Source of the DNA: an uncultured Bradyrhizobium sp.
GTDB lineage: Bacteria; Pseudomonadota; Alphaproteobacteria; Rhizobiales; Xanthobacteraceae
Reading direction: 5' to 3'
NCBI RefSeq assembly: GCF_947648125.1
Contig: NZ_CANSMR010000002.1
Span: 620,001 to 684,000, forward strand
Length of the DNA: 64,000 bases
Below the pieces are notes generated by a model. That model worked only from the letters and a program-made list of their open reading frames with translations, made no database searches and was not told the origin of the DNA. This document shows, piece by piece, positions 1 through 64,000 of the stretch. Position 1 is the stretch's first letter. Every line of letters starts with the position of its first letter. The translations under genes were made by a program, and so were the position numbers.

Positions 1-4
1 GAAG

Positions 5-196
5 ATGGCCGGCAACGCCGAGCCAAAGGGTCTTGTGATCGAGCTTGTCCCAGAGCCCGCATCGCCGGGCCAGCGCAGGCTCTACAGCGTGCGAACGCCT
101 GATGGCTTGATGTCACCGCCGATGCTTCGGCCACGCGCCCGTTGGCGCGCGGAGCAAGTGCTGCTCGACATCGCCAACGCACCGGAAGTGTTTTGA
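5..196 (+). CDS. Small hypothetical protein, possibly 5'-incomplete
   Basis: A 63-residue frame ending in TGA at 194-196. The ATG at base 5 lies at the very edge, and the same frame is open to the window border, so the real start may be further left. The product is basic and arginine-rich in the middle, with no signal peptide or membrane segment. I do not recognise the family. It sits on the same strand as the terminase small subunit 122 bp downstream, which fits a small cargo gene of the phage-like element. Confidence is limited by its size and edge position. Confidence 0.35.
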   Translation: MAGNAEPKGLVIELVPEPASPGQRRLYSVRTPDGLMSPPMLRPRARWRAEQVLLDIANAPEVF

Positions 197-318
197 TGAG
201 GGCCGGGGGGACTGTTATTCGGATAAGCCGAAGGGAGGAATCGAGCGGCTGCACGCTTTTGTTAGCGTCCAAATATTCGGTTTTGGGTAAAGCGCGCGAT
301 CAGCAGTAAGATCAGCTC

Positions 319-696
319 ATGACAGCCCAAAAACCCATCCCGATCGCCGCTTGTCGGCCCGGAACCACCCCGGAACCGCCGGAGACCTTGGGCGTCACCG
401 GCTCGAAGTTGTGGCGCGACGTGCTGGAGGAATGGACGCTCGACGATGCCGCCGGCTTGGCCGTGCTGGAGCAGGCCGCGCAGGCCTACGACCGCGCCGA
501 GAGCCTGCGTCGGCAGATTCAGATCACCGGAGAGGTGGTCGAGACCGGCAATGGCGGGATGAAGGCCAACCCGCTGATCATGTGCGAGATCGCCGCCCGG
601 AGCCTCGTGGCGCGCCTACTGGGTCGGCTCGGCGTGCTCGACCGTGAGGACAAGCGCGGTCCAGGCCGGCCGCCCGGAAAGGGCAATCCATGGTAA
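319..696 (+). CDS. Phage terminase small subunit, P27 family-like
   Basis: The 125-residue protein has the layout of P27-type terminase small subunits: a proline-rich start (PEPPETLGVTGSKLW) in which a short helix precedes a conserved Trp, then a helical region with AQAYDRAESLRRQI, and a short tail with a basic GPGRPPGK end. Such proteins recognise phage DNA ends and hand them to the large-subunit packaging motor. No large subunit follows; the next gene overlaps by 7 bp (ATGGTAA) and is unrelated. This suggests a phage remnant or satellite rather than a complete prophage. The family call rests on motif recognition only. Confidence 0.7.
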   Translation: MTAQKPIPIAACRPGTTPEPPETLGVTGSKLWRDVLEEWTLDDAAGLAVLEQAAQAYDRAESLRRQIQITGEVVETGNGGMKANPLIMCEIAARSLVARLLGRLGVLDREDKRGPGRPPGKGNPW

Positions 697-980
697 CGGC
701 CACGCCCCGGACTCGAATTTCGCCGGCTGCACTCGCGCTGTTCGCCGAGCTTGAGCACACACAGCATGATCGACCCTTCGACGACAAAGCGCGGGAGCTG
801 ATGCGCCTGCTCGGCCTGACTGCGGAATGGTGGAGTGGCTGCTCAGTGCTCGACCGGAGCGACGGTCCCGTACACAGCTCGCCGAACTACTGCGAGTATC
901 ACGATTGGCATCGCTGCCGGGCGGCGCGCAACGAGCTGCTGGCCGCGCTGGAGGCGCGGGGCAAGCCTCGAACCGCCTAA
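690..980 (+). CDS. Small hypothetical protein of the phage-like element
   Basis: A 96-residue protein whose ATG lies inside the last codons of the terminase gene (7-bp overlap), so the two are probably translated together. It contains WWSGCSVLDRS and CEYHDWHRC, giving several Cys and His residues in the middle that could bind a metal, but I do not recognise a named domain. The stop codon (978-980) overlaps the stop of the convergent gene at 977-979. In phage genomes this position often holds a short packaging or HNH-type gene, but no HNH signature is clear here. Confidence 0.5.
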   Translation: MVTATPRTRISPAALALFAELEHTQHDRPFDDKARELMRLLGLTAEWWSGCSVLDRSDGPVHSSPNYCEYHDWHRCRAARNELLAALEARGKPRTA

Positions 981-1468
981 GACTGTCTAAAACCGCGCCC
1001 CACCCAAAGTAAACTATACCCCAAGATGAACAGCAGGATGCACGGCAGGAACGCCCAAGCCGCTATCACGCCAGCAGCATATCCCCAGCGTCTCCACCGC
1101 TGATCCCAAAATTGTTGTGCGATGTAGTTCTTGTCCGCTTCGTTGTACTGATCATGCATGTAAAGGCGGCTGCCGTCAGGCATGTCGACCACGGCCATTG
1201 AGCCGTCCTTGTCCCATTCGCTTCGGTCTCTCCATTCAACCTCACGAAATTGCAAGCTTAGCTTCTCGGCGGACGGTGAGCGCATCGTTTCATAAAAGGG
1301 CTTCTTAAGGTCGAACGGGTCCACGAAGCCTTTTGTTGCTCCAATCGGTTGGAATGCGCCACGTACTGTGTCCGGCGTAGCTATCGTATAGGCGACGAAA
1401 CCCGCACCCATGATCCAGAGAAGCGAGATCAAGACCCAAGCGCGAAACAGCCCCCTGCTGATGTTCAT
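977..1468 (-). CDS. Hypothetical membrane protein with two transmembrane segments
   Basis: 163 residues. An N-terminal hydrophobic segment (about residues 8-29, AWVLISLLWIMGAGFVAYTI) and a second near the C-terminus (about 130-157) flank a polar loop of roughly 100 residues, so the loop is likely periplasmic. The family is not recognised. The ATG at 1468 lies 18 bp beyond the stop of the PIN-domain gene, and both run leftward, so they may form a two-gene unit. Its stop overlaps that of the convergent small gene on the other strand. It is probably cargo of the integrated element. Confidence 0.55.
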   Translation of the reverse strand: MNISRGLFRAWVLISLLWIMGAGFVAYTIATPDTVRGAFQPIGATKGFVDPFDLKKPFYETMRSPSAEKLSLQFREVEWRDRSEWDKDGSMAVVDMPDGSRLYMHDQYNEADKNYIAQQFWDQRWRRWGYAAGVIAAWAFLPCILLFILGYSLLWVGRGFRQS

Positions 1469-1486
1469 TTTGAAATCCTCTCGGCT

Positions 1487-2530
1487 CTAAGTATCAAGCA
1501 TATCCCACTCGTCGCCGAGCACCCACCTAAGCGCTGACAGCTTCCCGTTGATCATGCCCCACTCGAAATCATCCCAAGGCCCCAATTCGCCGGGGCCGTA
1601 CTGCTCCTCCTTCCTTCTAGCCGAGTGCTCGGCCATCTCCCAAATGGACCGATTTGTCGTCAATCCAAAGGGGTCCTTGCCTCGTTCCTCGTGGTCCTCG
1701 ATCAGCACCGCTTCGCCGCTCTGAAGTTTTTCGTTCCAGACCTGATGCCGGTTGTACCAGACCTGATCAATTAATTTTTCGATCGCTTCCGTTATCTCGA
1801 CGAATCGGCGCGGAGGAAAGTCGATCGTGTGCTCGACCATGATGTCCCGAAATTCGACGGGACGGTATGTGTTGAGAGCATTCCCCAGCTTGGTAAAATA
1901 TCGCGATCTGCTCTTGGGAAAGAACTTGGCGATGTCCGGATGCGGCTCCTGTTCGTTGACGCCGACGTTGCTGAAGTCCTTGATGTTGTGGCTCACGAAC
2001 GCATAGTGGCCGGCGGCCCGCCGCTGAATCTCTCCGTAGGCCTCGATCAGCGTTGCATCACCCATGCCGTTGCGCGGCCGGTGAAATGGAGCCTTGTTCT
2101 GCAACGCGCGTTCCGCCGCTGCGAGCTTCATGGAAGGCGTGATTTCGACTATCTCGGCTGCACCAAAGACCAGCCGTTCGATCCGCTCTACCGCCTTCGT
2201 CGCGGCATCCCGGTAGTTTACAGATTTGTGGTCGATCTCGGTGAGCTGCCGGATGGCGACTTGCTTCTCACCATCGTTGCCGTAGCGGGCGAGCATTTCC
2301 TTAGCCCGTCGCAATGTGCCTGCGATGCTTCGCCCGCTTTCCTCAACCACACGCTCTTTGTTTCGAGCTAGCTCGTCCACGACTATTTTTGGAACGACGA
2401 GACTCACGAAATTCATGCGCACCAAGTCCTCCAGTGCGCTCAAGAGCGGCTCTTGGCTGTAGTCCTTTACAAGCTCCAGCCAGACGCAGGTGTCCACCAC
2501 GAGAAAAACAGGCTTGCGCTGTCGTGCCAT
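1487..2530 (-). CDS. PIN-domain protein (DUF4935-like putative nuclease)
   Basis: 347 residues. The N-terminus reads FLVVDTCVWLEL, the usual first strand of a PIN domain with its catalytic Asp. Further acidic positions follow in VVDELARNK, in GMGDATLIEAY (about residue 150-160) and in FVSHNIKDFSN, so a complete PIN active site appears present. PIN domains are metal-dependent RNases found in toxins, RNA processing and defence islands. The C-terminal ~150 residues are helical and of unknown role. The protein is much longer than VapC toxins and there is no small antitoxin beside it. It is divergent from a membrane protein gene at 2675 and 18 bp upstream of another on its own strand. Confidence 0.7.
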   Translation of the reverse strand: MARQRKPVFLVVDTCVWLELVKDYSQEPLLSALEDLVRMNFVSLVVPKIVVDELARNKERVVEESGRSIAGTLRRAKEMLARYGNDGEKQVAIRQLTEIDHKSVNYRDAATKAVERIERLVFGAAEIVEITPSMKLAAAERALQNKAPFHRPRNGMGDATLIEAYGEIQRRAAGHYAFVSHNIKDFSNVGVNEQEPHPDIAKFFPKSRSRYFTKLGNALNTYRPVEFRDIMVEHTIDFPPRRFVEITEAIEKLIDQVWYNRHQVWNEKLQSGEAVLIEDHEERGKDPFGLTTNRSIWEMAEHSARRKEEQYGPGELGPWDDFEWGMINGKLSALRWVLGDEWDMLDT

Positions 2531-2674
2531 GTACCCCCCAGCCTTCGGGCGACTCGCCCCCCGTCGTTGACAAAGTGAATTACCTCAAGTTGAGGTGGCA
2601 TAGCCAAGCGCTTTTGGGCCGGCGCTGGCTCCAAGGCTGGAATTGCGGGGAAAACCACGTGGGGACCGGGGCAA

Positions 2675-3334
2675 GTGAGCGACGATAGTTCAGATAAAGA
2701 TGCGTCATCCGCAAAACTGACCAGCGATTTCTTGGAGGGACTATACGGCGATCCACTGCGATCCGAGACCATGCGCGCTGGTCGCCAACTCATCATCGCT
2801 TCGGCAGTGTGCGCAGCGGTCGTGCTGTTCAAGGTGCGCCTCCAATCCACCAGCCTCGTTCCGCTGGATTTTGGCAATCGGGTGGACGTTCTGCCGATGC
2901 TTTTATCGCTGGCGGTCGTGCTGCTGTTGGTCAGCTTCATCTTGCGTGCTGCCACTGACCTCCTGCGAGAACGCGAGACCGCGAAGCTGGTTGTCGAGTA
3001 CGTAGAAGGTGAGCGGGTGCAGGCCGCCAAAAGAGCCGCTCAGGAGACAGAAGAAGGCATCGCGCAAAGTGAACGCGAGGCCTATGAGGATCGCCCGGAC
3101 TCAGACCCGGACCCGTGGTGGGAGCCGTATGTTGCCGTGAAAGAAGCTGCAGATGCGGCGGTGCTGAAAGCAGAAGAGCGACTCGGGATTAGACGGCTGC
3201 CTCGGCAATTGAGGCGGGCACGCAGTATCCTAGAAGTCGGCGTGCCCATCGTCTTCGCGGCCCTCGCGATCATCTTGTCGAGAGCGTCGGTGTACGCATT
3301 CGGCGCGGCCATAGTCTCTGCTTTCACGCCCTAG
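2675..3334 (+). CDS. Hypothetical membrane protein with central coiled region
   Basis: 219 residues from a GTG start (2675). The frame upstream has no better ATG and the divergent PIN gene starts at 2530, leaving 144 bp for control of both. There are two hydrophobic segments near residues 38-55 and 70-90, then a long charged, probably helical stretch (LLRERETAKLVVEYVEGERVQAAKRA and onward, residues ~95-170), then a third segment near 190-215. No family is recognised. The pairing of a PIN nuclease with membrane proteins inside an integrated element is compatible with a defence or competition function, but nothing in the sequence proves it. Confidence 0.5.
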   Translation: MSDDSSDKDASSAKLTSDFLEGLYGDPLRSETMRAGRQLIIASAVCAAVVLFKVRLQSTSLVPLDFGNRVDVLPMLLSLAVVLLLVSFILRAATDLLRERETAKLVVEYVEGERVQAAKRAAQETEEGIAQSEREAYEDRPDSDPDPWWEPYVAVKEAADAAVLKAEERLGIRRLPRQLRRARSILEVGVPIVFAALAIILSRASVYAFGAAIVSAFTP

Positions 3335-3491
3335 TGGCCGTAGCGCGTTCATCCCTGCGATCGATCGAGGTCGCCGGGCACGAAACCGGCCACCGCGCCG
3401 ACGCACCAGCGGCCACGCCACGCGATCCCAGATGCCGTAATAAAAAGTTTGCTTTTCTCGTCCGGCTCGGTGGCGGTGAGCACCGGTGGCC

Positions 3492-3782
3492 TCAATCTTT
3501 CGGCTTCTCGTAGAGGTCGATATCGTTGATCGCGTCTTGGATGAGGTCGCGCAAGGCGGTCAACGTGTCGCGGGCGCGGAGTGCTGAACGGCCAGCCATG
3601 TACGGACCGGCAGGCGGCAAATCATCCGCAGGTGAGGCTGCGACGCTGCTACCGGTTTGACCGGTGCTGATCTCGGCAATGCGGCCACCGTTGACCCCGA
3701 AATAAGCGGCGATGTCGTGCTGCCGATCTCCGCGAGCCAGCATGCCTTTGACGGTCGCGATCTCTCCTTCACTCAGTGCCAT
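3492..3782 (-). CDS. Small HTH-type DNA-binding protein
   Basis: 96 residues from the ATG at 3782, which has a purine-rich GAGAG a few bases upstream; longer readings of the frame start without such a site. Residues 1-40 (GEIATVKGMLARGDRQHDIAAYFGVNGGRIAEI) look like a helix-turn-helix of the type used by small phage and plasmid regulators. The rest is low-complexity followed by a short helix. It lies downstream of the integrase on the same strand but is separated from it by a strong terminator, so it is probably transcribed from its own promoter. Confidence 0.6.
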   Translation of the reverse strand: MALSEGEIATVKGMLARGDRQHDIAAYFGVNGGRIAEISTGQTGSSVAASPADDLPPAGPYMAGRSALRARDTLTALRDLIQDAINDIDLYEKPKD

Positions 3783-3884
3783 GGGTCTCTCTTTTCCTCT
3801 TGCGAATCGGGAGCCTGTACGGTGACACAATGCAGGGTAGCAAGACGAGCATTGGGGTCGTTGTCCCGGTTATTCACAGGCAAG

Positions 3885-3918
3885 GAAAAAGCCCGGCCAG
3901 CGATGTGCTGACCGGGCT
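3885..3918 (-). terminator. Rho-independent terminator of the integrase gene
   Basis: Reading leftward, the integrase stop is followed 36 bp later by a stem with 12-bp arms (AGCCCGGTCAGC and its partner, one mismatch), a 5-base loop, and then TTTTTCC. A GC-rich stem followed directly by a T run is the standard shape of an intrinsic terminator. Confidence 0.8.
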
Positions 3919-3923
3919 GCCTC

Positions 3924-3946
3924 AAATCCAAAACGGTTTTGGATTT
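3924..3946. repeat. Perfect 23-bp palindrome downstream of the integrase
   Basis: The arm AAATCCAAAAC (11 bases) and its exact reverse complement flank a single central G. It lies between the integrase stop and the terminator hairpin. A perfect AT-rich palindrome is unusual for a terminator without a T tract and may be a protein binding site or part of an attachment region. Confidence 0.6.
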
Positions 3947-3953
3947 CCGCTGA

Positions 3954-5342
3954 TCACGCCGCGAGCCGCAGCTCGGTCCAATCAACGGCCTTCGCTTCCG
4001 GCTCGCCGATGATCCGCCGCAGCTCGTCGGCCCACGCCTGCAGCACCTCGCGCTTTTCGGTCAGCTCGCGATCCTCGGCATGGACGTAGTGCCGGCCGGT
4101 GACCGGCGGCAGCTTGATGCCGTCCTCTGCCGTCACGCGATGATCCAAGCAGAGCGCGATCTTCGACATCGGCTGACCGATCAGGCGCGCCCAGCTCGCC
4201 GCCGATCGGCGGAGGTCGTGCGGCGAAAACGGCTTCAGGCCGAGCAGCGCGCAGATGCCCGGCGTCTTCACCGAGCCGTCCTTCCGCTTGGTGCCGCGCA
4301 GCGCGGTCGCCATCGCTTGACGGTTCATCGGCTGATCGCTGAGCGGCGACATGAAGACGTGCTGCTGCGCATCGCTGGTCAGCGCCTCCCTGATGATCTC
4401 GACCGCCAGATCGCTCAGCGGCTGCTTGAGCACGCGCCTTTTCTTCACGCGCCGCAGCGGCACGTCAATCCGCGCACGATCGCCGTCGAGGTCAACCAGC
4501 TCGCTGCGCTGTGCGCCAAGCAGCTCGGCACTGCGCAGCATCGTGGTCAACTCAAACCGCAACGCGAGGCGAGTCCGGCGATCCCACGGCAGATCAGCGC
4601 GGTCGAGGCCCCACCACAGCGCCTTGATCTCCGCCTCGGACAGCACCCGCGTGCGCGGATGCTCGGCGTCGAGCGGCTCCAGATCGCTGCAGGGATTCGA
4701 GGTGACGTACTCGCGCCGCAGTGCCCAGCGGAACAGGCCGGAGGCCGCGCGCCGCATGTGCCTTGCATTGCTGATCGACGGGACGCCGAGCCTGCCGGCG
4801 ACGATGTCGTCCGACATCGTCTGAATGTCGCTTCTGCTGACCTCGCTCGCCAGCTTCCGGCCGAGACGGGGACTGAGGAAGCGCCGGAGGTGACTGGCGA
4901 CGTTGCTCCATGTCTCGATCCGGGGCCGCATCTCGCCGTCCGGCTTGCGGACCGGCGTCTTCATCCACTCGACCCTCTCGGCGATGACCTCGGCGACGGT
5001 TTTGCCGGCCTTGGCCTGCTGCGCCTTGCGGTCGCGGAAGGTCTCGGCGAGCGCGGCGGTGCCGAGCCCCTTGATGGCGTAGACCCGAGCGCGGGCGTCG
5101 GCGACGGTGAAGGCCTTGCCGTGGACGCCGAGCCAGCCCGAGCGCTGCTTGCCGGTCACCGGGTCGGTGAACTTCAGATAGAACGTCGCGACCCCGGCCG
5201 TGGTGACGGAGACGTAGAGGCCGGGGGTCTTGCGGTCGTAGAATTTGACCCGCTCGGTGACGCGCCGCGCGATCAATTTGTCAGTGAGGATGACACTGCC
5301 GGTGGGACGTGGGCTGGCAGCTTGTGTGGTAACTTCGGGCAT
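3954..5342 (-). CDS. Tyrosine recombinase / phage integrase with N-terminal arm-binding domain
   Basis: 462 residues from the ATG at 5342 (MPEVTTQ); a longer frame exists but its N-terminus does not resemble the family. Residues ~15-100 match the DUF4102-type arm-DNA-binding domain of P4-like integrases (YDRKTPGLYVSVT, LGVHGKAFTVADAR). A SAM-like core-binding domain follows (~110-220). The catalytic domain shows the Arg in TTMLRSAELLG, the HDLRRSAASW box, the second His in CLDHRV, and the nucleophilic Tyr in GRHYVHAED. All catalytic residues are therefore present, and the enzyme should be active in site-specific integration of the element. A terminator follows its stop. Confidence 0.9.
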   Translation of the reverse strand: MPEVTTQAASPRPTGSVILTDKLIARRVTERVKFYDRKTPGLYVSVTTAGVATFYLKFTDPVTGKQRSGWLGVHGKAFTVADARARVYAIKGLGTAALAETFRDRKAQQAKAGKTVAEVIAERVEWMKTPVRKPDGEMRPRIETWSNVASHLRRFLSPRLGRKLASEVSRSDIQTMSDDIVAGRLGVPSISNARHMRRAASGLFRWALRREYVTSNPCSDLEPLDAEHPRTRVLSEAEIKALWWGLDRADLPWDRRTRLALRFELTTMLRSAELLGAQRSELVDLDGDRARIDVPLRRVKKRRVLKQPLSDLAVEIIREALTSDAQQHVFMSPLSDQPMNRQAMATALRGTKRKDGSVKTPGICALLGLKPFSPHDLRRSAASWARLIGQPMSKIALCLDHRVTAEDGIKLPPVTGRHYVHAEDRELTEKREVLQAWADELRRIIGEPEAKAVDWTELRLAA

Positions 5343-5498
5343 GGTTTCGACTCTCCAAAGGTTGGGACCATGCCGGGACGCTTCGCTCTGGTGCCAACCG
5401 ATGGCGAAGGTCCCGGCCCTAGATTTGGCAATCCCCGCGACCCAGCCCGATACAAGCGTTACGCAAAATGGCCTGTTTTCATAGGGTTTTCGTAGCGT

Positions 5499-5515
5499 CA
5501 CGGTGAGACACCGTG
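5499..5515. promoter_or_regulatory. Short inverted repeat upstream of the integrase
   Basis: CACGGTG-AGA-CACCGTG is a perfect 7-bp inverted repeat about 155 bp upstream of the integrase start. It may be an operator for an element-encoded regulator or an arm site for the integrase. The call is by position and symmetry only. Confidence 0.35.
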
Positions 5516-5589
5516 CGCCAAATTATAGTCGTGTGGTCCTGACGCCCTAGCGGCAGGTGTCTTTTCGAATTGCGCGATGCGCGTTGCGA

Positions 5590-5825
5590 AGACGGTGACA
5601 AAAAAGCCCAGTCTCGCCGGGGAGAGCACGAAGTAAGCCGTAAGCCATCGCGTAGGGAAAGCCGGATTGCTCCGGTTACACCTGTGGTCCTACCCCCGTG
5701 CTCTCTACCTTTTGCACGGGGCCCATGGGTGCGATCGGCACCCGGCTTTCCCTGCGCCCTCTGTTAAAGAGAGAGCGAAACGAAAGAGCAGAGCTCGGGC
5801 AATCATGTCGCGAGAACGCGAAGTT
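5590..5825. repeat. Bradyrhizobium-type structured dispersed repeat (about 235 bp)
   Basis: The sequence from 'cagtctcgccggggagagc' through 'aatcatgtcgcgagaacgc' is one that I recognise as widely repeated in Bradyrhizobium intergenic regions. It folds well: 'gcgtagggaaagccgg' near 5650-5666 pairs with 'ccggctttccctgcgc' near 5741-5757, 'gagagcac' pairs with 'gtgctctc', and there is an inner GGGTGC-GATCG-GCACCC hairpin near 5725-5741. Open reading frames across it are artefacts of the repeat. Whether it is transcribed as a structured RNA is unknown. Confidence 0.75.
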
Positions 5826-5843
5826 GCATCCTCATCCTTAGCT

Positions 5844-5955
5844 GTCATCGCCCGGCTCGACCGGGCGATCCAGTACGCCGCGGCCTCTCGTTTCAAGCAC
5901 AGCCGTCTCTGGAATACCGGATCATCCGTATGCGGGGGTGATGACACCGCGCTGT
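5844..5955. repeat. Second dispersed palindromic repeat family
   Basis: Starts with 'gtcatcgcccggctcgaccgg' style sequence containing a CGCCCGG/CCGGGCG hairpin, then 'gatccagtacgccgcggcct', and ends with 'gggggtgatgacacc'. The outer ends, 'tgtcatcgcc' and 'gggtgatgaca', are near reverse complements. This end-palindrome type is common between genes in Bradyrhizobium and related genera. Confidence 0.65.
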
Positions 5956-5977
5956 TTGATATCTTGAATTGCGCCTC

Positions 5978-6183
5978 ATCCTCATCGTCGTCCTGGCGAA
6001 AGCCAGGACCCATTACCCCAAATGCAATTTGTTGCGCGACGCTCGGGCCACACCCCTCTCTAACAACAGGCCCTCTGGTGATGGGTCCCTGCTTTCGCAG
6101 GGACGACGATTGTGGATATGGGCCACGCCACACATTCGGTGTCGTCCTGGCATTCGCCAGGACGACGGTGGTGATTGCGGAAC
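5978..6183. repeat. Third dispersed repeat family, three copies of a 'gtcgtcctggc' hairpin
   Basis: Contains 'gtcgtcctggcgaaagccagg' (5988 onward), 'gggtccctgctttcgcaggga' near 6083 and 'gtcgtcctggcattcgccagg' near 6141. Each is a short GC hairpin with a gaaag/ctttc or cattcg loop. The same family recurs at 61289-61410. The units are oriented so that whole blocks form larger imperfect inverted repeats. No gene is present in this interval. Confidence 0.65.
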
Positions 6184-6245
6184 GATCCCGCCCTCTCACT
6201 CATGCGAACACGACATTTTGTCATGACCGGCGGAGTTGCATTTTT

Positions 6246-6254
6246 TGCAGTGCA
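6246..6254. promoter_or_regulatory. TGCA-N-TGCA palindrome upstream of thiolase (possible PhaR-type box)
   Basis: TGCAGTGCA preceded by a T run lies 54 bp before the thiolase start. PhaR-family repressors of polyhydroxybutyrate genes bind TGCA-rich palindromes, so this could be such a site. It is a short motif and could be chance. Confidence 0.3.
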
Positions 6255-6307
6255 TAATATGATGAGGATAATTCAATCAAATCCCCGGCATTGAAGGGAA
6301 TCCTGCC

Positions 6308-7504
6308 ATGGCAACCAGCACCGATCCCGTCGTCATCCTCTCCGCCGCCCGCACCCCACTTGGCCGCTTCATGGGCGAGCTCACGCCGCTCGCGGCGCAC
6401 AAGCTCGGTTCGCACGTGATCGGCGCGGCGCTCGAACGCGCAAAGCTTGCGCCCGAGCGCATCGACGAGGTCTTCATGGGCAACGTGCTGCCCGCCGGCC
6501 AGGGCCAGGCCCCCGCCCGCCAGGCCGCGCGCGGCGCCGGGCTGCCGGATGCCACCGGCGCCACCACCGTCAACAAGGTCTGCGGCTCCGGCATGAAGGC
6601 GACCATGCTGGCGCACGACATCATCAAGGCCGGTTCGGCCGAGATCGTGCTGTCCGGCGGCATGGAGAGCATGAGCAACGCGCCCTATCTGCTGCAAAAG
6701 GCACGCGGCGGCTATCGCGCCGGCCACGACCGCATCATTGACCACATGATGATGGACGGGCTCGAGGACGCCTACGAGACCGGCCGCTCGATGGGCGATT
6801 TCGGCGAGGCCACCGCGGAGGCCTATCAGTTCACCCGCGCCGACCAGGACGCTTTCGCGATGGAGACGCTGAGCCGCGCCCGCAAGGCGGTCGAGGGCGG
6901 CGCCTTCAAGGCCGAGATCGCACCGATCACGCTCAGCGAGAAGGCCGGTCCGCGCATCATCGCCAATGACGAGCACCCGCTGAAGGTCGATCCGGCAAAA
7001 ATCCCCGGCCTGAAGCCGGCATTCCGCGCCAACGGCACCATCACGCCGGCCGCCTCCTCGGCTAATGCCGACGGCGCCGCGGCGCTGATCCTGACGCGGC
7101 GCTCGCTCGCCGACCGCGACGGCTTGCCGGTGCTGGCCGAGATCAAGGGCCATGCCACCCACAGCCAGGAGCCACAGTGGTTCACCACCGCGCCGATCCC
7201 GGCGATCAGAAAACTGCTCGACAAGGTCGGCTGGAGCGTCGGCGACGTCGACCTGTTCGAGATCAACGAGGCGTTTGCGGTGGTCGCGATGGCGGCGCAG
7301 CGCGATCTCGGAATTCCCCGTGACCGGCTGAACATCAATGGCGGCGCCTGTGCGCTCGGCCACCCGATCGGCGCCACCGGCGCGCGGCTGATCGTGACCT
7401 TGCTGCACGCGCTGGAGGCGCAGAACCTGAAGCGCGGCGTCGCGGCTTTGTGCATCGGCGGCGGCGAAGCCACCGCGATCGCGGTCGAGCGGGTCACGCA
7501 CTAG
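6308..7504 (+). CDS. Acetyl-CoA C-acyltransferase (thiolase)
   Basis: 398 residues, typical of degradative and biosynthetic thiolases of the AtoB/PhaA group. The acylated nucleophile is Cys92 in VNKVCGSGMKA. The second active site is in NINGGACALGHPIGATGAR, and the second Cys is in ALCIGGGEA (about residue 382). It would condense two acetyl-CoA to acetoacetyl-CoA or perform the reverse thiolysis, in the cytoplasm. The loop around residues 140-175 (MMMDGLEDAYETGRSMGDFGE) resembles acetoacetyl-CoA thiolases. The start is supported by GAAGGGAA a few bases upstream. It is alone on this strand, with the MFS gene beginning 119 bp later. The exact chain-length preference cannot be read from sequence. 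Confidence 0.9.
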   Translation: MATSTDPVVILSAARTPLGRFMGELTPLAAHKLGSHVIGAALERAKLAPERIDEVFMGNVLPAGQGQAPARQAARGAGLPDATGATTVNKVCGSGMKATMLAHDIIKAGSAEIVLSGGMESMSNAPYLLQKARGGYRAGHDRIIDHMMMDGLEDAYETGRSMGDFGEATAEAYQFTRADQDAFAMETLSRARKAVEGGAFKAEIAPITLSEKAGPRIIANDEHPLKVDPAKIPGLKPAFRANGTITPAASSANADGAAALILTRRSLADRDGLPVLAEIKGHATHSQEPQWFTTAPIPAIRKLLDKVGWSVGDVDLFEINEAFAVVAMAAQRDLGIPRDRLNINGGACALGHPIGATGARLIVTLLHALEAQNLKRGVAALCIGGGEATAIAVERVTH

Positions 7505-7623
7505 TTTAAACGGCCCCACGTCCGAGTCCGAAAACGAGGGAACTTTGGCATTTTAGCCATAGCTCCCTCGTGGCATATTGTGCATCACGAATTGAACCCT
7601 CATCGCATTTCATCCGGGGCCCA

Positions 7624-8928
7624 ATGATCTCGAACTGGCTTGCTTCCACCCTCGCCCGCCGCAACATCCATTACGGCTGGGTGATGGTCGCCGTGACCTT
7701 CCTGGCCGCGCTGATCTCGGCCGGCACCGTCGGCGCGCCCGGCGTCTTCATCGTGCCGCTGCAGAAGGAATTCGGCTGGTCGACTGCCGAAATCTCCTCC
7801 GCGCTGTCGATCCGCTTCATCCTGTTCGGGCTGATGGCGCCGTTCGCCGCCGCGCTGATGAACCGCTACGGCCTGCGCAACGTGACGCTGGCGGCGCAAT
7901 TGATCGTGGTGTCGGGACTGTTGGCCTCGCTCGCGATGACGCAGGTCTGGCAGCTCATTCTGTTGTGGGGCGTCGTGATCGGAATCGGCACCGGCATGAC
8001 CGCGCTGGTGCTCGGCGCGACCATTGCAGCGCGCTGGTTCGTGGCGCGACGCGGCCTCGTGATCGGCATCCTCACCGCGAGCGTCGCCACCGGGCAGCTC
8101 GCCTTCCTGCCGCTGCTCGCGACCATCACCGAGCGTTACGGCTGGCGTGTCGCGCTTGGCCTCGTCTGCGTCATGCTCGGCGTCGCTGCCTTTGCCGTGC
8201 TGATGGTGATGCGCGACCGGCCGAGCGATGTCGGCCTGCGTCCGTTCGGCGACGAGGGCACCGCACCGCTCCCCGCGCCGCCGCCGGCCAATGCGCCGAT
8301 CATGGCGGCTGCGCTCGGCACGCTGCGCGACTCCTCGAAGTCGTCGGTGTTCTGGATCCTGTTCGCGACCTTCTTCGTCTGCGGCGCCTCGACCAACGGC
8401 CTCGTCCAGGTGCACCTGATCCCGGTGTGCCTCGATTACGGCATCCCGCAGGTGCAGGCCGCGAGCCTGCTCGCCGCGATGGGCATCTTCGATTTCTTCG
8501 GCACCATTATCTCGGGCTGGCTGTCGGACCGCTTCGACAATCGCCGGCTGCTGTTCTGGTATTACGGGCTGCGCGGGCTGTCGCTGCTGTATCTGCCGTT
8601 CTCAGACTTCACCTTCTACGGGCTGTCGCTGTTTGCGATGTTCTACGGCCTCGACTGGATCGCGACCGTGCCGCCGACGGTGCGCCTGACCGCGCAGCGC
8701 TTCGGCGCCGAGCGCGCCAATCTGGTGTTCGGCTGGATCTTCGCCGGCCACCAGCTCGGCGCCGGTGCCGCCGCGTTCGGCGCCGGGCTGTCGCGCACGC
8801 TTTATGCGAGCTATCTGCCGGCGTTCTTCATCGCCGGCGCGCTCTGCGTGATCGCCGCGCTGAGTGTGCTGGCGATCTCGCGACCGCAGCCCAAGGTCGC
8901 GCCGGAGGCGAAACCGGTCGCGGCCTGA
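7624..8928 (+). CDS. MFS transporter
   Basis: 434 residues from the ATG at 7624 (MISNWLAS), which follows a GGGG motif; an upstream ATG at 7570 would add a polar stretch not seen in the family. About 12 hydrophobic segments in two halves are separated by a central loop (RPSDVGLRPFGDEGTAPLPAPP, near residue 200). The first half begins with HYGWVMVAVTFL and GAPGVFIVPLQKEFGWS, the pattern of the monocarboxylate/oxalate-formate antiporter branch of the family. The likely role is export or uptake of an organic anion across the inner membrane, but the substrate is not predictable. It is convergent with the acetoacetate decarboxylase gene. Confidence 0.85.
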   Translation: MISNWLASTLARRNIHYGWVMVAVTFLAALISAGTVGAPGVFIVPLQKEFGWSTAEISSALSIRFILFGLMAPFAAALMNRYGLRNVTLAAQLIVVSGLLASLAMTQVWQLILLWGVVIGIGTGMTALVLGATIAARWFVARRGLVIGILTASVATGQLAFLPLLATITERYGWRVALGLVCVMLGVAAFAVLMVMRDRPSDVGLRPFGDEGTAPLPAPPPANAPIMAAALGTLRDSSKSSVFWILFATFFVCGASTNGLVQVHLIPVCLDYGIPQVQAASLLAAMGIFDFFGTIISGWLSDRFDNRRLLFWYYGLRGLSLLYLPFSDFTFYGLSLFAMFYGLDWIATVPPTVRLTAQRFGAERANLVFGWIFAGHQLGAGAAAFGAGLSRTLYASYLPAFFIAGALCVIAALSVLAISRPQPKVAPEAKPVAA

Positions 8929-8949
8929 TCGAGCCTCGCTGCGTGCTGC

Positions 8950-9729
8950 TTACTCCGCGGCGAGACCGGTCGGCTCGGCGTGCGCGACCTTGTTGTAGTC
9001 GTGCACGACGCGACCGAACGGCAGCGTCAGGTCGGCGATGTAATGATGCGCGCCGACGACACGCTTGACCGGGAAATCCGCGACCGGTGCGTTGACATGC
9101 GGCACGAGATGCAGCCGGCCCGGCCCGATCCACGATCCCTTGACCACGATGTCGGTCAGGTTGATCGCAACCAGCTGGCAGATCTCGATATGGCCGTCGA
9201 CGCCGGGGATCATCTTCAGATTAACTTGCGTCTTCGACAGCGTGGCGCGGGTGATGTCGCCATTGCCCGCCGTGCTCTCGTGCTTGTAGCCCATCGTGCC
9301 CATTGCGACGAGCTGGCCGGCATATTCCAGCGTGCCGGTCAGCGTGTCCTTGACGATCTCGAGCTTGGGATGCGCGTACTTCTTCGGAAAGCCCCAGATC
9401 TCGCGGCCGGCCGCGATCGGCGGATCATCGTCGAGATACATCTGGCAGACGAAGTTGACTTCCTCGCCATGTAGCCGCGCGGGGATCACGAGGCCGGACT
9501 CGGTGTAGCTGCCGAACCCGGAGCTGTCGGGCATCTTGATCCATTCGTAATGCACGATCGCCTGCTCGATCGGCTCCAGCGGCTCAGGCAGGCCGGCGCG
9601 GATCAATTCCGGATCGGTCTCATAGGTGATGACGAGGAATTCGCGATCGATGAAGCGGTACGGTCCGGCGGGATAGCTCGGACCAGCAGCCGGCATGGAC
9701 GGAAGCTTGAGCAGATCTTCCCTGCGCAT
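8950..9729 (-). CDS. adc: Acetoacetate decarboxylase
   Basis: 259 residues, close to the ~245-260 of the family. The signature REIWGFPKKYAHPKLE contains adjacent Lys116 and Lys117, matching the Schiff-base Lys and its pKa-lowering neighbour of the Clostridium enzyme. SSGFGSYTESG, with the following VNFVCQMYLDDD region, forms the rest of the active site. It converts acetoacetate to acetone and CO2. In Bradyrhizobium and relatives this gene is usually found with a patatin-like gene and 3-hydroxybutyrate dehydrogenase, suggesting a link to polyhydroxybutyrate or ketone body turnover. Here the patatin is divergent and no hydroxybutyrate dehydrogenase is adjacent. The start is the ATG at 9729. Confidence 0.9.
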   Translation of the reverse strand: MRREDLLKLPSMPAAGPSYPAGPYRFIDREFLVITYETDPELIRAGLPEPLEPIEQAIVHYEWIKMPDSSGFGSYTESGLVIPARLHGEEVNFVCQMYLDDDPPIAAGREIWGFPKKYAHPKLEIVKDTLTGTLEYAGQLVAMGTMGYKHESTAGNGDITRATLSKTQVNLKMIPGVDGHIEICQLVAINLTDIVVKGSWIGPGRLHLVPHVNAPVADFPVKRVVGAHHYIADLTLPFGRVVHDYNKVAHAEPTGLAAE

Positions 9730-9803
9730 CGCGATAAACCCCTGTTCGGAAAATATTGCGCGGAGGCTAGCGGCCGAGATTGACAGCGATGTGAGGGATT
9801 TCC

Positions 9804-9837
9804 GTCACGCGCATGACCGCGGTTACGCTTGCGTGAC
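9804..9837. promoter_or_regulatory. Inverted repeat in the decarboxylase/patatin divergent promoter region
   Basis: GTCACGC and GCGTGAC, with a GC-rich centre containing CCGCGG, are spaced over 34 bp between two divergent genes. The position fits an operator acting on both. No regulator is encoded beside it. Confidence 0.35.
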
Positions 9838-9971
9838 CCGCGTGTCGCGGATCAGGCCAATGCCAACCATGCAGGCCGGCATGCCGGATGCGCCGTGCGT
9901 CGGTGGGACACTTGTCATCACCGCGTCATCGGCACCCTGAATTCTCGCCGCGATTTTTTGGAGTGCCTGAT

Positions 9972-11135
9972 ATGGACGCGCGTACCCCGCATTCTGACGA
10001 CATCGAGCATGCGACGCCCGGCTGGCGTCCCCAAGGATGCGATCGCGTGGCGCTGGTTCTGCAAGGCGGGGGCGCGCTCGGCGCCTATCAGGCCGGCGTC
10101 TATCAGGCGCTGCACGAATCCAATATCGAACCCGACTGGGTCTGCGGCGTCTCGATCGGCGCGATCAACTCGGCGATCATCGCCGGCAATCCCCCCGAGA
10201 AGCGGCTGGAGCGGCTGCACACGTTCTGGGATCGCGTCACCAGCCGCAAGATCTGGCATTACACCCCGGACGGCGACATCTTCCGCAAGGCGCGCAACTT
10301 CACCAGCTCATGGCTGACGACGACGCTCGGACAGCCCGGCTTCTTCACCCCGCATCAGGCCAATCCGTGGTTCAGCCCGGCTGGCGCACGCACCGCGACG
10401 AGCTACTACGACACGACGCCGCTGCGTGAATCGCTGCTCGAGTTGGTCGATTTCGACCGCATCAATTCCAAGAAGATGCGCTTTGCGGTCGGCGCGGTGA
10501 ACGTGCTGTCCGGCAACTTCATCTATTTCGACAACGCCCATGACGAGATCATCCCCGAGCACATCATGGCGAGCGGCGCACTGCCGCCGGCGCTGCCGAT
10601 GGTGAAGGTCGGGACCGATCATTTCTGGGACGGCGGCATCGTCTCCAACACGCCGCTGCAGCACCTGCTCGACCAGGAGGACAACGCCAACTCGCTGGTG
10701 TTCCAGGTCGACCTGTTCTCGGCGCGCGGCGCGCTGCCGCGCGACATCCAGGACGTGATGGCCCGCCACAAGGACATCATGTATTCGTCGCGCACCCGCT
10801 ACAACACCGACGTCTACCGCAAGACCTACAATCTGCGCACCGCCCTGCACAACGCGCTGGGAAAAATCCCCGACGACCAGCTCTCGGACGAGGAGCGCCA
10901 GCTCAAGAAGGCGAACAGCCGGCTGCCCGGGATCACGCTGCTGCAGCTGATCTATCAGCAAAAGGCCTATGAGGGCGACGCCAAGGACCACGAATTCTCC
11001 GGCACCTCGATGCGCGAGCACTGGGCGAGCGGACACGAGGACACCAAGCGCTCCCTGAAGCGGCGCGAATGGATCAAGATGCCCGAGAACGGCATGGGCA
11101 TCGTGATCCACGACGTGCATCGGGAGGCGGAGTAG
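9972..11135 (+). CDS. Patatin-like phospholipase/esterase
   Basis: 387 residues from the ATG at 9972 (MDARTPHS). The patatin fold features are complete: the oxyanion loop LQGGGALGAYQAG, the nucleophile elbow GVSIG (Ser near residue 60), and the catalytic Asp in FWDGG (about residue 220). A C-terminal region of ~130 residues (ending MPENGMGIVIHDV) matches the extra domain often found in alphaproteobacterial patatins linked to PHB metabolism. It would hydrolyse acyl esters in the cytoplasm or at the membrane; there is no signal peptide. It is divergent from acetoacetate decarboxylase, a conserved partner, and both may serve polyester or lipid turnover. Confidence 0.85.
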   Translation: MDARTPHSDDIEHATPGWRPQGCDRVALVLQGGGALGAYQAGVYQALHESNIEPDWVCGVSIGAINSAIIAGNPPEKRLERLHTFWDRVTSRKIWHYTPDGDIFRKARNFTSSWLTTTLGQPGFFTPHQANPWFSPAGARTATSYYDTTPLRESLLELVDFDRINSKKMRFAVGAVNVLSGNFIYFDNAHDEIIPEHIMASGALPPALPMVKVGTDHFWDGGIVSNTPLQHLLDQEDNANSLVFQVDLFSARGALPRDIQDVMARHKDIMYSSRTRYNTDVYRKTYNLRTALHNALGKIPDDQLSDEERQLKKANSRLPGITLLQLIYQQKAYEGDAKDHEFSGTSMREHWASGHEDTKRSLKRREWIKMPENGMGIVIHDVHREAE

Positions 11136-11142
11136 AAGAGCT

Positions 11143-11241
11143 CGTCATTGCCGGGCTTGACCCGGCAATCCATCCCGCTTCGCATGACTCACTCGTCCGC
11201 CGTTGCGGACGATGGATGCGCGGGTCAAGCCCGCGCATGAC
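11143..11241. repeat. Paired 'gggcttgacccgg' palindromic repeat
   Basis: Two halves, 'cgtcattgccgggcttgacc' and 'gatgcgcgggtcaagcccgc', are imperfect reverse complements. Each half also carries its own GCCGGG/CCCGGC type hairpin. The element lies between convergent genes. Related copies are at 16251, 23428 and 35314. Confidence 0.75.
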
Positions 11242-11260
11242 ACGGTTGGTTCGCGGCGCC

Positions 11261-12820
11261 TTATGGCCGCGTCGACATGTTGCTCGGCGGCCCGGCCTTG
11301 CGGATCGGCTCGGCCAGACGCGCGAACTCGCAGAGCAGCGAGCGCGTCTTGCGCGGGTCGATCACCTCCTCGACCCAGAACTTCTCGGCCGAGCGGAACG
11401 GCGAGCGCAGCTTGTTGAGGCGATCCTCGATCTGGCGCAGCTTGGCGGCGGGATCACTGGCCGCATCGATCTCGGCACGATAGGCCGCCTCGATGCCGCC
11501 CTCGAGCGGCAGCGAGCCCCAATAGGCCGACGGCCAGGCATAGCGCATCGAGAACCGGTTGGCGGGCTGATGCACCACACCGGCGACGCCGAAGGCGTTG
11601 CGGATGATGATCGTGCACCACGGCACCGTGCTCTGGTTGACCGCTGCCATCGCCCGCACGCCATGGCGGATGGTCGCCGACTTCTCCGCCTCGAGCCCGA
11701 TCATGAAGCCGGGGCAATCCATCAGATAGACCACCGGCAGATGGAAGGTCTCGGCGAAGTCGACCCAGCGCACCACCTTCTGGCACGCGTCCGAGGTCCA
11801 CGAACCGCCATAGTGGAAGGGATCGCTGGCGAGCAGCAGCACCGCCCTGCCCTCGATCCGCGCCAGACCGGTGATCACAGGCCGGCCGAAATTGCTGGCG
11901 ACCTCGAAGAAGGAGCCCTTGTCGACGACCGCATCGATGATCGGCCGCATCTTGTAGACCTGCTTGCGATTGCGCGGCACAGCCTTCAGCAGCGATTCCT
12001 CGGCACGTTCCGGATCGTCGGTGCAGGGAATGGTCGGCGGCAGATCGTAGACCGACGCCGGCAGATATGACAGGAAGCGCCGCGCGTAGTCGAACGCCTC
12101 CTCTTCGGTCTCGACGGCCTGATCGATCGCGCCGGCGCGGGTCTGGATGTCGGCGCCGCCGAGCTCCTGCTTGGTCAGATCCTGGCCCAAACGCTTCACC
12201 ACCGGCGGACCGGCGACGAACATCGCCGAGCTCTTGGTCATGACCGAGTAATGCGTGGCCGCCAGCCGCGCGGCGCCAAGGCCAGCGACCGAGCCGAGGC
12301 CGAGACCGACCACCGGCACGCACGACAGATTGGCGAGCGTGTACCAGTACGAGCGCGTGCCGCCGACACCGCCGGGCAGATTGGCCGCGCCCCGGGTCTC
12401 GATCGTCTTCACCGAGCCGCCACCGCCCGAACCTTCGATGATCCGCACGATTGGCAAGCGGAAGTCATGCGCCATCTCCTCCGCCATCAGCGGCTTGGTG
12501 GAAATCGATGCATCCGCCGAGCCGCCGCGCACGGTGAAGTCGTCGCCGACCACGACCACGGTGCGGCCGTCGACCCTGGCGCGGCCGAACACGCAGTTCG
12601 CCGGCGTCAGATGCTTGAGTTCGTTGCTCTCGTCGTATTCGGCGATGCCGGAGATGGCACCGACCTCGTGGAAGCTGTTCTGGTCGACGAGCTTGTCGAT
12701 ACGCTCACGAACCGTGAGCCGGCCCTGGTCGCGTTGCCGCTTGACCTTGTCAACGCCTCCCATCTCCCGCGCGAACGCTTCGCGCCGAGCGAGGTCGTCG
12801 AGTTCCGGCTTCCAGTTCAT
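11261..12820 (-). CDS. Acyl-CoA carboxylase, carboxyltransferase (beta) subunit
   Basis: 519 residues, the normal length of propionyl-/methylcrotonyl-type beta subunits. Two crotonase-fold halves are visible. The N-terminal half has GSGGGGSVKTIETRG and a GLGSVAGLGAA oxyanion loop that binds acyl-CoA. The C-terminal half has YGGSWTSDACQKVVRWVD, the DCPGFMIGLEAE motif and NAFGVAGV, which form the carboxybiotin site. It transfers CO2 from carboxybiotin to an acyl-CoA. No biotin carboxylase subunit is in the window; a stand-alone biotin carrier protein lies 1 kb away on the other strand. Its 5' end overlaps the IclR gene by 71 bp in another frame, so translation is likely coupled. The acyl substrate cannot be assigned. 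Confidence 0.88.
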   Translation of the reverse strand: MNWKPELDDLARREAFAREMGGVDKVKRQRDQGRLTVRERIDKLVDQNSFHEVGAISGIAEYDESNELKHLTPANCVFGRARVDGRTVVVVGDDFTVRGGSADASISTKPLMAEEMAHDFRLPIVRIIEGSGGGGSVKTIETRGAANLPGGVGGTRSYWYTLANLSCVPVVGLGLGSVAGLGAARLAATHYSVMTKSSAMFVAGPPVVKRLGQDLTKQELGGADIQTRAGAIDQAVETEEEAFDYARRFLSYLPASVYDLPPTIPCTDDPERAEESLLKAVPRNRKQVYKMRPIIDAVVDKGSFFEVASNFGRPVITGLARIEGRAVLLLASDPFHYGGSWTSDACQKVVRWVDFAETFHLPVVYLMDCPGFMIGLEAEKSATIRHGVRAMAAVNQSTVPWCTIIIRNAFGVAGVVHQPANRFSMRYAWPSAYWGSLPLEGGIEAAYRAEIDAASDPAAKLRQIEDRLNKLRSPFRSAEKFWVEEVIDPRKTRSLLCEFARLAEPIRKAGPPSNMSTRP

Positions 12821-13736
12821 TCATTGCCTCCGTCTTGATGATTTTGTTGTTATGGGCGGCCACCGGAAGCGACTTGCGTTCGATCCGATTGCTGAAGATG
12901 TCGCCGTCGGCGCCTTCGAGCAGGCTGCCGAGTGCTGCGGCGAGATCGACCATCTGCGGTGCGACCTCGCGATGCAGCCGCTGCTCGTCATACATCGCCG
13001 AGAGCAGGCCGATCGTGGTGACCACATAGGTCTGATATTGCGGTGACCACAGCGGCACCGCGACGCCGTTGATGTGCGGGCTCCACAGGCCGCAGGCGAC
13101 GACGTAGCCGTGCTCCTGCAAATGGCGGCGGTTGGCCGCGATGCGCGGCGTCAGCATCTTGGCACTGTCCGGCAACTCGCCTTCCATCTCGGCGATGAGC
13201 GCGTCGCCGATCGCGGGATCGAGCGCTGCGGTATAGGCGTGGCCGGCGGCGGTGGTCGCCATCGAGATGCGGCTGCCGGTCGCCTCATGCAGGCCGAGCG
13301 CATTCGCCGCGCGGGCGAACTCCAGATAGACCAGATGAAAGCGGTCGGGGATCACGAAGCCCACGGTGCCGGGCAACTGGTCGGCGACATCCTGCAAACG
13401 CAGCCGGATCAGGTTGCGCAGCTGCAAGCCCTTCATCATCGAGGTGCTCATCGCGACCGCGCTCGGGCCGATGCGATATTTCTGATCGCGCGGTAGATAG
13501 ACGAGCTGCCCCATTCGCGTCAGCGTGTGCGTCAAGCGCGACACCGTCGAACGCGGCAGGCCGCAGCGGTTCGAGATTTCGAGATTGCCGAGCCGGGCCT
13601 CATGTCCTTCGAAGCACCGCAATACATCAAACGCGCGCGACACCACCTGGATGACATCGCCATCGCCAGTCTCGCTGGCGAGCATTCCCTGCCGGCTAAG
13701 CCGTTCCGAGCGCCGTCCCATCTTGTTTGGCTCCAT
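12750..13736 (-). CDS. IclR family transcriptional regulator
   Basis: 328 residues. An N-terminal winged helix-turn-helix is seen at ~30-90 (VVSRAFDVLRCFEGHEARLGNLEISNRCGLPRSTVSRLTHTL), followed by the effector-binding IclR domain up to ~280 (GTVGFVIPDRFHLVYLE, LWSPHINGVAVPLWS). The start could also be the ATG at 13721. The last ~23 codons overlap the carboxyltransferase gene. It is divergent from the biotin carrier gene, with two similar inverted repeats in the 115-bp gap, so it probably controls both the carboxylase subunit downstream of it and the carrier protein. The inducer is probably a carboxylic acid or acyl-CoA but is unknown. Confidence 0.9.
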   Translation of the reverse strand: MEPNKMGRRSERLSRQGMLASETGDGDVIQVVSRAFDVLRCFEGHEARLGNLEISNRCGLPRSTVSRLTHTLTRMGQLVYLPRDQKYRIGPSAVAMSTSMMKGLQLRNLIRLRLQDVADQLPGTVGFVIPDRFHLVYLEFARAANALGLHEATGSRISMATTAAGHAYTAALDPAIGDALIAEMEGELPDSAKMLTPRIAANRRHLQEHGYVVACGLWSPHINGVAVPLWSPQYQTYVVTTIGLLSAMYDEQRLHREVAPQMVDLAAALGSLLEGADGDIFSNRIERKSLPVAAHNNKIIKTEAMNELEAGTRRPRSARSVRAGDGRR

Positions 13737-13744
13737 TCCGTCTT

Positions 13745-13761
13745 GCGGAATAAAATTCCAC
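13745..13761. promoter_or_regulatory. Candidate IclR operator 1
   Basis: GCGGAATAAAATTCCAC is an inverted repeat (GGAAT-AAA-ATTCC) 8 bp upstream of the IclR start codon. It matches a second site at 13814-13830 in 12 of 17 positions, consistent with autoregulation by an IclR protein. Confidence 0.5.
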
Positions 13762-13813
13762 TTGCAGATGAAGCTACCTCAGGCAATCTGCCTCCACAAC
13801 AAAAAGCCGTTCG

Positions 13814-13830
13814 CCGGATGAAATTTCCGC
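13814..13830. promoter_or_regulatory. Candidate IclR operator 2
   Basis: CCGGATGAAATTTCCGC, 21 bp upstream of the biotin carrier gene start. It is similar to the site at 13745, with outer GGA/TCC arms conserved. Placement overlapping the likely promoter of the carrier gene fits repression. Confidence 0.45.
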
Positions 13831-13851
13831 TAGACGGTATCGGAGAGTGGA

Positions 13852-14073
13852 ATGCCAGAGATCAAGGTTGTGACTGAAGTTGCCGGGCGCGTTTGCGCGC
13901 TTCCTGTTGAAGCCGGTAGCAGCATCGGCGATGGCGACGAGATCGCGTTCGTCGAGGCGATGAAGATGGAGATCCCGGTCACATCGACGGCAGCAGGCAA
14001 AATCAAGTCGATTTTGGTCAGGATCGACGACGTCATCGCGGAAGGCCAAGCCGTCGCGATCGTCGAGACCTGA
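13852..14073 (+). CDS. Stand-alone biotin carboxyl carrier protein (biotinyl domain)
   Basis: 73 residues, a single biotinyl domain. The biotinylation motif is EAMKMEIP, with the target Lys in the AMKM turn (Lys42). A conserved proline-containing strand comes before it, and GKIKSILVRIDDVIAEGQ forms the second half of the barrel. It would carry carboxybiotin between a biotin carboxylase and a carboxyltransferase. GGAGAG precedes the ATG. It is divergent from the IclR gene and close to the carboxyltransferase at 11261, so the two probably belong to one acyl-CoA carboxylase whose biotin carboxylase is encoded elsewhere. Free single-domain carriers are less common than fused alpha subunits for this carboxyltransferase class. 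Confidence 0.88.
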   Translation: MPEIKVVTEVAGRVCALPVEAGSSIGDGDEIAFVEAMKMEIPVTSTAAGKIKSILVRIDDVIAEGQAVAIVET

Positions 14074-14355
14074 GCGCGGCCGTCGAGCCGCTCGGCGCGG
14101 ACCAAATTCCCAGACGTCATGTGATCGGCGGTGGTTCCTTTGGGAGCCGCACGGCGTCGCATGCTGTTTCGCTTTCGAAACATTCTCGACCCGAAAGTTT
14201 CACATAGCGATACAATCGCCGAGCAACCGCTCGTTTTGTGAACATCTGTTCGAAAACCGGCAGCCGCCGGTTCGTGCCTGCTCGGCTCCGCGCCCGGCTG
14301 ATGTCGATGCGCGCTCGGTTGCACGCGCCCTGATTGCGTTGCACAACAGGAGGCG
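14074..14355. other. Intergenic region upstream of glutaminase, no gene seen
   Basis: 282 bp. It contains a CCGGC-AGC-GCCGG hairpin near 14257-14270 and two copies of GTTGCAC (about 14320 and 14339) flanking the region just before the glutaminase start, then a good ribosome site (AGGAGGCG). The direct repeat near the start may have a regulatory role. No convincing open frame was found. Confidence 0.4.
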
Positions 14356-16215
14356 ATGAAACGATCGCCTCCTCCCGTCACTGCCACCACCACGGCCTGG
14401 TCCAGCTCGAAGCCGCCGCTGCTGCGGTTTCTGCACACGTGTTACGCAGACTTCCTGCCGGAGGTTGCCGGTGCGGTGGCCGACTACATCCCCGAGCTCG
14501 GCAAGGCGGACCCTGCCCATTTTGGCATCAGCCTCGCGACGCTCGACGGCCATGTCTACGAGGTCGGCGACACCAGGGTGCCCTTCACCATCCAGTCGAT
14601 GTCGAAGCCGTTCGTATTCGCGCTGGCGCTGGACACGCTGGGCGCCGAGCGGGTGGAAAGCGTGATCGGCGTCGAGCCGTCCGGCGACCCCTTCAATTCG
14701 ATCCGGCTCAATGCCGAGAACCACCCGTTCAATGCGATGGTGAATGCCGGCGCGATCGCCTGCTCCGGCCTGCTCCATGCCGACAAGGGCGATGGCGCAT
14801 TCGACTATATCCGCCAGGCGCTCGGCCGCTTCGCCGGCCGCGAACTCGACGTCGACGAGGCGGTCTATGCCTCCGAAAGCGCCACGGGCGACCGCAACCG
14901 GGCGATCGGCTATCTGCTGCGCACCAACAGCGTGATCACCGAGAACGTGCCTGCGGTGCTCGACGTCTATTTCCGGCAATGCGCCATCCTCGTCACCGCG
15001 CGCGACAGCGCCGTGATGGCCGCGACGCTGGCCAACCGCGGCATCAATCCGCTGACCGGCGAGCAGGTGGTGACGCCCTACGCGATCGCACGCACGCTGT
15101 CGGTGATGACCTCGTCGGGCATGTACGACTACGCCGGCGAATGGATCTACCGCGTCGGCATCCCGGCCAAGAGCGGGGTCGGCGGCGGCATCCTGGCGGC
15201 GCTGCCGGCGCGGCTCGGACTCGGCAGCTACTCGCCAAAGCTCGACAAGCACGGCAACAGCGTGCGCGGCATCAAGGTGTGCGAGGCGCTGTCAGCGCAT
15301 TACGACCTGCACATGCTGAACCGCAGCGATGATGCCCGCCACAGCATCATCGCCGACTACAATATCGGCAAGAACCCGTCGCGGCGCCTGCGCCGGCCGC
15401 AGGAGCAGGAGATCCTGGCAAAGCACTTCCAGGAGGTGCGCGTGATCGAGCTCGTTGGCACGCTGTCGCTCTCCAATGTCGACTATGTCTCGCGCCGCCT
15501 CGCCGGCAGCCCGCGACCGGAGTTCGTGATCTTCGACCTCCGCCGCGTCACCGCGACGACCCGCGCCGGCGCCCGGCTGGTGGCGGAGGCCTTCCAGGAA
15601 CTGGCCGAACTCGGCGTCACCGTGATCCTGTCGGGCATCAAGCGGACCTCGCGCGAATGGAGCACGATCAGCGAGTGGACCAACCGGCTCGGCAATATCA
15701 GGGACTTCTATCTGCTCGACACCGCGATCGAATGGGCCGAGGACCAGATCGTCTACCGCTATGGCGGCTCGATCGACTTCCTCGAGACCACGGAGCTGTC
15801 CGAACAGCCGCTGCTCGCCGGATTGAGCGAGGCTGAGATCGCTGACCTCGCCTCGCTCTGCGCGGTCAGGACCTACCAGCCGAATGAAAAGATCATCGCC
15901 GCCCGCAGTGAGGCGACCTCGTTGTTCTTCCTGCGCAGCGGCGTCGTCCACGTCACCCTGCCCGACGGCATCCGGCTCGCGACGCTGACCGCCGGCATGG
16001 CGTTCGGCGAAATGGCGCTGCTGGAGCCGCGACGCTCGGCCGACGTGGTCGCGGACATGTCGGCCACCGCCTATGAAGTCGCGATCATGGATTTCGAGCG
16101 CTTCCGCGAGCAACACCCGCGCGCCGGCGAGCGGATCATGCGCAACCTCGCGCAGATCCTCGCCGAGCGGCTGATCGTGGCAAATGCGAAGGTCGATTTG
16201 CTGACGTCAGGGTAA
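14356..16215 (+). CDS. glsA: Glutaminase fused to STAS and cyclic-nucleotide-binding domains
   Basis: 619 residues, twice the length of ordinary glutaminases. Residues ~20-325 form the serine-dependent beta-lactamase-like glutaminase, with the SxxK-type motif Ser81-Met-Ser-Lys84 and conserved ENHPFNAMVNAGAI and SESATGDRNRAI. It converts glutamine to glutamate and ammonia. Residues ~345-455 match a STAS domain (VIELVGTLSLSNVD, FDLRRVTATTRAGARL). Residues ~475-600 form a cNMP-binding fold with AFGEMALLEPRRSADVVADM in the phosphate-binding position, though the spacing around the key Arg differs from CAP. The fusion suggests that activity responds to a nucleotide or to a partner through STAS. AGGAGGCG precedes the ATG. 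Confidence 0.92.
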   Translation: MKRSPPPVTATTTAWSSSKPPLLRFLHTCYADFLPEVAGAVADYIPELGKADPAHFGISLATLDGHVYEVGDTRVPFTIQSMSKPFVFALALDTLGAERVESVIGVEPSGDPFNSIRLNAENHPFNAMVNAGAIACSGLLHADKGDGAFDYIRQALGRFAGRELDVDEAVYASESATGDRNRAIGYLLRTNSVITENVPAVLDVYFRQCAILVTARDSAVMAATLANRGINPLTGEQVVTPYAIARTLSVMTSSGMYDYAGEWIYRVGIPAKSGVGGGILAALPARLGLGSYSPKLDKHGNSVRGIKVCEALSAHYDLHMLNRSDDARHSIIADYNIGKNPSRRLRRPQEQEILAKHFQEVRVIELVGTLSLSNVDYVSRRLAGSPRPEFVIFDLRRVTATTRAGARLVAEAFQELAELGVTVILSGIKRTSREWSTISEWTNRLGNIRDFYLLDTAIEWAEDQIVYRYGGSIDFLETTELSEQPLLAGLSEAEIADLASLCAVRTYQPNEKIIAARSEATSLFFLRSGVVHVTLPDGIRLATLTAGMAFGEMALLEPRRSADVVADMSATAYEVAIMDFERFREQHPRAGERIMRNLAQILAERLIVANAKVDLLTSG

Positions 16216-16250
16216 GACTTCGTCACGCTGCGCGAGGGTTTGTGGAACCC

Positions 16251-16338
16251 GTCATGCCCGGGCTTGACCCGGGTATCTACATCTTGGTGCTAACCCTGAC
16301 GAAAGACGTGGATGGCCGGGTCAAGCCCGGCCATGACA
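16251..16338. repeat. Paired 'gggcttgacccgg' palindromic repeat
   Basis: Left half 'gtcatgcccgggcttgaccc' and right half 'gccgggtcaagcccggccat' are imperfect reverse complements with internal hairpins. It lies between convergent glutaminase and CMD genes, and may serve both as a terminator. Confidence 0.75.
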
Positions 16339-16416
16339 TCGGAGAGTGCAAGCGATCCGGCCTCTCCCCGCATCCGCCAAGGCTTCGGCGGACAGGTGCG
16401 GAGAGAGGCAAAGACC

Positions 16417-16944
16417 TCAGCTCACCACTTCCGTCACCGGCTGCATGTCGATCTCGAACGTCTCGAGAAACTTCGACGTCATGATGTAGAAGCCGACCGA
16501 GAGCTGCAGCTCGATCAGCGCGCCCGGCGTCAGCAGCGCCGCGATCGCCTTGAAGGTCGCATCCGTCGGCTTCTTCAGCTTGACGATCTCGTCGGTGAAG
16601 GTCAGCGCCGCGCGCTGCGCCTCGTTGAAGCAGGTCGCGGACTGCCAGTTCTCCAGCGCGGCGTTCTGCTCGTCGGTGACGCCGACATTTTTTCCGATGC
16701 GCTTGTGCGCGACGATCTCGTAAGGCGCTTCGCAGAGAATGCCGGTGCGCGTGATCGCGAGCTCGCGCACGATCGGGTCGAGCTCGCCCTTGTGGCGGAT
16801 CGCGCCGCCGAGCCGGCAATATTGTTCAAAGTAACTCGGCGAATGCGCCATCATGCGAAAGATGTTGGCGTTGCGGTTCTTGTCGAGGATCTCGCGGGTG
16901 CGCGGGCTTGCCTTCGCGGGATCAGAGTAGTCGATACGGGCCAT
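16417..16944 (-). CDS. Carboxymuconolactone decarboxylase family protein (AhpD-like fold)
   Basis: 175 residues, all helical. The family core lies at ~60-95: ELAITRTGILCEAPYEIVAHKRIGKNVG, with the Glu, one Cys and the His of the AhpD relay. The second Cys of true AhpD (CxxC) is missing, as in many CMD-family proteins of unknown substrate. Possible roles are decarboxylation or peroxidase support in degradation of aromatic or cyclic acids. It is the leftmost leftward gene of the acyl-CoA block but is separated from it by about 420 bp holding a small rightward ORF. The start is the ATG at 16944. Confidence 0.8.
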   Translation of the reverse strand: MARIDYSDPAKASPRTREILDKNRNANIFRMMAHSPSYFEQYCRLGGAIRHKGELDPIVRELAITRTGILCEAPYEIVAHKRIGKNVGVTDEQNAALENWQSATCFNEAQRAALTFTDEIVKLKKPTDATFKAIAALLTPGALIELQLSVGFYIMTSKFLETFEIDMQPVTEVVS

Positions 16945-17188
16945 TTCCTAACCTTGATCTCTGTCGTTTCTGTCTGGTTCCGAAACAGTATCCGCCGGCC
17001 GTCGCAGGAGCAACACGCGCGAGTCAAATTGCCGCCGCATTCCCAGACAACCCTGACACAGTCGATATTCGCTGAGTGGGGACTCATCAAAAGCGAATGC
17101 TCGACGCGGGGTGTTCCGAGTACAAAATCTGGCCGTCGTTTGCGCAATTTGCGCAACGATGAGTCACGCCCAAGTCTAGGGGAAACGC

Positions 17189-17290
17189 ATGAAGGAAGCC
17201 ACCAAGAGGGCGGCCTCGGAAGCGCTTGCGCAAATGCTGGCGGTGACGGCGATGCTCGTCATCGCCAGCTTTGTCTTTTATTGGCGATAG
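17189..17290 (+). CDS. Possible small membrane protein, 33 residues
   Basis: The ATG at 17189 follows TAGGGGAAACG, a good ribosome site, and the frame runs 33 codons to TAG at 17288-17290. The product begins MKEATKRAASEALAQ and continues as a hydrophobic stretch ending FVFYWR, a plausible single transmembrane helix with a positively charged N-terminus. It sits in a gap between two leftward genes on the opposite strand. Too short for most gene callers; real expression is unproven. Confidence 0.4.
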   Translation: MKEATKRAASEALAQMLAVTAMLVIASFVFYWR

Positions 17291-17364
17291 TATCTGTAAG
17301 CTTTGAGGGGCAAGAGCGAACCAATTCAGCCTGGTCTTGCGTTCTGACCGGATCACTCAGCCCC

Positions 17365-17724
17365 TCATTTTGCCTTTGCGAAATACGGAACCAGCCGTCC
17401 CGCAAGTTGCGTGAAGCGCGCCAAAACCTTGTCGCCGATGGCGAGATCGTTGTCGCCGTGCGCCATCATGCGAAAGCCCTCGTCGGCATCCACGAGCAGG
17501 ATATTGTAAGGCACATGCGCCCGGGTCTCCGGCGTTGCGGCGCGGCAGACCAGTGACGTCGCATACACCGTCCCTGCCCCGCTCGCGCGATGCTCGGCGA
17601 GATCAGACGAGCCGCAGGCCGCACAGAAGCTGCGGCGGAAATATTGCCGCGCGGCGCAGGCGTTGCAGGTCTGATAGACGATGGCTTCCGCGCCCTTGGT
17701 CCAGTCAGCGATCGGTCCACTCAT
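17365..17724 (-). CDS. DUF35 family zinc-ribbon/OB-fold protein
   Basis: 119 residues from the ATG at 17724. The N-terminal rubredoxin-like zinc ribbon has Cys20-x2-Cys23 and Cys34-x2-Cys37, all four present. The C-terminal OB fold begins near residue 50 (GTVYATSLVCRA, VPYNILLVDADEGFRMMAH). DUF35 proteins are partners of thiolase-superfamily enzymes and bind or channel acyl-CoA; some pairs act as aldolases in side-chain cleavage. The start overlaps the stop of the upstream thiolase-like gene by 4 bp (ATGA), a classic sign of co-translation and complex formation. The partner has an early in-frame stop, which raises the question of whether this gene still has a function. Confidence 0.85.
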   Translation of the reverse strand: MSGPIADWTKGAEAIVYQTCNACAARQYFRRSFCAACGSSDLAEHRASGAGTVYATSLVCRAATPETRAHVPYNILLVDADEGFRMMAHGDNDLAIGDKVLARFTQLAGRLVPYFAKAK

Positions 17725-18857
17725 CGCACGCGCTCCAGGAACATGCTGACATGCGAGGACAGCACGCCGCCGTCGCCATGCAGCAGCGCGACCGACGCAT
17801 CCCGCACCTGGCGATTGTCGGCGCGGCCGGTCATCTGAAGATGGGTTTCGACCAGATGCGCCATCGCGCCGCCGACGCCGCAATGGCCATAGCTGAGCAG
17901 GCCACCATGGGTGTTGAGCGGCAGCTCGCCATCCTGATTGAAATGGCCGGCGCGTACCCGCGCTGCCGCCTCGCCGCGCTTGGCGAGGCCGAGGTCTTCC
18001 AGCAGCATCGCGAGCGTGATCGTGAAGCTGTCGTAGACCGCGGCGTAGCGCACGTCCGATATCGCGATGCGCGACGCCGCTTTCGCCTTCGCGATCGAAA
18101 TCTCCGCACCGAGCTCGCTCAATGCGGGCGCGGCCGTGATGTGCTGATGGGTATGCGCCTGGGCGCAGCCGCGGACGCGAACCCGCCTTTCGCCGGTCGG
18201 CTCGCGGCTGATCACGCACGCCGCGCCGCCGTCGGAGACCGGACAGCAGTCGAGCAGCTTGAGCGGCATCGCCACCGGCTTCGAGGCCATCACGTCGGCA
18301 ACCGTGATCGGCTCGTGGAATTGCGCGCCGGGATGCGTCAGCGCGTGCTTGCGCATCAACACCGCGAACTCGGCGAGGTCTTCCTGTGTGAGCCCGTATT
18401 CATGCATGTAACGCGTCGCGACCAGGCCGTAATAGGCCGGGATGGTCGGCCCCAGGGTCACCTCGTAGTCCGGATGGCCGACCTGGGCCAATGCCTGGAT
18501 CGAGGCGTCGCGGCTCTGCCCGGTCAGCCGGTTCTCTCCGCCGACCACCAGCACGTGCCTTGCGACGCCGGCATCGACGAGATGATGCGCCAGCATGGTC
18601 ATCGCGAGGCCCGTGGCGCCGCCGACCTGCACGGCGTGGGCGTAGGACGGACGAATACCAAAGTGCTCGGCGAACACGGTGGCCAACATGATGTGCGGCG
18701 AGACGGTGGAATAGCCGCAGAGGATGCCGTCGATGTCGGCGCGCTTCAGCCCGGCATCCGAGATCGCAAGCTCGGCCGCCTTGCTCATCAGGTCGAGCGA
18801 GGACAGGCCCTCATGCTTGCCTTAGGACGTGAGGACGACGCCGGTGACGAAGCACAT
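17721..18857 (-). pseudogene. Thiolase-superfamily protein (Ltp2/SCP-x-like) with in-frame TAA at codon 12
   Basis: The natural start is the ATG at 18857, 6 bases after AGAGGGG. Eleven codons later an in-frame TAA (18824-18822) stands where relatives have Phe or Tyr in the TxFGK motif; the frame then continues with GKHEG and is open to 17721. Translation could restart at the ATG at 18788, giving 355 residues without the first strand, but no ribosome site is seen there. The usual nucleophilic Cys is replaced by Gly (HAVQVGGATG, against ENACATG in the neighbour thiolase), His by Tyr in VYDSFT, and Lys-Gly-His by Tyr-Gly-His in LLSYGHCG. This pattern fits aldolase-type members that work with DUF35 proteins, and a DUF35 gene follows with a 4-bp overlap. 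Confidence 0.75.
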
Positions 18858-18875
18858 CGTTATCCCCTCTTCTCC

Positions 18876-18998
18876 GTCATACCGGGGCGACGCGAAGCGG
18901 CGAGCCCGGAATCCATAACCACGATCGTGAGTATGGATTCCCCCGATGCGCAATTGCGCATCTGAGGCCTGCGCCTGACGGCGCATCCCGGAATGACG
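18876..18998. repeat. Dispersed end-palindrome repeat ('gtcat..ggaatgac' type)
   Basis: The ends 'gtcataccggggcgacgcga' and 'cgcatcccggaatgac' are imperfect reverse complements, with inner 'ggaatccata' / 'tatggattcc' pairing around 18911-18940. It lies between two leftward genes that could otherwise be one operon. A related copy is at 42890. Confidence 0.65.
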
Positions 18999-19022
18999 AG
19001 TGGAGAAATTGGTTCAGCATCT

Positions 19023-20189
19023 TCAATACGACTTCGGAAGGCCGAGCACCTTCTCGCCGATGAAGCTGAGGATCAGCTGCGGGCTGATCGGCGCGATGCG
19101 CGGGATCAGCGATTCCCGCAAGTAGCGCTCGACGTGATATTCCTTGGCGTAGCCGAAGCCGCCATGCGTCATCACCGCCTGCTCACAGGCGTGGAAGCCG
19201 GCTTCCGCCGCGAGATACTTTGCGGAATTCGCGGCGGGGCCGCACGGCAGGTTCTGGTCGTATTGCCAGCCGGCGCGCAGCACCATCAGCCAGGCGGCCT
19301 CGAGCTCCATCCAGCACTTCGCCAGCGGATGCTGGATCGCCTGGTTCATGCCGATCGGGCGGTTGAACACGATGCGGCCCTTGGCGTATTCCGACGCCCG
19401 CTTCAGCGCGATCTGGCCGAGGCCGACCGCTTCAGCCGCAATCAGGATGCGCTCGGGATTCATGCCGTGCAGGATGTATTCGAAGCCGCGGCCTTCCTCG
19501 CCAATGCGGTCTTCGACCGGAATCTCGAAATTCTCGAAGAACAGCTCGTTGGAGTCGACGGGCTTGCGGCCCATCTTCTCGATCTCGTGCACGGTGACGC
19601 GCTTGCGGTCGAAGTCGGTGTAGAACAGGCTGAGGCCGTGGGTCGCGCTCTTCACCTCCTCCAGCGGCGTGGTGCGCGCGAGCAGCAGGATCTTGTTGGC
19701 GACCTGCGCGGTCGAGATCCACACCTTCTGGCCGTTGACGATGTATTTGTCGCCCTGGCGCACCGCGCGGGTCTTGAGCTGCGTGGTGTTGAGGCCGGTG
19801 TTGGGCTCGGTCACCGCAAAGCAGGACTTGTCACGGCCGTCGATGATCGGCGGCAGCATGCGCTGGCACTGCTCCTTGGTGCCGAACACCACCACCGGAT
19901 TGAGCCCGAACACGTTCATGTGCACGGCCGATGCGCCGGACATACCGGCGCCGGATTCGGAGATCGTGCGCATCATGATCGCGGCATCGGTAATGCCGAG
20001 CCCGGAGCCGCCATATTCCTCGGGGATGCAGATGCCGAGCCAGCCGGCATCGGCCAGTGCGCGGTGGAAGTCAGCCGGATAGCCGCCCTCCTTGTCCTTC
20101 TTCAGCCAGTAGGCCTCGTCAAAGCGCGAGCAGATCTTGGCGACGGCGTCGCGGATCGATTCCTGGTTGGCGGAGAGTGCGAAATCCAT
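19023..20189 (-). CDS. Acyl-CoA dehydrogenase
   Basis: 388 residues with the three-part ACAD fold: N-terminal helices (to ~120), a middle beta domain (CFAVTEPNTGLNTTQLKT, VNGQKVWISTAQ) that binds FAD, and a C-terminal helical domain (THGGFGYAKEYHVERYLRES). The common catalytic Glu position near the C-terminus (usually in a YEGTSE-like motif) reads RIAPISPQLI here, with no Glu. A Glu is instead present in MNPERILIAAEAVG, matching the position used by isovaleryl- and long-chain-type enzymes. It oxidises an acyl-CoA to enoyl-CoA and passes electrons to ETF. It starts 11 bp after the CoA-transferase stop, so the two are cotranscribed. Confidence 0.9.
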   Translation of the reverse strand: MDFALSANQESIRDAVAKICSRFDEAYWLKKDKEGGYPADFHRALADAGWLGICIPEEYGGSGLGITDAAIMMRTISESGAGMSGASAVHMNVFGLNPVVVFGTKEQCQRMLPPIIDGRDKSCFAVTEPNTGLNTTQLKTRAVRQGDKYIVNGQKVWISTAQVANKILLLARTTPLEEVKSATHGLSLFYTDFDRKRVTVHEIEKMGRKPVDSNELFFENFEIPVEDRIGEEGRGFEYILHGMNPERILIAAEAVGLGQIALKRASEYAKGRIVFNRPIGMNQAIQHPLAKCWMELEAAWLMVLRAGWQYDQNLPCGPAANSAKYLAAEAGFHACEQAVMTHGGFGYAKEYHVERYLRESLIPRIAPISPQLILSFIGEKVLGLPKSY

Positions 20190-20200
20190 CTGTCGTGCTC

Positions 20201-21400
20201 CTATGCCTTCACCACTTTGGCCGCGCCGTCGCGCACCATCGCCGCGATCTCGTCAGCGGAGAAACCGGCCTCGCGCAAAATCTCCGCGCTGTGCTCGCCG
20301 AGCCTGGGCGCTAGCCGGCTTGGCTCGACCTTGGTCTCCGACCAGCGCGCCGACGGCGTCATGCTGCGGATACGGCCCTCGGTCGGATGATCGATCACGG
20401 GGAAGACGCCGGTCGCCACCATATGCGGGTCCTCCAGCAGACTCTCGAGATCGTGCATCGGCATCACGGGCACGTCGGCCTTCTCGAGGATCTCGTTCCA
20501 CTCGGCGGTGGTCTTGGTCTGCAGGATGCGCGCGAGCTCGGCGTAGACGACATCGATATTGGTCGCCCGGCCGGCGAAGGTCGCGAATTTCGGATCGCTG
20601 CGCAGATCGTCGCGGCCGGTCGCCTTGAAGAAATTCTCCCACTGCTTGTCGTTGTAGACGATCACGCAGATATAGCCGTCCAGCGTCTTGTACGGCCGCC
20701 GATCCGGCGACAGATGCCGCGCGTAGCCGCCTTTGTCGAGCGGTGGATCGTAGGTCAGGCCGCCCATATGATCGCCCATGACGAAGCCGGCCATGGTCTC
20801 GAACATCGGAATGTCGACACGCTGGCCCTGCCCGGTGCGGTCGCGATGCACGAGGCTCGCGCAGATCGCGCCGACCGCGGTGAGGCCGACGATGCGATCG
20901 ACCAGCGCGTTCGGCACGTAGCGTGGCACGCCGTCCGAGGTCTGTGCCATCAGCGCCGGTAGCGCGGTGGCGCCCTGGATCAGGTCATCATAGGCGGGCT
21001 TGGCGGCATACGGGCCCTCCTGGCCGAAGCCGAACACGCCGGCATAAATCAGCCGCGGATTGACCTTGGCGACGACGTCGTAGCCGAGTTGCAGGCGCGC
21101 CATCGCCTGCGGGCGCACATTATAGACCAGCACATCGGCCTGCGCGATCAGGCGCAGCACGGCTTCGCGTCCCGCCGGCTTCTTCAGATCAAGGCAGACC
21201 GAGCGCTTGCTGCGGTTGGTGTTGAGGAACACCGGCCCCATGCCGGGATGCCGGGTCGGACCGATCTGCCGTGTCACGTCGCCGTCAGGCGATTCCACCT
21301 TGATAACGTCGGCGCCGTAGTCGCCGAGCATCTGGGTGGCATAGGGCCCCATCAGCACGGTCGTCATGTCGACGACCTTGATACCCTGCAATGGTCCCAT
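20201..21400 (-). CDS. Class III CoA-transferase (CaiB/BaiF family)
   Basis: 399 residues. Family hallmarks are the N-terminal GIKVVDMTTVLMGPYATQMLGDYGADVIKVE, the NRSKRSVCLDLKKP segment, and the catalytic Asp in PAYDDLIQG (about residue 168), which forms the aspartyl-CoA intermediate. The C-terminal part has DLESLLEDPHMVATGVF, also typical. It moves CoA between carboxylic acids in the cytoplasm. It lies directly upstream of the acyl-CoA dehydrogenase and in the same block as a CoA ligase and a thiolase, so it probably activates or recycles an intermediate of the same acid degradation pathway. Substrate unknown. Confidence 0.9.
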   Translation of the reverse strand: MGPLQGIKVVDMTTVLMGPYATQMLGDYGADVIKVESPDGDVTRQIGPTRHPGMGPVFLNTNRSKRSVCLDLKKPAGREAVLRLIAQADVLVYNVRPQAMARLQLGYDVVAKVNPRLIYAGVFGFGQEGPYAAKPAYDDLIQGATALPALMAQTSDGVPRYVPNALVDRIVGLTAVGAICASLVHRDRTGQGQRVDIPMFETMAGFVMGDHMGGLTYDPPLDKGGYARHLSPDRRPYKTLDGYICVIVYNDKQWENFFKATGRDDLRSDPKFATFAGRATNIDVVYAELARILQTKTTAEWNEILEKADVPVMPMHDLESLLEDPHMVATGVFPVIDHPTEGRIRSMTPSARWSETKVEPSRLAPRLGEHSAEILREAGFSADEIAAMVRDGAAKVVKA

Positions 21401-21570
21401 CGTGCTGTTCGCTCCCGGATGTTGTGGTTACGCAGCTAGTAACGGGAGCTCTTCGCCGAGATCAAGCTGTGCCGGGCGTATGGGCGTATGCGCGGCGGCG
21501 GCCGGATCGTTTCCGCGCGGCGGAACGCAGGGCGGAAAGACGAAGCGCGCCACCGCCGGCTCGCTGCCGG

Positions 21571-21771
21571 CTACTGCCCGGTCATCGCCTCGCGCGCCTT
21601 CAGGAACTTTTCCAGTTCCGCGTTCTGCTGCTCGAGCCGCTCGGCAATGCGCTCTTCGACTTCGGCGCCAGCGGCACCCGCGGCCTGCTCGATCAGCTGC
21701 CTGATATTGTCCCGGAGGATTGCGATCCGATCGTTCACTTCCGACAGCGACAGGGACGTCTCGATACCCAT
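21571..21771 (-). CDS. Small coiled-coil hypothetical protein
   Basis: 66 residues from the ATG at 21771 (MGIETSLS). A longer version from 21798 adds nine residues. Almost the whole product is charged and helical (EVNDRIAILRDNIRQLIEQ, EERIAERLEQQNAELEKFLKARE) with heptad-like spacing of Leu and Ile. No membrane segment or enzyme motif. It lies between the CoA-transferase and the CoA ligase on the same strand. It may be a structural or regulatory helper, but no function can be assigned. Confidence 0.55.
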   Translation of the reverse strand: MGIETSLSLSEVNDRIAILRDNIRQLIEQAAGAAGAEVEERIAERLEQQNAELEKFLKAREAMTGQ

Positions 21772-21873
21772 GGTCCGTTCTCCCGGTGACAGGCGCAAGC
21801 AGCTTAGCGCGGCGGGAGGCCGCGGCCTATCCCCTAGCCGATCCCCTCGTTCATCCCTTGGCCTATCCTTGGC

Positions 21874-23406
21874 CTATCCTTTGGCCATCATCTCCCGCAG
21901 CGCGGTCTTCAGCACCTTGCCATAATTGTTCTTCGGCAGGGCATCGAGATAGACATAGCGCTTGGGCCGCTTGAAGCGGGCGATCGAGGCAAGGCAATGC
22001 GCGTCGAGCCTGCTGTCGTCGGCGGTGGCGCCCTCCTCGAGCACGACGCAGGCGACGACGATCTCGCCCCATTCCGGATCTGGCACACCAATCGCCGAAA
22101 CCTCGCGGACATCAGGATGCGTCAGCAGCGCTTCCTCGACCTCCCGCGGATAGATATTGGTGCCGCCGGAGATGATCACGTCCTTGGAACGGTCCGACAG
22201 CGTCAGGAAGCCGTCGGCATCGAGGCGGCCAACATCGCCGGTGCGCAGCCAGCCGTCCTTCAGCGTCTCGGCATTGGCCTTCGGATTGTTCCAGTAGCCG
22301 AGCATCACGGTTAAGCCCTTGACCTCGATCTCGCCGGTCTCGCCTGCGGGCAGCGGCTTGCCGTCCTTGCCGGTGATGCGCACGGTGACGACGCTCTGGG
22401 CGGTGCCGACCGAAGCCAGCCGCTCGAGATAGCGCGGATGATCGCTCGCGCGGTGCCAGTCGCGCGACAGCGCCGTGATCGTCATCGGCGACTCGCCCTG
22501 GCCGTAGATCTGAACGAAGCGCTGGCCCATGGTCGCGATCGCATCGGTGATGTCGGCCGTGTACATCGGGCCGCCGCCATAGATGATGGTGCGCAGTCCC
22601 TCGCCATTCTCGCCGCGCTTCTTGGCGGCATCGACCAGGCGGCGCACCATGGTGGGCGCCGCGAACATCACGACATTGTCGAGCTGGCGACCGAGGTTGA
22701 GCACCTCGTCCGGATCGAAGCCGCCGGACTCGGGAACGACGTGCCGGCCGCCCATCCGGACATGCGGGAAATTATACAGGCCGGCGCCGTGCGAGATCGG
22801 CGCCGCATAGAGCGAGGCATCATGCGGCGTCGCCGGATCGACGTCGGCGAGATAGCACAGCGACATCGCAACCAGATTGCCGTGGCTGAGCATCACGCCC
22901 TTGGGACGGCCCGTCGTGCCCGACGTGTAGAACAGCCAGGCGAGATCATTGGTTTCGCGCGGCAGCGGCGCAGGTGTCCCCTCGCCGCTTCGCATCGCCT
23001 TGTAGGCATCGCTGTCGACCGACAGCATGGTCATGCCGGCGGGACAATCGTCCTTCGCTTCGGTCAGCGCACCGATCGTGTCATCGGACACGAAAGCCAG
23101 TTTGGCGCCGCCATTGCCGCAGATCCACGCCGCCTCGCGGCCGTGCAGCTTGGCGTTGATCGGGATTGCCGCGGCGCCGATCCACCAGATGCCGTAGAGG
23201 CATTCGAGATACTGCGTGCAGTTCGTCGCAAACAGCGCGATGCGGTCGCCGGCGGCAATGCCGTGATCGCGCGCCAGCGCCGCCCCGATCGAGGCGGCGC
23301 GGCGGGCAAAGGTTGCGTAGTCGGCGTCGAGGTCGAAGCCGGTCAGCAGCGCCGGCGCGTCGGGACGCGCCCGCGCCGTCGCCGCCAGCCATTCGGCAAT
23401 GTTCAT
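21874..23406 (-). CDS. AMP-dependent acyl-CoA synthetase/ligase
   Basis: 510 residues from the ATG at 23406 (MNIAEWLAA). The P-loop-like motif reads LAWLFYTSGTTGRPKGVMLSHGNL, and the adenylate-binding motifs are GQGESPMT and, near the hinge, WLRTGDVGRLDADGFLTLSDRSKDVIISGGTNIYP. The C-terminal catalytic Lys is in LPKNNYGKVLK. It joins a carboxylic acid to CoA through an acyl-adenylate in the cytoplasm and so would open the pathway encoded by the neighbouring transferase, dehydrogenase and thiolase genes. The acid is likely medium- to long-chain or aryl-alkanoic but cannot be fixed from sequence. Confidence 0.9.
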   Translation of the reverse strand: MNIAEWLAATARARPDAPALLTGFDLDADYATFARRAASIGAALARDHGIAAGDRIALFATNCTQYLECLYGIWWIGAAAIPINAKLHGREAAWICGNGGAKLAFVSDDTIGALTEAKDDCPAGMTMLSVDSDAYKAMRSGEGTPAPLPRETNDLAWLFYTSGTTGRPKGVMLSHGNLVAMSLCYLADVDPATPHDASLYAAPISHGAGLYNFPHVRMGGRHVVPESGGFDPDEVLNLGRQLDNVVMFAAPTMVRRLVDAAKKRGENGEGLRTIIYGGGPMYTADITDAIATMGQRFVQIYGQGESPMTITALSRDWHRASDHPRYLERLASVGTAQSVVTVRITGKDGKPLPAGETGEIEVKGLTVMLGYWNNPKANAETLKDGWLRTGDVGRLDADGFLTLSDRSKDVIISGGTNIYPREVEEALLTHPDVREVSAIGVPDPEWGEIVVACVVLEEGATADDSRLDAHCLASIARFKRPKRYVYLDALPKNNYGKVLKTALREMMAKG

Positions 23407-23427
23407 CGCAGTAGCCCCAAGCAAACT

Positions 23428-23552
23428 GTCATGCCCGGGCATAGCCGTCCGAAGGACGGCGTCGCTTCCGCTTGCCTATGCCCGGGCATCCACGTCTATG
23501 GCGCCGCATAAAGAAGGAAGACGTGGATGGCCGGGTCAAGCCCGGCCATGAC
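23428..23552. repeat. Paired 'gggcttgacccgg' palindromic repeat, variant with extra inner arm
   Basis: The block carries 'gtcatgcccgggcatagccg' at the left, 'cttgcctatgcccgggcat' in the middle and 'gccgggtcaagcccggccat' at the right. The left and middle parts pair with each other, and the right part has its own hairpin, so this looks like two related elements side by side. Confidence 0.65.
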
Positions 23553-23570
23553 GAATGGAGAGAATGTGGC

Positions 23571-24743
23571 CTACTTCGCCGGCTCGAGGATCGAGACGTA
23601 GTTGGCGACCGCAGCGCCGCCCATGTTGAAGATGCCGCCGATCTGCGGGTTCTTGAGCTGCATGCCCTCGGGCGCCTGCCCGGCGAGCTGCATCGCGCTC
23701 ATCACATGCATGGAGACGCCGGTGGCGCCGATCGGATGGCCCTTGGCCTTGAGGCCGCCGGACGGATTGACCGGCAGCTTGCCGTCCTTCTGGGTCCAGC
23801 CTTCCATGATCGCGCGCGCGCCCTGCCCCTTCGGCGTCAGGCCCATCGCTTCATATTCGATCAGCTCGGCGACCGTGAAGCAGTCATGGGTCTCGACAAA
23901 GGACAGATCGGAGAGCTGCAGACCGGCCTTCTGCAGCGCGCGCTGCCAGGCGGTGGTGCAGCCTTCGAACTGCAGGATGTCGCGCTTCGACATCGGCAGG
24001 AAATCCTGCGCATGGGCGGTGGCGCGGATGTTCACCGCCTTGCCCATGGTCTTGGCGGTCTCGGCATCGGTCAACACCAACGCGGCGGCACCGTCCGAGA
24101 CCAGCGAGCAATCGGTGCGCTTCAAGGGACCGGCGACGAACGGGTTCTTTTCGCTCTCGGCGCGGCAGAACTCGAAGCCGAAGTCCTTGCGCATCTGCGC
24201 ATAGGGGTTGGCGACGCCGTTCTTGTGGTTCTTGGCGGCGATCATCGCCAGCGCATCCGACTGGTCGCCGTATTTCTGGAAATAGGCCTGCGCGATCTTG
24301 CCGAACACGCCGGCGAAGCCGCCGACCGTGTCGCCGTCCTCAGGCAGATACGACGCCTTCAGCAGGTTTTTGCCGATCTCCGGACCCGGCGTCCGCGTCA
24401 TCTGCTCGACGCCGACGACCAGCACGATCTTCGCAGCACCCGCCTCGATGGCGCGAATGCCCTGGTGCACCGCGGCCGATCCGGTGGCGCAGGCGTTCTC
24501 GACGCGGGTGGTCGGCTTGAAGCGCAGCGCCGGATTGGCCTGCAGCACCAGTGACGCCGTAAAATCCTGCGGCGAGAAGCCGGCGTTGAAATGGCCGAGC
24601 ATGATCTCGTCGACATCGGACGCGGCAATGCCGGCATCGGCGAGCGCCTCGTTGGCGACCTTGACGACAAGGCTTTCGACGGTCTCTGCGTCAAATTTTC
24701 CGAATGGCGTGTGCGCCCAACCCACAATGCTGGCTGCTGTCAT
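23571..24743 (-). CDS. Thiolase family protein (SCP-x-type acetyl-CoA acyltransferase)
   Basis: 390 residues from the ATG at 24743. It begins IVGWAHTPFGKF, the usual N-terminal strand. The nucleophile is the Cys in TRVENACATGSAAVHQG (near residue 89), the acid/base His is in VETHDCFTVAELIEYE, and the last motif is NPSGGLKAKGHPIGATG. All catalytic residues are present, unlike the relative at 17721. It should thiolyse a 3-oxoacyl-CoA, finishing a beta-oxidation-like round. It is the first gene of the leftward acyl-CoA block, preceded by a composite repeat that separates it from the sugar-acid operon. Confidence 0.88.
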   Translation of the reverse strand: MTAASIVGWAHTPFGKFDAETVESLVVKVANEALADAGIAASDVDEIMLGHFNAGFSPQDFTASLVLQANPALRFKPTTRVENACATGSAAVHQGIRAIEAGAAKIVLVVGVEQMTRTPGPEIGKNLLKASYLPEDGDTVGGFAGVFGKIAQAYFQKYGDQSDALAMIAAKNHKNGVANPYAQMRKDFGFEFCRAESEKNPFVAGPLKRTDCSLVSDGAAALVLTDAETAKTMGKAVNIRATAHAQDFLPMSKRDILQFEGCTTAWQRALQKAGLQLSDLSFVETHDCFTVAELIEYEAMGLTPKGQGARAIMEGWTQKDGKLPVNPSGGLKAKGHPIGATGVSMHVMSAMQLAGQAPEGMQLKNPQIGGIFNMGGAAVANYVSILEPAK

Positions 24744-24792
24744 GGTCGTATCTCCCTGTTCCCGTTCGGGAGTTATGTAGCGTATCTCGAGA

Positions 24793-24884
24793 GCGTTTTC
24801 GAGCGAAGTGGATACCGGTTCGCGTAAAGAAAACGCGTCAAAACCAGAATCTAGAACCCCGTTCCTATCGGAACGGAGTTCTAG
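24793..24884. repeat. Composite dispersed repeat with terminator-like hairpin
   Basis: GCGTTTTC (24793) and GAAAACGC (24829) form the outer arms of a repeat with 'gagcgaagtggataccggt' inside, a motif common in rhizobial and Bradyrhizobium intergenic DNA. Next to it is a stem with 15-bp arms (24851-24865 and 24870-24884, one G-T pair) and a 4-base loop. The second stem covers the stop codon of the KDPG aldolase gene and probably ends that operon. Confidence 0.65.
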
Positions 24885-25531
24885 GCGGCTTTCAGCGTTT
24901 TCATCGCCTTCGCGCACATGGCGGTTATGCCCGCCCAGTTGCCGGCGCGGATATCGGCCGCCGGGCACAGCCAGGAACCGCCGACCGCCAGCACATTGGG
25001 CTCGGCAAGCCAGGTTGCCGCATTGGCCTCACCGATGCCGCCGGTCGGGCAGACCCTGACGTTCGGGAATGGACCGGCCAGGGCCCGCAGTGCCTTGATA
25101 CCGCCGGCCTGCTCGGCGGGGAAGAATTTGACGACGTCGAAGCCGTGCGCGAGTGCCTGCATCAGCTCGGAGGCAGTCGCGATCCCCGGCGCGAAGGGCA
25201 GCCCGCTGGCAGCCACCGCCTTCAATAACTCGGGCGTCGCGCCCGGGCTGATGCCGAATTTGGCGCCGAGCGCCTCGGCGCGCGCCAGATCGTCACCATT
25301 GAGGATTGTGCCGATCCCGACCACCGCATCGGGCACCTCGGCGATGATGGCCTTGGCCGCATCGACCGCGACCGCCGTCCGCAGCGTCACCTCGAGCGTT
25401 CGCACGCCGCCCGCGACCAGCGCCCTGGCGAGCGGCACTGCGTCGGCAAGCCGCTCGATGGTCAGCACCGGGATCACGGTGGCCTGGCGGATCAGCTCGG
25501 CGATCCGGTCCTGCTTCGATGTCGTTGTCAT
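24881..25531 (-). CDS. eda: 2-keto-3-deoxy-6-phosphogluconate (KDPG) aldolase
   Basis: 216 residues from the ATG at 25531, which overlaps the stop of the kinase gene by 4 bp. The Schiff-base Lys is Lys135 in FDVVKFFPAEQ, and the acid/base Glu is Glu47 in TLEVTLRT; GIGTILNGDD and CPTGGIGEAN also fit. It splits KDPG to pyruvate and glyceraldehyde 3-phosphate, the last step of the Entner-Doudoroff route. Directly coupled to a KDG kinase, it completes conversion of an unphosphorylated 2-keto-3-deoxy acid to central metabolites. It is the last gene of the leftward sugar-acid operon. Confidence 0.92.
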   Translation of the reverse strand: MTTTSKQDRIAELIRQATVIPVLTIERLADAVPLARALVAGGVRTLEVTLRTAVAVDAAKAIIAEVPDAVVGIGTILNGDDLARAEALGAKFGISPGATPELLKAVAASGLPFAPGIATASELMQALAHGFDVVKFFPAEQAGGIKALRALAGPFPNVRVCPTGGIGEANAATWLAEPNVLAVGGSWLCPAADIRAGNWAGITAMCAKAMKTLKAA

Positions 25532-26484
25532 TGCGAGGCCTTGCGGGATGGTGGGGGACGAGGCGCCTTCTTCGGCGGCATGGCGTAGCGTGGAATGATC
25601 GCACCGGGATAGCACACCACGACGCCGGCCAGACGATGGCCGGCGCGCGCCGCCTCCTCAGGCTCGGCGCCGCCGAGCCGCGCGGCGAGATAGGCCGCGG
25701 CAAAACTGTCGCCGGCCGCCGTGGTATCGACCACCGGCTTCGGCAGCGGTTCCGCTCTCACCTCGCGCGTTCCCCCGGCCGAACGCACGATGCAGGCGGG
25801 CTCGGCAAGCTTCAGCACGACCTCGGGGCTCGAGATGCCGGCAAGCAGCGCGGTGTTGCTCTCGCCGGGATAGAGCGGCGCCAGATCCTCGGTCGAGGCA
25901 AGCACGATATCGGCGGTCTCGAACGCGCTGCTGAAGACCTTCCGTGCAAGTGCCAGGTCCGGCCAGCCGCGGGCGCGGAAATTGGTGTCGAACGCAAACC
26001 GCGTGCCCAGCAGCCGCGCGCGCTTCAGCGCCGCCAGCAGCCGTTCCCGTCCATCCTCGCGCAGGATCGAGAGCGTGATCGCCGACAGATAGACGATGTC
26101 GTAGGTCGCGAGCGAGTTCAGGATGTCGGCCGTCTCGGGCAGGTCCATCAGCTCGCGCGCGGCGGCGCTGTCGCGCCAGTGGAAGAAGCGCCGCTCGCCC
26201 TTGTCGTCGGTCTGGATCAGATAGAGCCCGGGCAGCTTGCCTGCCAATCGCGCGACATGCTTGGTGCCGATGCCTTCGCTCGCCCAACCCGCGATCATCT
26301 CATCGCTCAGCACATCATCGCCGAGCGCGGTGACATAATCGATGTGGACGCCGAGCCGGGACAGATAGACGGCGGTGTTGAGTGTGTCGCCGCCATAGGA
26401 GCGCGAATACAGGCCTCCGGGCTGGCCGCCCGGAGCCTGGCGCAACTCGATCATGCATTCGCCGATGCTGGCGACCCTTGTCAT
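25528..26484 (-). CDS. kdgK: 2-keto-3-deoxygluconate kinase (PfkB family sugar kinase)
   Basis: 318 residues. The N-terminus has IGECMIELRQ and YGGDTLNTAVYLSRLG, typical of KDG kinases. The C-terminal PfkB signature is VVDTTAAGDSFAAAYLAARL, with the catalytic Asp in the AAGDSF turn. It phosphorylates 2-keto-3-deoxygluconate to KDPG for the aldolase whose start overlaps its stop. The C-terminal tail (PPKKAPRPPPSRKASQ) is basic and proline-rich and extends past the fold. The assignment to KDG rather than another sugar rests on the family look and on its coupling to the KDPG aldolase. Confidence 0.88.
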   Translation of the reverse strand: MTRVASIGECMIELRQAPGGQPGGLYSRSYGGDTLNTAVYLSRLGVHIDYVTALGDDVLSDEMIAGWASEGIGTKHVARLAGKLPGLYLIQTDDKGERRFFHWRDSAAARELMDLPETADILNSLATYDIVYLSAITLSILREDGRERLLAALKRARLLGTRFAFDTNFRARGWPDLALARKVFSSAFETADIVLASTEDLAPLYPGESNTALLAGISSPEVVLKLAEPACIVRSAGGTREVRAEPLPKPVVDTTAAGDSFAAAYLAARLGGAEPEEAARAGHRLAGVVVCYPGAIIPRYAMPPKKAPRPPPSRKASQ

Positions 26485-26510
26485 GCCAAGACCCGCGTGC
26501 CTGAGCGGAG

Positions 26511-27497
26511 CTAGGCGGCGAACTTACCGCCCAGCTCGTCCTCGATGTGGATGCGGATGATGTCGTCGAACGTCTTCTCGGCGGTGGTGAAGCCGAGCTT
26601 CAGCGCGCGCTCGGTGGCGAAATCGCGCGGCCAGCCCGAGACGATGCCGATGATGGTCGGATCGGGCACCCGCTTGATCCGCGCGGTGACGTTCTTGCCG
26701 GCAACGCGCTCAAGCGAGGCGATCTGCTCGCCGACGCTGACGGACATCCCGGGCATGCTGAGATTGCGCCGCGGCCCCATCGCGTTGAGATCCATCGTGC
26801 CGGCGTGAACCAGGAAGCCGACCGCCGATTTCGGCGAGGCGTGCCAGTGCCGCACGTCCTCCGACACCGGCAGCACAGCCTCCTCGCCCGCCAGCGGCTC
26901 GCGGATGATGTTGGAGAAGAAGCCGGACGCCGCCTTGTTCGGCTTGCCCGGACGCACGCAGATCGTCGGCAGGCGGATCGAGATCCCGTCGAGCAGGCCC
27001 TTGCGGGTGTAATCGTTGATCAGCAGCTCGCAAATCGACTTCTGCGTGCCGTAGCTCGTCAGCGGCGTATGGAAGAACTCGTCGCCGATATTCTCAGGGA
27101 ACGGCGCGCCGAACACCGCGATCGAGGAGGTGAACACCAGCCGCGGCTTGTAGCCGCCGCCGACGGCGCGGATCGCGTCGATCAGGTAGCGGGTGCCATC
27201 GAGATTGATCCGGTAGCCCTTGTCGAACTCGGCCTCCGCCTCGCCCGAGACGATCGCGGCGAGATGGAAGATCACGTCGGGCCGCTCGGCGATCAGGGGC
27301 GCCGCGGCGCCGACATCGGCGAAATCGGATGCGACGACATTGACCGGGATCGAGGCGTTGGCGGGCTTGGCCGGCGCGACCACGTCCTGCAGGGTCATCC
27401 TGCTGATGTCCTGCTTGCCGAGACGGCCCTCACGCAACAGACGCTCGGTCAACTTGCGGCCGACCATGCCGGCGGCGCCCAGAATCAGAATGTGCAC
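26511..27497 (-). CDS. NAD-dependent epimerase/dehydratase family protein, DenD-like (D-erythronate dehydrogenase)
   Basis: 328 residues. The Rossmann motif is ILGAAGMVGRKL, then FHLAAIVSGEAE and the active-site pair in TSSIAVFG with SYGTQKS (Tyr-x3-Lys). These match the extended SDR subgroup that includes D-erythronate dehydrogenase DenD. It would oxidise a sugar acid or related polyol acid with NAD. It lies between the ABC permease gene and the KDG kinase, 26 bp from the latter, so it is part of the operon. Whether its substrate is erythronate or the imported compound is open. Confidence 0.8.
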   Translation of the reverse strand: MHILILGAAGMVGRKLTERLLREGRLGKQDISRMTLQDVVAPAKPANASIPVNVVASDFADVGAAAPLIAERPDVIFHLAAIVSGEAEAEFDKGYRINLDGTRYLIDAIRAVGGGYKPRLVFTSSIAVFGAPFPENIGDEFFHTPLTSYGTQKSICELLINDYTRKGLLDGISIRLPTICVRPGKPNKAASGFFSNIIREPLAGEEAVLPVSEDVRHWHASPKSAVGFLVHAGTMDLNAMGPRRNLSMPGMSVSVGEQIASLERVAGKNVTARIKRVPDPTIIGIVSGWPRDFATERALKLGFTTAEKTFDDIIRIHIEDELGGKFAA

Positions 27498-27549
27498 GAC
27501 CCTGCTCCTTTTCTTCTCTTGTTCGAATTCAGATGCGGGCCTTGCGCGC

Positions 27550-28458
27550 CTATTCCTTCACGGCACCCGTCATCGCCGAGACATAATGCTCAACGAAGAA
27601 GGCGTAAAGAATAACCAGCGGCAATGAGCCGACCAGCGCCCCAGCCATCAGCGATCCCCATTTGTAGATATCGCCGTCGACGAATTCGTTGACGATGGCA
27701 ACCGGTACCGTCTTGTTCGGCGTCGATTGCAGGAATGTCAGCGCATAGATGAACTCGTTCCAGCACAGAGTGAACGAGAAAATAAAGGCGGAGATCAGGC
27801 CGGGCACCGCCAGCGGCACGATGATCTTGACCAGGATCTGCCAGCGCGACGCGCCGTCGATGAGCGCGCACTCCTCGAGCTCGTAGGGGATGGTCTTGAA
27901 ATAGCCCATCAGCAGCCACGTCGAGAACGGGATCAGCAGCGTCGGATAGACCAGGATCAGCGACAGCGGCGAATCGAACAGCCCATAGGCCTGGATCACC
28001 GAGGCCAGCGGGATGAACAGGATCGAGGGCGGCACCAGATATGCGAAGAAGATCAGAACGCCGACGGCCTCCGCGCCCTTGAAGCGCAGCCGCGTGATCG
28101 CATAGGCCGACAGCACGCTAGCGACGATCGAAAGGAACGTCGCGCCGACCGCGACGTACATCGTATTCCAGAGCCAGCGCGGATACTGGGTCTCAAACAG
28201 CAGCTTGCTGATGTGCTTGAAGGTCGGATGAACCACCCAGAACGGGTTGAACTTTTCCATGTCGATGAGCTGTTCGTCCGGTTTGATGGACGTCAGCACC
28301 ATCCAGTAGAACGGGAACAGTAGCACCACGAGGATGATGAACAGCGGCAGATAAAGCGTAACCAGGCGCCGCGGCAGCGACTCCAGGTAGCTCATGCCTT
28401 CGGTGTCATCGCCGGTGTTGGCGGTCGCGGCCTTCGATTGCAAGGTTGAATCAGTCAT
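27550..28458 (-). CDS. Carbohydrate ABC transporter permease (MalG-type)
   Basis: 302 residues with six hydrophobic segments. The cytoplasmic EAA loop that contacts the ATPase reads ELEECALIDGASRWQILVKIIVPLAVPGL. The N-terminal ~35 residues are polar. It forms the inner-membrane channel with the permease encoded upstream, whose gene overlaps by 8 bp. The two, with the binding protein and the UgpC/MalK-type ATPase, make one complete CUT1-type sugar importer. Confidence 0.9.
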   Translation of the reverse strand: MTDSTLQSKAATANTGDDTEGMSYLESLPRRLVTLYLPLFIILVVLLFPFYWMVLTSIKPDEQLIDMEKFNPFWVVHPTFKHISKLLFETQYPRWLWNTMYVAVGATFLSIVASVLSAYAITRLRFKGAEAVGVLIFFAYLVPPSILFIPLASVIQAYGLFDSPLSLILVYPTLLIPFSTWLLMGYFKTIPYELEECALIDGASRWQILVKIIVPLAVPGLISAFIFSFTLCWNEFIYALTFLQSTPNKTVPVAIVNEFVDGDIYKWGSLMAGALVGSLPLVILYAFFVEHYVSAMTGAVKE

Positions 28459-29410
28459 TGTTCGATCCTTGCTGCCATTTGCGGCGCTGCATTCCGAACC
28501 AGGAGATGGCGATAGCCGCCACCAGGAAAGGAATCATCGCGGTGGCGATCGCGGCGCCCTCGCCGAGCCGCCCGCTGATGATGCCGCGCTGATAGCTCAG
28601 CGTCGCCATCAGGTGGGTCGCGTTGACCGGGCCGCCGCGGGTCAGCGCCCAGATCAACTGGAAGTCGGTAAAGGTGAACAGCACCGAGAACGTCATCACG
28701 ACGGCGATGATCGGGGTGAGCAACGGATAGGTGATGAAGCGAAAGCGCTGCCAGCTGGTGGCGCCGTCGAGCGTGGCGGCCTCATAGAGCGACGGCGAGA
28801 CCGTCTGCAGGCCGGCCAACAGCGTGATCGCCACGAACGGAACGCCGCGCCAGACATTGGCGAAGATCACGCTCGCCCGCGCCCACTCGGTGTCGCCGAG
28901 GAAGTTGATGTTGCTGTGAATCACACCGAGCTTGATCAGCGACCAGGAGATGATCGAGAACTGCGAGTCGTAGATCCACCAGAACGCGATTGCCGACAGC
29001 ACGGTCGGCACGATGAACGGGATCAGCACGATCGACCGGATCACCGCCTTGAACGGCATGTGCCGGTTCAAGAGCAGTGCGAGATAGAGCCCGATCGCGA
29101 ATTTGATGGCGCTTGCGATCAGCGTGTAGAACAAGGTGTTGAACACCGACAGCCAGAAGATCGAGTCATCCCAGAGCCACTGGTAGTTCTCGATACCGAC
29201 AAAGGCGCCGGCGCGCCCGATGCGCTCGTCGGTGAAGCTCATCCAGACGCCGAGGCCCAGCGGATAGGCCAGAAACAGGATCAGGAACGCCGCCGTCGGC
29301 AACATGAACCAGAATGCCGCCCAATTGCGGTTTCCGCTGAGCCGCGACCAAAACGACGGCTCGCCTGCCGCGACGGCTTGCGCCGGCATCGATGTCTGGA
29401 CAGTGCTCAT
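28451..29410 (-). CDS. Carbohydrate ABC transporter permease (MalF-type)
   Basis: 319 residues with six hydrophobic segments; the first is near residue 32. The EAA loop is YEAATLDGATSWQRFRFITYPLLTP. It pairs with the permease at 27550 (8-bp overlap). It follows the binding-protein gene after 106 bp. The family imports mono- or oligosaccharides, polyols or sugar acids; the binding protein decides which. Confidence 0.9.
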   Translation of the reverse strand: MSTVQTSMPAQAVAAGEPSFWSRLSGNRNWAAFWFMLPTAAFLILFLAYPLGLGVWMSFTDERIGRAGAFVGIENYQWLWDDSIFWLSVFNTLFYTLIASAIKFAIGLYLALLLNRHMPFKAVIRSIVLIPFIVPTVLSAIAFWWIYDSQFSIISWSLIKLGVIHSNINFLGDTEWARASVIFANVWRGVPFVAITLLAGLQTVSPSLYEAATLDGATSWQRFRFITYPLLTPIIAVVMTFSVLFTFTDFQLIWALTRGGPVNATHLMATLSYQRGIISGRLGEGAAIATAMIPFLVAAIAISWFGMQRRKWQQGSNND

Positions 29411-29516
29411 TCGCTCTCAACTCCGAATCATGCGGTGACGCGCGACCAATTTGCCGTACGTCACCTCAGATCGCTCATGGACCGGAGCCGGCGCGGCTTC
29501 CCGCGCCGGCTGTCAC

Positions 29517-30839
29517 CTAGCGGAAGATGCGCTTGGCCGCGCGTTCGGCCGAGGCCATCGCGGTCTTCACATCCTCACGTCCGGTGCAGTAGTTCGCAAA
29601 CATGTCGACCACGACAAAGTCGGCGATCGCGGCGGCCGCGTTCTCGCTCATCTGCGCCTCGCCCGCCGGGGTCGACGCGGTCTGAGCCACGCTTCGATAG
29701 GGCGTCGTCTTCGGGTCGGCCGTCCAGACAGGATTCTTGTCGTAGTCGAGCAGGAAGTGCGACAGATAGCCCTGCGCCGCTTCGATCCACGGATTGAACT
29801 GATCCTGCTCCAGCATGAAGGCGGTGAACGCCTTGCAAGCCTGCGGATACTTCGAGAAGCTGAAGATCAGGATCGGGAAGCCGAGATGCAGCTCCCGTGT
29901 CTTGCCGTCGAGACCGGCCGGCAGGTGGGCATGATTCATGTCTTCGGCGATCTGCGGATTCTCCTTCTTCGCCGTGACGTAGATCGAAATGCCGTTCACG
30001 GTGAGATGAAGCTGCCCGGCGAGGAACGCCTTGTTGTTGGAGCTGTCGTTCCAAGACGCGGTCCCGGGCACGAAATTGTCGTAGAGGCCCTTGACGTATT
30101 CGAGCGACTTCGCGGTTTCCGGCGAATTGACGACGACCTTGTTGTCCTTGTCGATCAGCTTGCCGCCATGCGCCCACAGCGCCCAATGCAGCCAGCCGTT
30201 GGCATCGCCCGAGGCGTGGCCAAGCGCCATGCCGGCCGGGGTGCCGTTCTTGTTCATGCCCTTCACGAGATCCGCGAAGCCGGCGAGATCCTTCGGGAAC
30301 TCCTTGTGGCCGGCCTTTTCCATGGCGGCGACGCGATAGTTGACGAGGCCGCCGGTGGCCGCGACCGGAATTCCGATCCACTTCCCGTTCAGCATGCCGT
30401 ACGCCTTGCCGGAATCGGCCCAGCCACCGCACTTCTTGCCGAGATAATCGGCGACGTCAGTGACGTCGACGCACTTGCTCGGGAACAGGAACGGCAACGA
30501 ATAGAGGCCCCATACCATGTCGAGGCCCTGCCCCGTATTGGCCGCGACCGACGCCTTGGGCTGGATATCGTCGTAGGATTCGTTGGAGACGTTGATCGTG
30601 ATGTTGTTGGCCTTCTGGAAGGCATCGACGATCTTCATGAAGGCCACGTCCTCGGCTTCCACAAAGCGCTTCCAGCGCAGCAGGTTGATCTTGGCGCCCG
30701 GCTCCGGCTTCCATTGCGACGTCTGCGCCCAGGCCTTGGCATAGCCGAGCAGCTGATCGCTCGACATCGTCGCCGCGGCAGCCAGCATCGTGGCGCCGCC
30801 CTTGAGCAGCGAACGGCGGTCAGTGTTGAACATGGACAT
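29517..30839 (-). CDS. Sugar ABC transporter substrate-binding protein
   Basis: 440 residues from the ATG at 30839, which has GGGAGAGAA about 8 bases upstream; a TTG six bases earlier is also in frame. The N-terminus, NTDRRSLLKGGATMLAAAA, is a twin-arginine-like signal followed by a hydrophobic stretch and AWA. The mature part resembles the family-1 extracellular solute-binding proteins (LLRWKRFVEAEDVAFMKIVDAF, with LAGQLHLTVNG). It should bind the imported sugar in the periplasm. It lies between the ATPase gene and the permeases. It does not closely resemble any binding protein whose ligand I know. Confidence 0.88.
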   Translation of the reverse strand: MSMFNTDRRSLLKGGATMLAAAATMSSDQLLGYAKAWAQTSQWKPEPGAKINLLRWKRFVEAEDVAFMKIVDAFQKANNITINVSNESYDDIQPKASVAANTGQGLDMVWGLYSLPFLFPSKCVDVTDVADYLGKKCGGWADSGKAYGMLNGKWIGIPVAATGGLVNYRVAAMEKAGHKEFPKDLAGFADLVKGMNKNGTPAGMALGHASGDANGWLHWALWAHGGKLIDKDNKVVVNSPETAKSLEYVKGLYDNFVPGTASWNDSSNNKAFLAGQLHLTVNGISIYVTAKKENPQIAEDMNHAHLPAGLDGKTRELHLGFPILIFSFSKYPQACKAFTAFMLEQDQFNPWIEAAQGYLSHFLLDYDKNPVWTADPKTTPYRSVAQTASTPAGEAQMSENAAAAIADFVVVDMFANYCTGREDVKTAMASAERAAKRIFR

Positions 30840-30949
30840 TGGCAATTCTCTCCCGATTTTTGGTTGTTGTTCAGAAATGATCCCTGCCGCCTGCAGCCGC
30901 GGCCGAAATCCCGGTCGAAATGATACACGGACGAGATGTGCGGTCGGCG

Positions 30950-32017
<1,068 letters not shown>

Positions 32018-32166
32018 CCACTTCCCTCCTCAAATTCCCGACGGCATACGACGAGTGCCGCCACCGCTTTGTTATGTTCCGACCACGCTGGGTGCGCGGC
32101 TCTGTTGGACTGAGTTTATTGTCCGCAGTTTATCCGGTTTTGGCAATCGTTCGATTAGCAATCGCT

Positions 32167-32180
32167 TGGTAGCGCTGTCA
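32167..32180. promoter_or_regulatory. Candidate LacI-family operator between regulator and transporter operon
   Basis: TGGTAGCGCTGTCA fits the LacI-family pattern TGnnAnCGnTnnCA exactly, with the central CG. It is 43 bp before the regulator start and about 150 bp before the ATPase start. Two partial cores (AATCGTTC near 32143 and AATCGCTT near 32160) lie next to it and may be weaker sites. Confidence 0.6.
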
Positions 32181-32222
32181 ATATCGGTTTGTCTGCGACG
32201 AACGTCGTGGTATCAGCGGCAA

Positions 32223-33251
32223 ATGGCCCCAAAGCGCATCATGCCAGGCAAGATACGGCTCGCCGAAGTTGCGAAGCTCGCCGGCGTCAGCCCGATTACG
32301 GCCTCACGCTTCTTCAGGAATCCGGAAGCGCTCTCGGCCGGCAAACGCGCCCGGGTCGAAAGTGCGGCAAAAGAGCTCGGCTATGTGCCCAATCTCGCGG
32401 CACGCGCGCTTGCGTCGCAGCGTACCGAGGTGATCGGTGTCCTGATCCCGTCGCTGACCAACAACGTATTCTCCGACGTGCTGCGCGGCATCTATGACGC
32501 GCTCGACGGCAGCCGCTACAGCATTCAGCTCGCCAACACCCGCTACAGCATCCTGCAGGAAGAGCGCCTGCTGCGTCTTTTTCTGGCACAAAAGCCGGCT
32601 GGTCTCATCGTCACCGGAATCAACCAGACTGCCGATTCACGGGCCATTATGGAGACTGTCGATTGCCCGATCGTCCAGATCATGGAGACCGGTCCCTCCC
32701 CGATCGACATGATGATCGGATTCTCGCATTTTGACGCCGCAAGAGCGGCAATCGGCCATCTGCTTGCACAGGGCTACCGGCGGATCGGCTTCCTCGGCGC
32801 GCGGATGGATCCGCGGGTGCAGCGCCGGCTTGACGGCTATCGCGCCGCGATGAGCGATGCTGCGCTGTTCGATCCGCAGATCATTGTCACCACGGCGATT
32901 CCGACCTCGGTGACGCTGGGCGGGACGTTGCTTGCCGACCTGCTCGCCAAGGCGCCGGACATCGACGCGGTGTTCTGCGTCAATGACGACCTTGCGCTCG
33001 GCGCACTGTTCGAATGCAAGCGCCGGCACATGGCGGTGCCGGAGCAGATGGCGATCGTCGGTTTCAACGACCTCGAATTCATGGCGTCGAGCGAGCCGAC
33101 GCTGAGCAGCGTGCGCACCAACCGCTACGAAATGGGCAGAAACGCTGCCATGATGGTGATCGAAACGCTGGAAGGGCGCCGGCCCGCCGAGCCCGTCGTC
33201 GATCTCGGCTTCAGCGTCATGGAACGGCAGAGCTCTGCGCGGCGCAGCTGA
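32223..33251 (+). CDS. LacI family transcriptional regulator
   Basis: 342 residues from the ATG at 32223 (another in-frame ATG is at 32241). The N-terminal HTH and hinge helix read IRLAEVAKLAGVSPITASRFFRNPEALSAGKRARVESAAKELGYVPNLAARAL, and the effector domain begins VIGVLIPSLTNNVFSDVLRGI, resembling GntR-type gluconate repressors. The ligand is probably a sugar acid or a pathway intermediate. It sits between the leftward transporter/KDG genes and the rightward dehydratase/SDR genes, and matching operators are found on both sides, so it likely controls the whole locus. Confidence 0.92.
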   Translation: MAPKRIMPGKIRLAEVAKLAGVSPITASRFFRNPEALSAGKRARVESAAKELGYVPNLAARALASQRTEVIGVLIPSLTNNVFSDVLRGIYDALDGSRYSIQLANTRYSILQEERLLRLFLAQKPAGLIVTGINQTADSRAIMETVDCPIVQIMETGPSPIDMMIGFSHFDAARAAIGHLLAQGYRRIGFLGARMDPRVQRRLDGYRAAMSDAALFDPQIIVTTAIPTSVTLGGTLLADLLAKAPDIDAVFCVNDDLALGALFECKRRHMAVPEQMAIVGFNDLEFMASSEPTLSSVRTNRYEMGRNAAMMVIETLEGRRPAEPVVDLGFSVMERQSSARRS

Positions 33252-33299
33252 CATCCTCCCGACACCAGCCCGTCACAAGGGACACGAAAAATGACAAAA

Positions 33300-33313
33300 T
33301 GATAGCGCAACCA
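33300..33313. promoter_or_regulatory. Second candidate LacI operator, upstream of dehydratase
   Basis: TGATAGCGCAACCA matches the TGnnAnCGnTnnCA pattern except for the T in the right half. It lies in the 212-bp gap between the regulator and the dehydratase, as expected if the regulator controls the rightward genes too. Confidence 0.45.
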
Positions 33314-33463
33314 AGTCCCTTCAACTAAGGTCCAATCCATCCAGTGAAACACCTGTGCGTGATCGTCGAGGTTTGTAGTGCGCGACGATTTGCACAAGGT
33401 AGAACACGTTGAACCAGAGCCCTTGAATGGGCGTATCAAGAATATGCATTGCGGGAGAAACCA

Positions 33464-35302
33464 ATGACAAAACCCCACACCAACGGGCACAGCGCCGCAG
33501 GCGAGACCAACAAGGGTAAGGGCCGCCGGCTCCGCTCCCAGGAATGGTTCGACAACCCGCACAATCCGGGCATGACCGCGCTCTATCTCGAGCGCTATCT
33601 CAATTACGGCCTGACGCGCGAGGAATTGCAGTCGGGCAAGCCGATCATCGGCATCGCCCAGACCGGCAACGACCTGTCGCCCTGCAACCGGCACCATCTC
33701 GAACTCGCCCACCGCGTCCGCGAGGGCATCCGCGCCGCCGGCGGCATCGCGATGGAGTTTCCGACCCATCCGATCCAGGAGACCGGCAAGCGCCCGACCG
33801 CGGCGCTCGACCGCAACCTCGCCTATCTCGGCCTGGTCGAGATCCTGTTCGGCTATCCGCTCGACGGCGTGGTGCTGACCACCGGCTGCGACAAGACCAC
33901 CCCGGCCTGCATGATGGCGGCGGCGACCGTCAACCTGCCGGCGATCGTGCTGTCGGGCGGCCCGATGCTGAACGGCTGGCACGAGGGCCAGCGCACCGGC
34001 TCCGGCACCGTGGTGTGGAAGGCGCGCGAGCGACTCGCCGCGGGCGAGATCGACTATGAGCAGTTCATCGAGATCGTGGCTTCTTCGGCGCCCTCGGTCG
34101 GCCATTGCAACACCATGGGCACCGCCTCCACCATGAACTCGCTCGCGGAGGCGCTCGGCTTCTCGCTGCCCGGCTGCGCGGCGATCCCGGCACCCTATCG
34201 CGAGCGTGGCCAGATCGCCTACGAGACCGGCAAGCGTATCGTCGACATGGTCTGGGAAGACCTCAAGCCGTCCGACTTCCTGACCCGCGAGGCGTTCGAG
34301 AACTGCATCGTGGTCAACTCCGCGATCGGCGGCTCGACCAATGCGCCGATCCACATCAATGCGCTGGCGCGCCATGTCGGCGTCGAGCTGTCGATCGACG
34401 ACTGGCAGAAATACGGCCATGACGTGCCGCTGCTGGTGAACATGCAGCCGGCCGGCTTCTATCTCGGCGAGGAATACCACCGCGCCGGCGGCGTGCCCTC
34501 GGTGGTGCGCGAGCTGATCAAGCACAAGCGCATCCACGAAGGCGCCCTCACCGTCAACGGCCGCACCATGGGCGAGAATTGCAAGGAAGCGCCGAAGCCC
34601 GACGGCGACGTGATCTGGGGTTACGACAAGCCGCTGGTGAAAGACGCCGGCTTCCTCGTGCTGCGCGGCAATCTCTTTGATTCCGCGATCATGAAGACCA
34701 GCGTGATCTCGAAGGAATTCCGCGACCGCTATCTGTCCAACCCGAAGGACCTCAACGCCTTCGAGGGCCGCGCCATCGTGTTCGAGGGCCCGGAGGACTA
34801 TCACGCCCGGATCGAGGATCCCGCGCTCGACATCGACGAGCACTGCGTGCTGTTCGTCCGCGGCACCGGCCCGATCGGCTATCCCGGCGGCGCCGAGGTC
34901 GTGAACATGCAGCCGCCGGCGGCGCTGATCAAACGCGGCATCCTGTCCCTGCCCTGCATCGGCGACGGAAGGCAGTCCGGCACCTCGGGCTCGCCCTCGA
35001 TCCTCAATGCCTCGCCGGAGGCTGCCGCGGACGGCGGGCTCGCGATCCTCAAGACCGGCGACAAGGTGCGCATCGACCTCAACAAGGGCAGCGCCAACAT
35101 CATGATCTCGGAGGATGAGCTGCGCACCCGCCGCGCCGAGCTGAAGGCCAAGGGCGGCTTCCCGCACCCGACCAACCAGACGCCGTGGCAGGAGCTCTAC
35201 CGCCAGACCGTCGGCCAGCACGCGACCGGCGCCTGCCTCGAGCTCGCGACCCGCTACCACGACATTGCCGGCAAGGTCGGCGTGGCGCGGGATAATCACT
35301 GA
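33464..35302 (+). CDS. IlvD/Edd family dehydratase, D-xylonate dehydratase-like
   Basis: 612 residues from the ATG at 33464, preceded by GCGGGAGAA; an upstream TTG is less likely. The sequence closely follows what I remember of Caulobacter xylonate dehydratase Xyl[40 protein letters not shown], and [13 protein letters not shown], with the conserved cluster-ligand cysteines ([23 protein letters not shown]). Such enzymes bind an Fe-S cluster and Mg and turn aldonates into 2-keto-3-deoxy acids. Other possible substrates are arabonate, gluconate or fuconate; the neighbouring KDG kinase and KDPG aldolase favour a hexonate. Confidence 0.85.
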
Positions 35303-35313
35303 TCCGCAAGACC

Positions 35314-35386
35314 GTCATTGCCGGGCTTGACCCGGCAATCCATCGCTCTTCGAAAGATGGATGCGCGGGTCAAGCCCGCGCATGAC
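35314..35386. repeat. Paired 'gggcttgacccgg' palindromic repeat, short form
   Basis: Left half 'gtcattgccgggcttgaccc' and right half 'gatgcgcgggtcaagcccgc' separated by a short centre. Being inside a same-strand operon-like series (dehydratase then SDR), it may modulate read-through or mRNA stability. Confidence 0.75.
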
Positions 35387-35421
35387 AGCAAGAAACATAC
35401 GAGAACCGAAGGAAGAAACGC

Positions 35422-36153
35422 ATGTCCAATCGACTGAAGGGAAAGCGCGCCGTCGTCACCGCCGCGGCGGCAGGCATCGGGCGCGCATGCGCCGTGGCGT
35501 TCGCGCGCGAAGGCGCGACCGTGATCGCCACCGACATCAACGAGAGCGGGATCGCCACGCTCGGCAAGGAAGGCGTCGCCGAGACCGCCCGGCTCGACGT
35601 TCGCAGCACCGCAGACGTCAACGGCTTCGCCAAGCGCGTCGGCAAGATCGACATCCTGCTCAATGCGGCAGGCTTCGTGCATCACGGTACCATTCTGGAG
35701 TGCTCCGACGAAGACTTCGACTTTTCGTTCGACCTCAACGTCAAATCCATGCACCGGACCATCAAGGCGTTTCTGCCGGCGATGCTGGAAGGCGGAGGCG
35801 GCAGCATCGTCAACATCTCGTCCTGCGCGGCGTTGCGGCCGCCGGCCAACCGCTACGTCTACAGCGCGTCGAAGGCGGCGGTTTCACTGCTGACGCGCGC
35901 AGTTGCGCTCGACTTCATTACCCAGGGCATCCGCTGCAACAGCATCTGCCCGGGCACCGTGGAAACGCCATCGATGCTGGAGCGCGCAGCTGCCGCGGGC
36001 CCGGACGGACGCGAGAAGTTCGTCGCCCGCCAGAAGATGGGCCGGCTCGGCACCGCCGAGGAAATCGCGGCGATGGCGGTCTATCTCGCGAGCGACGAAG
36101 CCGCATTCACCACCGGCGTCGACATGGTCGTCGACGGCGGCTTCATGCTCTGA
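35422..36153 (+). CDS. SDR family oxidoreductase (DHRS6 / 2-keto-3-deoxy-L-fuconate dehydrogenase-like)
   Basis: 243 residues. The cofactor loop is TAAAAGIGRACA, followed by TDIN, the Asp of which favours NAD over NADP. The catalytic triad is Ser in NISSCAALRPP and Tyr-x3-Lys in YVYSASKAA; SICPGTVETPSM follows. The pattern is that of the DHRS6/BDH2 branch, which includes 2-keto-3-deoxy-L-fuconate dehydrogenase. AAGGAAG precedes the ATG. It is downstream of the dehydratase and 25 bp before another SDR gene, so it probably oxidises a sugar acid or a 2-keto-3-deoxy intermediate. Confidence 0.82.
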   Translation: MSNRLKGKRAVVTAAAAGIGRACAVAFAREGATVIATDINESGIATLGKEGVAETARLDVRSTADVNGFAKRVGKIDILLNAAGFVHHGTILECSDEDFDFSFDLNVKSMHRTIKAFLPAMLEGGGGSIVNISSCAALRPPANRYVYSASKAAVSLLTRAVALDFITQGIRCNSICPGTVETPSMLERAAAAGPDGREKFVARQKMGRLGTAEEIAAMAVYLASDEAAFTTGVDMVVDGGFML

Positions 36154-36178
36154 CGCCCCCGATCAAAGGCATTCAGCA

Positions 36179-36925
36179 ATGAACAAGATCGATCTCAACG
36201 GCCGCTGCGCCGTCGTCACCGGCGGCGCGCAAGGCTTCGGCCGCGCCATCACCGAGCGCTTCGTCGCATCCGGCGCCAGGGTCGCGATCTGGGACTTCGA
36301 CCAGCCGCTGGCCGAGAAGACCGCCAGGGCGATCGGCGAGAACGTGATCGCGGTCAAGACTGATGTCACCGACCCGGCCGCGGTCGACGCCGCACGCGAT
36401 CAGACGCTGCGGGCATTCGGCAAGATCGACATCCTCGTCAACAACGCCGGTATCACCGGAGCCAACAAGCCGGTCTGGGAAACCGATCTCGACGATTGGC
36501 GCAGGGTGATGCGCATCAATCTCGAGGGTCCCTTCATCTGCTGCAAGGCGATCGTGCCGACCATGATCGGCCAGAAATACGGCCGCATCGTCAACATCGC
36601 CTCGGTCGCCGGCAAGGAAGGCAATCCGAACGCCGCGCACTATTCGTCGTCGAAGGCCGGCCTGATCGCACTGACGAAATCGCTCGGCAAGGAGCTCGCG
36701 CAGCACGACATCCTGGTCAACGCGGTGACGCCAGCCGCGGCGAAGACCGCGATCTTCGACCAGATGACGCAAGCGCACATCGACTTCATGCTGTCGAAGA
36801 TTCCGAAGGCCCGCTTCGTGCAGGTCGAGGAGCTCGCCGCGATGGTGGCATGGCTGGCGTCGGAGGATTGCGCGTTCTCGACCGGCGCGGTGTTCGACAT
36901 CTCCGGCGGACGGGCGACCTACTGA
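36179..36925 (+). CDS. SDR family oxidoreductase
   Basis: 248 residues from the ATG at 36179, with AAAGG about 8 bases upstream. The Rossmann loop is TGGAQGFGRAI, NAG motif VNNAGITG, catalytic Ser in NIASVAGKEG, and YSSSKAG. The Asp in IWDFD suggests NAD. It is a classical SDR, perhaps a sugar or sugar-acid dehydrogenase, the last gene of the rightward unit. Its final 60 bp are repeated with 88 percent identity at 38151-38210, on the other side of an orphan membrane protein gene. Confidence 0.85.
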   Translation: MNKIDLNGRCAVVTGGAQGFGRAITERFVASGARVAIWDFDQPLAEKTARAIGENVIAVKTDVTDPAAVDAARDQTLRAFGKIDILVNNAGITGANKPVWETDLDDWRRVMRINLEGPFICCKAIVPTMIGQKYGRIVNIASVAGKEGNPNAAHYSSSKAGLIALTKSLGKELAQHDILVNAVTPAAAKTAIFDQMTQAHIDFMLSKIPKARFVQVEELAAMVAWLASEDCAFSTGAVFDISGGRATY

Positions 36926-36952
36926 GAGACCTTGGCAAGGTACCCGCCTATC

Positions 36953-37933
36953 CTACGATTTCGGCACGATTGCCGGCGTCGGGTGTGCGGTTCGCCAATG
37001 CGATCTCATCGCCTCGAACACCTGGGTGAAGGGAACGTTAAGGCCACGGAGGCGGCAGACCGCGGTCGATGGAGCCGCCGACGCCGCTCCGTGCGGAGCG
37101 AATTTGACCCATGCCGATTTTTCGCGGAGGTCAAGATTTCTGATATCGGCCCAAAGCACTCGCTTTCCGTCGCAATCCAGACCTTCGCGCGACAGGATGA
37201 TGCTCGGTTGTGGATCGCAAAAATTCCAGACGGCCCCCCCGATGCAGCCAAGGGGAACAAGAGCCAAAAGAAGTAAGCACACGATCTCTCTTGTTTTGAT
37301 ACCGACTTCTGATGTCTTGGTCCATGCGAACACAGGCAACAGAATGAACGCGCCGCCGCCCAACAAATAGAGCGAAATGCTGGGATAGAAGCCAAGCGTG
37401 CCGGTCTTCGCATCTTCTGCGTCGAGCTGCAAATCGTATAATCGAAGTGCAAGATAAATGACCGCTAGCAGGACGGGGAATGCACACACCACGAAGGTGA
37501 GCGCTCTGCGACTTGAGGCAACCGGAGGTACCCGTGGCAAGCCTTGGAGAAGCGGACCCAGCACCGGTTGACGCCATCGCCAGGCGGCGAGCTGCAGCAA
37601 GCCGGCATACATGCCGAGGCCGAAGAACGTCAGGATTGGATGGTTAGTGCCGAGGTCGATGGATGAATTCGCTATGGTAAGTGCAAATATCAGCACTCCC
37701 GATATCAGCCAGCCCATTCGGCTCACTTGCGCTTTGAAGTACCTGTCTGCCTCCTTTAGAGCACGCTCGCGCGCGTCGTCGGCGACAATGTAGCCGCTCG
37801 CTGCCGGGCCAAAGGGATAGTAGACAGCTTGGCCGGCAGGATCGGTCGTCCATCTCTCGCGATCGCTTTCGACCAACCTCTCGCTTGCCTCGATCGCCGT
37901 CAATTGGCAGCCCCTCAGCGCTTCCGAGTTCAT
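36953..37933 (-). CDS. Hypothetical polytopic membrane protein (orphan insert)
   Basis: 326 residues from the ATG at 37933 (MNSEALRG). Hydrophobic segments lie near residues 75-95, 105-120, 150-170, 185-210 and 220-240. They are followed by a ~75-residue soluble C-terminal part with IILSREGLDCDGKRVLWADIRNLDLREK, which resembles the small PH-like domain seen in bacterial membrane proteins. No family name can be given. The gene is oriented against its neighbours, has lower GC and different codon use, and is flanked by the intact end of an SDR gene on one side and a diverged copy of that end on the other. It was probably acquired. Confidence 0.6.
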   Translation of the reverse strand: MNSEALRGCQLTAIEASERLVESDRERWTTDPAGQAVYYPFGPAASGYIVADDARERALKEADRYFKAQVSRMGWLISGVLIFALTIANSSIDLGTNHPILTFFGLGMYAGLLQLAAWRWRQPVLGPLLQGLPRVPPVASSRRALTFVVCAFPVLLAVIYLALRLYDLQLDAEDAKTGTLGFYPSISLYLLGGGAFILLPVFAWTKTSEVGIKTREIVCLLLLALVPLGCIGGAVWNFCDPQPSIILSREGLDCDGKRVLWADIRNLDLREKSAWVKFAPHGAASAAPSTAVCRLRGLNVPFTQVFEAMRSHWRTAHPTPAIVPKS

Positions 37934-38150
37934 AGCCGACTTTGCATTCTTCGCGGGAAGCAATTTGGCCGCGTACGGTCTAATACAACGCTAACGAGAA
38001 TATGGAAGATCGTAGCTTCCACTAAAACTGTTGGGCGAACGGCCGCAATTGAGGCAATTCTTTCTGACCGGATTGACTCTTCGGCGACGGCGGCGGCGAT
38101 CCAAGTCGCGACCACCGCGCGGCTGTGGTCCGGATTGCTGCCAAACCTGA

Positions 38151-38210
38151 GATTGCACGTTCTCAACCGGCGCGGTGTTCGACATCTCCGGCGAGCGGGC
38201 GACGTGCTAA
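38151..38210 (+). pseudogene. Remnant 3' end of an SDR gene (duplicate of 36866-36925)
   Basis: These 60 bp align without gaps to the last 60 bp of the SDR gene at 36179-36925, with 7 mismatches. The frame still reads FSTGAVFDISG and ends in TAA. Nothing upstream of 38151 matches the SDR. It overlaps the stop of the leftward LysR gene by 4 bp. It marks either a partly deleted tandem SDR copy or the far boundary of an insertion. Confidence 0.75.
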
Positions 38211-39076
38211 CCCCCTCGCCTCGCCGGCTGCCGAAGCGCGGTGACGAGATGATCTGCGAGCAATGACGCCGCCCGCGCGAGGTTCGGCGCGCGGTGCAGG
38301 CGAATCTCTGCCCGCGGCAACCGCGGCATGCCGTCGCGCGTGGTCAGGCGGCGCAGCGTCGGCGGAAAGGTACCCGACTTGACCACGGTTACGGCAAGAC
38401 CCTGCGCCGCGATCGCCTCGACCGCGGACAGGCTGTGGCTGACAAAGGCGAGCCGCCACGGCCGGCTCGCCTGGTCCAGTGCCTGCATCGCCCAGCTTCG
38501 GAACAGGCAGCCCTGCGGATAGAGCGCAACCGGCAGCGGGTCGAGCTCCTCGACCCGATGCGTGGCGCTCGCAGCCCACACCGCCTGCTCAGTGCGCAGC
38601 AACTCGCCCTCACCCCGCCCCTCGGGATGCATCGCGATCACGAGGTCAAAGGCTTCGCCGAGCCGGTCCGTCATCGACGATGTCAGCCCGGTCTCCATCT
38701 CGACATGGATCAGCGGATAGTTGGCGATGAACTCCTTGAGCAGCGGCGGGACGAGCAGCGTCCCGTAATCGTCCATCACGCCAAGGCGTACCCGCCCGCC
38801 GGTGCCATGCTCACGCACGCGGCCGACCGCCTCCGCATTGAGGCTCAGAATGCGGCGGGCGTAACCGATTAGCCCCTCGCCGGCCGCGCTCAGGTCGACA
38901 CTGGACGTGCTGCGGTGAAACAGCTCGGCCTGCAGCCGCTCTTCCAGCCGCTTCACCTGCATGCTGACGGCGGATTGGGTCCGGTTCAGCGCCGCAGCGG
39001 CGCGGGTGAAGGAGCGATGATCCGCCACCGCGACAAAGGCTTGCAACAGATCCGGGTCCAGGACTGGCGCGCTCAT
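38207..39076 (-). CDS. LysR family transcriptional regulator
   Basis: 289 residues from the ATG at 39076; a GTG three bases earlier is possible. The HTH is LLQAFVAVADHRSFTRAAAALNRTQSAVSMQVKRLEERL, and the effector domain begins VRLGVMDDYG. It is divergent from the EamA transporter gene. The 94-bp gap contains a perfect GTTGATCAAC palindrome (39093-39102), a possible binding site, so it probably controls the transporter and itself. Confidence 0.92.
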   Translation of the reverse strand: MSAPVLDPDLLQAFVAVADHRSFTRAAAALNRTQSAVSMQVKRLEERLQAELFHRSTSSVDLSAAGEGLIGYARRILSLNAEAVGRVREHGTGGRVRLGVMDDYGTLLVPPLLKEFIANYPLIHVEMETGLTSSMTDRLGEAFDLVIAMHPEGRGEGELLRTEQAVWAASATHRVEELDPLPVALYPQGCLFRSWAMQALDQASRPWRLAFVSHSLSAVEAIAAQGLAVTVVKSGTFPPTLRRLTTRDGMPRLPRAEIRLHRAPNLARAASLLADHLVTALRQPARRGG

Positions 39077-39170
39077 CACAATCCGTGATTTGGTTGATCA
39101 ACTTTATTCCATTCATTGATTATCGGCCGTTCCCTAGATTGCGCAAGCAAAACAGAGGGATCGAAGCGGG

Positions 39171-40073
39171 ATGGGTGAGATCTGGGGGGTGTTGGCCGCG
39201 GTGGCGTCGAGTGCGCTCGGCGGAACCTCGATCGGGGCGACGCGGTTTCTGGTCGGCGCCATCGATCCGCTGGCGATCGGCGCGTTCCGCTTCGGCATCG
39301 GCGTCCTGCTGTTGCTGCCGCTGGCGCTGCTGCAGCGTGGAAGCTGGCCGCCGCGACGCGACTGGCCTGGCGTCGCCGGCCTCGGCCTGCTGTTCTTTGC
39401 GGCGTTTCCAATCCTGTTCAATGCTTCGCTGATCTTCACCACCGCAGCGCGCGGTGCGCTCGCGCTATCGACGCTGCCGTTGCTGACCATGCTGGTTGCC
39501 GCTGCGCTCGGCGCCGAGCCGCTCACCGCGCGAAAGACCACAGGCGTGCTGGTCACGATCCTCGGCGTCTCGATGGCGCTGCTCTCCGGCCTCGCCACGG
39601 CCCCGCCCGGCGCCTGGCGCGGAGATCTGTTGATGGTCGCAGCCGCACTGTGCATGGCGCTCTACAGCACCTGGTCGAAGCCCTATATCCGCCGCTCCGG
39701 CCCGATCCCCTTCACCACGCTCGCCATGGCGGCCGGTGCCGTGGTCCTCATTGTTGCCTCGCTACTGCGCGGCAGTTTCGCGCCGGTTGCCGGGTTCGGT
39801 GCGCCGCAATGGTTCGGCGCGACCTATCTCGGCGCGTTCGGTGCAGCACTCACCTTCTATCTCTGGGCCTTCGCGCTGGAGCGGACGACGCCGACCCGGG
39901 TGGCCGTATCAGTCACCGTCAATCCGATCGCCGCCTCGCTGGTCGGCGCGGCCCTGCTCGGCGAGCCGCTGAGCTGGAATCTGATGGCCGGCATCGTCAC
40001 CGTGTTTGCCGGCATCTGGATCGCGACGACCCAGCCGCAACAGGCACGCGCGGTCGCGCCGGATACACACTGA
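39171..40073 (+). CDS. DMT superfamily transporter (EamA family)
   Basis: 300 residues with about ten hydrophobic segments in two EamA repeats (first ~1-135, second ~150-290). The repeat motifs are GATRFLVGAIDPLAIGAFRFG and, in the second half, YLGAFGAALTFYLWAFALERTTPTRVAVSVTVNPIAASLVGAALLGEPL. The family exports amino acids, metabolites or toxic compounds. Divergent LysR regulator upstream. Substrate unknown. Confidence 0.88.
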   Translation: MGEIWGVLAAVASSALGGTSIGATRFLVGAIDPLAIGAFRFGIGVLLLLPLALLQRGSWPPRRDWPGVAGLGLLFFAAFPILFNASLIFTTAARGALALSTLPLLTMLVAAALGAEPLTARKTTGVLVTILGVSMALLSGLATAPPGAWRGDLLMVAAALCMALYSTWSKPYIRRSGPIPFTTLAMAAGAVVLIVASLLRGSFAPVAGFGAPQWFGATYLGAFGAALTFYLWAFALERTTPTRVAVSVTVNPIAASLVGAALLGEPLSWNLMAGIVTVFAGIWIATTQPQQARAVAPDTH

Positions 40074-40157
40074 CCCACGACCACGCGCCCGCAAGGCCGT
40101 CCGCGAATCCGTGCTAGCCTGAGGGTCCGGTCCAAACGAACCCGAGGCGGCACGCCA

Positions 40158-40838
40158 TTGAACATTTCCCTCTACGACGTCTCCGTCTGGGTGCTGCCGC
40201 TGGTGATCGCCATCACGTTTCACGAAGCGGCGCACGGCTTCGTCGCGCACCGGCTCGGCGACGACACCGCCTGGAAGCTCGGCCGCGTCAGCTTCAATCC
40301 GCTGAAGCATATCGATCCGTTCGGCACGCTCATCCTGCCCGCGATGCTGCTGTTCGCGCATTCGCCGTTCCTGTTCGGCTACGCCAAGCCGGTGCCGGTG
40401 AACTTCCGCAACCTCAACCATCCCAAGCTCGACATGGTGTGGGTGGCGCTGGCCGGCCCGGTCACCAACATCATCCTGGCAACCGCAGCGGCGCTGGCAT
40501 TCCACGCGCTGCCATTGGTTCCCGCAGATGCGGCAAAATGGACCGCGGATAATCTGAAAAACGCCTTCCTGATCAACATCGTGCTCGCGATCTTCAACAT
40601 GATGCCGATTCCGCCGCTGGATGGCGGCCGGGTCGCGGTCGGGCTGCTGCCGCGGCCGCTGGCGATCCCGCTCGCCCGGCTGGAGCCCTACGGCATGCTG
40701 ATCCTGATCGGGCTATTGATCCTGCTGCCCGTGATCGGCAAGCAGATCGGCCTAAATCTTGATGTTATTTCAACGATACTGCGAACTCTGACCGGCTATG
40801 TAATCAACGCCCTTCTCCTTATTACCGGAAACACATAG
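40158..40838 (+). CDS. Site-2 protease family membrane metalloprotease (M50)
   Basis: 226 residues from a TTG start at 40158; no ATG is found nearby in frame. The zinc motif His22-Glu-x2-His26 is in ITFHEAAHGFVAHRLGD, and the third ligand Asp is in PPLDGGRVA (about residue 155). There are four to six hydrophobic segments. The protein is the short form without PDZ domain, common in bacteria, whose substrates are mostly unknown. It would cleave proteins within the membrane. A small membrane protein gene follows after 81 bp. Confidence 0.88.
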   Translation: MNISLYDVSVWVLPLVIAITFHEAAHGFVAHRLGDDTAWKLGRVSFNPLKHIDPFGTLILPAMLLFAHSPFLFGYAKPVPVNFRNLNHPKLDMVWVALAGPVTNIILATAAALAFHALPLVPADAAKWTADNLKNAFLINIVLAIFNMMPIPPLDGGRVAVGLLPRPLAIPLARLEPYGMLILIGLLILLPVIGKQIGLNLDVISTILRTLTGYVINALLLITGNT

Positions 40839-40919
40839 CCTTGATTTGCGGATGACCCGATCGGAACATCGGAACCCAATCTTCCTACTCACGCGCAGGA
40901 ACGGGAACGCTTCGAGGCC

Positions 40920-41348
40920 ATGGTGATCAAAGCTGCCGATATGCTGATTGCACGACGCGCCGACACCCGCGCGCGCGCCGACTTTGCAACCTGGAAGATG
41001 ATGGCCAAGCTGAACGGCGCCTCCGCCCTGCCGCCCGAGGCGCAGAATTTCCTCGCCATCCACAAGAAGCTGCTGGACCAGATGAGCGACGGCGAGGCCA
41101 GCGAGGCGACGATCCAGGAGATGTATCGCACCTACTATGCGGAGATGGGCGGCGCCGGCAAAGCGCCCGAGGTTCCGGCACGCTCGCGCGAACCGGCCGC
41201 CGACACTGGCAACGTCACCGCGTTCCGCCGCCTGCCCGCCAAGAAGGCGGCCGCCGCTGCCCCGAACGCCAAGCGTCCGATGCCGGTGGCGCTGATCTTC
41301 GCCTGCCTCGTCGTGGTCTACGTCGCGATCCGCTACTACTGGAAATAG
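40920..41348 (+). CDS. Hypothetical protein with C-terminal membrane anchor
   Basis: 142 residues. Residues 1-75 are helical and charged (DMLIARRADTRARADFATWKMMAKLNG). A Pro/Ala-rich linker follows at ~80-120, and a final hydrophobic segment, PVALIFACLVVVYVAIRYYWK, anchors the C-terminus. The topology is that of a tail-anchored protein with its bulk in the cytoplasm. It follows the site-2 protease on the same strand, so it might be a partner or substrate, but this is only a guess from position. Confidence 0.6.
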   Translation: MVIKAADMLIARRADTRARADFATWKMMAKLNGASALPPEAQNFLAIHKKLLDQMSDGEASEATIQEMYRTYYAEMGGAGKAPEVPARSREPAADTGNVTAFRRLPAKKAAAAAPNAKRPMPVALIFACLVVVYVAIRYYWK

Positions 41349-41425
41349 AGCGGTCCGCGCTGCAAGCCATCCCTCGCTTTCATCATCTGCGCACGGACGC
41401 TGCGGCGTCCAGTCGCGCGTCACCG

Positions 41426-41474
41426 GAGCATGATCCGGAAAAGTGTGTATCGGTTTTCCGAAAGGATCATGCTC
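41426..41474. repeat. Dispersed 49-bp palindromic repeat
   Basis: GAGCATGATCC and GGATCATGCTC are perfect outer arms. GGAAAA and TTTTCC form an inner pair. This 'gagcatgatccggaaaa' element is frequent in Bradyrhizobium and other Rhizobiales intergenic regions. Confidence 0.75.
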
Positions 41475-41647
41475 AAAACAAAAAGATGGAGCGGGATGAT
41501 GATTCGAAGAAAAGTCATCCCGCTCGGGCCGCTCAATCGCCGCAGCGTGGAATATCGCGCGCGATCGATCGCGCCTGTGCCCTAGGCGATGCGCTCGATG
41601 CCGGGCATAATAAGGAACTCAAAAACAAAAATCATACTGGAGGAAAG

Positions 41648-42883
41648 ATGAAGCGTTCCAATGCAGCCTCGGTCAAGACAGCCTTGGTGATGACCACGAG
41701 CCTCGTGTTTGCCGGCAGCGCATCGGCGCAGACGATGGACAAGGTCGCCAAGGTCGGCGCCCTCGGCGATCAGTCCGGTCTCTATCAGGACATCGGCGGT
41801 CCCGGCTCGACGGTGGCGGCGCAGATGGCGATCGAGGATTCCGGGCTGCTGGCGAAGGGCTGGAAGATCGACCTGATCTCGGCCGATCACCAGAACAAGC
41901 CCGACGTCGCGGTCAACATCGGCAAGCAGTGGATCGATGTCGAGAAGGTCGACGTGTTCGTCGATCTCGCCGCCTCCAATGTCGGGCTCGCGATCGCCAA
42001 CCTCGCCAAGGACAAGAACGTTGTCAACCTCAACTCGGGCTCCGCCTCGTCCGACCTCACGGGCGCGCAGTGCTCACCGAACACGGTGCACTGGGTCTAC
42101 GACACCTACATGCTCGCCAACGGCACCGGCAAGGCGCTGGTGAAATCCGGCGGCGACAGCTGGTTCTTCCTCACCGCGGACTATGCGTTCGGCCAGGCAC
42201 TCGAGCGCGACACCTCGGCGGTCGTCACTGCGAACGGCGGCAAGGTGCTCGGCAGCGTCAAGCACCCGCTCAACAACGCAGACTTCTCGTCCTTCCTGCT
42301 GCAGGCGCAAAGCTCGAAAGCCAAGATCGTCGGTCTTGCCAATGCCGGCGGCGACACCACCAACGCAATCAAGCAGGCCGCCGAATTCGGTATCGTCTCG
42401 GGCGGCCAGAGGCTTGCGGGCATGCTGCTGTTCATTACCGACATCAACGCGCTCGGCCTCAACGTCGCGCAAGGCCTGAACTTCACCGAGACATTCTACT
42501 GGGACATGAACGATCAGACCCGCGCCTTCACCAAGCGTTTCATGGAGCGCTTCAAGAAGAACCCGCCGACCATGGTGCAGGCCGGCGTCTATTCCTCGCT
42601 GATCCATTACTTCAAGGCATTGGAAGCGCTCGGCGGCAATCCGCATGACGGCCGCGCCGTCGTCGCCAAGATGAAGGAGCTGCCGACCGACGATCCGCTG
42701 TTCGGCAAGGGGTCGATCCGGGTCGACGGCCGCAAGATCCACCCCGCCTATCTGTTCGAGGTGAAGAAGCCGTCGGAGTCGAAATATCCGTGGGACTATT
42801 ACAAGCTGGTGGCGACCATCCCCGCGGACGAAGCCTTCCTGCCGCTCGAGAAGAGCGCCTGCCCGCTGGTGAAGAAGAGCTGA
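41648..42883 (+). CDS. ABC transporter substrate-binding protein, branched-chain amino acid type (orphan)
   Basis: 411 residues from the ATG at 41648, preceded by GGAGGAAAG. A Sec signal peptide is present (KTALVMTTSLVFAGSASAQT, cleavage near residue 28). The mature part is a type-I periplasmic binding fold of the LivJ-like group (VGALGDQSGLYQDIGGPGS, FFLTADYAFGQALERD, FTETFYWDMNDQTRAF). Ligands of this group include amino acids, urea, aromatic acids and others. There are no permease or ATPase genes beside it, so it must work with a transporter encoded elsewhere. Confidence 0.9.
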   Translation: MKRSNAASVKTALVMTTSLVFAGSASAQTMDKVAKVGALGDQSGLYQDIGGPGSTVAAQMAIEDSGLLAKGWKIDLISADHQNKPDVAVNIGKQWIDVEKVDVFVDLAASNVGLAIANLAKDKNVVNLNSGSASSDLTGAQCSPNTVHWVYDTYMLANGTGKALVKSGGDSWFFLTADYAFGQALERDTSAVVTANGGKVLGSVKHPLNNADFSSFLLQAQSSKAKIVGLANAGGDTTNAIKQAAEFGIVSGGQRLAGMLLFITDINALGLNVAQGLNFTETFYWDMNDQTRAFTKRFMERFKKNPPTMVQAGVYSSLIHYFKALEALGGNPHDGRAVVAKMKELPTDDPLFGKGSIRVDGRKIHPAYLFEVKKPSESKYPWDYYKLVATIPADEAFLPLEKSACPLVKKS

Positions 42884-42889
42884 GACGCC

Positions 42890-42993
42890 GTCATTCCGGG
42901 CCTCGCGATACGAGCGCCCGGAGTTCATCGATCCGCCGAGCATGCGGCACAATGGATTCCGGGCTCGCGAACTTTGTCGCGCCCCGGAATGAC
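42890..42993. repeat. Dispersed end-palindrome repeat ('gtcattccggg..ggaatgac')
   Basis: The ends 'gtcattccgggcctcgcgat' and 'gcgccccggaatgac' are near reverse complements. It lies between two convergent genes and may end both transcripts. Related to the copy at 18876. Confidence 0.7.
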
Positions 42994-42998
42994 AACGG

Positions 42999-43793
42999 CT
43001 ACTTCTTCGGCTTGTTGAAAGTAACGGGAAGGGTGAAGGAGAATTGGTCCTCGGTCAGTCCAGCCGGCGGCGCAGGCACCGGATCGGAACGGTGGACCAT
43101 CGAGACCGCGGCGTCGTCGAACGCGGCATCTCCCGACGTTTCCATCACCGCAACGGACAAGACCTTGCCGAGACGATTGAGCACCAGGGCAAGCTTCACC
43201 TTGCCCTCCTTGGCCTTGACGTTCTCCGGGAACTTCTTGTGCAGGTCGAGATAGGCGCTGATCTTCTTGCCCCATTTGGCCGTCAGCGCGAGCTTGTCCT
43301 TGCCGATCCCGGGATTGGGCGCCTTCGTCGTCTCCGACTGACGCGCGTCCTCCAGCTTGGTTGGCGCAGCCGCTTCTGAAGCCTGCTGCGCTTCCTGGGC
43401 GTTGGTCTCGACCTTGGCGACCTTGACCTCGTCCTCCTTCTGCTTCTTGGCGGTGTCCTCCGTCACGATGCGATCGGGGTCGTCGGCCTCCATCGGCTTG
43501 GCCTGAGGCAGGTCGGTGTCCTTCACCTCTGCCTTCTGCTGCGCCATCTCCTGCACGGCCTGCTGCTCGTCAGCCGGCGCGCCGGGCGGTGCCGCATCAT
43601 CGGGCACATCCGGAGAGGCAAGCTCGACGGCGTATTCCGCGCCGGCGGCACCAAGCCCCTCGTCGCCGTCATCGCCGCGCAAATTCGTCAGCGCCAGCGC
43701 CGCGCCGCCCAGATGCAGCCCGACCGCCGTCACCGCGGCGATCACCCAGAGCCGCTTCGACGTCCGCAGGTCAAAATCGGGGTCGGTGGTCAT
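42999..43793 (-). CDS. tonB: TonB-family energy transducer
   Basis: 264 residues. One N-terminal membrane segment (LWVIAAVTAVGLHLGGAALAL, ~15-36) is followed by a long acidic and lysine-rich spacer (~50-160) that crosses the periplasm, and a C-terminal TonB-like domain (YLDLHKKFPENVKAKEGKVKLALVLNRLGKVLSVAVMETSG) that contacts the receptor. The spacer is rich in Glu, Lys and Gln rather than the Pro-Glu/Pro-Lys repeats of E. coli. It is the last gene of the iron uptake operon, 12 bp after ExbD. Confidence 0.88.
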   Translation of the reverse strand: MTTDPDFDLRTSKRLWVIAAVTAVGLHLGGAALALTNLRGDDGDEGLGAAGAEYAVELASPDVPDDAAPPGAPADEQQAVQEMAQQKAEVKDTDLPQAKPMEADDPDRIVTEDTAKKQKEDEVKVAKVETNAQEAQQASEAAAPTKLEDARQSETTKAPNPGIGKDKLALTAKWGKKISAYLDLHKKFPENVKAKEGKVKLALVLNRLGKVLSVAVMETSGDAAFDDAAVSMVHRSDPVPAPPAGLTEDQFSFTLPVTFNKPKK

Positions 43794-43805
43794 CGCTGTT
43801 CGCCG

Positions 43806-44270
43806 TCAGGGTTTGGCCGGCTCGGCCTGCGCCGGTGCGGACGCTCCCGGAACACCCTCGAGCGCAACCAGTTTGACATGCGTGTAGCCGCCGGAGCGCA
43901 AGAGCTCCATCACGCCCATCAGCTCGCCATAGGGCACCATGCGATCGGCCCGCAGGAACACGTACTTGTCCCTGCTCATGTCGGGCACCGCATCGAGCGA
44001 ATTGACCAGGTCGGCGCGCTTCACCGCGTTTTCCCCGATCGCCAGCGTCAGGTCCGGCTTGATGCTGACATAGGTCGGCTTGTCCGGCTTCTTCTGTGGC
44101 GTTGCGCTGGAGGTCGGCAGATCGATCGGCAGGTCGACGGTCGAGAGCGGCGCCGCCACCATGAAGATGATCAGCAGCACCAGCATCACGTCGATGAACG
44201 GCGTGACGTTGATCTCGTGGGATTCCTCGAAATCGTCATCGCCATCGTTCTCGGAGATCGAGACTGCCAT
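43806..44270 (-). CDS. exbD: ExbD family biopolymer transport protein
   Basis: 154 residues. The N-terminal motif EINVTPFIDVMLVLLIIFMVAAP holds the membrane helix and the essential Asp. A periplasmic domain follows (LPTSSATPQKKPDKPTYVSIK). It forms a proton channel with ExbB and drives TonB. It lies 3 bp after ExbB and 12 bp before TonB, so they are translated together. Confidence 0.93.
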   Translation of the reverse strand: MAVSISENDGDDDFEESHEINVTPFIDVMLVLLIIFMVAAPLSTVDLPIDLPTSSATPQKKPDKPTYVSIKPDLTLAIGENAVKRADLVNSLDAVPDMSRDKYVFLRADRMVPYGELMGVMELLRSGGYTHVKLVALEGVPGASAPAQAEPAKP

Positions 44271-44273
44271 CGC

Positions 44274-45344
<1,071 letters not shown>

Positions 45345-45347
45345 CAG

Positions 45348-46037
45348 TTACACTTCAGCCCAGTGACGGATCAGGTTGTGATAAATCCCGGTCAATTTGA
45401 CCGTTTCAGGGTCATCGCGGCCCAGCCGCTCCACCAGAGCCTGGATCGCAGTATCGAGATCAAAGATCAGGCTGCGCGCGTGGGCATCCCGTACCATGCT
45501 CTGCAGCCAGAAAAAAGACGCTACCCGGGTCCCCCGCGTGATCGGCGTGACCAGATGCAAGCTGGACGCAGGATAAACGACGAGATCGCCTGCCGGCAGC
45601 TTGATTTCATGGGATCCGTAAAGGTCCTCGATGACGAGCTCGCCGCCATCGTACTCTTCCGGCTCCGATAAAAACAGCGTGACCGACAGGTCGGTGCGGA
45701 TCCGCAAGCCCGTCAGTCTGTCGCCTCGCACCGCATTATCGACATGCAGGCCGAAATGGTGCCCGTCGCTTGCGGCATAGCGGTTGAACAGGGGTGGAAA
45801 GATTCTAAGCGGGATCGCCGCCGAGATGAACCGGGGGCTTGCCGACAGCGCCGACAGGATCCGGTTGCCGAGCTGCCGCGCGACCTCGCTGTCGGGCGGC
45901 AGCTGCTCGTTGCGCTTGACCATCGCGGACGCAGCACCCGCGGTCGAGCGGCCGTCCTCCCAATCGCCGGCATCGATGATGCGGCGAAAGTCCGCCACAT
46001 CAACCTTGCTCAATACGTTGGGAATACAGACCAGCAT
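45348..46037 (-). CDS. Fe(II)/2-oxoglutarate-dependent dioxygenase, PiuC/PKHD type
   Basis: 229 residues from the ATG at 46037. The iron ligands are His98-x-Asp100 in [10 protein letters not shown] and His161 in [14 protein letters not shown], with Arg171 as the likely 2-oxoglutarate anchor. PKHD-type hydroxylases of this family (PiuC, YbiX) are often encoded next to TonB-dependent siderophore receptors of the Fiu/PiuA type, as here, 20 bp after the receptor stop. The natural substrate is not settled; a role in processing of siderophore or catechol ligands is plausible. All catalytic residues are in place. Confidence 0.9.
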
Positions 46038-46057
46038 CTTGTGCCGCGAAGCCTCCG

Positions 46058-48622
46058 TCAGTAACGCGCAGACACAACCAGATACGCAGCGCGTCCCGGC
46101 GCTTCGAGCACGAACGGTGCTGCGCTCTGGTACAGCGCGTCGTAGTAGCGCTTGTCGAAGATGTTGTTGACGAACAGCTTCATGGTCCAGTGCTTGTCGA
46201 TCTTGGCCTCGGCAAAGGCGTCGAAGCGCCAATAGCTCGGGATCGACGTGCCCTGGTTTGCCGCGAGGAAGGTGCCGCCGTACATCTTGGAGCGATACAC
46301 CGCTTGCCCGCCGATCTCCCACATGTCGGTCAGCTGATATTTCGAGAGCATGCTGAACGACTGATGCGCCACGTTGGCGAGCGGCAAGCCAACGTTCGAA
46401 GTGTACAGAATCGTGTTAGCTGGCGGAATATTCGATTTGGTCACCTCCGACTGCATTAACACGAGGCCGCCGAACACGCTCCACTTGTCGGTGATCTTGC
46501 CGCCCACTCCGAGATCGATGCCGCGGATGCGATAGGCCGCGCCGGCGCTGATGCAGGAGATAGTTCCGGTCGTACCAGCCGGATAGGGACATGCGGCCGT
46601 TGCAGTCGCCGCGGTGACGTTCATGGATTCGCGCGCGTTCTCCTTCTCAGTCTGGAACAGCGCCGCCGTAACCAGCAAATGACGATCGAACAACTCCCAC
46701 TTGGTGCCGACTTCAATCGCCTTGTTTTTCTCCGGCCCGAAGATCTGGTTTGGATTGCCGTTGAGAACCGGCGCGATGCCACCATACTGAATGCTCGTGC
46801 CGTCGAACTCCGCGCCGACGGGATTGGATGACGTGGCATAGGCGGCATAGACGCTCCCGTTCGGCAACGGCTTGAGCGTCACGCCGAGGTTGAAGTTCGG
46901 CATGCCGTAGTCTTGCTGTTGCTGACCGAAGACGTTCGCGACACCATTGACCGTACCATAGCCGCTGGTCTTGATGGTGTAGTCGTCATAGCGGACGCCA
47001 CCATTGAGGATGACGAAGTCGTTGTAGTTGGCGGAATCCATGACGTATCCGCTCACGGTGTCGATCCCAATCTTGGTCGGCCTGCCGCTGAGGCCCGGGC
47101 TGCCCGTAAACGGGATGTTCGTGTATTGCGGGTTGAAGACGCTGATGCCGGAGAGCGAGCCGCTCCCCGTGAAAGACGATGTGCCGGTCGTTATCTCGGA
47201 GGCCAGGCCGGTGTAGCTGTCGATCGAAGACCGCTCGTTGTCGTATTCGATGCCGGCCGTCGTCGTGTGCTTGAACCCGAGACCGTCGACCGACTTGTAG
47301 GTCGCCTCGGTCTGGTTGGCGAACACGTCGGTGACCTGGTAGCGGCTTTGCGGATTGGCCGTGAGCGTATAGCTCGTGAACGGAGCGCCTGCGGCCAGCG
47401 TCGGCGATTCCGGCAGCGTGCCAATGTAGTTCTGGGTCGAACGCGATTCCCGGATCTTGTTGCTGATCGTCAGGTCCGGCGTGATCTGCACCTCGGCATT
47501 GATCGTGCCGATGTCCTGCCCGGTCCGAAAGAAGTCGCGATTGACGAAGCCGTAGAAATTATTGCGGTTGACGCCGAAGTCCGGGAACGGGCCGCCTGCC
47601 GTGCTCGCGGTGCTCGGCCGGTAGTAAGGCACGCCGAAATCCGGGATACCGGTGAGTTCGGTGTGGATGTAGTTGCCGCTGATCTTTACCGCATCGACCG
47701 GCTTCCACGTTCCGGCCACGAACGCGCCGTCGCGATTGTCGGTGACATAGCTGCGGCCGGCGACGCCGGCATCCTGGAACAGACCGCCGGCGCGGATCGC
47801 CAGCGTCGGGCTGATCACCTGATTGACATCGAGCGTCACCCGCTTGGTGCGATCGGTGCCGAACGAAGTGTCCATATTGTAGAAGCTGTTCTCCGTTGTC
47901 GCCTGCTTGGTGACGATGTTGATCGCGCCGCCGGTGGTGCCGCGGCCTGCAAAGGACGAGCCGGGGCCGCGCAGGATCTCGACCTGCTCGGTGAAGAAGT
48001 TCTCGCGGACGCTGACACCGGCGTCGCGCACGCCGTCGATGAAGATATCGTTGCGCGCGTCGAAGCCGCGGATGAAGAAGCGGTCGCCGAACGCATTGCC
48101 GCCCTCACCCGTACCGAGCGTGACGCCGGCCGTCGACAGGATCGCCGATTTCAGCGAGGTAGCGTTCTTGTCTTCGAGCACGTCCTTGGTCAGCACCGTG
48201 ACCGACTTCGGCGTGTTCAGGATCGGCTCGGGATACTTGCCGGATGCCTGCAAGCGGTCGCCCTTGTACGGCGCGGCCGGATCGGCGTAGCGGTCGCGGT
48301 CAGCGGGAAGACCGCCGGCGTTGGGAAACGGCACCGGCGCCTGCTGGGCCTGTTGGTTGCTGCGGCGCGCGGCGCGGCGCAGCGCGTTGCGGGCGCGGAC
48401 CTGGTCCGATGTGGGCTTTGACGTGACGGGCCGCGGGCGCGCGACCGGCGCATCCACATTCACCGGCGGCAGGTTGGATTGCTGCGCTTCGGCCCCCGAG
48501 AACGACGCCACCGCGATCAAGCTCGCGACCGCGGAGACCTTCGTGGAGGAATAACTGGTATCATCAATCGAACGGATCGCCGCATCGAAGCGCAGCGATC
48601 TCGGCGCTCTCACATTGCTCAT
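46058..48622 (-). CDS. TonB-dependent siderophore receptor (Fiu/PiuA-like)
   Basis: 854 residues from the ATG at 48622; an in-frame GTG three codons earlier is less likely. The signal region is extended (hydrophobic part ~30-50, ending GAEAQQ). A plug domain follows ([65 protein letters not shown]), then a beta barrel ending in a C-terminal aromatic residue (VVSARY). The plug motifs and the neighbouring hydroxylase suggest a catecholate siderophore receptor of the Fiu class. First gene of the operon receptor-hydroxylase-exbB-exbD-tonB, with an unusual repeat upstream. Confidence 0.93.
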
Positions 48623-48737
48623 TTCTTGCACGCCCCCAGAAAACCAAATCCGTTCGCGAAATCACGGTGCGACGAACTGTCTCTTTCGGTTATCGAGCGC
48701 GACTTTTTTTATCAATGCGACGAGCGCCACAGTCCGC

Positions 48738-48830
48738 TTGAATCGCCCCAATTCAAAGCGATTCTAATCTGTGGTTTGAAATCGTTCTAATCTGTAGTTT
48801 TTAAGCGTTCTAATAGTCGTTATGAACTAA
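48738..48830 (-). promoter_or_regulatory. Candidate iron-control region: three 23-bp-spaced TTAGAA repeats
   Basis: TTCTAA (TTAGAA on the gene strand) occurs at 48762, 48785 and 48808, exactly 23 bp apart; the first two units agree in 19 of 23 positions, and the third is degenerate. An extra TTGAAT/ATTCAA inverted repeat lies at 48738-48756. TTAGAA is the half-site of the iron control element bound by Irr in Bradyrhizobium and relatives. The region is 116-208 bp upstream of the receptor start, suitable for control of the iron operon. Confidence 0.55.
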
Positions 48831-48849
48831 TGCCAAGGCGCCTCTCCAA

Positions 48850-49089
48850 TCATTCGGCGCTTGGTGGCTTCATCAGCGAGAACAGCTCGTCGATGGTCCG
48901 CTGCGCGACCTGCCGGACGCGGTCGCTGTTCTCGAGGCCGGCGATATTGACGCCGTTGACGACCGCTTTGATCTCCTCGCGGAAGTCAGTGAGAAAGCGC
49001 AGCGGGTCACGCTGCTCGTTGGCGACGCGCGCGATCAACCCGGTGACCAGGATCTGGCAAGCCATCATGCGCCCGTTCAACTCGTCCAT
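48850..49089 (-). CDS. Small hypothetical helical protein
   Basis: 79 residues from the ATG at 49089, chosen because AGGA lies 5 bases upstream; an ATG at 49101 has no room for a ribosome site. The product is helical (MDELNGRMMACQILVTGLIARVANEQRDPLRFLTDFREEIKAVVNG as three segments), without membrane or signal features. I do not recognise it, though similar short proteins occur in Bradyrhizobium. It lies between the iron receptor promoter region and the MarR gene, on the same strand as both. Confidence 0.55.
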   Translation of the reverse strand: MDELNGRMMACQILVTGLIARVANEQRDPLRFLTDFREEIKAVVNGVNIAGLENSDRVRQVAQRTIDELFSLMKPPSAE

Positions 49090-49216
49090 CGCTGTCCTCA
49101 TCCTCTCGCATCGTCGCTGCGCGATATGAACGACATCCGACGGCGTTTCAACCGCATCGCGCAAACCGCATCAGGTGGACGGATGGAGAGCAGGTCTGGA
49201 CGCGACGAGGCGCGCG

Positions 49217-49678
49217 CTATTTCGCGGCGATGTGCTCGGCATCCTCACCGAGCGCCTTGATGCGATCCTTGACCTCGCGCAGCGTGGCCAGTCCGCTCTC
49301 GACATGTTTGTCCGATACGTCGCGGAGCACGTCGCTGGCGATCTCATCGCGCAGACTGTCGAGATCGTCGACGAGGCGGCGCCCGCTTTTGGTCAGGAAC
49401 AGGCGATTTGCGCGGCGATCCCTGGGATCGGGACGGCGTTCGAGCAAGCCATGTTCGACGAGGCGGTCAAGCAGCCGCACCAGCGAGATCGGCTGCAACT
49501 CGAGCACGTCGGCGAGATCGACCTGGGACAGTCCCTCCTGCTCGCGCAGGCGGAACAGTACAATCCATTGTGCGCGTGTGGTGCCTCGCGCCTTGGCGCG
49601 ATGATCGATATAGTTGCGCAACAGCCGGGAACTCTCGACGAGCTGCGCAATGAACTGGCGTTTGAGATCGCGCGACAT
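49217..49678 (-). CDS. MarR family transcriptional regulator
   Basis: 153 residues from the ATG at 49678 (MSRDLKRQ); longer frames are possible but would add a non-family extension. The winged helix reads LREQEGLSQVDLADVLELQPISLVRLLDRLVEHGLLERRPDPRDRRANRLFLTKSGRRL, the standard MarR pattern with the wing DPRDRR. It is divergent from the RND efflux genes, with a strong palindrome in the gap, so it is most likely their repressor, responding to a toxic or aromatic ligand. Confidence 0.92.
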   Translation of the reverse strand: MSRDLKRQFIAQLVESSRLLRNYIDHRAKARGTTRAQWIVLFRLREQEGLSQVDLADVLELQPISLVRLLDRLVEHGLLERRPDPRDRRANRLFLTKSGRRLVDDLDSLRDEIASDVLRDVSDKHVESGLATLREVKDRIKALGEDAEHIAAK

Positions 49679-49727
49679 GGGGGTCCTCGGAGCGTTTTCC
49701 GGACGGAATGTTTCTGCTCGTTTCCGG

Positions 49728-49751
49728 CCTAAACCTTTCCAAATGTTTAGG
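49728..49751. promoter_or_regulatory. Candidate MarR operator
   Basis: CCTAAAC and GTTTAGG form a perfect 7-bp inverted repeat with a 10-base spacer between the MarR and efflux genes. Size and position fit a MarR dimer site controlling both directions. Confidence 0.6.
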
Positions 49752-49860
49752 ATTCTCAAGCCTTGGTGTGTTTACACATTAAGTGCACGCATATTATATC
49801 CGCAAGCTCTGTGAACCGTTTCGGTCACCCTTTATTGTTAAGTCGAGCCCAAGAGTCCGC

Positions 49861-51030
49861 ATGTCAAAGTCACGCACCATCGGTTGGGTCTTAGTGATCG
49901 CTGCGGTTGGCGCGGCCGGTTATTTTGGCTGGCAGAAACACACGAACGACCTGCAGGCGGCTGAAGCCGCGCAGAAGCGGTCCGCCCAGCGCCCGGCCGT
50001 ACCGGTCAAGATCGCGCCGGTCGAGAAGGCCGACTTCCCGGTCTACCTGACCGGCCTCGGCACGGTGCAGGCGTTCAACACGGTCCAGGTCCGCACCCGG
50101 GTCGACGGCCAGATCACCAGGATCGCGTTCAAGGAAGGCCAGTTCGTCAAGGCGGGTGACACGCTGGTCGAGATCGATCCGCGGCCCTATCAGGCTACGC
50201 TCGACCAGGCCAAGGCCAAGAAGGCCCAGGACGAGGCCAACATCGCCAACGCCAATCTCGACCTGCAGCGCTACACCAAGCTCGGCGAGTTCGCGACGCG
50301 CCAGCAACTCGACACCCAGCGCTCCACCGTGGCCCAGCTCACGGCCCAGATCGCAGCCGATGACGCCGCCATCTTCAACGCCCAGACCCAGGTCGATTAC
50401 GCCACCGTGAAGTCCCCCATCGACGGCATCGTCGGACTGCGACTGGTCGATATCGGCAACATCGTCAACGCCTCGGCCCAGACCGGCATCGTGACGATCA
50501 CCCAGATCGAGCCGATCACGGTGATCTTCACCGCACCGGAAGACCAGCTGCCCGATATCAAGGCGGCGCTGGCTGTGGCGCCGCCCAAGACCATTGCCCT
50601 GACCACCGACGGCAAGCGGGTGCTGTCCACCGGCGCGCTTGCGCTGATCAACAATCAGGTCGACACCACCAGCGGGACTGTCCGGCTGAAGGCGGTGTTT
50701 GATAACAAGGACCATGCGCTGTGGCCGGGCCAGTCGGTCTCGACCCGGCTTCTGGTCAGAACGTTGAAGGATGCCACCGTCGTCCCGGATGATGCGGTGC
50801 AGCATGGCACCGAAGGCCTGTACGCGTATTCAGTCAATCAGGAGAACAAGGCCGAGCTTCGCAAGCTCAAGGTCAGCCAGTCGATCGACGGCAAGTCGGT
50901 GATCGAGGATGGCCTGTCGCCGGGACAGCAGGTGATCACAGCGGGTCAGTACAAGGTCTCGCCGGGAACCCTGGTGACGACGACGGTGGCGAGCTCGAAC
51001 CAGTCCCAGTCGAAGGTTACGCAGGAATGA
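49861..51030 (+). CDS. RND efflux periplasmic adaptor (MdtA/HlyD family)
   Basis: 389 residues from the ATG at 49861. An N-terminal membrane anchor (TIGWVLVIAAVGAAGYFGW) is followed by the lipoyl-like half (VRTRVDGQITRIAFKEGQFVKAGDTLVEIDPRPYQATLDQAK), a coiled-coil hairpin (~110-170), the second lipoyl half (VKSPIDGIVGLRLVDIGNIV), and beta-barrel and membrane-proximal domains to the end. It links the inner-membrane pump to an outer membrane channel, which is not encoded here. Its stop overlaps the start of the pump gene (ATGA). Confidence 0.93.
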   Translation: MSKSRTIGWVLVIAAVGAAGYFGWQKHTNDLQAAEAAQKRSAQRPAVPVKIAPVEKADFPVYLTGLGTVQAFNTVQVRTRVDGQITRIAFKEGQFVKAGDTLVEIDPRPYQATLDQAKAKKAQDEANIANANLDLQRYTKLGEFATRQQLDTQRSTVAQLTAQIAADDAAIFNAQTQVDYATVKSPIDGIVGLRLVDIGNIVNASAQTGIVTITQIEPITVIFTAPEDQLPDIKAALAVAPPKTIALTTDGKRVLSTGALALINNQVDTTSGTVRLKAVFDNKDHALWPGQSVSTRLLVRTLKDATVVPDDAVQHGTEGLYAYSVNQENKAELRKLKVSQSIDGKSVIEDGLSPGQQVITAGQYKVSPGTLVTTTVASSNQSQSKVTQE

Positions 51031-54000
51031 GCGACGGAATTTCCGCACCATTCATTCGCTTCCCCATCGGCACCTCGCTGCTGATGGCCGGCATCCTGTT
51101 CGTCGGCCTCGTCGCCTACCCCCTGCTGCCGGTCGCGCCGCTGCCGCAAGTCGACTTCCCGACCATCCAGATCACCGCGACGCTGCCGGGCGGCAGCCCG
51201 GAGACCATGGCGAGTTCGGTCGCCCAGCCGCTGGAGCGCCAGTTCGCGCAGATCCCCGGCATCGCGCAGATGACCTCGACGAGCTATCTGGGCACGGCGT
51301 CGGTCACGATCCAGTTCGACCTCAACCGCTCGATCGACGGCGCCGCCAACGACGTGCAGGCCGCCATCAACGCCGCCAGCGGCCAGTTGCCGAAGAATCT
51401 CCCCTCGCCGCCGACCTATCGCAAGGTCAATCCGGCGGACGCGCCGATCATGCTGCTGTCGGCGACATCGGACACGCTGCCGCTGACCACGGTCAGCGAT
51501 TCCGTCGACGCCCAGCTTGCCCAGCAGATCAGCCAGATTTCCGGCGTCGCGCAGGTCATCATCGGCGGCCAGCAGAAACCGTCGGTTCGCGTCCAGATCG
51601 ACCCGGCCAAGCTGGTCGCGAAAGGCCTGTCGCTGGAAGACGTCCGCGCCGCGATCAACATCGCAACCGTCGACAGCCCGAAGGGCAATATCGACGGCGC
51701 CACCCGCGCCTACACCATCTATGCCAACGACCAGCTGCTTACGGCGGACCCGTGGAACGACGTCATCATCGCCTACCGCAATGGCGGACCGCTGCGCATC
51801 CGCGACATCGGCCAAGCCGTGACCGGACCTGAGGACGCCAAGCAGGCGGCCTGGGCCAACGGCAAGCGCGGCGTGTTCCTCGTCGTCTTCAAGCAGCCCG
51901 GCGCCAACGTCATCGACACCGTCGACAAGATCAAAGCGGCGCTGCCCCGGCTGGTCGCGGCAATTCCGCCGGCAGTCAAGATCGAGGTCATCAGCGACCG
52001 CACGACCACGATCCGCGCCGCGGTGGAGGACGTCCAGTTCACCCTGCTCCTGACCATCTTCCTGGTCGTGATGGTGATCTTCGCCTTCCTGCGCAGCTTC
52101 TGGGCTACCGTCATCCCGGCCGTGACCGTGCCGCTGGCGCTGCTGGGCGCCTGCGCGCTGATGTGGATCTTCGGCTACACGCTCGACAATCTGTCGCTGA
52201 TGGCGCTGACGATCGCGGTCGGCTTCGTGGTCGACGACGCCATCGTGATGCTGGAGAACATCAGCCGCTACATCGAGGAAGGCGAGAGGCCAATGGCCGC
52301 CGCCTTCAAGGGTTCCAAGGAAATCGGCTTCACCATCGTCTCGATCAGCATCTCGCTGGTCGCGGTGCTGATCCCGCTGCTGCTGATGGGCGGCATCATC
52401 GGCCGCCTGTTCCGCGAATTCGCGGTCGTACTGGCGATGACCATCTTCGTCTCGATGTTCGTGTCGCTGACGCTGACGCCGATGATGGCCTCGCGCTTCC
52501 TGCGCGCCCACAATGAGGAACGGCACGGTCGTCTCTACAAGCTCAGCGAGCGCGGCTTCGACGCCATGCTGCGCGGCTATCAGAGCGGGCTCGACCTCGC
52601 GCTGCGCTGGAAGTTCACGACCCTGATGATCTTCTTCGCGACGCTGGCGCTGTCGGTCTACATGTTCGTCATCATCCCGAAGGGCTTCTTCCCCCAGCAG
52701 GACGTCGGCCTGATCACCGCGACCTCGGAGGCCAGCCAGGACATTTCGTTCGCTGAAATGAAAGGGAAGCAGGAGGAGCTCAGCAAGATCGTCATGCAGG
52801 ATCCCGGCGTGGCGACGGTGGCAATGGCGATCGGCGGCAGCGGCCGGGCCGGCAACAACGGCAACATGTTCATCACGCTCAAGCCGCTGAACGAGCGCGA
52901 TGCCAACGCGCAGCAGATCATCACCCGCCTGCGGCCGAAGCTGGAGAAGGTGCTCGGCGCCCGGCTGTTCATGCAGGCCGCGCAGGACGTCCGCCTCGGC
53001 GGCCGCCCGACCCGCACCCAGTTCGAATTCACGCTGCAGGACGCCAACCTCGCCGAGCTGAACGAATGGGCGCCGAAGATTCTCGGCAAGATGCAGACGC
53101 TGCCGCAGCTGCGCGACGTCGCCACCGACCAGCAGACCAACGGCACCACGGTCGAGCTGAAGATCAACCGCGACACCGCCTCGCGCTATGGCATTCAGCC
53201 GCAGCTGATCGACGACACGCTCTATGACGCGTTCGGCCAGCGCCAGGTGACGCAGTACTTCACCCAGCTCAACAGCTACCACGTCATCCTCGAGGTGCTG
53301 CCGGAGCTGCAGGGTTCGATCGACACGCTGAACAACATCTACATCAAGTCGCCGCTCACCGGCGAACAGGTGCCGCTGTCGACCTTTGCGAAGTGGACCA
53401 CCGTTCCGGTGCGGCCGCTGTCGATCAGCCACCAGGGCCAGTTCCCGGCGATCACCATCTCGTTCAACCTCGCGCAGGGTGTCGCGCTCGGCCAGGCGAC
53501 GGAGGCGGTGCAGAAGGCGATGATCGACCTTGGCGCGCCGCCGACCCTGAGCTCAAGCTTCCAGGGCACCGCGCAGGCGTTCCAGCAATCGCTGTCCACC
53601 GTGCCGCTGTTGATCCTGGCGGCGCTTGTGGTCGTCTACCTGATCCTCGGCATTCTCTACGAGAGCTACATCCACCCGATCACCATTCTGTCGACGCTGC
53701 CCTCGGCCGGCGTCGGCGCGCTGGCGATCCTGATGGCCGCCGGCTTCGACTTCTCGCTGATCGCGCTGATCGGCATCATCCTCCTGATCGGCATCGTGAA
53801 GAAGAACGGCATCATGATGGTCGACTTCGCGATCGCCGCCGAGCGCGATCAGCACATGGAGCCGGTGGCGGCGATCCGCCAGGCCGCCCTGCTCCGCTTC
53901 CGCCCGATCATGATGACGACGATGGCCGCGATGCTCGGCGGCGTGCCGCTGATGTTAGGGACCGGCACCGGCTCCGAAATCCGCCAGCCGCTCGGCTACG

Positions 54001-54173
54001 CGATGGTCGGCGGTCTGATCGTCAGCCAGGCGCTGACATTGTTCACGACGCCCGTGGTCTATCTCTATCTCGACAGGCTCTCCAACGCGTTTGCGAATTG
54101 GGGCCGCTCGCCGCGCGCCGACCACGATGCCGACGATGGCGAGGATGGGTCGGTCAAGCAGGCCGCCGAGTGA
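51027..54173 (+). CDS. RND multidrug efflux pump (MdtB/AcrB-type permease)
   Basis: 1048 residues, the standard length. Twelve membrane helices with two large periplasmic loops. The fourth helix holds the proton relay pair in VGFVVDDAIVMLENI, and helices ten to twelve contain IALIGIILLIGIVKKNGIMMVDFA. Sequence style (APLPQVDFPTIQITATLPGGSPETMASSVAQPLERQ) is that of the MdtB/MdtC branch rather than AcrB. It exports drugs or lipophilic acids by proton exchange. Translation is coupled to the adaptor by the 4-bp overlap; probable repressor is the divergent MarR gene. Confidence 0.95.
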   Translation: MSDGISAPFIRFPIGTSLLMAGILFVGLVAYPLLPVAPLPQVDFPTIQITATLPGGSPETMASSVAQPLERQFAQIPGIAQMTSTSYLGTASVTIQFDLNRSIDGAANDVQAAINAASGQLPKNLPSPPTYRKVNPADAPIMLLSATSDTLPLTTVSDSVDAQLAQQISQISGVAQVIIGGQQKPSVRVQIDPAKLVAKGLSLEDVRAAINIATVDSPKGNIDGATRAYTIYANDQLLTADPWNDVIIAYRNGGPLRIRDIGQAVTGPEDAKQAAWANGKRGVFLVVFKQPGANVIDTVDKIKAALPRLVAAIPPAVKIEVISDRTTTIRAAVEDVQFTLLLTIFLVVMVIFAFLRSFWATVIPAVTVPLALLGACALMWIFGYTLDNLSLMALTIAVGFVVDDAIVMLENISRYIEEGERPMAAAFKGSKEIGFTIVSISISLVAVLIPLLLMGGIIGRLFREFAVVLAMTIFVSMFVSLTLTPMMASRFLRAHNEERHGRLYKLSERGFDAMLRGYQSGLDLALRWKFTTLMIFFATLALSVYMFVIIPKGFFPQQDVGLITATSEASQDISFAEMKGKQEELSKIVMQDPGVATVAMAIGGSGRAGNNGNMFITLKPLNERDANAQQIITRLRPKLEKVLGARLFMQAAQDVRLGGRPTRTQFEFTLQDANLAELNEWAPKILGKMQTLPQLRDVATDQQTNGTTVELKINRDTASRYGIQPQLIDDTLYDAFGQRQVTQYFTQLNSYHVILEVLPELQGSIDTLNNIYIKSPLTGEQVPLSTFAKWTTVPVRPLSISHQGQFPAITISFNLAQGVALGQATEAVQKAMIDLGAPPTLSSSFQGTAQAFQQSLSTVPLLILAALVVVYLILGILYESYIHPITILSTLPSAGVGALAILMAAGFDFSLIALIGIILLIGIVKKNGIMMVDFAIAAERDQHMEPVAAIRQAALLRFRPIMMTTMAAMLGGVPLMLGTGTGSEIRQPLGYAMVGGLIVSQALTLFTTPVVYLYLDRLSNAFANWGRSPRADHDADDGEDGSVKQAAE

Positions 54174-54231
54174 CTTGACTTTTGCCCGCATACCGGCACA
54201 CCCGAAAGATGTTCATTTCGGAGCCGGTATC

Positions 54232-54777
54232 GTGAAGATTGTCGCAAAGTCGCTCTTCGTCCTGTTCACCGTGTCCGGCATGGCCGGCCTTGGCCACGCC
54301 CAGGTCCCCAAGGGCAAGAATGCGCCGGCAGCGGCGCCCGCTCCGCAAGGCGATGCCGCATCCCCCAACAATACCGGCTGGGTCGCGCGCTGCACCAGCG
54401 CGAGCCGCGACGCGCCGCTCGAATGCGCGATGGAGCAGACCGCTGTTCTCACCAAGACCGGCCAGCTGATCGTGCTGGTCAATATCCGCGTTCCCGGCGA
54501 TACCCGCGCGCCGGTTGCGCTGATCCAGCTTCCGCTCGGGCTGAACCTGCCCGTCGGCGCCAAGCTGCAGGTCGACGACGGCAAGGCCGTCGATGTGCCG
54601 ATCCAGACCTGCGAGGCGCGCGGTTGCTACATCAATGCGCCGATCGCGGCCGACGTCCTGGCCCAGCTGAAATCGGGCAAGCAGCTCAAGGTGTCGTTCC
54701 AGAATCTCGGCAAGGAGACCATCAGCATCCCGATGCCGCTCGCAGACTTCGCGACGGTGTACGACAAGATCAAGTAG
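54232..54777 (+). CDS. Invasion associated locus B (IalB) family protein
   Basis: 181 residues from a GTG at 54232 (VKIVAKSLF), with GGAG upstream. A signal peptide is followed by AHAQ-like cleavage (GLGHAQ, near residue 24) and a Pro/Ala-rich linker. The IalB domain includes WVARCTSASRDAPLECAMEQ, with two Cys, and later QTCEARGCYINAPI with two more, probably disulfide-bonded. Family members are periplasmic or outer-membrane proteins found across Rhizobiales; in Bartonella they help entry into red cells, but in soil bacteria the role is unclear. Confidence 0.88.
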   Translation: MKIVAKSLFVLFTVSGMAGLGHAQVPKGKNAPAAAPAPQGDAASPNNTGWVARCTSASRDAPLECAMEQTAVLTKTGQLIVLVNIRVPGDTRAPVALIQLPLGLNLPVGAKLQVDDGKAVDVPIQTCEARGCYINAPIAADVLAQLKSGKQLKVSFQNLGKETISIPMPLADFATVYDKIK

Positions 54778-54799
54778 GCCGGCGCAGGCAGCCCTAGCG

Positions 54800-55207
54800 C
54801 TATCGCTCGCGCTTATAGAGAAACGCGTTGTCCGGCTGTGGCATGCCGATGGTCTTGTAGAACCCGATCGAGTCGGGCGCCGACAGCAACAGGCACATCG
54901 ATTCAGGTCCGGCGTGGCGCCGCGTTTCCGCGATCAGGCGCTTGCCGATGCCGTGCCCCTGAAACGCCCGATCGACCGCAAGGTCCGACAAATAGCAGCA
55001 ATAGGCGAAATCGGTCAGCGCGCGCGAGACGCCGACGAGCCGGTGCGCCTTGCGTGCCGTCACGATCAGGTTCGCATTGGCGATCATCCGCGCCATCCGA
55101 TCGGTATCCGCCAGCGGCCGCCGCTCGCCGAGACCCGACTGGCGCAGCACCTCGATGAACTCGTCGACGCCGATCGACGGCTCGCGGGCATAAAGAATTT
55201 CGTCCAT
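54800..55207 (-). CDS. GNAT family N-acetyltransferase
   Basis: 135 residues from the ATG at 55207. The acetyl-CoA binding motif is LSDLAVDRAFQGHGIGKRLIAET, and the C-terminal part has SAPDSIGFYKTIGM, typical of the fold. It probably acetylates an amine of a small molecule or a protein N-terminus. Convergent with IalB (22 bp apart). The substrate is unknown. Confidence 0.88.
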   Translation of the reverse strand: MDEILYAREPSIGVDEFIEVLRQSGLGERRPLADTDRMARMIANANLIVTARKAHRLVGVSRALTDFAYCCYLSDLAVDRAFQGHGIGKRLIAETRRHAGPESMCLLLSAPDSIGFYKTIGMPQPDNAFLYKRER

Positions 55208-55469
55208 CACCTTAAACCTCTGTCGCAACAAGCCGTACTACAGGCGCGAGACCATGATTGATCACGCCGGGCTAATCCACCCTCGATGCTGTGATGGCAC
55301 GCCATCGTCGGCACCACGATTTTCGCGCTGATCCCGCCATCAATGCTTGCCAAGCCCGGGACCAAGCGGGTAGAAGGTCGCACTCGCGCGGACGCCGATT
55401 TGGCAGGCGAACCCGCTGCACCGAGATGTCCAGACATCCAGCTAAGCTGTTGATATCTTGGATGGTTCT
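55208..55469. other. Intergenic region upstream of tRNA-Gln, no gene seen
   Basis: 262 bp between the GNAT gene and the tRNA. No convincing open frame. It should contain the tRNA promoter and the GNAT promoter, but no clear consensus boxes can be assigned by eye. Confidence 0.3.
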
Positions 55470-55543
55470 TGGGGAATGGTGTAACGGTAGCACAACAGAC
55501 TCTGACTCTGTTTGTCTTGGTTCGAATCCAGGTTCCCCAGCCA
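55470..55543 (+). tRNA. tRNA-Gln (anticodon CTG)
   Basis: A complete cloverleaf can be drawn. The acceptor arms are TGGGGAA and TTCCCCA, followed by G and an encoded CCA. The D arm is GGTG...GCAC-like with the TAACGGTA loop. The anticodon stem is ACAGA/TCTGT with loop CTCTGAC, so the anticodon is CTG, which reads CAG. The T arm is CTTGG-TTCGAAT-CCAGG. 74 nt in total. It is a possible integration target for islands, but none is seen attached. Confidence 0.95.
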
Positions 55544-55657
55544 ATTCGCTCTTGTGGCGCGTCCACCCCATGAATCCCGGCGAGATCATCCCGGCCGGTG
55601 CCCCTCAGGCAGCATCGGCTGCACTTAGGCCGGATGGAGGTGTGCCCACAAACGCAA

Positions 55658-55679
55658 ACCGCCGCGTTGCCACGGCGGT
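55658..55679 (-). terminator. Possible terminator downstream of PBP1A
   Basis: On the minus strand, ACCGCCG-N8-CGGCGGT forms a 7-bp GC stem followed by TTTGCGTTTGT. It lies 48 bp past the PBP1A stop. The T run is weak, so confidence is moderate. Confidence 0.4.
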
Positions 55680-55726
55680 ACCAGAGGCTGAACGACTTCA
55701 GTTCGCGGATACCTTGGCGGCGGGCG

Positions 55727-58219
55727 TCAGTACAACCCACCCGTCCCTGACCGCATGACGGCACGATCCGCGTCCGGCGGGATTGCCTGCTGGGTCCCGT
55801 CGATCACATCGGTGCCGGCGACCAGCGTCGGATCGTAGAATGGCGGCGCCTGGCCCGGCTTGAAGGCCTCGAGCACCACGCCCCGGTTCTGACCGGACGA
55901 GGCGCGCAGGCCGGTCTTGGCATCGACCAGCACCAGCCGGATGCCGACCGGCTGCTTGAACGGGGTGGCGGGCTTGTCGGCCAACGCGAGCTTGAGGAAG
56001 TCGCGCGCGATCGGCGCCGCGGTGTGGCCGGCCTGCGCGTTGCGGCCGAGCGAGCGCGGCTTGTCGTAGCCGACATAGAGACCGACCACGAGGTCGGGCG
56101 AGAAGCCGACGAACCAGAGGTCCTTGGCCTCGTTCGAGGTGCCGGTCTTGCCGGCGAGCGGCTTGCCGACGTCCTTCAGCGCGGTGCCGGTACCGGCCTG
56201 AATCACGCCCTCCATCAGCGAGGTGATCTGGTAGGCCGTCATCGCGTCGAGCACCCGCTCGCGGCGGTCGACGAGCTGCGGCTCGGGCTGGTTCTTCCAG
56301 CCCTCCGGCGCGTCGCAGCCGCGGCATTCGCGCTGGTCGTGCCTGAAGATGGTGTGGCCGTAGCGGTCCTGGATGCGGTCGATCAGGGTCGGCTTCACGC
56401 GGACGCCGCCATTGGCGATCATCGAATAGGCCGTGGCCATCCGCATCACCGTGGTCTCGCCGGCGCCGAGCGCATAGGCGAGATAGTTCGGCAATTCGTC
56501 ATAGACGCCGAAGCGCTTGGCATACTCGCCGATCACAGGCATGCCGATTTCCTGCGCCAGCCGCACGGTTACGGTGTTGAGCGACAGGCGGAGCGCGTTG
56601 CGCAGCGTAACCTGGCCCTGATACTTGCCGGTGGAGAAGTTTTCCGGCCGCCAGATGTTGCCCTGCCCCTGGTCGATTTCGATCGGGCCGTCGATCATCA
56701 CCGTCGATCCGGTGTAGCCATTGTCGAGCGCCGTCGAATAGACGATCGGCTTGAAGGTCGAACCAGGCTGCCGATAGGCCTGCGTCGCGCGATTGAACTG
56801 GCTCTGGTCGAACGAGAAGCCGCCGACCATCGCGAGCACGCGGCCGGTGTGCGGATCCATCGCCACCATCGCGCCCGACAATTCGGGAATCTGGCGCAGC
56901 CGGTACTGGCCTTCGACGGCCTTGCCGTCCTTGAACAGCGGATCGGCGTAGATCACGTCGCCAGGCTGCAGCACCTGCGCCACCGATGTCGGCGTCTTGC
57001 CCCTGTACGGGCCCGACAACGCCCGCGCCCACCGCACGCCTTCCAGCGTGACGATGCCGGTCTCGCGCTGCTTGCTGATGGCGCCGCCGAGTTCGCGGCC
57101 GGGCTGGAAGCCGATCCGCGCCGACTGGTCGTTGCTCTCCAGCACAACCGCCATCCGCCACGGCGAGATGTCCGAGAGCGACTTGATTTCGGCGAGCGGC
57201 ACGCCCCAGTCGCTGGTGAGGTCGAGCTTCTGGATCGCGCCGCGATAGCCCTGCTGCTCGTCATAGTTCACGAGCCCCGCCACCATGGCCTTGCGCGCCA
57301 TCACCTGGACCTTGGGGTCGAGCGTGGTGCGCACCGACAGGCCGCCCTCATAGAGCTTCTTCTCGCCGTAGCGCTCGAAGATGTCGCGGCGGACTTCCTC
57401 GGAGAAATATTCGCCGGCGAAGGTGTGCGCGCCATTGCTGCGGTTGGTGACGGTCAGCGGATCCTTGCGCGCCTTGTCGGCGTCGGCAGCGGTGATCCAG
57501 CCGTTCTCCTGCAGGCGGTCGATCACATAGTTGCGCCGCTCGATGGCGCGCGCACGGTTGCGCACCGGATGCAGGCTGGCCGGCATTTTCGGCAACGCCG
57601 CGAGATAGGCCGCTTCCGAGATCGTCAGTTCATTGACGGACTTGTCGAAATAGACCAGCGAGGCCGCCGCGATGCCGTAGGCACCGAGGCCGAGGTAGAT
57701 TTCGTTGAGATAGAGCTCAAGGATCTTGTCCTTGGAATAGGCCCGCTCGATTCGCATCGCCAGCAGGGCTTCCTTGATCTTGCGGGTGAACGACACCTCG
57801 TTGGTCAACAGGAAGTTCTTGGCGACCTGCTGGGTGATCGTGGAAGCACCCTGCGGACGGCGGTTGGAACCGAAGTTCTGGATGTAGGAGACGCCCGCGC
57901 GCGCCATGCCGGTATAGTCGATGCCGCCGTGCTCGTAGAAATTCTTGTCCTCGGCTGCGAGGAAGGCGTTGATCACGAGCTTCGGCACCGCCTGGATCGG
58001 CAGATAGAGCCGGCGCTCCTTGGCGAATTCGCCCAGCAGCGATCCGTCAGCTGCGTGCACGCGGGTCATCACCGGCGGCTCGTAGTTCTGGAGCTGCGAA
58101 TAGTCGGGCAGGTCCTTGGAAAAATGCCAGAACAGCCCTGCGACCGCGGCGAGACCAGCCAGGAACAGGATGGTTCCTGCGGTGAACAGGAACCCGAAGA
58201 ACCGCAACAGAAATTTCAT
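55727..58219 (-). CDS. mrcA: Penicillin-binding protein 1A (bifunctional transglycosylase/transpeptidase)
   Basis: 830 residues. An N-terminal membrane anchor (FFGFLFTAGTILFLAGLAAV) precedes the glycosyltransferase domain, in which the catalytic Glu90 is in AAEDKNFYEHGGID and GASTITQQVAKN follows. An OB-like insert (~300-440) is typical of PBP1A. The transpeptidase has Ser487-Thr-Phe-Lys490 in GSTFKP, and KTGTSNEAKD near residue 685. It polymerises and cross-links peptidoglycan in the periplasm. ATG at 58219. Gene stands alone, next to tRNA-Gln. Confidence 0.95.
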   Translation of the reverse strand: MKFLLRFFGFLFTAGTILFLAGLAAVAGLFWHFSKDLPDYSQLQNYEPPVMTRVHAADGSLLGEFAKERRLYLPIQAVPKLVINAFLAAEDKNFYEHGGIDYTGMARAGVSYIQNFGSNRRPQGASTITQQVAKNFLLTNEVSFTRKIKEALLAMRIERAYSKDKILELYLNEIYLGLGAYGIAAASLVYFDKSVNELTISEAAYLAALPKMPASLHPVRNRARAIERRNYVIDRLQENGWITAADADKARKDPLTVTNRSNGAHTFAGEYFSEEVRRDIFERYGEKKLYEGGLSVRTTLDPKVQVMARKAMVAGLVNYDEQQGYRGAIQKLDLTSDWGVPLAEIKSLSDISPWRMAVVLESNDQSARIGFQPGRELGGAISKQRETGIVTLEGVRWARALSGPYRGKTPTSVAQVLQPGDVIYADPLFKDGKAVEGQYRLRQIPELSGAMVAMDPHTGRVLAMVGGFSFDQSQFNRATQAYRQPGSTFKPIVYSTALDNGYTGSTVMIDGPIEIDQGQGNIWRPENFSTGKYQGQVTLRNALRLSLNTVTVRLAQEIGMPVIGEYAKRFGVYDELPNYLAYALGAGETTVMRMATAYSMIANGGVRVKPTLIDRIQDRYGHTIFRHDQRECRGCDAPEGWKNQPEPQLVDRRERVLDAMTAYQITSLMEGVIQAGTGTALKDVGKPLAGKTGTSNEAKDLWFVGFSPDLVVGLYVGYDKPRSLGRNAQAGHTAAPIARDFLKLALADKPATPFKQPVGIRLVLVDAKTGLRASSGQNRGVVLEAFKPGQAPPFYDPTLVAGTDVIDGTQQAIPPDADRAVMRSGTGGLY

Positions 58220-58679
58220 CGACCAGATTTTCCGTGGCGAATACGTCGCTCGTTCTGAGTGCGCTGCGTGCCACTTAGGCCGCCCGGTATATCGGTCGCA
58301 CCATGGACCTGCAATTCAACACAGGAGAATTAAAGCGCGCCAGGCGTCAAACTTATGCCATAGAGCCCGGCTCGCGCGCGCGGCCAAATCAGCCCTCCCC
58401 GACTTTGGGACGCTCTGGAAGATTGCATCGACCTCCAGCCCTCCGCTGGCCGGCGCGCCCGGCAGAGGGCACGCCGGCCTCCAATCGCCGCGCTTGCGCG
58501 GCGAGCCGGTTGCGAAACAAAAGCGCAGGCCGGACCGAGCGCTTTCACTACCCGGCTGCCGTTCCAAGCGCCGTGCCGTCAGAAACCGGTGGACAGTGCC
58601 GCCGGGCCGACGGGATTAATGGTCTATCATAACTACCGCAAGTTGTTGTCATACTCGCGACTCGCGAGGGCTGGTTTGC
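58220..58679. other. 460-bp intergenic region between PBP1A and a coiled-coil gene
   Basis: No supported gene. Frames here are short and of mixed composition. It includes a CGCCGCGC-TT-GCGCGGCG hairpin near 58486-58503, and AT-richer sequence at 58610-58650 that may hold the promoter of the rightward gene. Promoter elements for PBP1A must lie near 58220-58300 but cannot be assigned. Confidence 0.4.
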
Positions 58680-59108
58680 ATGGCACTGCGCGGATTCAGA
58701 CGGCCTTTTGCGGCCGACCCGAATGTCCTCGGATTTCCGAGACCTCCCACATCGGCGATGGGCACCGAAGCCTTGGACCTCGTCTATCAGGCGGCGGACC
58801 TGTTCCGCAGCATGGAGGACCGAGCCCGCGCTGGCGAGGCGCGCGCCGAGGCCGCCGAACAGGCGCAGCTCGAAATCATCGCCGCCACCGAGCGCAAGCT
58901 GAGGGACGCGTCCCGGGCACTCGAAGAAGCCCGACGGCGCATCGAGTCCCAGCAGGAGCAGCTCGATGCCGCCGAATTCCGGGCCCAGGCCGCCGAAGCC
59001 GAGGCGCGTGAAGCCAGGCAATCGCTGGCCCTGGTCGAGGATGCGATCCGCCGGCGCCTGCTGCTGACGAGCGGGCACGACGACGGCAGGTCGACGGCCG
59101 TCGCCTGA
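58680..59108 (+). CDS. Coiled-coil hypothetical protein
   Basis: 142 residues from the ATG at 58680. Residues ~35-130 form a long Ala/Glu/Arg-rich helix (RARAGEARAEAAEQAQLE, LEEARRRIESQQEQLDAAEFRAQAAEAEAREARQSL) with heptad repeats, so a dimeric coiled coil is likely. No signal or membrane segment. It is not recognised as a named family, but similar proteins are common in Bradyrhizobium. It is convergent with gamma-glutamyltransferase. Confidence 0.65.
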   Translation: MALRGFRRPFAADPNVLGFPRPPTSAMGTEALDLVYQAADLFRSMEDRARAGEARAEAAEQAQLEIIAATERKLRDASRALEEARRRIESQQEQLDAAEFRAQAAEAEAREARQSLALVEDAIRRRLLLTSGHDDGRSTAVA

Positions 59109-59173
59109 CGCGAGATCGATCGCGCAGGCGCTAGGCCCGCGCACGGCGCTACCACGCCATCGCACAACGCCGA

Positions 59174-60910
59174 TCAATAGCCGCCAGCGAGCCCCGAATT
59201 GCGGCGCGGATCGTTCGCCCCATAGAAGCGGTTGTTGCCGACCGGCTTGCCGTCCAACGACGGCGCCCCGATGATGATGACCGCGAGGTGATTGGCCGGC
59301 TGCGGCGGCCCGAACTTTTGGCCCATGCCCTCCAAAATCTTCCGCGTGTCCGGCGATAGCGTGAAGTCCTCGAGGTTAGTCGCCTCTGGAAGCCATTGCT
59401 GGTGGAAGCGCGGCATGTCCACGGCCTCCTGTGCGTCCATGCCGTAATCGATGGCGTTGATCATCGTCAGCAGCACGGCCGTGATGATGCGGCTGCCGCC
59501 CGGTGTCCCCACCACCATGACCGGCTTGCCGTCCCTGGTCACGATGGTCGGGCTCATCGAGGACAGGGGACGCTTGCCGGGGACGATGGAATTGGCCTCC
59601 CCCTGCACCAGGCCGTAGAGGTTCGGCACGCCGACCTTGGCGGTGAAGTCGTCCATCTCGTCGTTCAGCAGCACGCCGGTCTTGGCCGCTGTCACCTTGG
59701 CGCCGAACCAGTCGTTGAGCGTGTAGGTGACCGACACCGCGTTGCCGTCCTTGTCGGCGATCGAATAGTGCGTGGTGTTACTGCCCTCGTGCGGCGGAAC
59801 GCCCGGCTTGATGTCCTTGGACACGCCGGCCTTGGCCGGGTCGATCACGGCGCGGATTTTCGCGGCGTAATTCTTGTCGAGCAACCGCTCGAGCGGATTC
59901 TTCACGAAGTCGGGGTCGCCGAGATAGCTGTTGCGATCGACATAGGCGTGGCGCATCGCCTCGATCTGGTAGTGCACCGCCTGCGCGGAATGGTAGCCGA
60001 GCTCCTTCAGCGGATAACCCTCGAGGATGTTGAGGATCTCGCAGACCAACACGCCACCCGAGCTTGGCGGCGGCGCCGAAACCACGTGGTAGCCGCGATA
60101 GTCGCATTCGACCGGTGCGAGCTCGCGAACCCGGTAGTTGTCGAGATCCTCCTGCGTGAGCAGGCCCCTGCCGGCCTGGCTCGAGGCGACGATCGCCGCC
60201 CCCACCCAGCCCTTGTAGAAGCCGTCGGTGCCGCGCTTGCTGATCTCGCGCAGTGTTTCGGCGAGCTCGTGCTGGGTCAGCCGCTCGCCGACCTGGAACG
60301 GCTTGCCGTTGTTGAGGAAGATCGCGCCCGAGGCCGGATCGTCCTGAAAATCCTTGGTCGAGGTCTCCAGCATGCTGACGTCGCCCTGGTCCAGCACGAA
60401 GCCGTCCTCGGCGAGTTGCAGCGCCGGCGCGATGACGTCGGCGCGTTTCATCGTGCCGTATTTCTCGCGCGCATATTCCATGCCGGCCACCGAGCCCGGC
60501 ACGCCGACGGCGAGATGCCCCTTGGTCGACAGGCCGGCGATGACGTTGCCGTCCTTGTCGAGATACATGTTGGCGGTGGCGCCCTTCGGCGCGGTCTCGC
60601 GGAAATCCAGGAAGGTCTTGCGGCCGTCGGCAAGCTGAATGGTCATGAACCCACCGCCACCGAGATTGCCGGCGGCGGGATAGGCGACCGCGAGCGCGTA
60701 ACCGACCGCAACCGCCGCGTCGATCGCGTTGCCGCCCCGCTTCAACACCTCGATGCCGACCTGCGTCGCAAGATGCTGCGCGGATACCACCATGCCGTTC
60801 TCGGCGGCGACCGGCGCAACCGACGCGGCGTGGCCAGGAGCTGACGCCGCGACGCCGATCGCGACAATAGCCGCGACCATCCATCGCGCGCCCGTTCGTG
60901 GATTTCGCAT
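59174..60910 (-). CDS. ggt: Gamma-glutamyltransferase (glutathione hydrolase)
   Basis: 578 residues from the ATG at 60910 (MRNPRTG). A signal peptide (MVAAIVAIGVAASAPGHAAS) directs it to the periplasm. The large-subunit part has EVLKRGGNAIDAAVAVG and NLGGGGFMT. Self-cleavage should occur before Thr379 in EGSNTTHYSIADKDGNAV, making Thr379 the nucleophile of the small subunit. The later GTPGGSRI motif is also present. It hydrolyses or transfers the gamma-glutamyl group of glutathione and related compounds. All key residues present. Neighbours do not suggest a special role. Confidence 0.95.
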   Translation of the reverse strand: MRNPRTGARWMVAAIVAIGVAASAPGHAASVAPVAAENGMVVSAQHLATQVGIEVLKRGGNAIDAAVAVGYALAVAYPAAGNLGGGGFMTIQLADGRKTFLDFRETAPKGATANMYLDKDGNVIAGLSTKGHLAVGVPGSVAGMEYAREKYGTMKRADVIAPALQLAEDGFVLDQGDVSMLETSTKDFQDDPASGAIFLNNGKPFQVGERLTQHELAETLREISKRGTDGFYKGWVGAAIVASSQAGRGLLTQEDLDNYRVRELAPVECDYRGYHVVSAPPPSSGGVLVCEILNILEGYPLKELGYHSAQAVHYQIEAMRHAYVDRNSYLGDPDFVKNPLERLLDKNYAAKIRAVIDPAKAGVSKDIKPGVPPHEGSNTTHYSIADKDGNAVSVTYTLNDWFGAKVTAAKTGVLLNDEMDDFTAKVGVPNLYGLVQGEANSIVPGKRPLSSMSPTIVTRDGKPVMVVGTPGGSRIITAVLLTMINAIDYGMDAQEAVDMPRFHQQWLPEATNLEDFTLSPDTRKILEGMGQKFGPPQPANHLAVIIIGAPSLDGKPVGNNRFYGANDPRRNSGLAGGY

Positions 60911-61117
60911 TGGAGTTCCCCCCGATTTACGCCGTCTGGGTGCGGCGTATGTTGCTTCTATCGGAGCGAGCAAGTGTAGCAGGCCGCGTGCCCGCGCACT
61001 ATAGGGTCGGCACGGTTGCCGCGCGCGGCATCACCCCCGCCCTGCTTCCCGTCAGCCCGACGCGCGCGCGACGGCGCGGCCGGCGTGCGCGGTCCCGAAT
61101 GCGCTAGGCGATGCCAC

Positions 61118-61246
61118 GACGATGACGGCATCCTGATCCGCGCCGCCGCCGATACATTGATGATCTCACCGCCCCTGATCATCACCGAAGACCAGATCGA
61201 GGCGATCTTCGCAGCGATCCGCCGCGCGTTGCTCGCGATCGAGTGA
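61118..61246 (+). pseudogene. 3' fragment of a class III aminotransferase gene
   Basis: The frame DDGILIRAAADTLMISPPL followed by IITEDQIEAIFAAIRRAL matches the C-terminal end of class III (omega-amino acid) aminotransferases, in which a GxLxRxxGDTxxxSPPLxxxxxxID pattern is standard. Nothing upstream of 61118 in this frame resembles the rest of such an enzyme (normally over 400 residues), so only the last ~42 codons remain. It marks an old deletion or rearrangement between the ggt and permease genes. Confidence 0.75.
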
Positions 61247-61288
61247 CGGCCGCGGACGTCTGACCTTCAATGTCACAACAAATTCGGT

Positions 61289-61410
61289 GTCGTCCCTGCG
61301 AAAGCAGGAACCCATAACCACAAACGTTGATTGGTTTGCTGCGCTGGAATGACGAATCCCATCGACAACGCCCGCCGCGGAGTATGGGTCCCTGCTTTCG
61401 CAGGGACGAC
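61289..61410. repeat. Dispersed 'gtcgtccctgc' palindromic repeat
   Basis: Left end 'gtcgtccctgcgaaagcagg' and right end 'ccctgctttcgcagggacga' are reverse complements, and each is also a hairpin. Same family as the copies at 5978-6183. Located just downstream of the aminotransferase fragment. Confidence 0.75.
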
Positions 61411-61472
61411 GGTCTCTTGGCGGAGACGGGCTCGCAACATAGCGAACAAGAAGCATCCTCGCCGCGCTTGAT

Positions 61473-62972
61473 CTACACCGCATCCCTCGCCCGCAGCCGG
61501 CTGTGGCGTCGGCCATAGGCGACATAGATCACGAGCCCGATCACGAGCCACACCGCGAGCCTGATCCAGGTGTCGAGCGGCAGGCCGAACATCAGGAACA
61601 GCGAGGTTCCTGCGGCAGCCGGCGCCACCAGCCAGATCGCCGGCGCCCTGAACGGGCGCGGCAGATCCGGATCGCGCAGACGCAGCACCAGCGTTCCGAT
61701 CGAGACCACCGTGAATGCGAACAGCGTGCCGATCGAGACGAGTTCTCCGACCAGCCCGATCGGCAGCAGCCCGCCGAGAATTGCAGCGACGCTGCCGGCG
61801 AAGATGGTCGAGACATAGGGCGTCTGGAACCGCGGATGGATCTTGGCGGCGATACCCGGCAGCAGCCCGTCATGCGCCATGGCGCGGAAGATCCGCGGCT
61901 GCGCGAGCAGCATGATGAGGATCACCGACGTCAGCCCGAACAGGATGCCAAGCTTGATGAAGGGGCCGAGCCAGCCGATGCCGACGGCATCGATGCCGAC
62001 GGCGATCGGATCAGGCACGCTGAGCTTGTCGTACGGCACGATGCCGGTCAGCACGAAGCCGACCGCAACATAGAGCGCGGCGCAGATCACCAGCGAGCCG
62101 AGAATGCCAATCGGCATGTCGCGCTCCGGCGTCTTCGCCTCCTGCGCCGCGGTCGAGATCGCGTCGAAGCCGATATAGGCAAAGAACACCACGGCCGCGC
62201 CGCGGACCACGCCGGACCAGCCGAATATGCCGGGACCGGCATTCGGCGGGATCAGCGCGCCCTCCGGATTGCTCGCCGTCACCCAGTTCGCCAGCGATAC
62301 CGACGAAGCCGCGGTGGCGAGAAACAATGCGATGACGACGAGCTTCACCACGACGACGAAGCCGGTGAAGCGCGCAGACTCGCGAATGCCGACCACGAGC
62401 AGCGCGGTGACGAAAGCGATGATCGCCATCGCCGGAATGTTGATCACCGCGCCGGTCGACGACCACGCACCGATGTTGGCGTCGTAGGCGAGCGGCGCCG
62501 AGGTGAATTGCTGCGGCAGGTTGACGCCGAAATCGCGCATCAGGCTGACGAAATACCCGGACCATCCGACCGAGACCGCGATCGCGCCGACCGCGTATTC
62601 GAGGATCAGGTCCCAGCCGATGATCCAGGCGATCAGTTCGCCAAGCGTGGCATAGGCGTACGTGTAGGCGCTGCCGCAGATCGGCACGGTCGACGCCATC
62701 TCGGCGTAGCACAGGCCGGCGAAGGCGCAGGCGACGGCGCCAAGCATGAAGGAGAGCGTGACGGCGGGTCCGGCATTGGCGGCGGCTGCATGGCCCGTCA
62801 GCACGAAGATGCCGGCGCCGATGATGCCGCCGATGCCGAGCGTGACGAGTTGCAACGCCGAAAGCGAGCGCTTGAAGATCGGCGTCTCCGCGTCGCCGTC
62901 GGCGCGCGCCGCTTCCCGCAACAGCTCCGCGGTCGACTTTCGGTCCCAGAAACCGGCCAAGGTGTCTGTCAC
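61473..62972 (-). CDS. Amino acid permease (APC superfamily, cationic amino acid transporter-like)
   Basis: 499 residues from the GTG at 62972, which has GGAGGG 8 bases upstream; a GTG at 63014 would add 14 residues. Twelve or more hydrophobic segments. The first helix motif is [31 protein letters not shown], and the sixth has [25 protein letters not shown], both typical of the CAT/YfnA branch. It imports amino acids through proton or sodium coupling. Located close to ggt, which would release amino acids in the periplasm, but the two are separate transcription units. Confidence 0.92.
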
Positions 62973-63120
62973 GCCAGCTGCCCTCCGCCGCTCGGGCCCG
63001 GCGGGACCCGACACGATCAGCGGACTATAACGCGCCGGGCGTCCAGGCGTTCGGGCACCGGGCGACAGCCCGCGCGCTTATCCACCGCCAAGAACGACGG
63101 CCAAGCGCGGATACGGGGCC

Positions 63121-63426
63121 CTATTGGCAGGGATGGCGGCGGCCGTCGCGGCCAAGGAAGGTGCCGGACGCAGGATCGAACGAACGATAGCGCGCGCAAG
63201 AGGACGATGGCGCCGCCGGCATGGCGCCAAAGGCATTCGCCGGGTTGCCGCCGCGTTGCGCCGCCTGCTGGGCCTCACCCCATGGCGTCAGGGCGCCGCC
63301 GTTGATCGCGCTCCGCCCCGGATTCTGCGCGTCGAAAAGTGCCGGCTCCGACATCTGGGCCGCGACTGGCGTGAACGTCATTCCCACGAGCAGCACAGCG
63401 GCTGCGACGGCCTTGAGTCCGGCCAT
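63121..63426 (-). CDS. BA14K family protein
   Basis: 101 residues from the ATG at 63426. A signal peptide (GLKAVAAAVLLVGMTFTPVAAQ) is followed by a short variable region and the BA14K motif at the end, CARYRSFDPASGTFLGRDGRRHPC, with two Cys framing the repeat. Brucella BA14K is an immunoreactive lectin-like protein needed for smooth LPS; many Rhizobiales have short relatives with unknown function. Stand-alone gene. Confidence 0.8.
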   Translation of the reverse strand: MAGLKAVAAAVLLVGMTFTPVAAQMSEPALFDAQNPGRSAINGGALTPWGEAQQAAQRGGNPANAFGAMPAAPSSSCARYRSFDPASGTFLGRDGRRHPCQ

Positions 63427-63629
63427 AGGACCTCTCCGATGCATCAATTGAAATTCGCCCAAGAATTCGCCGAAGAAACTGCGCACGGGCGGCAGCGCCG
63501 TCCCTGTGCGTGGATCCGATGTGGTGACGGCCGAACTCCCGATGCAGGGGCCATCAGGTCACAATGCCGCGAGGCAGCCGCAGTCGCCGCACGACGACCG
63601 CGACGCGCGACGGCCGCCCCGCCCGCGCT

Positions 63630-64000
63630 TCACCGATTATGCACGTCGGGCCGCGGGTCGGAGACGAACCCGTCGCGGTTCGGCATCTTGACGGCGGCGA
63701 GCGACTTCGCGTCGAGCACCGCGTTGGCGGGGACGACGCCGTTGAGGCTGAGGATGTAGGCGGACACCGCGTAGACGTCCTCATTGCTCAGCGACTGCGG
63801 CGCGTTCTGCGGCATCGCGCGGCGGATGTAGTCGAACAAGGTCGGAGCATAGGGCCAATAGCTGCCGACGGTACGGATCGGCTTAGGGCTCGCCAGCGTG
63901 CCCTGCCCGCCGACCAAGCGGTCGCCGACGCCGCCCTGCCCGCTGTCGCCATGGCACGCCACGCATTGCTCGCTGAACACGATGCGGCCGCGTTCGACGT
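63630..64000 (-). CDS. c-type cytochrome, 5' end beyond window
   Basis: At least 123 residues, with the frame open to base 64000, so the N-terminus and any signal peptide are missing. The haem motif is SEQCVACHGDSGQGG (CxxCH), and the Met ligand is probably in RRAMPQNAPQSLS or KMPNRDGF. The spacing and the GSYWPYAPTLFDYIRRAMP stretch resemble cytochrome subunits of sulfite dehydrogenases (SorB or SoxD type) and related oxidoreductases. It carries electrons in the periplasm. The partner enzyme would lie outside this window. Confidence 0.8.
   Translation of the reverse strand, partial: VERGRIVFSEQCVACHGDSGQGGVGDRLVGGQGTLASPKPIRTVGSYWPYAPTLFDYIRRAMPQNAPQSLSNEDVYAVSAYILSLNGVVPANAVLDAKSLAAVKMPNRDGFVSDPRPDVHNR

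Follow-up and report, generated by a model that had tools for sequence, protein, structure and literature searches.

A Cys-less thiolase homologue of Bradyrhizobium with a DUF35 partner and an early stop that may be bypassed by restart

Introduction

Steroid pathways have hydratase-aldolase modules, among them Shy-Sal and ChsH1-ChsH2-Ltp2 (PMC11321319, in the part of that paper available). In Sal the catalytic residues are Tyr302 and Cys304, which belong to a YDCY motif, and Gln352 lies further on; the C304S variant is inactive. The catalytic residues of Ltp2 are Tyr294 and Tyr344, and its motif is YDHF (for both enzymes, the available text of PMC12329534). The DUF35 protein is apparently unimportant to Ltp2 or hydratase activity, as far as the accessible sections of PMC11321319 go. 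On that evidence a DUF35 partner marks the family rather than the chemistry. The pathway of another relative, the benzoylsuccinyl-CoA thiolase BbsAB, includes a CoA transferase and a dehydrogenase.

The locus considered here lies in the window, by which is meant the whole stretch of 64,000 nucleotides that was analysed, from an uncultured Bradyrhizobium sp. It contains a Cys-less thiolase-superfamily gene, ThlX, coupled to a gene for a DUF35 protein and broken by a stop at codon 12. The reading tentatively preferred below is that the two form a Cys-less lyase pair, most likely a retro-aldolase, and that the early stop would be bypassed by restart at position 18788, likely via a relay of small overlapping frames.

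The Locus and Its Surroundings

The minus strand from 21400 to 17365 carries a series of four genes. These are a family III (CaiB/BaiF-type) CoA transferase (20201..21400), an acyl-CoA dehydrogenase (19023..20189), ThlX (17721..18857, 378 codons with one internal TAA by direct reading) and a DUF35 protein of 119 residues (17365..17724). The last is intact, a zinc ribbon (CxxC...CxxC) followed by an OB fold; it matches the Pfam families OB_ChsH2_C and zf-ChsH2 above the cut-off and retains the four zinc-ribbon Cys in alignment A2. By Pfam, then, the neighbour of ThlX is a zinc-ribbon/OB-fold protein of the ChsH2-C type. Within this series, no hydratase was found next to the pair.

The preliminary description gave the layout of the coding sequence correctly, as direct reading confirms. 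ThlX starts with ATG at 18857-18855, 6 nt downstream of a Shine-Dalgarno-like AGAGGGG (18864..18870, minus strand), and meets TAA (18822..18824, minus strand) as its codon 12. The frame is then open up to a TGA at 17721, which overlaps the DUF35 ATG at 17724 as ATGA. The next in-frame ATG, at 18788, is codon 24. A promoter-like or terminator-like site was looked for within 18700-19100 and none was found.

The gap between the dehydrogenase and ThlX (18858-19022, minus strand) is a multi-copy intergenic repeat that contains two back-to-back palindromes and has 43 matches in its own genome, itself counted. Of the 41 relatives that have both genes, 13 show a gap of 1-27 nt and 28 one of 86-267 nt, and from these two size classes it seems that elements come and go there. 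The pair is followed by a gene of the carboxymuconolactone-decarboxylase (CMD) family (16417-16944). Farther off are a glutaminase fused with a STAS domain and a cyclic-nucleotide-binding domain (14356-16215) and, toward the left end of the window, a phage-type integrase (3954-5501) and a PIN-domain protein (1487-2530); a mobile island may have its edge at this end. A single tRNA gene turned up in the window, at 55470.

Distribution of the Pair

Of 265 genomes of the genus, 239 have a ThlX orthologue (E <= 1e-150). The other 26 lack a match at this threshold, so the gene can be absent. At E <= 1e-85 a match is found in 13 of 385 genomes sampled from the class, among them the window's own and another of its genus, and at E <= 1e-60 in 36 of 299 sampled from the phylum. 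The 80 best named orthologues all come from Bradyrhizobium or close kin, and the window's genome is classed in one genus with those that carry the closest orthologues. In every one of these 80 loci a DUF35 gene lies downstream on the same strand, with a 4-nt overlap in 70, and the CoA transferase is found upstream in 77; in 41 the immediate upstream neighbour, on the same strand, is the acyl-CoA dehydrogenase, and these neighbourhood counts include some loci shortened by contig ends. A CMD homologue more than 60% identical occurs on the same strand, anywhere in the locus, in 72 of the 80.

The neighbourhoods of distant relatives point to no single pathway, and some of their pairs are apparently isolated. 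One distant pair adjoins an acyl-CoA synthetase of the ADP-forming type (locus L160), and others adjoin genes identified by eye alone. The pair is ordinary for Bradyrhizobium and is a member of a large Cys-less, DUF35-partnered family.

The same genome holds several more members. A search for DUF35 gave 10 matches, nine of them above the cut-off, and seven further DUF35-linked thiolase homologues were identified, the nearest 52% identical to ThlX. Their motifs are YDSF in three, YDAF in three and YDDY in one; the last, on contig C33, has Gln at the place of ThlX His325 (as Sal does) and no counterpart of His360. Three of the seven (contigs C9, C14 and C31) have a Cys one residue after the nucleophile place. 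The 52% identical homologue is a Cys-less protein with YDSF, located at about 84-90 kb of contig C1 (locus L163) together with two acyl-CoA dehydrogenases (one on the opposite strand), an enoyl-CoA hydratase, a DUF35 gene, a MaoC gene and transporter-like neighbours identified by eye. By analogy, this group resembles the layout of a steroid side-chain hydratase-aldolase cluster. The six others, with Gly for the nucleophile, are spread over contigs C1, C9, C14, C4, C31 and C33 (L171-L176).

Family Assignment and Active Site

ThlX matches Pfam Thiolase_N and Thiolase_C_1 above the cut-off and has solved thiolases among its relatives, which places it in the thiolase family by sequence. The nucleophilic Cys is missing, as had been claimed: where a thiolase has xCAxG, ThlX has VGGATG. 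The alignments, with the Cys thiolase at 23571-24746 as control, put Gly80 of the Gly79-Gly80 pair (18618..18623, minus strand) at the place of the nucleophile. Gly stands there also in the aligned homologues and in the seven DUF35-linked paralogues of the same genome.

Three other positions define the site. Tyr275, which with Asp276 and Ser277 (18027..18035, minus strand) belongs to the YDSF motif, takes the place of the His in thiolase HDxF. His325 (17883..17885, minus strand) is at the GHP place and aligns with Tyr344 of TcLtp2 and Gln352 of CtSal. His360 of HGDGG (17778..17780, minus strand) corresponds to Ser in CtSal (SGTGG). Tyr275, Asp276, Phe278, His325 and His360 are invariant in the 25 rows of alignment A1, a set that leaves out ThlX of the window and the C33 paralogue; some homologue rows bear N-terminal extensions from the picking of open reading frames, with the motif columns unchanged. 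Two distant homologues have YDCF. The preliminary description had spoken of Tyr at two active-site positions. The first is indeed Tyr275, but where Ltp2 has its second Tyr, Tyr344, ThlX has His325. Two further Tyr may be mentioned: Tyr323 interchanges with Phe among ThlX homologues, and Tyr143 aligns with Tyr165 of Sal, reported as non-catalytic in the available text of PMC12329534.

What the intact pair does is suggested by its relatives and neighbours. The absence of the Cys, a Tyr placed as in Ltp2 and Sal, a DUF35 gene overlapping by 4 nt and the acyl-CoA genes around it argue for an aldolase-type role, and our best guess is that ThlX-DUF35 would be a retro-aldolase-type lyase, likely acting on a 3-hydroxyacyl-CoA. 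The aldolase idea put forward earlier keeps this much of its basis, although the active site of Ltp2 itself is absent; the more particular proposal of side-chain removal from a given substrate finds no support in the locus. The intact family might instead be some other acyl-CoA enzyme (a decarboxylase, a Claisen-type enzyme or a hydrolytic C-C lyase) or a binding protein. This is a substantial possibility, though one we doubt: the active site is unlike those of both characterised aldolases, the best structure match (PDB 4u4e) shares YDSF and is named just 'Thiolase', and the pair has no hydratase at its side, but the base-position Tyr and the DUF35 partner are common to both characterised aldolases, and Tyr275, His325 and His360 do not vary in alignment A1. 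Among the papers searched, none mentions both YDSF and thiolase, and a search for retro-aldol, acyl-CoA and thiolase-superfamily work connected with Bradyrhizobium led only to steroid or bile-acid papers.

A Stop Private to One Genome

Codon 12 is Tyr or Phe in all 80 named orthologues. When identical rows are merged, 105 distinct sequences remain including that of the window (locus L028, intact but with a start missed by the script, and six rows of other length were left out). Among the 104 others, codon 12 is Tyr in 67, Phe in 37 and a stop in none, which agrees with what had been said of relatives at this codon. Among the matches listed in the genus search, the open frame is at least 378 residues everywhere except in the window's own genome, where it is 366. 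Likewise, ThlX of the window is the sole match with an internal stop among those listed for the phylum sample. The stop is real in the sequence as given and, among the genomes searched, private to this one. Trees put ThlX of the window in a weakly resolved group, and no single sister was chosen for comparison.

Selection on the Gene and Its Start

The ratio of nonsynonymous to synonymous changes (N/S), summed over six near relatives, differs sharply between the two parts of ThlX. Codons 24-378 give 63/362 = 0.17, inside the range of the relatives (0.11-0.20), and codons 1-23 give 20/6 = 3.33 versus 0.29-1.20. The acyl-CoA dehydrogenase (0.10 versus 0.06-0.15), the CoA transferase (0.07 versus 0.07-0.13) and the CMD gene (0.25 versus 0.19-0.28) behave as in the relatives. 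The DUF35 gene, at 0.46 versus 0.25-0.43, is the highest among the seven, and selection on the pair may have relaxed to some degree.

Residues unique to the window tell a similar story. In an alignment of 27 rows ThlX has four of them, at codons 2, 8, 12 (the stop) and 263, and three of the four fall within codons 1-12, out of 378 in all (p 1e-4). If the stop is set aside, since it was the basis on which the finding was selected, two of three do so (p 0.002). The 26 other rows jointly have 4 of 95 unique residues in codons 1-12. Of the 104 other sequences, 103 have Ser at codon 2 and 103 have Gly at codon 8. Few unique residues occur in the genes nearby: none in the CoA transferase (17 rows) or the dehydrogenase (26 rows), one in the CMD gene (25 rows) and two in the DUF35 gene (23 rows).

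Codons 1-12 look released from selection and the rest of ThlX does not. A long-dead pseudogene is rejected, since codons 24-378 are at normal constraint. Poor sequence quality in general is unlikely, given the few odd residues in the neighbour genes. The preliminary description had listed mutation, sequencing error, read-through and restart as origins or outcomes of the stop; all four are kept here, and the contrast between a constrained body and changed codons 1-12 makes restart, or a local error, more likely than a gene long dead.

A local error of sequence or assembly would mean that the gene is normal and that codons 2, 8 and 12 each show a false base. Three odd bases within 33 nt, next to a multi-copy repeat, in a draft assembly of 71 contigs and at positions well conserved in relatives, would be explained in this way. 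All three are substitutions, however, with no indel, the locus is inside a contig of 718,987 bases about 80 kb from the nearer end, and the neighbour genes have few odd residues, and we consider an error somewhat unlikely. If it is one, ThlX is an ordinary gene of the genus.

Relaxation over the whole frame, as expected of a pseudogene, was not found, but a very young null would give the same outcome. The stop may thus mark a recent and real loss, a young nonsense mutation in a gene that is dead or nearly so and in which decay has not yet begun; constraint on the body equal to that in relatives is predicted here too. Such a loss could be borne in a genome with seven other DUF35-linked homologues, it would fit the 26 genus genomes in which no match reached the threshold, and it sits well with the high N/S of the DUF35 gene. 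It would nevertheless require that the two other private residues arose under normal constraint, or else soon after the death of the gene with little change elsewhere, and the chance of such clustering is about 1% by a rough hand estimate. Recent loss is for these reasons held to be unlikely.

Read-through of the TAA to a full-length protein is very improbable. The frame after the stop is open and constrained, as read-through predicts, but codons 1-12 would then stay under selection, contrary to their unique residues and N/S, and the RNA of the region shows no unusual folding (z 0.78).

Possible Restart and a Proposed Overlap Relay

Restart, the preferred reading, would proceed as follows. Translation from the normal start at 18857 would end at codon 12, and ribosomes would restart at ATG 18788 to make an N-terminally shortened protein and then the DUF35 protein. 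It is this restart that is proposed as the cause of the release of codons 1-12 and not of the rest. The possible product has 355 residues (17721..18788, minus strand) and would be without residues 1-23, the expected first strand. Its frame still matches Thiolase_N (40.7 bits; 49.1 for the full frame) and Thiolase_C_1, and the ATG at codon 24 is found in all 105 distinct sequences. No Shine-Dalgarno site was found before ATG 18788. Direct reinitiation from the TAA to ATG 18788 would be weak, the gap being 33 nt. Overlaps of -4 and -1 nt support reinitiation and long gaps do not; for example, a 38-nt gap left two E. coli gene pairs with 80-90% less of it and a third with none (PMC10666635, in the part available).

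The sequence contains a chain of overlaps that could carry ribosomes past the stop. An out-of-frame frame of 14 codons (18811..18855, minus strand) begins at a GTG overlapping the normal start. It reads past the TAA and closes with a TGA that has a 4-nt overlap with an ATG further on. From that ATG an out-of-frame frame of eight codons (18788..18814, minus strand, ATG...TGA) runs to a stop sharing one base with ATG 18788. Ribosomes would likely move from GTG 18855, served by the shared Shine-Dalgarno site, to ATG 18814 and on to ATG 18788. The odd base of codon 2 is what creates the GTG, two bases inside the normal start; that of codon 8 has no part in the relay.

The window has this chain, and none of the 80 named relatives does (with the relatives' own starts excluded from the test). 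Such a chain also arises in 759 of 20,000 base-shuffled 5' regions, and 36 of 1440 single changes at nucleotides 4-9 of the relatives would open one. As the relay was found after looking, at a chance rate near 4%, it is treated as a lead. The eight-codon frame occurs in 29 of the 80 named orthologues, and the last junction is therefore old. A fuller version, in which the nonsense mutation was bypassed rather than reverted, with a second base change opening the GTG frame, overlaps of -4 and -1 nt linking the steps and the shortened aldolase remaining under selection, is quite unlikely to hold in every part.

Against restart stands Gly6, which lies in the lost first strand and is invariant in alignment A1; a short protein without the first strand of the N-terminal sheet may fail to fold. 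The N-terminal sheet of Sal has the order 1, -5, 4, 2, 3 (PMC12329534, available text). With such an order the first strand would be an edge strand, whose loss is less grave than that of a central one. The order in Sal agrees with that of the thiolase fold class. A strain-private stop, if real, offers a natural test of nonsense rescue through overlap-coupled reinitiation, and a test of whether the thiolase fold can spare its first strand.

Comparison with Known Systems

The best profile match of ThlX is PDB 4u4e, named 'Thiolase' (469.7 bits), which we take to come from Sphaerobacter. It has the same Gly-Gly in place of Cys, the same YDSF, the same His after SYx and HGxGG.

BbsAB (PDB 7pxp) resembles the window pair in joining a thiolase-fold subunit to one of DUF35 type. 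Unlike ThlX it is a named thiolase, and ThlX scores 121.4 bits where the NCBIfam cut-off is 750.

Ltp2 with ChsH2-DUF35 (PDB 6OK1) shares with the pair the Cys-less thiolase fold, a base of the Tyr294 type and the DUF35 partner, as described in the papers on Sal and Shy. Tyr275 answers to Tyr294, but ThlX has YDSF with Ser277 in contrast to YDHF, and His325 in contrast to Tyr344; the profile match is 276 bits versus 470 for 4u4e.

Sal of Comamonas (PDB 9MYR) with Shy-DUF35 is alike in the Gly at the nucleophile place, the Tyr base and the DUF35 partner. The Tyr of Sal Tyr302 is there in ThlX, but the essential Cys304 of YDCY is Ser277 of YDSF. Since the C304S variant of Sal is dead, Ser277 would be unable simply to fill the role of that Cys. 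Gln352 of Sal contrasts with His325, and a Ser with His360. The DUF35 partner of Sal is fused to a MaoC hydratase and has a Cys3His finger, and that of the window is separate and has four Cys.

Sequence comparison files the pair, then, as a DUF35-partnered, Cys-less protein of the thiolase superfamily, and as neither an Ltp2 nor a Sal. Among active sites of the Ltp2/Sal kind, YDSF/His325/His360 is, as far as found, an uncharacterised variant. It fits the mechanism of neither characterised aldolase, and this makes it a clear target for assay.
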